NCBI GenBank assembly: GCA_015484905.1
Contig: WFUN01000082.1
Coordinates: 1-38,048 of the forward strand
DNA from: Hydrogenimonas sp.
GTDB lineage: Bacteria > Campylobacterota > Campylobacteria > Campylobacterales > Hydrogenimonadaceae
Direction of reading: 5' to 3'
DNA: 38,048 nucleotides
Shown piece after piece: positions 1 through 38,048 of the stretch; position 1 is the stretch's first letter; every line of letters starts with the position of its first letter. The position numbers were made by a program, and so were the translations under genes. Below the pieces are notes generated by a model. It was not told the DNA's origin. It worked only from the letters and a program-made list of their open reading frames with translations, and made no database searches.

Positions 1-673
1 ACCATGAAAAGGCTTTTTTTTCATCTTTTTCTACGCCTCGTCCCCTAAGATATAAATATCCCAAGGCATTCTGCGCTTCGGCAGAACCGGATCTTGCAGC
101 TTTTTGCCACCAGTAGAAGGCCAAAGAGCTGTTTGCATCTGTTCCTATTCCTCTGTCATACATGGCTCCAAGGTTTGTCTGAGCATCTACATCACCTTTT
201 TGCGCGGCTTTCTTGTACCATATGAAAGCTTTTTTCAGATTTTTTTCTACTCCTTTGCCTGTTTCATACAGCTGGGCAAGGCGGTTCATCGCTTTTGCGT
301 ATCCTTTGATTGCAGCTTTTTTGTACAGAGTGAATGCCCGTGATGCGTTACGATCCACATAGAGCCCATCTTCGTACATGACACCGAGCTCCACAAGCAC
401 TCGGGGGTAGTCGCTTTGTGATGCACTGCGAAACAGGTCGAAAGCCTTTTTCAGATCTTTTTGTATACCTATATTGTATTTATACATTAGAGCCAGATTG
501 ACTTTCGCTTTCGGATTGCCCTGTGCAGCAGATTTTTTGTAATAGAAAAAGGCTTTTTTGTAATTGCCTTTCTGGTAAGCTGCAACCCCTTTTTCAAAAT
601 CTGATGCGAAGAGTGGCAGTACAAACAGAGTCAGTACCGTTGCGATTTTCAAAAACATTCTTTCCATCTTCAT
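1..673 (-). CDS. Sel1-repeat (TPR-like) exported protein, 3' end outside window
   Basis: An open minus-strand frame runs from a start near 673 to the left edge, so the C-terminus is missing. The N-terminus is a signal peptide (MFLKIATVLTLFVLPLFASD when read from the ATG at 658). At least five ~36-residue repeats follow, with the Sel1 pattern A-x2-LG-x-LY/MY-x2-G-x-G-V-x3-x-KA-x2-W/L, for example ALGYLYLRGRGVEKD and NLGAMYDRGIGTDAN. Sel1 repeats form TPR-like solenoids for protein contacts in the periplasm; in this phylum they are common (Hcp family). The paired cysteines of Helicobacter Hcp proteins are not seen in the visible part. In-frame ATGs at 673, 667 and 658 are all possible starts and none has a well-placed Shine-Dalgarno site. 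Partner and function are unknown. Confidence 0.85.
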   Translation of the reverse strand, partial: MKMERMFLKIATVLTLFVLPLFASDFEKGVAAYQKGNYKKAFFYYKKSAAQGNPKAKVNLALMYKYNIGIQKDLKKAFDLFRSASQSDYPRVLVELGVMYEDGLYVDRNASRAFTLYKKAAIKGYAKAMNRLAQLYETGKGVEKNLKKAFIWYKKAAQKGDVDAQTNLGAMYDRGIGTDANSSLAFYWWQKAARSGSAEAQNALGYLYLRGRGVEKDEKKAFSW

Positions 674-758
674 AGCGGTATCATAACAAAAATTTAGATC
701 TCATCGGTAGCTAAGCTGTCGTATGCGAAAATAGTTCAAAAGATAAAGAGGAGTGAGT

Positions 759-1298
759 TTGGGCAAAAAGTATGATGCCATATCGACCAGGCACAAAGAG
801 TTTATAGAGAGTCAAAAGATTTTTTTCGTTGCCACAGCGGCGCCGGAAGGGAGAGTGAATCTTTCACCCAAAGGAATGGATACTTTCAGGGTAGTGGATG
901 AAAACAGAGTTGTCTGGCTGAATGTGACCGGAAGCTCCAATGAAACCGCCGCTCACCTGCAGGAGAGTCCACGTATGACAATAATGTTTGCCGCATTTGA
1001 AGGGGATCCGAAAATTTTAAGACTATACGGTTATGCAAAAACCGTATATAGAGACGATCCAAAATGGGAAGAGCTCTTTTGCATGTTTCCGCCACTGCCG
1101 GGGGCGCGACAGATATTCGATATGAGCGTCGATCTGGTCTATACCTCATGTGGAATGTCCGTTCCTCTATTCGATTACGTGTCAGAGAGGAACGATCTGA
1201 ACATATGGGCTCAAAAGAAAGGAGAGGAAGGAATCAAGAGGTTCTGGAAAGAGAGAAACGGTATAAGCCTGGATGGCAAGCCTATAAAAATGCCATAA
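759..1298 (+). CDS. Pyridoxamine 5'-phosphate oxidase-fold (FMN-binding) family protein
   Basis: About 179 residues. The N-terminal half has the split-barrel pattern of the PNPOx-like flavin-binding family: a FFVATAAPEGRVNLSPKG strand-turn followed by VVWLNVTGSSNETAAHL, where PNPOx-like proteins hold FMN phosphate. True PdxH is longer and has a different C-terminal motif, so pyridoxal phosphate synthesis is not claimed; a general flavin or F420-type reductase role is more likely. The frame stays open back to a GTG at 753, but the AGGAG at 749-753 would overlap that GTG. The in-frame TTG at 759 has 5-nt spacing from the AGGAG and is preferred. The gene converges on the cytochrome c peroxidase gene with an 11-nt gap. 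Confidence 0.75.
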   Translation: MGKKYDAISTRHKEFIESQKIFFVATAAPEGRVNLSPKGMDTFRVVDENRVVWLNVTGSSNETAAHLQESPRMTIMFAAFEGDPKILRLYGYAKTVYRDDPKWEELFCMFPPLPGARQIFDMSVDLVYTSCGMSVPLFDYVSERNDLNIWAQKKGEEGIKRFWKERNGISLDGKPIKMP

Positions 1299-1309
1299 AC
1301 AACGGATAT

Positions 1310-2293
1310 CTACTGTGGAAAATTTTCAGGAGCCTCTATATTTGGTCTACTTTCCGTAAGCGTTTCAAGAAAGCTCACAACCTTCCTGACCTCTTTCATG
1401 CTGAGCTTTCTGTCTCTGAAAAAAGGTGAACGGCCTTTGAGATCTTTATATCTTCCGCCATTGCCGCAAATATATACTGCTTCTTCAAGTGTATGTACCG
1501 AACCGTCGTGAAAATATGGTGAAGTTTCGGCTACATTTCTCAGAGTCGGGGTTTTGAAACTTCCTTTCCAGATGGGATTTTTGTTAATTGTAAATGCGCC
1601 TGGGTCGTTGTCTCCCAGTGCAATGTTATTGAGACTCTCATTTGTAAAATTGAATCCGCTGTGGCAGGATTTGCAGCGACCCTTTTGGGTAAATATTTCA
1701 AATCCCTTTTTTGCCTCTTCGCTTATGGCTTCTTCATCTCCATGCACCCATCTGTCGAATGGTGATTCGCCTGATACGAGTGAACGTTCGAACGTGGCTA
1801 TAGCTTCAGCGATCGTATCTTTTGTAATACCGCGCCGGGGAAATGTTTTATCGAACAGAGCAACATAACCTTCTATTTTTTTGAGTTTTCTCACCACTTC
1901 TTTTGCCGGAAGATCCATCTCGGCTTTCGCTTCAAGAGGACCTAAAGCCTGCTCCTCCAGAGAGTCGGCTCTGCCATCCCAAAACAGGGTTTTCATGTAA
2001 GCGCTGTTGATGATGGTAGGGGTGTTTCTCGTCCCTTTTGTACCGTTTATACCGATCGCTTTTGGTACTTTGTCCGTCCAGTAGTAATATGGAATGTGAC
2101 AAGAGGCACATGAGACGGAATCGTTTCTTGAGAGTCTTGGATCGAAAAACAGAAGCTTTCCCAGAGCTGCTTTGTCTTTTGTTATAGGATTGTTTTTTGG
2201 AGCCGGTATTTCATTGGGACGCATCCAGATACTCATATCTGACGCCAATAAGAAGGTTGCGAAAATAAATATAGTCACCACCGCTTTCGTCAT
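1310..2293 (-). CDS. Di-heme cytochrome c peroxidase (CcpA/MauG family)
   Basis: 327 residues with an N-terminal signal peptide ending near LLAS-D, so periplasmic. It carries two CxxCH heme c sites, C62-C65-H66 (CASCH) and C207-C210-H211 (CKSCH), in the two-domain order typical of bacterial di-heme peroxidases. The family motif FKTPTLRNV...PYFHDGS lies near residue 265. These enzymes reduce periplasmic H2O2 using cytochrome c electrons. Length fits the family (about 320-350). It is 10 nt downstream of the NnrS-like gene on the same strand, with AGGAAG upstream of the ATG, so the two are probably co-transcribed. A MauG-like oxidase role cannot be excluded from sequence alone. Confidence 0.92.
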   Translation of the reverse strand: MTKAVVTIFIFATFLLASDMSIWMRPNEIPAPKNNPITKDKAALGKLLFFDPRLSRNDSVSCASCHIPYYYWTDKVPKAIGINGTKGTRNTPTIINSAYMKTLFWDGRADSLEEQALGPLEAKAEMDLPAKEVVRKLKKIEGYVALFDKTFPRRGITKDTIAEAIATFERSLVSGESPFDRWVHGDEEAISEEAKKGFEIFTQKGRCKSCHSGFNFTNESLNNIALGDNDPGAFTINKNPIWKGSFKTPTLRNVAETSPYFHDGSVHTLEEAVYICGNGGRYKDLKGRSPFFRDRKLSMKEVRKVVSFLETLTESRPNIEAPENFPQ

Positions 2294-2303
2294 AATGGGC
2301 TTC

Positions 2304-3491
2304 CTAAAAAGAGATCGCCAGAATTTTGAAATATTTTATACACCACGCAAAAAGTACGGCAAGTGTAACGGCGGCACTCAATGCTATCCAGAAGCCGTAA
2401 TCGCCGAAGTTTGGAGAAAATGCGGCTACAATCCTGATTACGGTGGCGAACTGAACGAAATAGAAGATGGCAACCGTCGTTCTATCGGCTGTAGGCACTC
2501 TTCCGGAGTGACCGAGTACTACTCTGGTGGCAAAGCCAATGAGAATCGTCAAAAAATACCCGAGCGCCAAAATATGCAGTGCCGCTTTTTCAAATACAAG
2601 GTCGATTCTCGCCAGTGCGAATATCGATTCTACTCCAGAGAAGAGAAAACCTATCGGAATCCATGCTAAAGAAAGATACAGTACCCAGACAATCGGAGGT
2701 ACCCGGGTTGCCGGCAACTTCCATTTCGAAAATTCCATGATAAAAAAGAGCGCAATTGGAATATCAGCCAAAAAGTAGAGTTTCGGAACATCCAAAAGAG
2801 TGAAAAAGAGTTTGAAAAGGAGTAAAAAAAAGAGTGCTTCCATCAGATATCGGGTTTTGTTTACTTTGTATCCGGGTACTTTTATCTCAGTAAAATGGGG
2901 GATCATTCTTTGACTGATTGCAAATACCAACATAAAAAGAAACAGATAAAATCCTATGTTTATTGCCAATCTTTCCAGGAAAGGAGAGTTTAGGCCAAGA
3001 AATGACAACAGAGCGCAGAAGTTGGCGACAATTCCGAACGAGAAAGCGATAAGAACCCATTTGGTGTCATATTTGTCTTTTACAATACTCTTTTTATATA
3101 TGGAATACAACAGAGAAAAAGAGTGTATCTGTGCGGCGAAGAGTATAAGGGAAGCTACGATGATAAAAGGCTTTAAAAAGATCAAGCCGATCATATAAAG
3201 AGCCGATCCGCCGGCAAAAAGATAAAAGTGTTTCATATAGACTGAGGGCGGTATGATGGCCTGCATCAGAAACCTTGGAAAAACGACAAAAAGAAATCCA
3301 AGAAAAAACTGTATGAATACGGTGAAAATTATCGGGTATGCATGTATCTGAAAAATTGTGGCATCTATGGCGGCCATTCCTGAATAGACAACAAACAGAA
3401 GAAAAAGCAGAAATATAAAGATGAGCATTCCCAACGCAAAAAAGGGCTGGTGGGGCTGAGATGAGAATTTTTGGTACCATGAAGCGAACAT
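2304..3491 (-). CDS. NnrS family heme/copper-associated membrane protein
   Basis: 395 residues and almost entirely hydrophobic, with about 12 predicted membrane segments. N-terminal HQPFFALGML resembles the NnrS start (RPFFLLG). Near residues 305-330, HILALGYFLTILIGFATRVVLGHSGR matches the most conserved NnrS block (H-A-L..G...T..GV.sRvsLGHtGR). NnrS proteins are linked to nitric oxide tolerance in denitrifiers; the exact biochemical role is unsettled. The gene lies between tpx and a cytochrome c peroxidase gene on the same strand, a context of oxidative and nitrosative stress. GGAGGA lies 6 nt upstream of the ATG, and immediately before it is a strong hairpin (3504-3523) that could attenuate read-through from tpx. 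Confidence 0.85.
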   Translation of the reverse strand: MFASWYQKFSSQPHQPFFALGMLIFIFLLFLLFVVYSGMAAIDATIFQIHAYPIIFTVFIQFFLGFLFVVFPRFLMQAIIPPSVYMKHFYLFAGGSALYMIGLIFLKPFIIVASLILFAAQIHSFSLLYSIYKKSIVKDKYDTKWVLIAFSFGIVANFCALLSFLGLNSPFLERLAINIGFYLFLFMLVFAISQRMIPHFTEIKVPGYKVNKTRYLMEALFFLLLFKLFFTLLDVPKLYFLADIPIALFFIMEFSKWKLPATRVPPIVWVLYLSLAWIPIGFLFSGVESIFALARIDLVFEKAALHILALGYFLTILIGFATRVVLGHSGRVPTADRTTVAIFYFVQFATVIRIVAAFSPNFGDYGFWIALSAAVTLAVLFAWCIKYFKILAISF

Positions 3492-3503
3492 AGAGTATCC
3501 TCC

Positions 3504-3523
3504 AAGGCTGTATTTACAGCCTT
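3504..3523 (-). promoter_or_regulatory. Hairpin abutting the nnrS-like ribosome-binding site
   Basis: A perfect inverted repeat AAGGCTGTA-tt-TACAGCCTT lies between tpx and the NnrS-like gene. On the minus strand its 3' arm ends two bases before the GGAGGA ribosome-binding site. It has no U-run in the minus direction, so it is a poor terminator for tpx; on the plus strand it is followed by TTTTT. It may set the tpx/nnrS expression ratio or act as an operator. This is inference from position only. Confidence 0.5.
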
Positions 3524-3565
3524 TTTGGAAAAAATTATATCAAATATGTAGAGTTGAAGAGTTGA

Positions 3566-4102
3566 TTATTGACAAGTTCCGCAGCAGCTTGTGGAAGTGG
3601 CGGCTCTGGCGGCGGCGAGAACCTCTTCGTAATCAGGTTCTTCGGTAATCTCCGGTACGATTTGCTTATAGGTGATTATTCCACTCGCATCTATAATAAA
3701 CACTGCCCGGCATGTGAGTCCGGCAAGCGGGCCTTCCGATATCAAAACACCATAGGCTTTGGCGAACTCTTTGTTTCTGAAATCGCTGCCGGTTTTCAGA
3801 TTTTCAATTCCTTCGGTTGTGCAGAAGCGTTTCATCGCGAATGGAAGATCCATAGATACGACCACAACCTCCGCGTTCTCTATTTTTGCCGCTTCTTCAT
3901 TGAACTTTCTGGCTTCCGCCGCGCATACATCTGTATCGAGTGAAGGCACTACGACAACAATCTGTGCTTTTCCCTGCTGTCCCCCTATTTGAACCTCGTT
4001 GAGATCTTTGTCGATCACCTTGACGATTGGTGCTATATCTCCGACATTTACCTCATTGCCACTTAATTTGATCTCTTTGCCTTTTAGTTTTGTAGTTGCC
4101 AT
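3566..4102 (-). CDS. tpx: Thiol peroxidase (Tpx, atypical 2-Cys peroxiredoxin) with Cys-rich tail
   Basis: 178 residues. The peroxidatic site is PSLDTDVC with C60, and the resolving site is RFCTTEGIEN with C94; both spacings match E. coli Tpx (C61, C95). The enzyme reduces H2O2 and alkyl hydroperoxides with thioredoxin. Its length exceeds the usual ~167 because of a C-terminal extension ending TSCCGTCQ (C173, C174, C177), which is not part of the Tpx catalytic cycle and could bind a metal or act as an extra thiol relay. C131 is a further non-canonical cysteine. AAGGAT lies 6 nt upstream of the ATG. A TATAAT -10 box lies at 4136-4131, about 20 nt upstream, so this probably heads the tpx/nnrS/ccp run. 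Confidence 0.95.
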   Translation of the reverse strand: MATTKLKGKEIKLSGNEVNVGDIAPIVKVIDKDLNEVQIGGQQGKAQIVVVVPSLDTDVCAAEARKFNEEAAKIENAEVVVVSMDLPFAMKRFCTTEGIENLKTGSDFRNKEFAKAYGVLISEGPLAGLTCRAVFIIDASGIITYKQIVPEITEEPDYEEVLAAARAATSTSCCGTCQ

Positions 4103-4130
4103 TTCAATCCTTGCTGTGTTGAGATGTGTT

Positions 4131-4176
4131 ATTATATTTTTTTTATATAAAACGGTTCTTAATGGCTAAAGCCATT
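4131..4176 (-). promoter_or_regulatory. Probable tpx promoter with upstream palindrome
   Basis: Read on the minus strand, TATAAT occupies 4136-4131, with an A/T-rich stretch behind it instead of a clear -35, as is common in Campylobacterota. About 25 nt further upstream is the perfect inverted repeat AATGGCT-aa-AGCCATT (4161-4176), well placed to be an operator for a peroxide-responsive regulator. The regulator identity is not visible in the sequence. Confidence 0.5.
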
Positions 4177-4370
4177 TTCGGAAAATTCAGTTTGCCGCCG
4201 AGTGATCTTAAGTGTAAAATTTCAAAAAATCCGATCTACACATTTGATCAAATAGCGTATGATTCATATGAGAGCGCAGCGTAGAGCAGTGTTAGAACTT
4301 ATCGAAAAATCGTAATATTATGAAAAGAGATGATTGCTTGGTTACCATTTAACACACTGTCGGAAAAATA

Positions 4371-4422
4371 TGTTACATAAGGTAACACCTTTTGCTTTAA
4401 TACAGAACCGCTTTGATACAAT
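4371..4422 (+). promoter_or_regulatory. acnB promoter with 17-bp operator-like inverted repeat
   Basis: TGTTAC-ATAAG-GTAACA (4371-4387) is a perfect 6-5-6 inverted repeat. Downstream lie a possible -35 (TTGCTT, 4392-4397) and a -10 (TACAAT, 4417-4422) with 19-nt spacing. The repeat would sit just upstream of or over the -35 region, a typical position for a dimeric regulator. The half-site is not the FNR/CRP TTGAT consensus. Confidence 0.5.
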
Positions 4423-4455
4423 TGACTAAATCAAAATTATGATGAAGGAGAAATA

Positions 4456-7029
4456 ATGGGTTTTATGGCCGATTATGAAAAACATGTAAAAGAGCGTGAA
4501 GCGCTGGGTGTTCCTCCGCTTCCACTAACTGCTGAGCAGACGGCTCAGGTGATTGAGCTTTTGAAAGAGATTCCAATTGTTGAAGAGGAGAAGCTTCTTG
4601 ACCTTCTGCAGAACCGTGTACCGCCCGGTGTCGACGATGCTGCATATGTAAAAGCTGCCTTTTTGAACGATATCGTTCAGGGTCGTGCAAAATCGGCTGC
4701 AATATCGCCTCTACATGCGGTTAGGATGCTCGGTATGATGCTCGGCGGCTTCAATGTGAAGCCTCTTATAGATGCGTTGGGACATGAAGATTCCAAAATT
4801 GCTCAGGAAGCTGCGAATCAGTTGAAGCATACACTTCTTGTATATGATGCGTTCAACGATGTCAAAGAGCTTGCCGAAAACGGCAACGAATATGCCAAAG
4901 AGGTTATGCAAAGCTGGGCTGACGCGGAGTGGTTTACGAGCAGGCCGGAGCTTCCGGAAGAGATTACGGTTACAGTTTTCAAAGTCCCTGGCGAAACCAA
5001 TACCGACGATCTATCTCCGGCGAGCGAAGCCTTCACTAGAAGCGACATTCCACTTCATGCGAACAGCATGTTAGGCGCGAAGATGGAAGACCCCATAGGT
5101 ACTATCAGAAAGCTTAAAGAGAAAGGGCATCCCGTCGCTTATGTGGGCGATGTAGTCGGCACAGGCTCCAGCCGCAAGTCCGGTATAAACTCGGTTCAGT
5201 GGCATCTTGGAGAGGATATTCCCGGTGTTCCCAATAAAAGAACCGGCGGAATCGTAATAGGCGGAATCATAGCGCCAATCTTTTTCAATACCGCGGAAGA
5301 CTCGGGTGCGCTTCCGATTGAAGCTCCTGTAGATAGACTCGAAACCGGAGATGTGATTACCATCAAGCCCTATGAAGGTAAAATCTACAAGGATGGAGAG
5401 GTTGTAAGCGAGTTTAAGCTCAAGCCCAATACTCTCCCGGACGAATTCAGAGCCGGCGGGCGTATTCCGCTTATAATCGGCCGCAACCTGACCAGAAAAG
5501 CGCGTGAAGTTCTCGGCCTTGGTGAAGAGAATATCTTTGCACGTCCGGAGCAGCCTGAGGGCAAAGAGGGTGTAGGGTACACTCTTGCGCAGAAGATGGT
5601 GGGAAAGGCGTGCGGTATGGATGGTGTCCGTCCAGGCATGTATGTAGAACCTGAAGTTTCAACTGTAGGAAGTCAGGATACTACAGGTCCTATGACACGT
5701 GACGAGATCAAAGAGCTTGCAGCTCTTAGCTTCGGTGCAGATCTCGTTATGCAGTCTTTCTGCCACACCGCGGCATACCCGAAGCCGTCCGACGTAAAAC
5801 TGCAGCATTCTCTTCCTCCATTCTGGACGAGCCGGGGAGGTGTCATTCTTCGACCTGGCGACGGTATCATCCACAGCTGGTTAAACCGCATGGTGCTTCC
5901 AGATACGGTAGGAACCGGTGGTGACAGCCATACACGCTTCCCTATAGGCATCAGCTTCCCGGCCGGATCCGGCCTCGTTGCTTTCGCGGCGGTTACAGGA
6001 ACCATGCCTCTTAATATGCCGGAGTCCGTACTTGTCCGCTTCAAAGGAGAGCTTCAGCCGGGTATCACGCTGCGAGACCTCGTAAACGCCATTCCCTATG
6101 CGGCTATCAAGCAGGGGCTTTTGACAGTGGAAAAGAAAGGCAAGAAGAATATTTTCGCCGGACGTGTACTGGAGATCGAAGGGCTACCGTTTCTTAAATG
6201 CGAGCAGGCGTTCGAACTCTCGGACGCTTCCGCCGAGCGCAGTGCCGCCGCATGTACCGTCAAGCTCGACAAAGAGCCGGTCATAGAGTATATCAACTCC
6301 AATATCAAGCTTCTTGAAGCGATGATAGAGAACGGGTATGAAGATAAGCGTACTATTCAGCGCCGAATAGACAATATGAGAAAATGGCTTGAGAATCCGC
6401 AGCTTATGGAGGCTGACGAAAATGCGGAGTATGCCGCCGTTATTGAGATCGACCTGAACGAAATTACCGAGCCCATCGTCGCATGCCCGAACGATCCGGA
6501 CGATGTTGCGACTCTCAGTGAAGTTCTCGCGGATCCGAAAAGGCCCAAGAAAATAGACGAGGTGTTTGTCGGATCGTGTATGACAAATATCGGAGTTTTC
6601 CGGGCTTTGGGTGAAGTGTTGCGCGGCAAGGGACAGGTGCCCACACGTCTGTGGGTCGTTCCGCCTACCAAGATGGATGAAAAAGAGCTCATAGAGGAGG
6701 GTTACTACGCTGTATACGGTGCTGCCGGCGCAAGAACGGAGATTCCTGGATGCTCTCTTTGTATGGGTAATCAGGCGCGTGTTCACGATAACGCCGTAGT
6801 CTTCTCAACATCTACCAGAAACTTCGACAACCGCCTTGGAAAAGGTGCTCAAGTCTATCTGGGAAGTGCCGAGCTGGCAGCCGTGTGTGCGCTGCTGGGC
6901 AAGATTCCTTCCAAAGAGGAGTATCTCGATATCGTTCCTCAGGCTATCGCCGGTAAAGAGGAGGATGTCTACAAATATCTCAACTTCCATCAGGTAGACA
7001 AAGAGACTCTCGACTACATGGTAGGTTAA
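4456..7029 (+). CDS. acnB: Aconitate hydratase B
   Basis: 857 residues, the usual AcnB length. It interconverts citrate and isocitrate with a [4Fe-4S] cluster in the cytosol. The N-terminal HEAT-like domain (about 1-160) and the swivelled domain ([14 protein letters not shown] near 175) precede the catalytic domains, the AcnB-specific order. Cluster ligands are C708 (GSCMTN), C766 and C769 (CSLCMGNQ), matching E. coli C710, C769 and C772. The ATG has AGGAG 5 nt upstream. The gene is monocistronic by appearance: a palindrome-bearing promoter lies before it and a hairpin after it. It lies 8.4 kb from the other TCA genes in this window and would serve the same reductive cycle. Confidence 0.98.
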
Positions 7030-7045
7030 CCCTGCCTTTTCATCA

Positions 7046-7063
7046 GCCGGGCTTTTGCCCGGC
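7046..7063 (+). terminator. Hairpin after acnB, possible weak terminator
   Basis: GCCGGGC-TTTT-GCCCGGC forms a perfect 7-bp, very G/C-rich stem 17 nt after the acnB stop. The following sequence (ctgcaacttttc) has only a short delayed T-run, so termination may be partial. It also argues that the next gene starts after it. Confidence 0.6.
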
Positions 7064-7090
7064 CTGCAACTTTTCGCTACAATGGTTTTT

Positions 7091-7468
7091 ATGAAAAATT
7101 TTTCCATCTTTTTGCTTCTTGCCATCACCGTTTTTGCCGGTCAGCTTCGCTTTGGAGATATCGATACGACCATACTCTCCAAAAAAACTGCAGAGCCTGT
7201 AGATGTAAAGATATCTCTGGTACTGCAGGGACGCGATTTAAAAGAGAGTGAAGTCCCTTTGATGGATGTTGTTCAGAGTGCAGTAGGGAGTTTCTGGGCC
7301 GAAACACTCGTAACTTCGCAGGGAAAAGAGCAGTTTAAAAAGATGGTTATATCCCTTGCCGACAAGAAATACGGCATAGAGGTCGACTTTGTCTATGTAA
7401 TCAATATAAAAATCGATACCTGTACATTGGAAAAAATTAGAGAGCTTCTTAATAACGTCCGTCGATAA
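7091..7468 (+). CDS. Small exported FliL-like protein
   Basis: About 125 residues from the ATG at 7091 (MKNFSIFLLLAITVFAGQ, a signal peptide). In-frame starts at 7055 and 7082 are less likely because they would lie against the hairpin or lack a leader. The mature part can be aligned by eye with the C-terminal domain of the FliL encoded in this window near 35 kb: PLMDVV then ETLVTSQGKEQFKKMVI and DFVYVINIKI match PLIRDIV, EEITTAKGKEKLKEEII and HIYFTEFVI. It therefore seems to be a FliL-domain paralogue freed from the membrane anchor. FliL family members act around the flagellar stator; a role here is unproven. No clear ribosome-binding site is visible; TACAAT at 7078-7083 may be a -10. Its 3' end overlaps lolA on the opposite strand by 20 nt. 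Confidence 0.65.
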   Translation: MKNFSIFLLLAITVFAGQLRFGDIDTTILSKKTAEPVDVKISLVLQGRDLKESEVPLMDVVQSAVGSFWAETLVTSQGKEQFKKMVISLADKKYGIEVDFVYVINIKIDTCTLEKIRELLNNVRR

Positions 7469-7973
7469 CGTCAAAATCGTCTGGGATTTCGCACTGCAGC
7501 TTCGACGAATCAAAAGGCGTGGTCTTTACGTTTTGAAAACGCAAAATCACTCTATTTCCCATTTCATCGAAATATTTTATAGACTTTATACGTTTTTTCG
7601 AATCTACTTTCAATTGATATTCGACCCCTTCAAACTCTGTTGTATAGCTATCTTGGCCGGTTTTTTTCGCACTTTTTAAAATCGCCATCAAAGGAATACT
7701 CTTTTTTAGTCTGAAAAGCGTAGCCTGTTCGAGCTCCGGTTCTATTACCCACGCTTTGTTTTTTGTAAGACAGATACTCTTTTTAAGCGGTATGAAGTAC
7801 TCCCATTTAGCGTCTCCTGTCATTTTCATAAACAGTTTTCCGCTGTAGTAGAGCTGTTTTTTTGTCTCCTTGTTCCGTACAACCTGTGTAAAGTCGGCAC
7901 TTATATATTCAGGTACAGGCAAAGAGGCGACAAGCAGTTTTGCCAACATGGCCAATATCATAAATTTTTTCAT
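7449..7973 (-). CDS. lolA: Outer-membrane lipoprotein carrier protein LolA
   Basis: 174 residues with a signal peptide (cleavage near VASLP). The motif SADFTQVV...KKQLYYSGKLFMKMTGDAKWEY is the LolA start of the half-barrel that shields lipoprotein acyl chains in the periplasm; the later WVIEPELEQATLF and YQLKVDSKKRIKSIKYFDEMGN strands also fit. It ferries lipoproteins from the LolCDE transporter to the outer membrane. A LolC/E-type permease gene lies 2.7 kb away downstream of secA. The gene diverges from secA and shares a 100-nt promoter region; a TATAAA lies close upstream of the ATG on the minus strand. Confidence 0.88.
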   Translation of the reverse strand: MKKFMILAMLAKLLVASLPVPEYISADFTQVVRNKETKKQLYYSGKLFMKMTGDAKWEYFIPLKKSICLTKNKAWVIEPELEQATLFRLKKSIPLMAILKSAKKTGQDSYTTEFEGVEYQLKVDSKKRIKSIKYFDEMGNRVILRFQNVKTTPFDSSKLQCEIPDDFDVIDGRY

Positions 7974-8006
7974 GCGGCGATTTTATACGAACCTATGTAA
8001 AAGTGT

Positions 8007-8044
8007 GATAAAATCTATGTCTTATTTTACCCAGGTTGGGTAAA
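8007..8044 (+). promoter_or_regulatory. secA promoter and 5' leader hairpin
   Basis: An extended -10 (TGTGATAAAAT, box about 8007-8014) is followed after about 11 nt by the perfect inverted repeat TTTACCC-aggtt-GGGTAAA (8026-8044). Transcription would start just before or within the hairpin, placing a stem-loop at the 5' end of the secA mRNA. It may stabilise the message or be a binding site; no T-run follows, so it is not a terminator. Confidence 0.5.
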
Positions 8045-8082
8045 GATGCAAGTGAACCATAGATTTCAAAGGTATGCCTGAA

Positions 8083-10668
8083 ATGATTAAAACGATCTTC
8101 CGCTCGATTGTCGGAACTGCCAACGATAGAGAACTTAAAAAGTACAGCAAACGTGTCTCCAGGATAAATGAACTCGAACCGAAATATGAGAAGTTGAGCG
8201 ATGAAGAGCTTCAAAAAGCTTTTTTGAAGTTGAAAGAACAGGTAAAAAGTGGTGAAGCCACTCTGGATGAGGTGCTTTTCGACTCTTTCGCCATTACAAG
8301 AGAAGCTTCCAAAAGAACATTGGGACTGAGACATTTCGATGTCCAGCTGATTGGGGGAATGGTCCTGCATGAAAACAGAATAGCCGAGATGAAAACAGGT
8401 GAAGGAAAGACACTTGTTGCCACTCTTCCTGTTGTGTTGAATGCAATGTTGGGGCGTGGAGTACATGTAGTTACCGTCAACGACTACCTTGCAAAACGGG
8501 ATGCGACTGAAATGGGAAAGATCTATGAGTTTCTCGGTTACAGCGTAGGGGTAATAACTGCCGATATCCCGGACGATGCGAGCAGAAAAAGGCAGTATGA
8601 CGCCGATATTACATATGGAACGAACAACGAGTTCGGTTTTGACTATCTGCGCGACAATATGAAATATTCACTTGATGAGATGGTCCAGCGCGAACATTAT
8701 TATGCAATTGTGGATGAGGTCGATTCCATATTGATAGACGAAGCGCGTACGCCGTTGATAATCTCCGGGCCTACAAGCAGCAAACTTGAAAACTATATAA
8801 AAGCGGACAGGGTTGCACGACAGCTTGTACGTGACGAAGATTTTACAGTAGATGAAAAAAACAGAGTCATCCTGGTAACCGAAAAGGGGATTGAGAAAGC
8901 GGAAAAACTTTTTGGTGTCGACAATCTCTACTCAATGGAAAATGCCATTCTTGCCCATTATCTCGATCAGGCACTCAAAGCTCACAACCTCTTCGAAAAA
9001 GATGTGGATTATGTGGTTAAAGATGGAGGAATCGTAATTGTCGACGAATTTACAGGAAGGCTTTCCGAAGGACGGCGTTTCAGTGAAGGGCTTCACCAGG
9101 CACTTGAAGCGAAAGAGGGAGTTGAGATCAAAGAGGAGTCACAGACCCTTGCCGATATTACATTCCAGAACTATTTCAGAATGTATGACAAGCTTGCCGG
9201 AATGACTGGAACCGCACAGACAGAAGCGACAGAGTTTGCTGAAATATACAATCTTGACGTTATCTCCATTCCGACGAATGTTCCTGTGATTCGCAAAGAT
9301 CAACCAGACCTGATATACAAGACAGAGCGTGAAAAATTCGATGCCGTCATCAAAGATATAAAAGAGAGGAACAAGAAAGGACAGCCTGTTCTTGTAGGTA
9401 CTGCATCCATTGAGAAGTCAGAGGCGCTGCATTCCCTTTTGAAAAAGGAGAAGATACCCCATAACGTACTCAATGCGAAAAATCATGAGCACGAAGCCGA
9501 AATTATCAAAGACGCCGGTAAAAAAGGTGCTGTAACGATCGCTACCAATATGGCAGGGCGGGGTGTCGATATCAAAATAGACGATGAGATCCGCTCTTTG
9601 GGAGGATTGTATATTATCGGTACTGAACGACATGAGAGCCGACGTATCGACAACCAGTTGCGAGGACGTTCCGGACGACAGGGCGATCCTGGTGAAAGTC
9701 GTTTTTATCTGAGCCTTGAAGACCATCTTCTTAGAATTTTTGGGAGTGATAGAATCAAGGCTATTATGGAGCGCATGGGAGTAGAAGAGGGTGAATACAT
9801 CGAGTCTAAAATGGTGACCAGAGCTGTAGAGAAAGCTCAGAAAAAAGTTGAAAATCTCCATTTTGAATCAAGAAAGCATCTTTTGGAGTATGATGATGTA
9901 GCCAATGAGCAAAGAAAAATCATCTATCGGTTTCGCCATGAGCTTTTGGACCCGAAATTTGAAATAGAGACGAAAATAGATGCGATTCGTGAGGAGTATA
10001 TTCAAAAGCTCTTTGCGGAGTGCTCCATTTATGAAGGTGCACCGGAAGAGGATTTTGAGCTTGAAAAACTAAAATTGAAACTGATGGAAGAGACAGGTGA
10101 GGAGTTTACAATAGAAGAGCTCTCCGGCAGGGACTATCACACTCTGTTCGATCTTCTTTTGAATCAACTCAAAGAGCGTTATGAAACGAAGATGGGGGCT
10201 ATAGATCCCAATCAGCGCAATGAAATAGAGAGAATTATCTATCTTCAGGTACTCGACAATGCGTGGCGTGAACATCTCTACCAGATGGACATACTCAAAA
10301 CCGGGATTGGGCTAAGAGGCTACAATCAAAAAGATCCGTTGGTAGAGTACAAAAAAGAGAGTTACAACCTATTTACGGAACTTGTTGAATCCATAAAATT
10401 CGAAACGCTTAAAACACTCTATATGATCCGGTTCAAATCGGAAGAGGAGATGGAACGCGAGCAAGAATCGATAGAAAAAATGCGTGCCAGGATGGAGGCT
10501 TCTGCATCGGATATCGTCACAAACAAAGATGAAGAGCTAAAGCCACTTGTAAAAGGCAAAAAGCCGGCACGTAATGATCCATGTCCCTGTGGCAGTGGCA
10601 GGAAATACAAGCACTGCTGCGGAAAGAGCGGTCCGAAACGTGGGGTTCTGGCTACAAAACAGGTATGA
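8083..10668 (+). CDS. secA: Preprotein translocase ATPase SecA
   Basis: 861 residues from the ATG at 8083 ([16 protein letters not shown], the usual Campylobacterota start); an in-frame ATG at 8074 is closer to its AAAGG but adds MPE. SecA drives export through SecYEG. Visible features are Walker A GEGKT (106-110), [14 protein letters not shown] (from 211), the [11 protein letters not shown] motif, the [10 protein letters not shown] helicase motif, and the C-terminal zinc finger [13 protein letters not shown] that binds SecB or phospholipid. All domains are intact. The stop codon overlaps the start of the permease gene (ATGA), so they are translationally coupled. Confidence 0.98.
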
Positions 10669-11864
10669 ATCGACATCTTGTAAATACGCTTGTAAAGCGC
10701 TATCTGCGCTTTGACCCGGAGCATCCTTTCATCTTTCTTTCTGCCATTCTCGCCTTTTTTGGTATAGCCATAGGAGTTACAGTGCTTATTATTGCCATGG
10801 CGATAATGAACGGTATGGAAAAAGAGTTTGAAAAACGTCTTTTTGTAATGAATTATCCATTGACTATATATCCCAAAGTTAGAGGGGCGGTTGATGAAGA
10901 TCTGCTGGAGACACTCGAAAACAAATTTTTGGATCTTAAATTCAGCCCATATATGCAGGCACAGGTTCTTGTGCGAAAAGAGAGTACTCTAAAAGGCGGT
11001 CTGCTATTTGGAATAGATCCTGAGAGAGAAAAAGAGGTAAATCCTGTTTTTGCAAAAGCGTATACCAAGCCTTTCGAAAAATATGGAGTCATCATCGGAA
11101 AACCGCTGGCCAGGGAGTTGGGAATAGAAAAAGGAGACAAGATAATGTTTCTTTTTTCAAGAATGGAGCCTGCCGGACTCAGTTTTATGCCGCTTACAAA
11201 ACGGTTTGTCGTGGAGGGACTTTTCCGCTCCGGGCTCAATGCCTATGACGAGAGTTATTACTACACTACTTTTAGAACCTTCGAAAAAATTTTAAAAAGA
11301 GACAAAAGAGAGTATGACGGCATTCATATCGAATCAAAAAACCCGATGCGGGATATTGAGCTTATACGTTCGGAACTTCCCTCTTCTGTCGGTATTATGG
11401 GATGGTGGCAACAGAATGGAAATTTTTTCGCGGCTATGCAGATGGAGAAGAGAGCCCTGTTTATCGTGCTGATGCTCATTATTCTGATTGCCTCTTTGAA
11501 CATCGTCAGCTCTTTGCTTATGACAGTAATGAATCGTAGAAAAGAAGTCGCTCTTTTGCTTTCGCTCGGAGCCTCCAGAAAAGAGATTATGCAGCTGTTT
11601 TTTAGGCTGGGACTGATAATAGGGGTTGGAGGGATAGTCGTGGGCACAGTTCTTGGAATTGGCGGGATGGAGCTATTGGGCAGCTTCGATATAATCTCGC
11701 TTCCTGAAGATGTGTATGGTACAAGCAGGTTGCCTCTGGATCTTGACTGGAAAGATTTTGCAAAAATCATTGCCGGAGCACTTTTCATCACTCTGTTTTC
11801 ATCTTTGTATCCGGCGAAAAAAGCCTCACAGATAGATTCACTCAATGTACTTAGAAATGAATAA
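10665..11864 (+). CDS. LolC/LolE-family lipoprotein-releasing ABC transporter permease
   Basis: 399 residues. Start ATG 10665 overlaps the secA stop by 4 nt. Topology fits LolC/E: one membrane segment near residues 20-45 ([20 protein letters not shown]), a large periplasmic MacB-like domain, then three C-terminal segments beginning at about 265 ([21 protein letters not shown]). [12 protein letters not shown] after the first segment and [14 protein letters not shown] after the second are family hallmarks. It would extract lipoproteins from the inner membrane for LolA, whose gene lies nearby. No LolD ATPase is encoded in this window. It cannot be decided by eye whether it is LolC, LolE or a fused-function LolF. 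Confidence 0.88.
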
Positions 11865-11873
11865 CCCACTTTT

Positions 11874-14468
11874 TCATTTGAATATCTTGAATGGAAGCGT
11901 AAGAGTGCGCTCCAAAATATTAATAGGCGCCCTGATGATATCTTTTGTCGCCTCTGTCGTCACTTTCGGATTTTCGAGAGGGCCGCTGATATTTAACGTG
12001 ACTGCAAGAGTGCCATCCTTTCCAAAGATCAAATAACCCGCTACCGGTATCTTGTTAAGCACATTCGTCAGACTTTCCAAAAAGTGTATCTGCAGCCGTA
12101 CGGCTATTAGCTCTTTTTCGAAATTGATACTCCCTTTTCCGGTTATCTGGGCGCTGTATCCCTCTATGAGAATTTTTCTAAAAAAGAGTTTTTTATCTTT
12201 AAACCGATACTCCAGCGCACCGCGTTTTATTTTAAAACCTTTTTTGCTAAAACCTGGATTTTTCAGTGTCAGTATGGCCGGTATAGTGTTCAATGTAGCA
12301 AGAAGATTGTTATAAAGAGCTGTTTTGGCCCAAAGAGAGTCTCGAATAAATATGGTGCCGCCGAAATCGTCAATTTTTCCTTTCGCATCAAAATCGAAAC
12401 TCCCACCTTTTAGCTGATTTAAAGTGGTGAGTCTGCGCATTGTAGCGTCAGAAAGGTTTTTACCGACAATATTGATTTTATCTTTTTCGACAATACCTCT
12501 GATTTTTCCTTTTTTGTGTTTGGTTTCAAACTTTAGATAAAATGGGTTTTGTCTGATTTTTACATTGTAAAAAAGAGAAGAGAGCTGGAACTTCTTGTAC
12601 CAAATATCGCTGTTATATCCCGATATTTCTATGAAACCGGATTGATAAGGCATCTTTTGGAGCCTCTTTTCTCTCAATCTCTCATTGAAGTTCAACTTTT
12701 GTAAAAGCTCATCCAAATGGATATCGATATTTTTGAGATTTATCGCTGTCTTTTTTTTGGTGGCCGTTATGGAAACAGTACCATTTACGGCTACATGAAT
12801 TGTGTCGTTTTGGGTATAGGCTCTGATATGGAAAGTATCGATTGTTTTTTTATCTATTGTGAAAATATTGTTGGGATATACGATTTTTGCTTTTAAGAAA
12901 AAACCGGGTTTATTATATTTAAAGTACATATCGCCACTTTTTATCTGTTTAAGCTGGCTGCTGAAATAGGGCTTGAGCAGATGAATCTCTTTTGCTTCGG
13001 CTTCGATACCGCCGCCCTGCTTGTAAACGATATCTACATTCAATTCCGGTATCGTAAATCGAATACCATTTCTGAAGTCAAGCAAAATATCCAAATTTGC
13101 ACCACTCATGTCAATAAGAGGAGTGTCGCGATATCGGTAAACAAGTCTGTTTATGGTGGAGTTGAACGTACCGTTGCGTTTGTTTAGATCGATAATTCCG
13201 CTTACATTGGCATCAAGATAAGGATTCAGTTTTATGTTGCATGGAAGAATTTCCATTTTTGAACCTATAGACACGACATTCAGGTCTCTTACCGGCAGCG
13301 GTATTGTATTATCGAATAGGAGTTTTGCATATTCCGATCTGTAGAGACCTTTGTATTTTGTCACTTTTCCCTCTTTGAGAGCTACGGTAAAATCTACGAC
13401 TGCGTCGGTTGTCCCATCGGTCTGGACGAAAGGAAGATTGATGCCGTAAGCCTCAAGAATTTTTTTGATCGATTCATCTATTTTGTCTTTGACGACTATA
13501 TGCGCATCCAATTTCGCTCTTTTGGTGGTCAGATTTCTTATTTTCACATAGCTGCCATCGAGTCTCTTGCCCTCATATAGAGGATTGTATAGCTTGAAGG
13601 ATAGGGTGTCGTTTTTTAGCCTTATATCTATTTTCCGAGTAGACACAGGAGGAACGTCCGGGTGAAAATGTATTTTCGCATCATATGCTGTAGCGAAAGC
13701 ACGCAGTTTGCGCGGATCGAAAGAAACCGAACCATCTTTTTCAAGAATAAACCCACCTCTTAAATAGTGCAATTCATATTTTCGGGCCGGAATTTTGGGA
13801 TAGATCCAGACTTTTATCTGTTCCGGAGGATTGATATAGTCGATAAGAGGCTTTATTGAGGTGCAGGGTTTTGAATTGAGTGCAAAGGTGAAATAGTTGT
13901 TTTTGTGGGTTATTTTGAAATTTCCTTCTATGTCAAAAGCGTTGTACTCTCCTTTTCCTTTCCATATTTTACTGCGAAGATCATATGTCAGCACTCCTGA
14001 AAGCAGTACTTTCGGTCTTTTTATGTACAGTTTCTTTATATTTGAAGAGAGGGTTTTCGTTTTGGGATCAAAAGATATGCGGGATATCAGCTCAAAAGTA
14101 TCGGCATCGAAATAGAAGACCTCTTTGTCGTAGGTCAGATGGAAGATTCTGTTTCCTACGACCAGATTTTTAACGACAACTTTGTTAAAATAGTGTGGTA
14201 GGTACTGAATGAGCGTTCCCACCCGCTCAATCTCTCCGACAGCTCCTGCAGGACGGTTTTTTTTGTCTATTTTTACAGTGTCTATGGAGATGGTCAGTTT
14301 TTTATCAAGTTTCATGTAGAATTTGGTAATTTTTAGCCCAGGTAGTGAAATATCCGGTATCGAGATACCATATGTCAGGAAAAAAAAGAGAGCGATGAAT
14401 ATAAGCGATAGAGCCAGAAAGATTTTAAGTGTGATTGAATGGAGCAGTTTGGCTGTCGTAATTATCAT
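11874..14468 (-). CDS. Large AsmA-like (YhdP/TamB-type) envelope protein
   Basis: 864 residues. One N-terminal membrane segment (LKIFLALSLIFIALFFFLTYG, about 15-35) is followed by a long beta-rich periplasmic body. The C-terminal part (FSKKGFKIKRGALEYRFKDKKLFFRKI...GYSAQITGKGSINF...LNKIPVAGYLIFG) matches the AsmA-like C-terminal domain of YhdP-type proteins. Such bridge-like proteins are thought to carry phospholipids between the membranes. It converges on the permease gene with a 9-nt gap. Its 5' end overlaps the divergent mltG start by 74 nt, and no good ribosome-binding site is seen before the ATG, so the true start could be slightly downstream. Confidence 0.75.
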   Translation of the reverse strand: MIITTAKLLHSITLKIFLALSLIFIALFFFLTYGISIPDISLPGLKITKFYMKLDKKLTISIDTVKIDKKNRPAGAVGEIERVGTLIQYLPHYFNKVVVKNLVVGNRIFHLTYDKEVFYFDADTFELISRISFDPKTKTLSSNIKKLYIKRPKVLLSGVLTYDLRSKIWKGKGEYNAFDIEGNFKITHKNNYFTFALNSKPCTSIKPLIDYINPPEQIKVWIYPKIPARKYELHYLRGGFILEKDGSVSFDPRKLRAFATAYDAKIHFHPDVPPVSTRKIDIRLKNDTLSFKLYNPLYEGKRLDGSYVKIRNLTTKRAKLDAHIVVKDKIDESIKKILEAYGINLPFVQTDGTTDAVVDFTVALKEGKVTKYKGLYRSEYAKLLFDNTIPLPVRDLNVVSIGSKMEILPCNIKLNPYLDANVSGIIDLNKRNGTFNSTINRLVYRYRDTPLIDMSGANLDILLDFRNGIRFTIPELNVDIVYKQGGGIEAEAKEIHLLKPYFSSQLKQIKSGDMYFKYNKPGFFLKAKIVYPNNIFTIDKKTIDTFHIRAYTQNDTIHVAVNGTVSITATKKKTAINLKNIDIHLDELLQKLNFNERLREKRLQKMPYQSGFIEISGYNSDIWYKKFQLSSLFYNVKIRQNPFYLKFETKHKKGKIRGIVEKDKINIVGKNLSDATMRRLTTLNQLKGGSFDFDAKGKIDDFGGTIFIRDSLWAKTALYNNLLATLNTIPAILTLKNPGFSKKGFKIKRGALEYRFKDKKLFFRKILIEGYSAQITGKGSINFEKELIAVRLQIHFLESLTNVLNKIPVAGYLIFGKDGTLAVTLNISGPLENPKVTTEATKDIIRAPINILERTLTLPFKIFK

Positions 14469-15354
14469 GGTATCGCTCTGTTATTATCTCATTCAGCCGG
14501 TCAGATTCAGCCGGATAGTCTACCTGCCTGCAGGATCGGTGGCGTCGATTATAGCATATCTGAAAAGAGGCGGTATGGATTTGAATATCCTGGACCGCTA
14601 TCTTATAAAATTTTATGGATATCCCCAGAAGGGCTGGATAGATCTAGGCTCCGAAAAACTTATAAAAGGCGATCTGCTATATCTGCTTACGCATTCGAAA
14701 GCTGCCATGGTCGAAGTGACACTGATTCCCGGAGAGACTGTGGAAATTTTTTTCAGAGATCTTAAAAGTACTCTCAATCTTGATAAAAAGAAGCTGGTTG
14801 AAGCCTATAAAAGATATGCGCCTTTTCCCGATGGAGTGATATTTCCGGATACTTATTACATACCAATAGGTATAAGCGAAGAGGATCTCGTAGGATATCT
14901 GGTAAGACATTCGATGGCCAGACATGAGTATCTTGCAAAAAAATTTTTTGGAACGTACAATCGTAACAGATGGTTTCGATATGTAACGATAGCATCCATT
15001 ATCCAAAAAGAGGCGGCCGACAAAGATGAAATGCCGCTTGTATCGTCCGTTATATACAATCGGTTGAGAAAAAAAATGCCTTTGCAGATGGATGGGGCGC
15101 TCAACTATGGAAGTTTCTCTCATAAGAGAGTGACAAAAAGACGTATTCGGTCGGATAGGTCCAAACTCAATACGTATAAGCATTATGGCATTCCTCCATA
15201 TCCTTCAGGAAGCGTCTCTCTCGATGCTCTCAAAGCGGCCATAAAGCCCGCAAAAAGTGATTATCTCTATTTTGTCAGAGGAAAAAATGGGAAACATATC
15301 TTTACGAAGAGTTACAAATCTCATTTGAAAGCTATAAAAAGTGTGAATAAATGA
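14395..15354 (+). CDS. mltG: Endolytic murein transglycosylase MltG
   Basis: 319 residues from ATG 14395, preceded by AAGAGAG. A cytoplasmic tail and one membrane segment (about 16-36) lead into a LysM-like part and the YceG catalytic domain. IASIIQKEAADKDEMPLVSSVIYNRLRKKMPLQMDGALNYG carries the catalytic glutamate E206 in the IxxKEA context of E. coli MltG E218. PPYPSGSVSLDALKAAIKP near the end is also conserved. MltG cuts nascent peptidoglycan glycan strands and sets their length. The frame is open further upstream to 14323, but those starts would lie deep inside the opposing gene. Followed by a 101-nt gap containing the icd promoter. Confidence 0.93.
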   Translation: MNISDRARKILSVIEWSSLAVVIIMVSLCYYLIQPVRFSRIVYLPAGSVASIIAYLKRGGMDLNILDRYLIKFYGYPQKGWIDLGSEKLIKGDLLYLLTHSKAAMVEVTLIPGETVEIFFRDLKSTLNLDKKKLVEAYKRYAPFPDGVIFPDTYYIPIGISEEDLVGYLVRHSMARHEYLAKKFFGTYNRNRWFRYVTIASIIQKEAADKDEMPLVSSVIYNRLRKKMPLQMDGALNYGSFSHKRVTKRRIRSDRSKLNTYKHYGIPPYPSGSVSLDALKAAIKPAKSDYLYFVRGKNGKHIFTKSYKSHLKAIKSVNK

Positions 15355-15380
15355 AACATATTCCATGCTTGAAGTTGTAA

Positions 15381-15427
15381 TGATTTACTATTAATCACTA
15401 ACTAAAAGATTGATTGCTACTATAGAA
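15381..15427 (+). promoter_or_regulatory. icd promoter region
   Basis: A -10-like TATAGAAT at 15421-15428 lies about 28 nt upstream of the icd start. TTGATT just upstream is too close to be a normal -35. The inverted repeat TGATT-N7-AATCA at 15381-15397 lies at a position suited to an activator or repressor. This would drive the icd-to-oorC block or its first part. Confidence 0.4.
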
Positions 15428-15455
15428 TCTACAAATTACATTGAAGGAGAGAGTT

Positions 15456-17645
15456 ATGGCATCAGCTCCAACTATTGTTTGGACAAAAATCGACGAGGCC
15501 CCTGCGCTGGCTACCTATTCACTGCTTCCGATAATAAAGAAGTTTGTGGGAAAGGCCGGTGTCGATGTCCGGCTCAGTGATATTTCATTGGCGGGAAGGG
15601 TTCTGGCGGCTATGGGCAAGCAGGAAGATGAGCTCGCCAAACTCGGTGAGCTTGTGCTCAGGCCCGAGGCGAACATTATCAAGCTGCCGAACATTTCAGC
15701 TTCCGTTACCCAGCTCAAGGAGTGTATAGCCGAGCTTCAAAGCCAGGGTTTCGATATTCCCGACTATCCGGAAAACCCGCAGACAGATGAAGAAAAAGAG
15801 CTTGCGGCCAAGTATGGAGCCTGCCTGGGTTCAGCAGTCAACCCCGTACTTCGTGAAGGTAACTCAGACCGGCGCTCGGCGCACGCTGTTAAAAAATATG
15901 CAAAAGAGCATCCTCATCGCCTAAAACCTTTTGCCGAGGATTGCAAGGCACGTGTCGCGCATATGGGAGGTAAAGGCGATTTTTATGCAAACGAACAGTC
16001 TGTAATAATCCCAAAATCACAGACAATCAAGATTCAGCTTAACGGCAACACACTAAAAGAGGTTGAGGTGGAGACCGACGAAGTTGTAGATGCGACATTC
16101 ATGTCTGTAAAAGAGCTTCGTGAGTTTTATATTAAAACCATAGAAGAGGCGAAAGAGAAGGGTCTGATCTGGTCTTTGCATCTAAAAGCCACTATGATGA
16201 AGATTTCCGATCCCATCATGTTCGGTCATGCAGTCGAGATATTCTTTAAAGATGTATTTGAAAAATATGCAGATGAACTTTCCAGGATCGGTTTCAATCC
16301 AAATCTTGGTCTTGGCGACCTTTACGACAAGCTCAAAAAATCGGATAAAGGCGAGGAGATAGAAGCGGCTATAAAGGATGCAATAGTAAATTCAGATCCT
16401 GCAATCGCCATGAGCGACAGCGATAGATTGATTACCAACCTGGATGCTTCCAATCTCGTCATTATCGATGCCTCTATGCCTGTTGTAATCAGAGAAGGCG
16501 GCAAACAGTGGGATAAAGACGGCAATGCACGAGAGACACTCGCCGTAATTCCGGACAGTACTTATGCGTTTTTCCATGAAGCGATGATGGAAGACTGCAA
16601 GAAAAACGGCCAGTTTGATGTTGCCACCATGGGGCGTGTCTCCAATGTGGGTCTGATGGCCAAGAAGGCTGAAGAGTATGGTTCTCACCCCACAACCATT
16701 GAAGTGCCGGAAAACGGAACAATGCAGGTAGTGGACGAAAACGGTGTGGTACTGATGGAGCACAATGTCGAAAGAGGTGACATATGGAGACTCGTGCGCA
16801 CCAAAGATATCGCTATCAGAGACTGGGTACGCCTTGGTGTGGAGCGTGCGCGTATAGAAGGGGTTCCGGCAGTCTTTTGGCTCGATAAGAAGCGTGCTCA
16901 CGACGCAAACCTCATCAAGCTGGTAGAAAAATACCTGAAAGATCACGATACTACAGGCCTCGATCTGCCTATCATGGCGGTATCCGAAGCGACATACTAT
17001 ACAAATGAGCGTGTACGAGCCGGTAAAGATACGATTGCCGTAACCGGTAATGTTCTTCGTGATCATCTTACAGATATGTATCCGATACTGGAGCTTGGAA
17101 CTTCGGCGAAAATGCTCTCCATTGTTCCTCTGCTTGCCGGAGGTGGACTTTTCGAAACAGGCGCCGGCGGCTCTGCACCAAAACATGTCGAACAGTTCAT
17201 TAAAGAGGGACATCTGCGATGGGACAGTCTCGGTGAATTCCTGGCGCTTGCAGAGTCTTTGCGTATGGAGTATATGAAGTCCGGAAATGAAAAAATCGGT
17301 GCAATGGCGGAGACTCTTGACAAAGCCAATGAGGGGTATCTCGATAATGACAAGGCTCCGAGTCGAAAATGTGGAGAGCCCGACAACAAAGCGTCCCATT
17401 ACTGGTTGGCGAGATACTGGGCCGAAGCACTGAGCACCCAGACTGCGGATGAAGAGTTGAGAAAAGCGTTTACGCCGGTAGCGGAAGAGTTGATCAAAAA
17501 CGAAGAGAAGATTCTATCCGAACTGCTTGAAGTCGAAGGTAAAGAGCAGGATATAGGCGGCTATTTCAATCCGGACGATATCAAAGCCGAAAAAGCTATG
17601 CGTCCAAGCGAAACTCTTAACAAAATCATAGATTCGATCGCTTAG
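15456..17645 (+). CDS. icd: Isocitrate dehydrogenase, monomeric type
   Basis: 729 residues, the size of the monomeric IDH family (about 740), unrelated in length to the ~400-residue dimeric form. It interconverts isocitrate and 2-oxoglutarate plus CO2 with NADP(H); in the reductive cycle it would carboxylate 2-oxoglutarate supplied by Oor. Family blocks seen: [20 protein letters not shown] (131-150, substrate serine and arginines), [36 protein letters not shown] and [20 protein letters not shown]. The start is ATG 15456 with GAAGGAGA 5 nt upstream; the frame extends to a TTG at 15441, but that codon precedes the ribosome-binding site and is rejected. First gene of the TCA block. Confidence 0.97.
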
Positions 17646-17653
17646 AAACGATC

Positions 17654-17683
17654 CTTTTCTCTCGCTCGAGGGCGAGAGAAAAG
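17654..17683 (+). terminator. 12-bp hairpin after icd
   Basis: CTTTTCTCTCGC (17654-17665) and GCGAGAGAAAAG (17672-17683) form a perfect 12-bp stem with a 6-nt loop, 8 nt after the icd stop. No T-run follows on the plus strand, so it may be an mRNA 3'-end stabiliser or partial attenuator separating icd from mdh, not a classical terminator. Confidence 0.55.
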
Positions 17684-17807
17684 ATAGGTGGATAAAGCTT
17701 TGAGAAAGAAGTTTTATTCGTTTATCTTCAGTGTCTCTTCTTTTTAAAATTAAAACTCAAAGTCTCCCGAAACGGCAGGCTGAAAAATTGAATTAAAAGG
17801 ATTGCCA

Positions 17808-18767
17808 ATGGGAAAAGGAAAACGCGTAGGAATAGTTGGAGCCGGAAATGTGGGCTCTACGGCAGCATTTATTCTTGCGATGAACGGTGTATGTCATGAG
17901 ATAATTCTTCGTGACAACAAGATGGATATAGCAAAAGGGAAAGCGCTCGATATGAGTCAGGCCGCGGCAGCGGCCAGAAGCCATACGATAGTGTCGGTTG
18001 CAGAAGATCCAAGTCAGTTGAAAGACTGTGATGTAGTAGTGGTTACGGCCGGTAGTCCAAGACTTCCCGGAATGAGTCGTGACGATCTGCTTTTGAAAAA
18101 TGCCGAAATCACGAAAGAAGTCATACGGGATATAAAGACATTTTCTCCCAACGCCATCATCATAATGGTTTCAAATCCGCTCGATGCCATGACGTATGTA
18201 GCACTGAAAGAGAGCGGTTTTGAAAGAAATCGTATTCTTGGGATGGCCGGAATTCTCGACAGTTCCAGAATGGCCTATTTTATCCAGGAGAAACTCGGTT
18301 ACGGTGCCGGTCAGATTCGTGCGTCGGTTATGGGTGGACATGGTGACGATATGGTACCGCTTCCACGCTATTCGACAGTCGCAGGTGTGCCGCTGAATGA
18401 TCTGCTTACCGATGAAGAGATAGATGAAATTGTGGAGCGTACAAAGCATGGCGGCGCCGAAATTGTGGGGTACCTCAAAACCGGATCGGCATACTACGCT
18501 CCTGCGAAAGCGACGACTATAATGGTGGAAGCGATTTTGAAAGATACGAAACAGATTTATCCATGCGCGGTCTATCTGGACGGAGAGTATGGATATAGCG
18601 ATGTGGTCAGTGGTGTACCGGTAAGTATCGGCGCTGACGGTGCGGAAGAGATCATTAACGTCTCTTTGAATGCATGCGAGCGCAAAATGTTCAAAAAATC
18701 GGTAGAATCAGTACGATCTTTGATAGATGCTCTCAATTCAAATGGTTTTTTCGAGGATAACCAATGA
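17808..18767 (+). CDS. mdh: Malate dehydrogenase (LDH-like NAD-dependent type)
   Basis: 319 residues. Rossmann motif [13 protein letters not shown] at 8-20, with an acidic residue in the LRDNKMD strand end that favours [17 protein letters not shown] carries R85 and R91, the malate/oxaloacetate arginines (an LDH would have Gln at the first), and the catalytic histidine is H178 in [10 protein letters not shown]. It reduces oxaloacetate to malate in the reductive cycle. ATG 17808 has AAAAGG 7 nt upstream; an in-frame TTG at 17804-17802 is not needed. Its stop overlaps the fumarase alpha start by 4 nt, so mdh and fumarase are coupled. Confidence 0.96.
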
Positions 18768-19615
18768 GAGAAATAGCCTACGACGATATAGTAAAAGCTG
18801 TAAAAAACATGGTGATCCATACAGCCACGAATCTACCCAAGGATGCACTGGACAAATTGAAAGAGGCGTATGAAAAAGAGAAAAGTCCCGTTGCCAAAAA
18901 GGTCCTTGAGCAGTTGCTCGAGAATGCGGATATCGCTCGCAAGGAAGAGCGACCTTTGTGTCAGGATACGGGTCTTGCCGTCTATTTTATCAAAGTGGGA
19001 CAGAATGTAAAAATAACGGGTGGATTACTGAAAGATGCCGTCAATGAAGGGACGGAAAGAGGTTATATAGAGGGTTATCTGCGCGCATCCACCTGTGACT
19101 GTTTTACAAGAGAAAATCTCAAAGAGAAAATCGGATACAACCTGCCCGCAGTAATCCATATCGACCTTGTTGAAGGTGAAAATATAGAGATAGAATATGC
19201 AGCCAAAGGAGGCGGCAGCGAAAATGTCAGCCGTGCCCGTGTTCTAGCCCCTGCCCAGGGACGTCAGGGCGTGATAGATTTCGTGCGTGACGTCATATCG
19301 GAGGCCGGTCCAAACCCGTGTCCTCCTATAATTGTGGGAGTCGGTATCGGCGGCACTTTTGAAAAAGCCGCTATTTCGAGCAAATACGCTCTTTTCAGGG
19401 AAGCCGGCAAGCCAAATCCGGATCCTGAAGTAGCGGAGTTTGAAAAAGAGCTTCTGTACGAATTGAACAAACTGGGAATCGGTGCCATGGGTATGGGCGG
19501 TACACAGACCGTTCTTGCGGTACATATTGAAAAAAATCCGTGTCATATAGCAAGTCTGCCGGTAAGCGTGAATGTCCAGTGTCACAGCAGCCGACATAGT
19601 CATATTACGCTGTAA
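18764..19615 (+). CDS. Fumarate hydratase class I, alpha subunit
   Basis: 283 residues, the N-terminal half of class I (Fe-S) fumarases, encoded separately as in many anaerobes. Candidate [4Fe-4S] ligands are C66 (RPLCQDTG), a cysteine of the STCDC pair (C111/C113) and C186 (NPCPP). [21 protein letters not shown] is the family signature. It interconverts malate and fumarate together with the beta subunit encoded next. The cluster makes the enzyme oxygen-sensitive, consistent with anaerobic or microaerobic life. Starts in ATGA overlap with mdh. A tartrate dehydratase alpha chain is the main alternative, but the mdh and sucCD context favours fumarase. Confidence 0.94.
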
Positions 19616-19624
19616 GGATCGAAT

Positions 19625-20185
19625 ATGAGTCAGGTACACTATTTAAATACACCACTTAGCAATGAAGATATTCAAAATTTAAAAGCCGGAGATATTGTCT
19701 ACCTTTCCGGAATTATTTTTACGGCACGCGATGCAGCGCATAAACGTCTGGTAGATCTAATCGAAAACAAAGAGGAGCTTCCTTTTCCTCTGGACGGTGC
19801 TGTTATCTATTTTGTAGGTCCTACACCGCCCAAGCCGGGTGAACCGATTGGAAGTGCCGGGCCAACGACCAGTTATCGGATGGATAGCTATTCTCCTACA
19901 TTGATCAGGCATGGTCTTAAGGGAATGATCGGAAAAGGGAAAAGAAACCAGGAAGTTAAAGATGCGTGTAAAAAATACAAAGCCGTCTATTTTGGTGCCA
20001 CAGGTGGCGCCGGAGCGCTTCTTGGCAAGCTTATAAAAGAGGCCAAGGTTATAGCTTATGAAGAGCTGGGACCGGAAGCGATACGAATGCTTAGAGTTGA
20101 GAATTTTCCGGTTACCGTTATCAACGATGCCTACGGTAACGATCTTTACGAAGAGGGTCGCAGGCAGTATGAGATAAAAGATTGA
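19625..20185 (+). CDS. Fumarate hydratase class I, beta subunit
   Basis: 186 residues with the class I fumarase C-terminal domain: LKAGDIVYLSGIIFTARDAAHKRL near 20-45, GPTPPKPGEPIGSAGPTTSYRMD around 70-92 and GKGKRNQEV. It supplies the swivelling domain that completes the active site of the alpha subunit. AAGGATCGAAT precedes the ATG, 9 nt after the alpha subunit stop. A gap of 111 nt follows before sucC; a weak promoter-like pair (TTGGAG at 20218, TATAGA at 20239) is seen there but is not convincing. Confidence 0.94.
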   Translation: MSQVHYLNTPLSNEDIQNLKAGDIVYLSGIIFTARDAAHKRLVDLIENKEELPFPLDGAVIYFVGPTPPKPGEPIGSAGPTTSYRMDSYSPTLIRHGLKGMIGKGKRNQEVKDACKKYKAVYFGATGGAGALLGKLIKEAKVIAYEELGPEAIRMLRVENFPVTVINDAYGNDLYEEGRRQYEIKD

Positions 20186-20296
20186 AACTCTTTTCTGCCA
20201 TGCCGAATATACATCGATTGGAGACAGAGAAGATATTCTATAGAAAATGGAATGTGCGATTCCGATATATCAAATTCAATAGAAAGGGATGAGAAG

Positions 20297-21460
20297 ATGA
20301 ATATACATGAGTATCAGGCGAAAGAGATATTTCGTCAATACGGCGTACCAGTCCCAAACGGGCAGGTAGCGTTCAGCCCTGACGAAGCAGTTGAAGCGGC
20401 AAGAAATCTCGGTGGTGAACTATGGGTAGTCAAAGCTCAGATTCATGCCGGTGGACGCGGACTCGGCGGAGGTGTAAAGCTGGCAAGATCATTGGATGAA
20501 GTAAGAGATCTGGCTGATGAAATTCTTGGAATGACACTGGTGACACATCAGACAGGTCCGGAGGGCAAAGTTGTTCACAAAGTGTATATAGAAGAGGGTG
20601 CCGATATTGCAAAAGAGTATTATCTTGGCATGCTTCTCGACCGTGCCGCAGAGATGCCTGTCATGATGGCATCTACAGAAGGCGGTATGGAGATAGAAAA
20701 AGTGGCTGAAGAGAGTCCGGAAAAGATCGTCAAAGTAAATATCGATCCATCTGTAGGTTTTCAGGGTTTTCACGGTAGACAGCTTGCGTTTGGACTGGGC
20801 CTTGCCAAAGAGGAGATAGGACCTTTTATCAAATTTGCAAAAGCTCTGTATGATGTCTATATGGACAAGGATGCGGAGATGATAGAGATAAATCCGCTCA
20901 TTAAAACGGGGGATGGAAAATTTTTGGCACTGGATGCGAAAATGGGCTTTGACGACAATGCGCTCGGACGTCATCCGGATATTTTGCAAATGCGTGATCT
21001 AAACGAAGAGGAGCCCACTGAAGTTGAGGCCAAAGAGCACGGGTTGAGTTATATAAAGCTTGACGGGAATGTCGGCTGTATGGTCAATGGCGCAGGGCTC
21101 GCGATGGCAACGATGGATATTATCAAACATGAAGGCGGAAAACCGGCCAATTTTCTTGACGTAGGTGGCGGAGCCAATCCTGAAACGGTCGCAAAAGGGT
21201 TTGAAATAATCTTGAAAGATCCAAGCGTCAAAGCGATTTTTGTAAATATTTTTGGCGGAATCGTCCGTTGTGATAGAGTTGCAAACGGGATTTTGGAAGC
21301 TACCAAAATCACCGATGTCAATGTTCCGGTTATCGTCAGGCTCGATGGAACCAACGCAAACGAGGCGGCTGAAATCCTGAAAAAAGCAGGTATCAAAAAT
21401 ATCATAGCAGCGCAGGATCTTGCCGATGGCGCAAGAAAAGCGGTAGAAGCTGCGAAATAG
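20297..21460 (+). CDS. sucC: Succinyl-CoA synthetase, beta subunit (ADP-forming type)
   Basis: 387 residues from ATG 20297 ([22 protein letters not shown], the canonical SucC start); the frame stays open to an ATG at 20252 but that would add 15 unconserved residues. An ATP-grasp fold is evident: [26 protein letters not shown] and [11 protein letters not shown]. The CoA-ligase domain contains [30 protein letters not shown] and [12 protein letters not shown]. It makes succinyl-CoA from succinate, the step before Oor. sucD follows after 15 nt. Confidence 0.97.
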
Positions 21461-21475
21461 AAGGAGATACAATCG

Positions 21476-22348
21476 ATGAGCATTCTTGTCAATAAAGATA
21501 CAAAAGTCATAGTCCAGGGATTTACCGGGAAAGAGGGTACGTTTCATGCATCCCAATGTATCGAGTACGGCACAAAGATAGTAGGAGGTGTGACACCTGG
21601 CAAAGGGGGACAAGAGCATCTCGGACAGCCTGTTTTCAATACGGTCAAAGAGGCTGTTGAAACTACAGGCGCGACCGTTTCCATGATTTTCGTTCCGCCG
21701 GCTTTTGTGGCAGATGCGGTTATGGAAGCTGCCGATGCAGGGATAGAACTGGCTGTTATAATTACCGAGGGCGCGCCGGTAAAAGATATGATGTACGCCA
21801 AAGCCTATGCCACAAAAAAAGGCATGAACACGATCGGACCGAACTGTCCGGGCATCATTACCGCACAAGAGTGTAAAATAGGTATCATGCCAGGATTCAT
21901 ATTTAAAAAAGGATCTATAGGTTTGATATCGAAATCGGGCACTCTAACCTATGAAGCTTCCAATCAGGTTGTAAAAGAGGGATTGGGTATATCCACAGCT
22001 GTCGGTATTGGAGGAGATCCTATTATCGGGCTTAGCTACAAGCAGCTTCTTCCCATGTTCGAAGCGGATCCGGATACGGAAGCGATCGTAATGATCGGTG
22101 AAATCGGAGGAGATCTGGAGATCCAGGCCGCCGAATTTATCAAAGAGCATATAAGCAAACCTGTTGTGGCGTTTATAGCGGGGCAGACTGCGCCAAAAGG
22201 TAAAAGAATGGGCCATGCCGGTGCGATCGTCTCCGGTAGCAGCGGTACCGCAGCTGAAAAGATGGCGGCTCTGGAAGCTGCAGGCGTAAAAGTGGTTGTC
22301 TCACCCGCTGAAATCGGTTTGGCTGTCAAAGAGGCTTTGGACGCGTAA
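21476..22348 (+). CDS. sucD: Succinyl-CoA synthetase, alpha subunit
   Basis: 290 residues, full length. CoA-binding N-domain ([21 protein letters not shown]) and the phosphohistidine H247 in [18 protein letters not shown] match the E. coli enzyme. GPNCPGI at about 121-127 is also conserved. AAGGAG lies upstream of the ATG at good distance. The alpha subunit forms the phospho-enzyme and hands phosphate to the nucleotide site on SucC. It is followed after 5 nt by a small HMA-domain gene and then by oorDABC, so succinyl-CoA production and consumption are encoded together. Confidence 0.97.
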
Positions 22349-22353
22349 CGGTA

Positions 22354-22653
22354 ATGCTTAAAACGTACGAGGTAGCCAACATAAGGTGTGAAGCGTGCGC
22401 CAATACCATCCGGAAGGGCTTACGTGCGTATTTTGGTAACGATATAGATATCGATCTTTCGGTAATGCCACGAAAGGTAACAGTTGATATAGAGGGTGAC
22501 AGGGATGAGGATTTTTTAATTTCGACCTTAAGAAAGCTGGGTTATCCTCTTGTCAACGATGAGATATCGAGCATCGAAGGTGTTGTGATGAAGGGTAAAA
22601 GCTTCGTCTCGTGTGCCATAGGAAAAATAAATCCAACGAAGGAGAAGAGATGA
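22354..22653 (+). CDS. Small HMA (heavy-metal-associated) domain protein
   Basis: 99 residues. The first ~70 form a ferredoxin-like HMA fold with the metal motif RCEACANTI (C12 and C15), followed by VTVDIEGDRDEDFLISTLRKLGYPL, as in CopZ-type copper chaperones or P-type ATPase N-domains. The ~30-residue tail carries one more cysteine (SFVSCAIGK). No transporter ATPase is nearby. It lies 5 nt after sucD and overlaps the oorD start (ATGA), so it is expressed with the CO2-fixing Oor complex. Possible roles are thiol or metal delivery or protection of Fe-S enzymes; this is inference. No strong ribosome-binding site, consistent with coupling to sucD. Confidence 0.75.
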   Translation: MLKTYEVANIRCEACANTIRKGLRAYFGNDIDIDLSVMPRKVTVDIEGDRDEDFLISTLRKLGYPLVNDEISSIEGVVMKGKSFVSCAIGKINPTKEKR

Positions 22654-22967
22654 GTTTGATGAAAGCACCGGAAAATACACCGGTTTGGACTGACGAGAGT
22701 CGCTGCAAGGCATGTGATATCTGTGTATCGGTTTGTCCTGCGGGTGTTTTGGCTATGCGATATGAACCGCATTCTGTACTTGGCGCCATGATTACAGTAG
22801 AAGCACCGGAGTTGTGTATTGGATGTAACGATTGTGAATTGAGCTGTCCCGATTTCGCTATCTTTGTAGCCGATAGAAAAGAGTATAAGTTTGCCAAATT
22901 GACAGATGCGGCAAAAGAGCGGGCAGAGGCGATAAAAAGAAATAAATATATGACGCTGAGCGCATAA
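22650..22967 (+). CDS. oorD: 2-oxoglutarate:ferredoxin oxidoreductase, delta (ferredoxin-like) subunit
   Basis: 105 residues with two 4Fe-4S motifs, C19-C22-C25-C29 (CKACDICVSVCP) and C56-C59-C62-C66 (CIGCNDCELSCP). It passes electrons between ferredoxin and the catalytic subunits. The ATG at 22650 has AAGGAG 5 nt upstream and overlaps the stop of the HMA gene; the frame is open upstream to 22611, but that would lie within the HMA gene and before the ribosome-binding site. First of four oor genes in the standard D-A-B-C order. Confidence 0.95.
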   Translation: MSLMKAPENTPVWTDESRCKACDICVSVCPAGVLAMRYEPHSVLGAMITVEAPELCIGCNDCELSCPDFAIFVADRKEYKFAKLTDAAKERAEAIKRNKYMTLSA

Positions 22968-22976
22968 GGAGTGAGA

Positions 22977-24107
22977 ATGGCAAGAGAAGTAATTTCCAGT
23001 GGTAACGATTTGGCTGCAAAAGCCGCGGTCGATTCGGGATGTATGTTTTTTGGTGGATACCCTATCACTCCTTCGAGTGAGGTGATGCACACAATTTCAG
23101 ATCTGTTGCCCAAAGTCGGCGGGACAAGTATTCAAATGGAAGATGAAATCGCCGGAATCTGTGCGGCAATAGGCGCATCTATGAGCGGAGTACGCTCTAT
23201 GACTGCCACTTCCGGACCGGGAATCTCTTTGAAAGCCGAAAACCTCGGCCTGGCCCAGATGGCTGAAGTTCCTCTGGTCGTCGTGGATGTAATGCGTGGA
23301 GGACCTTCAACAGGTCTGCCGACCCGTGTTTCACAAGGAGATGTTTCGCAAGCAAAAAACCCTTCGCATGGCGACTACAAATCTATCACCCTTTGTGCCG
23401 GAAATCTTAATGAATGCTATACGGAAGTGGTACGTGCATTTAATATCGCGGATCGTTTTATGCAGCCGGTTATCGTGCTTCTTGACGAAACCATTGGACA
23501 TATGCACGGAAAAGCGGTTCTTCCAGACCTGGAAGAGGTAAAAGCGAACATTAAGCCGAGAAAAACATTTGACGGTCCGCCGGAAGAGTATCGGCCATAT
23601 GGCGTAGCTCAGGATGAGCCGGCTGTGTTGAATCCGATGTTCAAAGGATATCGTTATCATTTTACAGGTCTTCATCATGACGCCAAAGGCTTCCCAACCG
23701 AAGAGATAGAGACCTGCCGAAAGCTTATTGACAGACTTTTTAGAAAAGTGGATGAACATTTGGACGAACTCGAGTACAATGAGGAGTATATGCTCGATGA
23801 TGCGGATATTCTTATTGTCGCATACGGCTCTGTATCGCTTGCGGCCAAAGAAGCTATCAACAGACTGCGTGAAGAGGGGATAAAAGCGGGGCTTTTCAGA
23901 CCTATTACTCTTTGGCCAAGTCCGGCAAAAAGATTGTATGAGCTCGGTCAGAAGTTCGATAAAATCCTCAGCGTAGAGTTGAACATGGGGCAGTATCTCG
24001 AAGAGATCCAGCGTGCAACAGGTAGACACGATATTGAAAAACTGATAAAAGTCAACGGAAGACCGTTCTCGCCTCAGGATATTATTGATAAAGTAAAGGA
24101 GCTTTAA
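22977..24107 (+). CDS. oorA: 2-oxoglutarate:ferredoxin oxidoreductase, alpha subunit
   Basis: 376 residues. The pyrimidine-binding domain of the 2-oxoacid:acceptor oxidoreductase family is clear: GCMFFGGYPITPSSEVMH, EDEIAGICAAIGASMSGVRSMTATSGPGISLKAENLGLA, and PLVVVDVMRGGPSTGLPT. The C-terminal transketolase-like domain (ADILIVAYGSVSLAAKEAI) follows. With OorB and OorC it carboxylates succinyl-CoA to 2-oxoglutarate using reduced ferredoxin, or works in reverse. Start ATG 22977 is 5 nt after AAGGAG; a GTG at 22971 overlaps that site and is rejected. Confidence 0.96.
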   Translation: MAREVISSGNDLAAKAAVDSGCMFFGGYPITPSSEVMHTISDLLPKVGGTSIQMEDEIAGICAAIGASMSGVRSMTATSGPGISLKAENLGLAQMAEVPLVVVDVMRGGPSTGLPTRVSQGDVSQAKNPSHGDYKSITLCAGNLNECYTEVVRAFNIADRFMQPVIVLLDETIGHMHGKAVLPDLEEVKANIKPRKTFDGPPEEYRPYGVAQDEPAVLNPMFKGYRYHFTGLHHDAKGFPTEEIETCRKLIDRLFRKVDEHLDELEYNEEYMLDDADILIVAYGSVSLAAKEAINRLREEGIKAGLFRPITLWPSPAKRLYELGQKFDKILSVELNMGQYLEEIQRATGRHDIEKLIKVNGRPFSPQDIIDKVKEL

Positions 24108-24108
24108 A

Positions 24109-24966
24109 ATGGCATTTAATTATGATGACTATCTACGAATGGAAAAAATGCCCACACTCTGGTGCTGGGGCTGTGGAGACGGTGTAATTCTCAAAGCCTT
24201 CATTCGAGCAATCGACAAGCTTGGAATCAGCAAGGATGATGCATGTATCGTATCCGGTATCGGGTGCTCGGGACGCTTCAGTTCCTATATTGATTTCAAC
24301 ACCGTTCATACAACCCACGGACGAACCATTGCATACGCTACAGGAATAAAGCTTGCAAATCCGGATAAACACGTTATCTGTGTTGCAGGTGACGGGGATG
24401 CTTTGGCGATCGGCGGCAACCATACCATTCATGGGTGCAGGCGCAATATCGATATTACATTGATAGTTATAAACAATTTCATCTACGGACTTACAAATTC
24501 GCAGACTTCCCCCACGACACCAAGAGGAATGTGGTCTGTTACCATGAAAAAGGGAAATATAGATCCAACATTTAACGGATGTAAGCTTGCTGAAGCCGCC
24601 GGCGCATCGTTTGTAGCGAGAGAAAAAGTTACAGAACCCAAAAAAATGGAAAAAGTGATTGTCGCTGCGATTAAGCACAAAGGTTTTTCCTATGTCGAAC
24701 TTCTCTCAAACTGTCATATCAATCTGGGGCGAAAAAACAAAATGGCGTCAGCTATAGAAAACCTCAATTGGCTCGATGAAATAACCGTGTCCAAAAGAAA
24801 ATATGACGCAATGAGCGAAGAAGAGAGACTCAATCTCCTGCCTACAGGTATTTTGAAGCAAGATACGGAAGCGGATGAGTACTGCGAGATGTACGGCAAA
24901 CTCAAAGAGGTCTACCAGGGTAAGCGCGAGAAGTTTACGCAAGCTGACTTCAAAAAAACAATTTAA
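24109..24966 (+). CDS. oorB: 2-oxoglutarate:ferredoxin oxidoreductase, beta (TPP-binding) subunit
   Basis: 285 residues. The TPP/Mg motif is GDGDALAIGGNHTIHG...NNFIYGLT. Candidate cluster cysteines are C19 and C22 (WCWGCGDG) and C53 (GIGCSGR), with a later one in LLSNCHIN. This is the OFOR beta chain that holds thiamine diphosphate and the proximal 4Fe-4S cluster. AAAGGAG precedes the ATG, 1 nt after the oorA stop, so translation is coupled. The SQTSPTTPRG stretch follows the TPP motif as in other OORs. Confidence 0.96.
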   Translation: MAFNYDDYLRMEKMPTLWCWGCGDGVILKAFIRAIDKLGISKDDACIVSGIGCSGRFSSYIDFNTVHTTHGRTIAYATGIKLANPDKHVICVAGDGDALAIGGNHTIHGCRRNIDITLIVINNFIYGLTNSQTSPTTPRGMWSVTMKKGNIDPTFNGCKLAEAAGASFVAREKVTEPKKMEKVIVAAIKHKGFSYVELLSNCHINLGRKNKMASAIENLNWLDEITVSKRKYDAMSEEERLNLLPTGILKQDTEADEYCEMYGKLKEVYQGKREKFTQADFKKTI

Positions 24967-24976
24967 GGAGTTGTAC

Positions 24977-25552
24977 ATGAGCAGAATTGTAATGCGCTTT
25001 ACCGGTGTTGGTGGACAGGGTGTGCTTTTGGCCGGTGAAATTTTTGCTGCCGCAAAGATAAAGATGGGAGGGTATGGAGTAAAAACAGCCACTTATACTT
25101 CTCAAGTACGTGGCGGACCGACTGTCGTCGATATTCAGCTTGACGATAAAGAGATCTACTATCCATACGCTATCGACGGCCAGATAAACTTTATGTTGTC
25201 TGTTGCGGATAAAAGCTATCAGCTTTTTAAAAATGGAGTTGCCGAAGGCGGAATTATAGTAATTGACCCAAACCTCGTGTATCCTACCGAAGAAGACAGG
25301 AAAAAATGGAAGATCGTTGAAATTCCGATTATAACAATCGCAAAAGAGGAAGTGGGCAATGTTATTACGCAAAGCGTTGTGGCTCTTGCAATAGCGAATA
25401 CTTTTACAAATGCGATTCCTGAAGATGTGTTGATTGAAACTATGCTGAGCAAGGTTCCCAAAAAAGTACATGAAGCCAACCTGAAAGCGTATGAGCTTGG
25501 CAAAAAATATGCGCTTGAAGCGCTTGAGAAAATGAAAAAAGAGGAGAGTTGA
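24977..25552 (+). CDS. oorC: 2-oxoglutarate:ferredoxin oxidoreductase, gamma subunit
   Basis: 191 residues from ATG 24977 with AAGGAG (24965-24970) upstream; an upstream in-frame start would fall within oorB. FTGVGGQGVLLAGEIFA, TYTSQVRGGPT and a ~190-residue length are typical of the OFOR gamma domain, which binds the CoA moiety. Last gene of the TCA block; a hairpin overlaps its stop codon. Confidence 0.96.
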   Translation: MSRIVMRFTGVGGQGVLLAGEIFAAAKIKMGGYGVKTATYTSQVRGGPTVVDIQLDDKEIYYPYAIDGQINFMLSVADKSYQLFKNGVAEGGIIVIDPNLVYPTEEDRKKWKIVEIPIITIAKEEVGNVITQSVVALAIANTFTNAIPEDVLIETMLSKVPKKVHEANLKAYELGKKYALEALEKMKKEES

Positions 25553-25567
25553 AGTTTCAACTCTCTT
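25544..25567 (+). terminator. Hairpin at the oorC stop, likely end of the TCA transcript
   Basis: GAGAGTTGAA-gt-TTCAACTCTC (25544-25565) is a perfect inverted repeat including the oorC stop codon, followed by only TT before GAAG. It is placed to end the oor transcript, but the weak T-run suggests incomplete termination or an RNA-stability role. Confidence 0.55.
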
Positions 25568-25644
25568 GAAGATTATTCGCTTTGACGCACTCTTGTTAAT
25601 AGAATCAAACAGAACCAGGCCGTGATAAACAGATAACTTTATGC

Positions 25645-25650
25645 TATAAT
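25645..25650 (+). promoter_or_regulatory. Promoter of rnpB
   Basis: A consensus TATAAT preceded by TGC (extended -10) lies about 9-12 nt before the first paired base of the RNase P RNA. No good -35 is seen, as expected with an extended -10. Confidence 0.75.
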
Positions 25651-25656
25651 TACACC

Positions 25657-26010
<354 letters not shown>

Positions 26011-26057
26011 CTTCATAAAATTTTCTTCTTTGTTACTTTTTTTCCGTTTTGAAATCT

Positions 26058-26086
26058 AATAATTAAATATTTTAATTATTTATAAT
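26058..26086 (+). promoter_or_regulatory. Carbonic anhydrase promoter with A/T palindrome
   Basis: TATAAT at 26081-26086 is the -10. Directly upstream is a perfect inverted repeat of 10-nt arms, AATAATTAAA-tat-TTTAATTATT (26058-26080), which fills the -35 and spacer region. It may be an operator of a Fur/PerR-like or other dimeric regulator. It could also simply be an A/T-rich promoter element, since such sequence is common upstream of genes in this phylum. Confidence 0.55.
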
Positions 26087-26145
26087 GCATTAAGTGTTGC
26101 TTTTTTACAATTGGACTGCATTAAAAAACAAAAAAGGGGAAAAAC

Positions 26146-26892
26146 ATGAAGAGGCTTACTTCACTACTGCTAAGTACTGCGACAGCTTCGTTGTTGATGG
26201 CTGGAAGCCATGGAGTGCATTGGGGATACAGCGGACATGCCGGCCCTGAAAACTGGGGCAACCTTTCTGACAAATATATTATGTGCAAGCTTGGTAAAAA
26301 CCAGTCTCCAATAGATATAAAAACCGACAAAGCGTTTGATGCCGATCTGCCGACCATTGGAATAGATTACAAATCTGCTTCCAAGGAGGAGTTGAACAAT
26401 GGACATACCGTACAGGTAAACATAGTTCCGGGAAGCAGCATAACGGTAGATGGAATAAAATTCGAGCTAAAACAGTTTCATTTCCATACTCCAAGCGAAA
26501 ATACCATAGATGGACAATATTTTCCACTCGAAGCGCATTTTGTCCATGCCGATGAAAATGGAAATCTTGCTGTAATTGGTGTAATGTTCAAATATGGCGC
26601 CGAAAACGAAGTAATCAAAAAAGTCTGGGAAGAGATGCCAGAGCATGCGAATGATGTAGAAAAGATTACTCTTTCAGCTGAAGATGTAAAAAATATTTTA
26701 CCCAAAAACAGAGAGTATTATCGGTTCAACGGTTCTTTGACTACTCCACCTTGTTCGGAAGGTGTTCGCTGGTTCGTTATGAAACAGCCTGTTACCATAA
26801 GCAAAGAGCAGGTCAAAAAGTTTGCCGATGTAATGCACCATCCCAATAACCGACCAGTTCAACCGATCAACGCACGTGTGATTTTGAAATAA
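26146..26892 (+). CDS. Alpha-carbonic anhydrase, periplasmic
   Basis: 248 residues with a signal peptide (MKRLTSLLLSTATASLLMAG). Zinc ligands are H112 and H114 (FHFHTPSEN) and H131 (EAHFVH). The proton-shuttle histidine H87 lies in NNGHTV, and C47 and C203 (TTPPCSEG) can form the conserved disulfide. All catalytic positions are intact. It interconverts CO2 and bicarbonate in the periplasm, useful for supplying a CO2-fixing cell or for acid tolerance as in Helicobacter. AAGGGGA lies just upstream of the ATG. Transcription is probably independent, between its own promoter and a strong terminator. Confidence 0.97.
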   Translation: MKRLTSLLLSTATASLLMAGSHGVHWGYSGHAGPENWGNLSDKYIMCKLGKNQSPIDIKTDKAFDADLPTIGIDYKSASKEELNNGHTVQVNIVPGSSITVDGIKFELKQFHFHTPSENTIDGQYFPLEAHFVHADENGNLAVIGVMFKYGAENEVIKKVWEEMPEHANDVEKITLSAEDVKNILPKNREYYRFNGSLTTPPCSEGVRWFVMKQPVTISKEQVKKFADVMHHPNNRPVQPINARVILK

Positions 26893-26915
26893 CAGGTTTA
26901 TCTGTTTTTTACTTT

Positions 26916-26956
26916 AAAACCGGAAGCGGTATCTTTTTGACCCTTCCGGTTTTTTT
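26916..26956. terminator. Bidirectional terminator between carbonic anhydrase and SYLF genes
   Basis: AAAACCGGAAG (26916-26926) pairs with CTTCCGGTTTT (26943-26953), an 11-bp stem followed by a run of seven T on the plus strand. Read on the minus strand the stem ends in TTTT, so it can also stop the convergent SYLF gene, whose stop lies at 26955. Confidence 0.85.
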
Positions 26957-27491
26957 ATTTCACGATTTTTGTAAACTTCGCCCCTTCAAGAGTAAGATTA
27001 TACATAAGTCCTCTGTTTCCAAATACGAAACCTACTACCGGGTCTTTGAAATCTATTGAATTGATATCTTCTCCAACTCCCCATTTGGCTATCGCCACCG
27101 AACCGTCTACTCCCACTCTCCAACCATCGCTTTTTCTGAAGTCGTCGAGAGCCTTTTGTGTAAGAAAGACTACTATTACAGACTTTTTCTGCAGACCGAA
27201 CTGAAAACCGATAGAAGCCGCAACCGTGGAGTAATAATCCACTATGCGATCTTTTATCAAAAGAGCTCCTTCGCCATACTCTCCACCGATTCCGAAACCT
27301 GCTTTGTATACATTGGGAAAGACCAGATATCCTTTCGCTTTTCGTAGAAATTCACTGCCTCCTCTCACCTCTTTATAGAACTGTTTGATAGTCTCTTTTA
27401 TCTCTATATTCAAAACCTCTTTAGATTCGGCAAAAAGTGTACCGTTTAAAAACCCGAATATCACAGCTGCCGTAAGAATAAGCTTTTTCAT
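26955..27491 (-). CDS. SYLF (YSC84-like) lipid-binding domain protein, exported
   Basis: 178 residues with a signal peptide (cleavage near LFA-ES). KAKGYLVFPNVYKAGFGIGGEYGEGALL, SIGFQFGLQKKSVIVVFLTQKALDDF and the terminal VFGNRGLMYNLTLEGAKFTKI are the SYLF pattern, which in other organisms binds phosphoinositides or membrane lipid. In bacteria such small periplasmic SYLF proteins have no well-defined role. AAGGAG precedes the ATG, and TATATA (27549-27544 on the minus strand) is a plausible -10. It is monocistronic. Confidence 0.88.
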   Translation of the reverse strand: MKKLILTAAVIFGFLNGTLFAESKEVLNIEIKETIKQFYKEVRGGSEFLRKAKGYLVFPNVYKAGFGIGGEYGEGALLIKDRIVDYYSTVAASIGFQFGLQKKSVIVVFLTQKALDDFRKSDGWRVGVDGSVAIAKWGVGEDINSIDFKDPVVGFVFGNRGLMYNLTLEGAKFTKIVK

Positions 27492-27714
27492 TAATCCACT
27501 CCTTTTTCATACTTTGTCGGCCATCTGTTTATGCTGTAGTCTTTATATATGCTTTAAATTCAAAGCGCAATCTTAAGTGAGTAATTGTACAATAGCCTTG
27601 TTTTGAATATCCGGATTATTTAGTAAAAGTTTAATCGGATATCACGAGTACCCAAAAAACAGTCGGGTATCGATTAGATTTTTGAAACATTTACAGGCAG
27701 GGTGAGAGGAAAAG
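27492..27714. other. Intergenic region with two hairpins before the adaptor gene
   Basis: This is a divergent promoter region. On the plus side, ATATCCG(G)ATTA (27607-27618) pairs with TAATCGGATAT (27632-27642) with one bulge, and TACCC (27649-27653) pairs with GGGTA (27665-27669). No match to a known riboswitch is recognised. GAGAGGAAAAG precedes the ATG at 27715. Confidence 0.4.
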
Positions 27715-28512
27715 ATGAAAAGTTTTTTTTTGAGTATGTCCCTTTTACCGATAATGGTATATGCTCAGATACATTATGCAAAGCTTGAACCTGTAGAGAC
27801 CTATCCGGTCAAATCGGAAGTGAGCGGAAAAGTCGTTTTTGCAGATGAATCCAAAGAGGGACAGATAGGGGGCTTTGCACCTATTGTAAAGATTGATGAT
27901 TATGTCGACAAAGAGCAAAGAGAGGCTTTGAACGTAGCTCTCGATGTACTCAAAAAGACACTTGTTCTTACGAACGAGATGATAGAAAACCAGAAGAGGG
28001 TCTATCTGCGCGACAAGAACTACTATGAGCGTATAAAGGAGCTGAAGACAAAATCGAAAACCGAAAAAGACCGGATATTTGCTACTATGACCGCATCGAA
28101 AAACCAGCTTATTTCTCTAAAAGAGAAAAAGATGACATTAAAAAGAGAGATTGCAGAAACCAGATACCAGCTTGCCCAGTTGAACGACAGAATAGAGAAG
28201 AAGTCCGTTGGCGCAGAAGGGCTGTATATCTATAAAGTGGCTGTTCGTAAAGGAGATTATGTAAATCCCGGAGTGCTTCTGTTTACAGCCATGGATACAA
28301 AAAGAGGTAAACTGGTACTCTTTCTGGATGCCGATGAAGTCGAGAATCTGGATTCAAAAAAGATTTATCTAAACGAAAAAGAGACGAATCTTAAATTCTC
28401 CAAAGTGTTGAAGATAGCAGACAATGTACACATATCTTCCTACAGAGCCGAAATAGTGCTTGACAAACCTGAAGGGCTCTTTTCGAAACTAATAAAAGTG
28501 GAGATAAAATGA
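27715..28512 (+). CDS. HlyD-like periplasmic adaptor (membrane fusion) protein
   Basis: 265 residues. A signal peptide (MKSFFLSMSLLPIMVYAQ) replaces the usual N-terminal membrane anchor. A first half-lipoyl motif (YPVKSEVSGKVVFADESKEGQIGGFAPIVKID, about 31-62) is followed by a charged coiled coil (about 68-160) and the second half-lipoyl motif (YIYKVAVRKGDYVNPGVLLFTAMD). This is the adaptor layout of RND, ABC or MFS tripartite pumps, but the beta-barrel and membrane-proximal parts are short. The TolC-like partner gene lies 2.9 kb downstream in the same run; no pump gene is between them. Its stop overlaps the next start (ATGA). Confidence 0.75.
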   Translation: MKSFFLSMSLLPIMVYAQIHYAKLEPVETYPVKSEVSGKVVFADESKEGQIGGFAPIVKIDDYVDKEQREALNVALDVLKKTLVLTNEMIENQKRVYLRDKNYYERIKELKTKSKTEKDRIFATMTASKNQLISLKEKKMTLKREIAETRYQLAQLNDRIEKKSVGAEGLYIYKVAVRKGDYVNPGVLLFTAMDTKRGKLVLFLDADEVENLDSKKIYLNEKETNLKFSKVLKIADNVHISSYRAEIVLDKPEGLFSKLIKVEIK

Positions 28513-30254
28513 AAGTTACCGCATGCCCCCTCGACTGTTACGACGCATGTGCAGTAGTTGTAGACCCTGATAGCCTCAAGATGACCGGACTCGAGCACCA
28601 CCCTTTTACGAGAGGAGCTTTATGTGCACATCTTAACAGGCACTATAAAGAGGCCGAGCGTATATGCAAACCGAGGGTTGATGGCGAAACGGTTTCCATG
28701 GATGAAGCTTTGAGCGCAGCTGCAAAAGCCGTAAAATATGCCGGAGAGGATTTTCTGCTCTACAGAGGAAGCGGGAATGTCGGTTTTATGCAGGCGATTA
28801 CCGAACATTTCGCTGCAGCTTATGGCGGATGGACAACCGAAGGATCGCTGTGTGATGGTTCCGGGCAGGCCGGAGTGGAGGCGGGACGCGGTCTTTCTCT
28901 CGCCCTTCCTCCAGAGTCTATCGAGCAGGCCGATGCTGTAGTTGTGTGGGGACGAAACATAACTGTGACCAATGTCCATATGGCTCGACTTTTAAAAAAC
29001 AAGACTCTAATAGTCATAGATCCTGTCAGGACAAAAATAGCGAAAGAGGCCGATCTTTTTTTGCAGATACGCCCGCGCAGCGATTTCTATCTTGCTGTAC
29101 TGCTTGCACGTTTTATGTTCATGGAAGATATGGAAGATAGAGCTTTTATGGAGAACAGATGCGAAGATGCAGAGTGGTACTACGATTTTCTCAGAACGTT
29201 CAGAATAAAAGCTTCACTCAAAAAGTGTGATATAAAACTTGACGATCTGGGAGATCTTTTATATCAGATGCAGAATAAAAGAACCGTCTTTTTGGTCGGC
29301 ACCGGGGTTCAGAAGTATTCCATAGGAGATCAGGTTCTTCATGCTATCGATGGGCTTGCCGCAGTTTTGGGCTTTTTTGGAAAACCCGGCTGCGGAGTGA
29401 GTTTTCTTTCCGATTCGACTGCGGGCTTTCGTCTTCCGTTCAACTTTTCAAAAAAAAGATGCGCCAAACCTGTAGCTCCTTTTGGACGTTTTAAAACCGT
29501 ATTGGTACAGGGAGCCAACCCCCTTGCACAGATGCCGGGGCTTGCCAGAGTCGAAGAGGAGATCGCTAAAGTACAGAATCTTATCTACTTCGGTCTGTAT
29601 GAGAATGAAACAAGCCGGAAGGCCAAAATCGTGATACCGGCAAAAGATTTTCTTGAAAAAGAAGATCTGCGACTCAGTTATGGCCACCCTTATGTGCAGC
29701 GTATGCCGAAGATAAAAGACGCAAAATTCGGTATAAGCGAATATGAGTTGACAAAATTTCTTTTCGATACTCTTTGTCTCGAAGGACTCAGAGAGGAGCG
29801 TTACTATATAGATTATATGCTCGATCAATGTATCGAAGAGAATGAGTTTCTCAGATCTCCGGCATATAGCGACCATCCTTATGTAGAGGAGTTTTATACC
29901 GATAGTGGCAATTTCGAATTTTTGGAAGAGTTCGAAGACGACTTCGATGAAGAAGAAGAGGGGTTTTGGCTGCTTACACCAAAGAGTCAACACTCTCTAA
30001 ACAGTCAGTTCAGGCGTCAGGATTTCGTAATGCTTCATCCCTCTAACGGCTTTAAGCAGGGCGAACTTGTACGCATATATTCGGAATATGGAGAGGTCAG
30101 GTTGCCTGTGAAAGTCAGTGAAGATGTTCGCAAAGACAGCGTCTTGATATATGCTGGCACTCCGGGAGTGAACTATCTCACTCCGCCCATGAAGAGCCTG
30201 ATGGGCAAAAGTGCATGTTACCAGGAGGTAAAAGTGAAAGTGGAAAGGATATAG
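28509..30254 (+). CDS. Molybdopterin oxidoreductase, cytoplasmic, substrate unknown
   Basis: 581 residues. The N-terminal 4Fe-4S motif is C6-C10-C14-C39 (CPLDCYDAC ... GALC). LLYRGSGNVG and GSLCDGSGQAG follow; C115 in the latter lines up with the metal-ligand cysteine of nitrate reductases such as NapA (HCMASAVAG), so Mo or W is probably Cys-ligated. VWGRNITVTNVHMARLL and FGLYENETSRKAKIVIPAKDFLEKED are cofactor-binding blocks. A C-terminal molydop-binding domain (VMLHPSNGFKQGELVRIYSEYGEVRLPVKV) closes the protein. No Tat signal, so cytoplasmic. It is shorter than most family members and has an acidic patch around 478-496. Formate dehydrogenase-like or oxoanion reductase activity are both possible. 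It abuts the ArgD gene with no gap. Confidence 0.85.
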   Translation: MKVTACPLDCYDACAVVVDPDSLKMTGLEHHPFTRGALCAHLNRHYKEAERICKPRVDGETVSMDEALSAAAKAVKYAGEDFLLYRGSGNVGFMQAITEHFAAAYGGWTTEGSLCDGSGQAGVEAGRGLSLALPPESIEQADAVVVWGRNITVTNVHMARLLKNKTLIVIDPVRTKIAKEADLFLQIRPRSDFYLAVLLARFMFMEDMEDRAFMENRCEDAEWYYDFLRTFRIKASLKKCDIKLDDLGDLLYQMQNKRTVFLVGTGVQKYSIGDQVLHAIDGLAAVLGFFGKPGCGVSFLSDSTAGFRLPFNFSKKRCAKPVAPFGRFKTVLVQGANPLAQMPGLARVEEEIAKVQNLIYFGLYENETSRKAKIVIPAKDFLEKEDLRLSYGHPYVQRMPKIKDAKFGISEYELTKFLFDTLCLEGLREERYYIDYMLDQCIEENEFLRSPAYSDHPYVEEFYTDSGNFEFLEEFEDDFDEEEEGFWLLTPKSQHSLNSQFRRQDFVMLHPSNGFKQGELVRIYSEYGEVRLPVKVSEDVRKDSVLIYAGTPGVNYLTPPMKSLMGKSACYQEVKVKVERI

Positions 30255-31436
30255 ATGACTCTTCAGGAGATTGATAAAAATTATGTTTTACAGACGTACT
30301 CCAGAAACTACGTCAACTTTGTCAAAGGGCGAAACTCTGTTTTGTACGATGCTGATGGAAAAGAGTATATTGATTTTGGAAGTGGAATAGCGGTTTGCAG
30401 TGTCGGACACGCAAATCCGAGGCTTGCAAATGCAATATGTGATCAGGCTTCCAAACTGATACATGTTTCAAACCTTTATCTTATAGAGCATCAGGCCCTT
30501 CTGGCCAAAAGATTGGCGGATTTGAGCGGTTACGATGTGGCGACATTTTTTGCCAACAGCGGAGCGGAGGCCAATGAAGGTGCCATAAAGATGGCAAGGA
30601 AGTATGGAGAAGTGGAAGGAGAGGTAAAACGTTACAAGATAATAACTCTCGAACACTCTTTTCATGGCCGTACGATCACGGCTTTGAAAGCTACGGGTCA
30701 GGAGTCGATGCATAACTATTTTGGTCCGTTCCCCGATGGTTTCGTATATGCCAGAGACATACGACATGTTTATGATTTGATAGACGATCATACCGTAGCC
30801 GTAATGATCGAACTCGTACAGGGTGAGGGCGGTGTTCAGCCAATGGACAAAGATGAGGTAAGAGAGCTGGCATCGATGCTGAAAAGAGAGGATATTCTTC
30901 TTGTTGTCGACGAGGTACAGACCGGCATATACCGAACCGGTGAGGTGCTGGCAAGCAATCTTTACGAGATAACGCCCGATATCATCACTCTTGCCAAAGG
31001 GCTTGGTGGCGGTGTACCGATAGGCGCTGTCATGACAACACATAAAGATATACTTAAAATTGGAGAACACGGCAGTACGTTCGGAGGCAACTTTCTTTCG
31101 ACAAGAGCCGCATTGGAAGTGCTCGATATTTTGGAAGAGCATAAAGAGAGCGGAGAGCTGGATCATATGCTGCTGCTTTTTGAAAAGAGACTGAAACATA
31201 TCGCTTCTTGCAATCCTGCTATTTTTGAAAAGGAGGTAGGTGTCGGTTTTATGAGAGGGCTTCGTGTTAACGAAGGATATGACGCCAAAGATATTATTGA
31301 AGCAGCATTCGAAGAGGGTGTCGTTGTTTTAAAAGCCGGAAAAAATACGGTGCGTTTTCTACCTGTACTTACGATTACGAAAGAGGAGATGGAACTTGGC
31401 TTCGAGCGCTTCGAACGTGCCCTTTCTCATTTGTAG
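30255..31436 (+). CDS. argD: Acetylornithine aminotransferase family (ArgD-like), class III PLP enzyme
   Basis: 393 residues. FFANSGAEANEGAIKMARK (98-116) binds PLP phosphate; EHSFHGRT, VDEVQTGIYRTG (D219) and LAKGLGGGVPIGAVM with the Schiff-base K248 complete the active site. FGPFPDGF and STFGGNFLSTRAALEVL are typical of acetylornithine/succinyldiaminopimelate aminotransferases in arginine and lysine synthesis. Length matches ArgD. The start directly follows the oxidoreductase stop. Its 3' end overlaps the TolC-like gene by about 41 nt. Substrate is assigned from overall similarity; a 4-aminobutyrate-type activity is less likely. Confidence 0.92.
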   Translation: MTLQEIDKNYVLQTYSRNYVNFVKGRNSVLYDADGKEYIDFGSGIAVCSVGHANPRLANAICDQASKLIHVSNLYLIEHQALLAKRLADLSGYDVATFFANSGAEANEGAIKMARKYGEVEGEVKRYKIITLEHSFHGRTITALKATGQESMHNYFGPFPDGFVYARDIRHVYDLIDDHTVAVMIELVQGEGGVQPMDKDEVRELASMLKREDILLVVDEVQTGIYRTGEVLASNLYEITPDIITLAKGLGGGVPIGAVMTTHKDILKIGEHGSTFGGNFLSTRAALEVLDILEEHKESGELDHMLLLFEKRLKHIASCNPAIFEKEVGVGFMRGLRVNEGYDAKDIIEAAFEEGVVVLKAGKNTVRFLPVLTITKEEMELGFERFERALSHL

Positions 31437-32619
31437 TCTGCTCTTTACCATTACTATATGCTTTGGTAAAGAACCTTATACGCTGCTTTCGACGCTTAAA
31501 GAGAAATCATTCGAATTTCAACAACGAAAAAATGCTGCAGAGAGCAGTCAACTCGAATACAGCTGGATCAACCCAATCACAATAGGATACGACTACTCAT
31601 ATTCAAACCAGTTCGATCGTACCCAAATAAACCGTTCGTTCTCCGTAAGAGTCGATCAACCTATCTTCAAGAGTGGAGGAATCTGGTATGCCGTCAAATA
31701 CGCAAAAGCTTCTTTTAAAGTTGGTGATCTCGGTATTGAGAGTCAACGCAAAAGCTTGATAAAACAGGCTGTCGCTTCGCTCTTCAATATAAAAAAAAGC
31801 GAATACCAGATTGACAAACAAAAACTGCTCGTAGAAAACGACAGAATCGATATCGAACGTAAAAAAGAGCAGTACATGAGTGGCGATTTGGACGGTAGTT
31901 TTCTGGATCAGGCTATTCTTCAAAAAAACAGAGACATGATGACACTTTTTTCTCTGCAAGAGAGTCTCGCGCTTCTTAGAAAAAATTTTGCCGATCTTAG
32001 CGATATGGATCCTGAAAAAGTGAAGCTTCCACACTTTTCGCTCGTTGAAAAAAAGAGATTCATAGATACAAATATAGATCTTGCGCTTCGCAGAGAGCAG
32101 ATCGCTCAAAAAGAGTATTTCAACATATTGACGTTGACAAAATATCTGCCCACACTCTCTTTGCAGGGCGCGTGGATTAAACCATTCAAAAACGGATTGA
32201 TTTACCTTAGCGGCTATCCGAACGTTGCGAAATCTTATTATACGTACGGATTCAGAGCCTCTTTGCCTATCGATATAACTTCATATCATACGATAGAGTC
32301 TTCAAGAGTCGATTACCTGCGGGCCAAGATAGAGTTGAGCGATAAAAAGGTCGAGGCGGAAAACCTTTACAAATCAGTCCTGAGCCGTTTGGAAGTCATC
32401 GACAAAAAGCTGGCTCTTGCAAAAGAGGATGAGGATCTATATACGAACCTCGTGAAAAAAACAAAAGAGAAGGTGGAGGCCGGTGAAATGACCATATATG
32501 ATCTAAAAACTATGGAAAACTCCAGATCGATCCGTCAGATAGATCAAAAAATCTACAAGATCGAAAGGCAGCTGGTTTTGCTCGATCTTTATGAAAAGAT
32601 GTATGATGATTCCGTTTAG
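31396..32619 (+). CDS. TolC-family outer-membrane efflux protein
   Basis: About 407 residues. The start is uncertain: TTG 31396 has AAGAGGAG (31381-31388) 7 nt upstream, whereas GTG 31417 would give a shorter signal peptide (PFLICSLLFTITICFG). Both lie within argD, so translation is coupled. The body has the TolC pattern: helical repeats rich in Glu, Lys and Ser, AAESSQLEYSWINPITIGYDYSYSNQ at the first strand, and the second repeat NILTLTKYLPTLSLQGAWIKPF. It would form the outer-membrane exit for the HlyD-like adaptor encoded upstream. It is somewhat shorter than classical TolC. Confidence 0.8.
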   Translation: MASSASNVPFLICSLLFTITICFGKEPYTLLSTLKEKSFEFQQRKNAAESSQLEYSWINPITIGYDYSYSNQFDRTQINRSFSVRVDQPIFKSGGIWYAVKYAKASFKVGDLGIESQRKSLIKQAVASLFNIKKSEYQIDKQKLLVENDRIDIERKKEQYMSGDLDGSFLDQAILQKNRDMMTLFSLQESLALLRKNFADLSDMDPEKVKLPHFSLVEKKRFIDTNIDLALRREQIAQKEYFNILTLTKYLPTLSLQGAWIKPFKNGLIYLSGYPNVAKSYYTYGFRASLPIDITSYHTIESSRVDYLRAKIELSDKKVEAENLYKSVLSRLEVIDKKLALAKEDEDLYTNLVKKTKEKVEAGEMTIYDLKTMENSRSIRQIDQKIYKIERQLVLLDLYEKMYDDSV

Positions 32620-33616
32620 CGAATATATGAACGAGTGGCTGTACGGGCCTGAAGGTTATTATACGCTCTACAATAAAATCGGAAAAGAGGGGGATTTCTA
32701 TACGGCTGTAAGCACCAGTCGTTTTTTTGGAGCGACAATAGCCCACTATCTGATCACGCTTGTGAAGCAAGAAAAGATTTCGCCATACTGTTCGGTTGTG
32801 GAGATTGGTGCGCACAAGGGGTATCTTCTTGGCGATATGGTCGAATGGATAGCGCAGGAAGCTCCAGAGTTGCTCGAGACAATCAGTTTTGCAATAATCG
32901 AGAGGCAATCCGGGCTTCAAAGAATTCAAAAAGAGCATTTCAAAGATCGGTTTGGAGAAGATATTGAGTTGATACACTTTTCAGATCCAAGGCAATTGAA
33001 GAGAAAAGAGGCTTTTATGGTGGCAAACGAGATTTTCGACTCTTTTCCGTGCGATCTTGTCTACAATGGTAAAACGGCTGTAGTTGATATGAAAAAAGAG
33101 AAGCACGATATACGTTTTGAAGCGTGCGATGATCAACCATTGAATATCTCGAAAAGATATGGACAGACAAAAGGAGAGGTTGCACGCGGTTATGAAGCTT
33201 TTGCCGCATCTGTTTATGAAGCTGCGCATAAGATGGTTTTTGTATCGTTCGATTATGGCGATAAAGAGGTAAGAAACGATTTTTCCATACGAATATACAA
33301 AGATCATGAAGTCATCCCGCTTTTTGAAAAAGGTATAGACCTGAAGTCTTTTTTCAAAAAAAGCGATATAACCTATGATGTAAACTTTTCACATCTTATA
33401 GATGCCTTCGTCGATGCGGGCTTTGAGCTATATGCGTACAAAACGCAATTACGCGCGCTTGTAGAGTATGGTCTTCCCTATCTCATAGAAAAACTCGCGC
33501 AACTTGGCAATCAGAGACTATATTTAAAAGAGATCAACAAAATAAAAACCTTAATCGATCCTACAATTATGGGAGAGCGTTTCAAACTTGTTGAATTTCA
33601 TAAGAATATTGGTTAG
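32591..33616 (+). CDS. MidA/NDUFAF7-type SAM-dependent methyltransferase (DUF185)
   Basis: 341 residues; alternative ATGs at 32603 and 32606 fit the conserved start IPFSEYMNEWLYGPEGYYT. KIGKEGDFYTAVSTSRFFGATIA and VVEIGAHKGYLLGDM (SAM-binding motif I) are typical of the family, as are VANEIFDSFPCDLVY and FVSFDYGD. The mitochondrial homologue NDUFAF7 methylates an arginine of a complex I subunit; bacterial substrates are not established. It overlaps the TolC-like gene by up to 29 nt, indicating tight coupling. No frameshift is visible. Confidence 0.85.
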   Translation: MKRCMMIPFSEYMNEWLYGPEGYYTLYNKIGKEGDFYTAVSTSRFFGATIAHYLITLVKQEKISPYCSVVEIGAHKGYLLGDMVEWIAQEAPELLETISFAIIERQSGLQRIQKEHFKDRFGEDIELIHFSDPRQLKRKEAFMVANEIFDSFPCDLVYNGKTAVVDMKKEKHDIRFEACDDQPLNISKRYGQTKGEVARGYEAFAASVYEAAHKMVFVSFDYGDKEVRNDFSIRIYKDHEVIPLFEKGIDLKSFFKKSDITYDVNFSHLIDAFVDAGFELYAYKTQLRALVEYGLPYLIEKLAQLGNQRLYLKEINKIKTLIDPTIMGERFKLVEFHKNIG

Positions 33617-33626
33617 AATAGATCCC

Positions 33627-34220
33627 ATGAAGAGAGTGTTTTTTATCCTGTTGTTGATATTTTCAATCTCAGTTTATGCCGATGACGTCAACGGATGGGG
33701 GCCGTTGCATGAAGCCGTCTATGCAAAAGATATGAAAAAAGTGGAAAGCATAGTCGAAAAAAAGGGGTGCGATATAAACGTGCAGTCCAAAGCGGGGATC
33801 TCTCCTTTGCACATTGCCGTCAAAACCAGAAATGTGAAAATGGTGGACTATCTGCTTGCTCATGGAGCGGATGTCGATATTCAGGACAATAACGGCTATA
33901 CTCCTTTACACTATGCCGTCTCTCAGCACAGGGTGAAGATCGTGCGGTCGCTTGTGCATCATGAGGCAGATACGAATCTGGCGAATAACGCCGGTATTAC
34001 ACCTTTGCAGCAGGCGGCATACAGTAACGATTTTGCCATAGCCGACTTTTTGCTTAAAAACGGTGCCGACCCGGAGCTCAAAAGCCTCGAAGGGGTAAAT
34101 GCGTGTGAACTGGCCTACGTTAAAGGAAACTATGCAATGGCGGATTACCTGAAATCCTTTACTATAGGAGAGTGTGGTATATATGCCGATGATTTGAAAA
34201 GAGTGGGGGAACAAAGATGA
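33627..34220 (+). CDS. Exported ankyrin-repeat protein
   Basis: 197 residues from ATG 33627, with a signal peptide (MKRVFFILLLIFSISVYADD). About four and a half ankyrin repeats of 33 residues follow: GWGPLHEAVYAKDMKKVESIV, AGISPLHIAVKTRNVKMVDYLL, NGYTPLHYAVSQHRVKIVRSLV, AGITPLQQAAYSNDFAIADFLL, and a weaker last one. Periplasmic ankyrin proteins are often linked to peroxide defence (AnkB next to catalase), but no such partner is adjacent here. It is 10 nt after the methyltransferase and overlaps thiS (ATGA). No strong ribosome-binding site; an upstream in-frame ATG at 33588 lies inside the methyltransferase gene. Confidence 0.9.
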   Translation: MKRVFFILLLIFSISVYADDVNGWGPLHEAVYAKDMKKVESIVEKKGCDINVQSKAGISPLHIAVKTRNVKMVDYLLAHGADVDIQDNNGYTPLHYAVSQHRVKIVRSLVHHEADTNLANNAGITPLQQAAYSNDFAIADFLLKNGADPELKSLEGVNACELAYVKGNYAMADYLKSFTIGECGIYADDLKRVGEQR

Positions 34221-34417
34221 ATGTAACCGTCAATGGCGAAGAGAGAAAGTTTGAAAAAGGTATGACGCTCGAGCAGATAATGAGTGAGCTTGGAGTTGCC
34301 GGAAAAGTTATGGCGGCGGCTGTAAATATGCAAGTGGTGAAAAAAGAGGAGTGGGAGAGCTTTTCTCCAAAAGAGGGAGACAGAATAGAGCTTCTACACT
34401 TTGTCGGCGGAGGCTGA
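34217..34417 (+). CDS. thiS: Sulfur carrier protein ThiS
   Basis: 66 residues with the ubiquitin-like ThiS fold: MNVTVNGEERKF, MTLEQIMSELGV, VMAAAVNMQVVKKEEW, and GDRIELLHFVGGG, ending in the required C-terminal Gly-Gly that is thiocarboxylated for thiazole synthesis. GGGGGA lies 7 nt upstream of the ATG, within the ankyrin gene. No other thi gene is in the window. Its 3' end overlaps acpS on the opposite strand by 24 nt. Confidence 0.92.
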   Translation: MNVTVNGEERKFEKGMTLEQIMSELGVAGKVMAAAVNMQVVKKEEWESFSPKEGDRIELLHFVGGG

Positions 34418-34759
34418 CTCTATTACTGCGACGGCAATGGCGAAGCCACCGTCATGTGCTATTGAAAGTGAAGTGGACCGAATATGAAATTTTTGCATCA
34501 GGTACTTTGGCAGGATAAAAGAGGGAGCTCCTTTTTTATTCTTTAAAAGAGTTATATCTTTAAAGCTGAGATCTTTTCCGATACCGGTGCCGAGGGCTTT
34601 TGAGACGGCCTCTTTAGCCGCCCAGAAGCCGGCTGCGGTTTTGGATGACTTGACCATCTCGGCTTCGTCTTTGCTAAGATAGCGTAACAGAAACTTTTCT
34701 CCATGTTTTTCCAGAGATTTTTCGATCCGATCGATAACTACAATGTCTATTCCTATCAT
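34394..34759 (-). CDS. acpS: Holo-[acyl-carrier-protein] synthase
   Basis: 121 residues. MIGIDIVVIDRIEKSL has the metal-ligand D5, and FWAAKEAVSKALGTGIG has E50, the two motifs of AcpS phosphopantetheinyl transferases. LSIAHDGGFAIAVAVIE is the conserved C-terminal strand. It loads phosphopantetheine from CoA onto apo-ACP. Its start overlaps the fliL stop by 4 nt, so it is co-translated with fliL. Size is typical. Confidence 0.95.
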   Translation of the reverse strand: MIGIDIVVIDRIEKSLEKHGEKFLLRYLSKDEAEMVKSSKTAAGFWAAKEAVSKALGTGIGKDLSFKDITLLKNKKGAPSFILPKYLMQKFHIRSTSLSIAHDGGFAIAVAVIESASADKV

Positions 34760-35286
34760 TGAATTACAAATTCCGTAAAGTAGATATGACGTATTTCGCC
34801 ATCTTCAAGATATTTGTTGATCTGGGCTATGATCTCCTCTTTGAGTTTCTCCTTTCCTTTTGCTGTTGTGATCTCTTCCACAGTCTTGGATGAAAGAATC
34901 GAGATAACGATATCGCGAATCAATGGAGTCTTTTTGTCCAGCTCCGCGGTAAGTTCGTCACTGTCCTCTTCCAGATTGATTTTTGCAACCAGATAGCGTC
35001 GTCCGTTTTCACTCATCAGATTGACAGTGAACTTGTCCAAAGGATACATTGGGCCTACTGTCATATCGTTTTGTCTGTTTCTGTATTTTCTCTTTTCAAC
35101 TTTCTCCTGCGTTACCTGGGTTCCGGCATCTTGAGTGTCCCCTGAAAGCATGAGATAGGCGATTACCCCGCCTATGGCCAATACGAGCACAAGTAAAACG
35201 ACTACGATGATAAGAACGATATTTTTCCCGCCTTTTTTGTTGCCGCTCTCTTTTTCTGGGCTCTCATCTTTTTCTTCTTCAGCCAT
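34756..35286 (-). CDS. fliL: Flagellar basal-body-associated protein FliL
   Basis: 176 residues from the ATG at 35286, which has AGGAG about 7 nt upstream; a start at 35304 would precede that site. A charged cytoplasmic tail (MAEEEKDESPEKESGNKKGGK) leads to one membrane segment (about 22-47) and a periplasmic FliL domain ending EIRHIYFTEFVIQ. FliL forms rings around stators and supports torque and swimming. Pairing with acpS occurs in other Campylobacterota. An extended -10 is seen on the minus strand about 120 nt upstream (35411-35406). Confidence 0.93.
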   Translation of the reverse strand: MAEEEKDESPEKESGNKKGGKNIVLIIVVVLLVLVLAIGGVIAYLMLSGDTQDAGTQVTQEKVEKRKYRNRQNDMTVGPMYPLDKFTVNLMSENGRRYLVAKINLEEDSDELTAELDKKTPLIRDIVISILSSKTVEEITTAKGKEKLKEEIIAQINKYLEDGEIRHIYFTEFVIQ

Positions 35287-35405
35287 ATCTTCTCCTGAAA
35301 ACAATTCTATTTTTTATTCTTGGACGCGACAGCGCCAATGTCTGTTTAAACTCTTTTGTATCTTTTATATCGGCCTATAGAGTTGTTGGTTTAGTTGAGC
35401 AGTGT

Positions 35406-35415
35406 ATTATACCAA
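35406..35415 (-). promoter_or_regulatory. Probable fliL-acpS promoter
   Basis: On the minus strand TGGTATAAT gives an extended -10 at 35414-35406. It leaves a ~115-nt 5' leader before fliL. The same intergenic region holds a -10-like GATAAAAT (35455-35462) for the divergent mlaE. Confidence 0.55.
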
Positions 35416-35483
35416 AGAGAATTTTTCCTATTCAGCGCCAATATCCGCTTTTTTCGATAAAATGGCAATAAAAAAGAGCAGGT

Positions 35484-36284
35484 ATGATGTGGATTGAGAC
35501 CTTCTTTGGATGGATCGGCAGGCCGTTTGTGCAACTTTATGAGTTGATGAACGGTTTCGGACGCTTTATAGAGTTTCAGCTATCACTCATTCCGCTATAT
35601 TTCAAACGCCCATACCGAATAAGAGAGTTTTTCCAACAGATGGAGAGTATAGGCATAGGGACTCTCGGAGTCATCTTGCTTACAGCTCTGTTTACGGGCA
35701 TGGTCGAAGCGATACAGCTCTATCACGGGTTCCACCGATTCGGTGCGGAAAACTTTATGGGTTATACAATATTCGTCTCCATTTCAAGAGAGTTGGGTCC
35801 GGTATTTGCCGCTTTGATGCTTACTTCGCGCGCTATCAGCGCCATGGCTGCCGAGCTTGGCACGATGCGTGTGACAGAGCAGATAGACGCCATAGAGACG
35901 CTGGCTGTGGACTCCAAAAAGTATCTTATAATTCCCCGTATACTTGCCACTACCATTTCGTTGCCATTGTTGGTTATAACTTTCGATTTCATAGGAAACG
36001 TAAGTGCATATTTTATCTCTACGAAAGCGCTTGGGGTAAATCCGATAGCCTACCAAAATACTATACAACAGTACCTGGAGTTTGCAGACATTGGTACAGG
36101 CGTCTTGAAGGCTTTCGTATTCGGATTTTTAGTCAGTTCTGTAGGAAGCTATCTTGGTTATATAGCCAAAGGCGGAGCGAGAGGCGTGGGCCTGGCCACT
36201 ACTTCTGCTGTCGTCTACTCTGCCGTTACGATATTCGCCGCAAACTATCTTCTCTCTTCTTTGTTTCTTTTTCTCGACTGGTAG
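35484..36284 (+). CDS. mlaE: MlaE-family phospholipid ABC transporter permease
   Basis: 266 residues with 5-6 membrane segments. FFQQMESIGIGTLGVILLTALFTGMVEAIQ, ELGPVFAALMLTSRAISAMAAELGTMRVTEQIDAIETLAVD (the MlaE EF-like loop with G-T-M-x-V-T-E-Q-I-D-A) and the GGARGVGLATTSAVV helix are all family-specific. MlaE works with MlaF (ATPase), MlaD and MlaB to move phospholipids for outer-membrane asymmetry. None of these follows; the next gene is on the other strand, so the transporter parts must be elsewhere. Start ATG 35484 or 35487. Confidence 0.93.
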   Translation: MMWIETFFGWIGRPFVQLYELMNGFGRFIEFQLSLIPLYFKRPYRIREFFQQMESIGIGTLGVILLTALFTGMVEAIQLYHGFHRFGAENFMGYTIFVSISRELGPVFAALMLTSRAISAMAAELGTMRVTEQIDAIETLAVDSKKYLIIPRILATTISLPLLVITFDFIGNVSAYFISTKALGVNPIAYQNTIQQYLEFADIGTGVLKAFVFGFLVSSVGSYLGYIAKGGARGVGLATTSAVVYSAVTIFAANYLLSSLFLFLDW

Positions 36285-36291
36285 AGGAGTA

Positions 36292-36570
36292 TCAGACGCA
36301 GCGGTCTATACCCAGTTTTTTAATGACAGCGTCGAAAAAGGGACCAGACTCTTTGTCATAGTCGTCATGCAACTCTATGGTGACTATACCGCGGCCATCG
36401 CTCTCTTTCGTGTCGCTCACTTCGAAACTGCACTCTTTTTTATGGTCAAGTTCATCAAGAGCATCGAAGATCTTTTGCCTCTCTTCTTCCGATCTGTATA
36501 GAAGCTCGAGCCTTGCGTAGCGCTCCTCTCTCGAGTGTATTGCGGTAATCGAATCTAATATATCGGGCAT
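36292..36570 (-). CDS. Small acidic protein of unknown function
   Basis: 92 residues, soluble and rich in Glu and Asp, without signal peptide, membrane segment or recognised domain. The N-terminal part (AIHSREERYARLELLYRSEEERQKIFDALDEL) is probably helical; the rest looks like beta strands (GIVTIELHDDYDK). Cysteines are at about 47 and 91. It diverges from pssA with a 52-nt gap and converges on mlaE with a 7-nt gap. AAGAAAG before the ATG is a weak ribosome-binding site. The intact frame and tight fit between genes support a real gene. Confidence 0.65.
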   Translation of the reverse strand: MPDILDSITAIHSREERYARLELLYRSEEERQKIFDALDELDHKKECSFEVSDTKESDGRGIVTIELHDDYDKESGPFFDAVIKKLGIDRCV

Positions 36571-36622
36571 TTGAAGCTTTCTTTTTGTAAAATGTTGGCG
36601 TGATTATAGCAAAAGGATACCG

Positions 36623-37177
36623 ATGAGCATGCTTTTTGACCCCAAATCCCATTTCAATCTCGCAAATCTTTTTACGATGGTAAACATAACCTGCGGGCTG
36701 GCTGCAACCTACCTCATTACGCAAAACAACTTCTTTTTAGCCATCATATTCGCATGGATTGGCGGTGCATTCGACATCTTTGACGGAAAGATAGCAAGAA
36801 AATTCAAACTCTCCAACGAGTTCGGCATACAGTTAGACTCGTTCGCGGACTTTCTCTCTTTCGTTCTTGTACCGGTCTTTTTGATCTTTCAGGCTGTCTA
36901 CACCCATTTGGAGGGCTTCTGGTTCTTCGTAGCGGCCGCGGTAAGCATCTACTACGTCATAAGTGGCCTTAGACGGCTTATAGAGTTCAACATAAACGCC
37001 GAAGCGGGGGAGGTGGGAAAGTTTTTCGTAGGAGTTCCCACGCCACTTGGAGGCATACTTCTGTGGTTCGTCTATCTGGGCTACACATACCACCTGCTGC
37101 CGGCACAGCTTGTCGTGCTTTTTATGGTCATCATCGGCTGGCTGCTCAACTCCAGAGTGAAGGTGCCGCATCCGTAA
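36623..37177 (+). CDS. pssA: CDP-diacylglycerol-serine O-phosphatidyltransferase
   Basis: 184 residues, membrane protein. The CDP-alcohol phosphotransferase signature D-x2-DG-x2-AR-x8-G-x3-D-x3-D is complete: D51, D54-G55, A58-R59, G68, D72 and D76. The N-terminal FNLANLFTMVNITCGLAATYL resembles PssA (NLFTLLNLFCG) more than PgsA. It makes phosphatidylserine, the precursor of phosphatidylethanolamine. It is shorter than the ~240 residues of many homologues. AAAGGAT lies 5 nt before ATG 36623. A phosphatidylglycerophosphate synthase is the alternative. Confidence 0.85.
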   Translation: MSMLFDPKSHFNLANLFTMVNITCGLAATYLITQNNFFLAIIFAWIGGAFDIFDGKIARKFKLSNEFGIQLDSFADFLSFVLVPVFLIFQAVYTHLEGFWFFVAAAVSIYYVISGLRRLIEFNINAEAGEVGKFFVGVPTPLGGILLWFVYLGYTYHLLPAQLVVLFMVIIGWLLNSRVKVPHP

Positions 37178-37255
37178 ATATTGACAATAGTAAAAAATGA
37201 AAAGTTTATGCGGAAATAACCAGCGGCATGGGGTTATCTGGAACTTTTTGTGTTA

Positions 37256-37600
37256 CTATTCAAAATCCAGAATCAAAGAGACCAGTGCCTCTACTTCTAC
37301 CATCTCACTCTCTCTCAAAGATGCGATCTTTTCCGGCACTATGCGCCTTGAGTCGATGGCGCGTATCTGATCGCATAGCAGGTCCGAATCGCTTTTTAGT
37401 TTTGCGCGTTTTTCAATGCGCATACGCAGGGGGTACGCATCGTCTATCAGGTTGGTAGTCAAAGGCACTACGATAACCGTTGTATGGCCTACCTCGTTCA
37501 GCAGATCGCTCTGTAGTATCAAAACCGGGCGTACTTTGCCGGGCTCCGCACCTCTTGCAGGATTTAGTCTGGCAAGATATATCCCGCCTCTTTCAAACAT
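37256..37600 (-). CDS. MazF/PemK-type toxin (mRNA interferase family)
   Basis: 114 residues from ATG 37600 (MFERGGIYLARLNPARGAEPGKVRPVLILQSD, the MazF start); an in-frame ATG at 37615 adds five residues. GKVRPVLILQSD, TTVIVVPLTTN and SDLLCDQIRAIDSRRI are the three conserved blocks; the family's catalytic arginine (RPV) and threonine (PLT) are present. MazF toxins cut mRNA at short motifs. The start overlaps the antitoxin stop by 8 nt, giving coupled translation with antitoxin first. Confidence 0.93.
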   Translation of the reverse strand: MFERGGIYLARLNPARGAEPGKVRPVLILQSDLLNEVGHTTVIVVPLTTNLIDDAYPLRMRIEKRAKLKSDSDLLCDQIRAIDSRRIVPEKIASLRESEMVEVEALVSLILDFE

Positions 37601-37835
37601 TTTCGAGCCCGTCATTTAATATGTCTTCAAAAAGCTCCATTGTCTCACGGTTGCTTTCTCTAACACGCATCGAAGCGGCTTTGAACCGCTCTTTGAGTTT
37701 TTTGCGACGAATATAACGCTCATACTCCGTCACAGAACGGCGTATAAGTTCGCTCTTGGTAAGATGCAGCTCTTTTGCCAGTTCTGTAAGCTTGTCGAAA
37801 AAAGAGTCATCCGTTTTCAATGTTACAGTTTTCAT
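37593..37835 (-). CDS. Ribbon-helix-helix antitoxin of the MazF-type toxin
   Basis: 80 residues. The N-terminal strand MKTVTLKTDDSFFDKLTELAKELHLTKSELIRRSVTEY is a CopG/Arc-type ribbon-helix-helix DNA-binding domain. The charged C-terminal tail (NRETMELFEDILNDG) is the probable toxin-wrapping part. It would autoregulate the pair. AAAGGAT lies 6 nt upstream of the ATG at 37835. Located between pssA and an insertion-sequence fragment, consistent with horizontal acquisition. Confidence 0.88.
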   Translation of the reverse strand: MKTVTLKTDDSFFDKLTELAKELHLTKSELIRRSVTEYERYIRRKKLKERFKAASMRVRESNRETMELFEDILNDGLENV

Positions 37836-37888
37836 GACTATCCTTTATGTCTTTGGTATTACCATTTTACTTAATAGGAGAATTTTTG

Positions 37889-38048
37889 TCAAAGAGCTGT
37901 ATTAGTCCATAACATATGGCACTCATCATAATTTTTCAGAAGATATTGTACAGGAGAATTCATTTGAAGAGAGTGATGAGGGATGATAGTATTGTAATCT
38001 ATCAGCCAATCAGCCATTTTTTGATTGAAGAGTTCGATATCGGTAAAT
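37889..38048 (-). CDS. IS transposase/integrase (DDE, IS3/IS481-like), C-terminal fragment at window edge
   Basis: The last 53 codons of a minus-strand frame are visible, entering from the right edge and stopping at 37889. The translation contains WLIDYNTIIPHHSLQMNSPVQYLL, the C-terminal signature (YN-x-RPHHSL-x-SP-x-xYL) of rve-domain transposases after the catalytic glutamate. The terminal DECHMLWTNTAL resembles tails of some IS481-like proteins. Whether the element is intact cannot be seen. No clear terminal inverted repeat was recognised between 37836 and 37888. Confidence 0.8.
   Translation of the reverse strand, partial: FTDIELFNQKMADWLIDYNTIIPHHSLQMNSPVQYLLKNYDECHMLWTNTAL

Follow-up and report, generated by a model that had tools for sequence, protein, structure and literature searches.

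Adaptor and channel genes in a metabolic operon of Hydrogenimonas sp. are very probably parts of a dispersed RND efflux system

In tripartite efflux systems of the RND type, the hairpin of the adaptor meets TolC and its barrel meets the pump. RND pump and adaptor genes generally lie in one operon, and the AcrAD-TolC system of E. coli is an RND tripartite system with its three genes at different loci (PMC8277102). HefABC of Helicobacter and CmeDEF of Campylobacter are further RND systems with an adaptor, a channel and a pump (PMC4790292, PMC4790245). Here we describe an adaptor gene and a tolC-like gene that lie together with genes of metabolic enzymes in Hydrogenimonas sp., and we consider which transporter they are likely to serve.

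Gene content of the operon

The window, i.e., the whole stretch of 38,048 nucleotides analysed here, contains seven plus-strand genes at positions 27715-34417 that are joined by overlaps or gaps of 10 nt or less:

27715..28512, plus strand: periplasmic adaptor, 265 aa; weak matches to HlyD_3 and RND_mfp (E 3e-6), both under the curated cut-offs
28509..30254, plus strand: MoBD, a cytoplasmic Mo/W-bis-PGD oxidoreductase, 581 aa; Molybdopterin and Molydop_binding domains
30255..31436, plus strand: ArgD, acetylornithine aminotransferase (arginine synthesis); TIGR00707, 412.9 bits, above cut-off
31396..32619, plus strand: TolC-like outer-membrane channel, 407 aa, TTG start; OEP PF02321, of the argD/midA-linked TolC group
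32606..33616 (longest ORF from 32591), plus strand: MidA-type SAM-dependent methyltransferase; Methyltransf_28 PF02636
33627..34220 (longest ORF from 33588), plus strand: exported ankyrin-repeat protein (Ank) with its own signal peptide from ATG 33627; ankyrin repeats
34217..34417, plus strand: ThiS sulfur carrier; TIGR01683, above cut-off

The gene identities were assigned with Pfam and NCBIfam models and agree with those of the initial annotation. In the TolC-like protein, PF02321 matches in two stretches (77.1 bits vs. a cut-off of 22), while MoBD has an N-terminal CxxxCxxxC motif and scores under the cut-off of every NCBIfam model. With the longest-start ORFs, the intergenic gaps along the chain are -4, 0, -41, -29, -29, and -4 nt; because the likelier starts of MidA (ATG 32606, chosen by comparison with relatives) and Ank (ATG 33627) give -14 and +10 in the last part of the chain, the spacing of 10 nt or less holds. 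No transporter gene was found inside the seven-gene operon, and the nearest one looked at encodes MlaE at 35484, past two minus-strand genes. The initial description of a seven-gene chain without a pump is therefore borne out by the ORFs, gaps, and domain calls. A scan for promoters and terminators performed no better than on shuffled sequences.

Elsewhere in the window, an alpha-type carbonic anhydrase with a signal peptide is encoded upstream of the operon (26146-26892), and two small overlapping minus-strand genes at 37256-37835 resemble, by eye, a MazF-type toxin and antitoxin.

The adaptor protein

The adaptor begins with the signal-peptide-like segment MKSFFLSMSLLPIMVYA followed by Q, and a lipobox is not evident. 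A start of this kind, which the initial annotation had read as a signal peptide in place of a membrane anchor, is not special to this locus: it is typical throughout the adaptor family, also of those members whose genes adjoin a pump gene. A PDB sequence search with the adaptor returned nothing useful, and the protein was therefore judged by its fold. In the AlphaFold model (pLDDT 87.2), the domain order is an alpha-hairpin (63-107/115-162) with a conserved tip (LKTKS), lipoyl halves, and a beta-barrel. In a Foldseek search of the PDB with this model, all 50 listed matches (lowest E 1.8e-12) were either periplasmic adaptors or entries of tripartite pumps; the best of them include MacA, and the fold agrees with solved adaptors of the MacA/AcrA type, at an identity of about 10-16% to the MacA/AcrA/MexA-fold matches. 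Close named relatives, in a search with a 7-row adaptor alignment, come from Hydrogenimonas MAGs, which assigns the window to this genus.

Hairpin, lipoyl domain, and beta-barrel thus follow the same order as in MacA, AcrA, and MexA, whereas the adaptor here appears to have a signal peptide rather than a lipoprotein or membrane anchor and, judging from the model, probably lacks the membrane-proximal domain, with the roughly 77 residues after the lipoyl domain leaving space for a single domain only. In AcrA-type systems the membrane-proximal domain contacts the pump, and its apparent absence counts against an RND partner. Relatives in which the adaptor gene adjoins a pump gene have an adaptor of equally small size, so the short form is a family trait. 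The adaptors of HefABC and CmeDEF are short as well.

RND pumps in Hydrogenimonas and its relatives

In a search of 120 relatives with the RND protein that adjoins a related adaptor in G052 (L100), the RND-pump subfamily was found in 84 genomes; the adaptor occurs in 82 of the relatives, all of them among those 84. Both are therefore present in 82 genomes and neither in 36; no genome has the adaptor only, and the two that have the pump only are incomplete drafts (completeness 87% and 80%). At the genus level there are no exceptions, with both present in 41 genera and neither in 12. When 31 adaptor-less genomes were queried with the C50 pump of the Hydrogenimonas genome itself (G000), the best RND protein reached at most 235 bits vs. 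about 700 or more for full-length pumps of the family, so the absence of the pump is no threshold effect. A strict 1:1 ratio of a single family pump to a single adaptor is seen in 27 genomes, which belong to families f18, f5, f16, f15, and f9.

The two genes are also linked in some relatives. The order is RND-adaptor-argD-tolC-midA in G110 (L173), the pump gene starts 0.9 kb from adaptor-MoBD in G041 (L180), and it lies about 5 kb from the adaptor in G116 (L171); in the RND tree, these three pumps group on the same side as the rsmH-linked ones, with a long branch for the G110 pump (support 91). Compact operons of pump, adaptor, and channel are found in G052, G100, G081, G105, G103, G038, and G116. 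Conversely, seven genomes (G036, G066, G078, G030, G033, G047, and G050) have argD and midA nearly abutting, with tolC, pump, and adaptor all absent. On the argD tree, the pump tracks the adaptor in all four well-supported independent switches (4/4, p 0.125); because there are only four, this test is unable to reach 0.05, and the switches support the pump-adaptor link, short of proof. In the adaptor and TolC trees, the dispersed and operon-borne sets split alike with moderate support. An identical split in all three trees was rejected, as operon-borne pumps sit in several lineages of the RND tree. The partner lineage is variable: the second-type pump described below is alone in G008, and the rsmH-linked type is missing from G052 and G114.

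In the Hydrogenimonas genome the subfamily has two members, encoded at C50:20398-23484 and C143:7331-10390. The former is a 1036-aa RND protein in an rsmH - ftsL-like - RND cluster near ftsA/ftsZ, and this cluster recurs in families f1, f18, f5, f16, f15, and f8. Neither pump shares a contig with the adaptor, so the usual co-encoding of pump and adaptor is not seen here; a search of both pump contigs found no TolC gene, and the adaptor of this family is a single copy genome-wide. Besides the adaptor with its hairpin, lipoyl, and beta-barrel domains and the TolC-family channel, the genome has a co-occurring RND (ACR_tran) pump.

In at least six families, rsmH and an ftsL-like gene are immediately followed by an RND pump gene, and ftsA/ftsZ, hemA, and proS are often close by (L153 8384-12782, with matching loci L158-L160, L164-L166, and L183-L186). 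The second pump of G000 (C143; L152 7328-10420) has neither adaptor nor TolC nearby, an arrangement that is conserved in the genus.

Given this gene content, the co-occurrence and joint absence of adaptor and pump, their linkage in relatives, and the adaptor fold, the adaptor and the TolC-like channel are very probably parts of a dispersed RND tripartite efflux system whose pump is encoded at another locus. That the pump is encoded elsewhere had been one of three options in the initial annotation, and it is supported by the phyletic profile, the 1:1 counts in 27 genomes, the linkage in G110, G041, and G116, and the joint deletions. The likeliest partner would be the proton-driven inner-membrane RND pump at C50:20398-23484, and the second pump, C143:7331-10390, probably shares the same adaptor/channel pair: in G008, a complete genome, adaptor and tolC occur with a second-type pump as the only family pump, which suggests that the pair may be able to serve this type too. 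In the assembled complex, the hairpin of the adaptor would contact the channel and the barrel would contact the pump, and substrates would be expelled from the cell envelope. The other proteins of the chain (MoBD, ArgD, MidA, Ank, and ThiS) are operon neighbours, not demonstrated partners.

It is highly improbable that the adaptor and channel instead work with an ABC or MFS transporter, such as the permease of the MlaE type encoded at 35484 or a different ABC system. MlaE is encoded about 1 kb past thiS, and also near the operon in families f1 and f18, but two minus-strand genes intervene and the examined regions of f5, f16, and f20 show no MlaE close to the operon, and we rejected it as the pump. 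Similarly, the adaptor gene of f15 has an ABC ATPase gene just before it (L066 and L068), but this neighbour is confined to that family. MacA, which ranks among the best structural matches, belongs to an ABC system; against this, presence of the RND subfamily matches presence of the adaptor in all genera, and the RND gene adjoins that of the adaptor wherever the operon is compact.

Operon neighbours and comparison with known systems

The order adaptor-MoBD-argD-tolC-midA-ank-thiS is kept through most of the genus Hydrogenimonas, and its first five genes recur in the same order in three other families, f18, f5 (G115), and f16 (G032 and G112), so the gene order is beyond chance. A two-block form, adaptor-MoBD plus argD-tolC-midA, is found in G040, G052, and G102, and MoBD is missing from the chain in G016, G008, G018, and G037. 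The argD-midA pair is the stable backbone that hosts the two efflux genes. The ankyrin-repeat gene (33627-34220 in the window) lies near midA in several families, even where the operon lacks adaptor and tolC (G080 and G100). A BatD-like gene is located 5' of the adaptor in three families, f21, f2, and f8 (L075 6547-8022, L076 9904-11397, and L101 7786-9261).

The initial annotation had also raised the options that the adaptor/channel pair serves a product of the enzymes, or that the gene order is a historical accident kept by operon structure. In the first case, the operon would be a metabolic-export unit, and what passes through adaptor and channel would be made, or detoxified, by the Mo-enzyme and/or ArgD. 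The adaptor and MoBD genes are indeed adjacent in seven families (f1, f5, f6, f9, f16, f18, and f20), their reading frames share an ATGA overlap indicative of translational coupling in the window, and by genome both are present in 59 and neither in 32, with the adaptor only in 23 and MoBD only in 6. By genus, however, both are present in 25, the adaptor only in 16, and MoBD only in 2, which also lack the pump; MoBD tracks the adaptor in only about 1/4 of the argD-tree switches. The adaptor is retained in G016 and G008 with MoBD located elsewhere, while G080, in which MoBD directly precedes argD and argD nearly abuts midA (MoBD-argD-midA), and the genomes of f20/g20 keep these three genes with adaptor, tolC, and pump absent. 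ArgD, too, is retained in lineages without any adaptor, and G100 has MoBD-argD-midA-ank without adaptor or tolC at that place and a separate tolC-RND-adaptor operon (L162 and L217). An export unit of this kind is therefore unlikely, and we consider it doubtful that the adaptor and the Mo-enzyme form a functional pair in which a toxic compound is converted by MoBD and exported by the dispersed RND/adaptor/TolC system, which, if true, would be a molybdoenzyme-coupled efflux pathway. Comparison of gene neighbourhoods, proposed initially as a check, found an RND gene beside or near the adaptor in relatives and the enzymes often absent, and by the refuting condition set there a functional linkage between enzymes and efflux is not supported, with adaptor and pump occurring without MoBD in 16 genera and the enzymes persisting without adaptor, tolC, and pump. 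Historical accident fits the argD-midA backbone; the adjacency of adaptor and MoBD in seven families is more than accident alone would predict. In G052, MoBD is interrupted by a stop or frameshift (L098). A specialised aminotransferase role for ArgD was rejected: it has an ordinary argD score and is present also without the adaptor.

If annotated by neighbourhood, the adaptor and channel would be linked to the chemistry of molybdenum or arginine, whereas the comparison shows them to go with a pump whose gene adjoins cell-division genes. The locus is a clear example of three RND-system genes that are scattered yet co-inherited in about twenty families within a single order. A candidate partner can be named for every orphan part, and two of these candidates are pumps that may use the same adaptor and channel. 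Scattered RND genes are already known; the present case differs in that neither family pump lies beside the adaptor and that adaptor and channel are part of a metabolic operon, an arrangement that our literature search, limited in reach, did not find.

As in AcrAD-TolC, pump, adaptor, and channel are encoded at separate loci, and more than one RND pump probably uses the same adaptor and channel. The shared adaptor of E. coli is still encoded next to a pump (acrAB), whereas neither family pump adjoins the adaptor here, the adaptor and tolC genes lie inside a metabolic operon, and the adaptor is short (265 aa). HefABC and CmeDEF belong to the same phylum, and the compact operons of the relatives described above are similar to them in layout; by analogy of phylum and layout, a relation of the present system to HefABC and CmeDEF is plausible, with the difference that its adaptor and tolC genes are dispersed and its likeliest pump is rsmH-linked.
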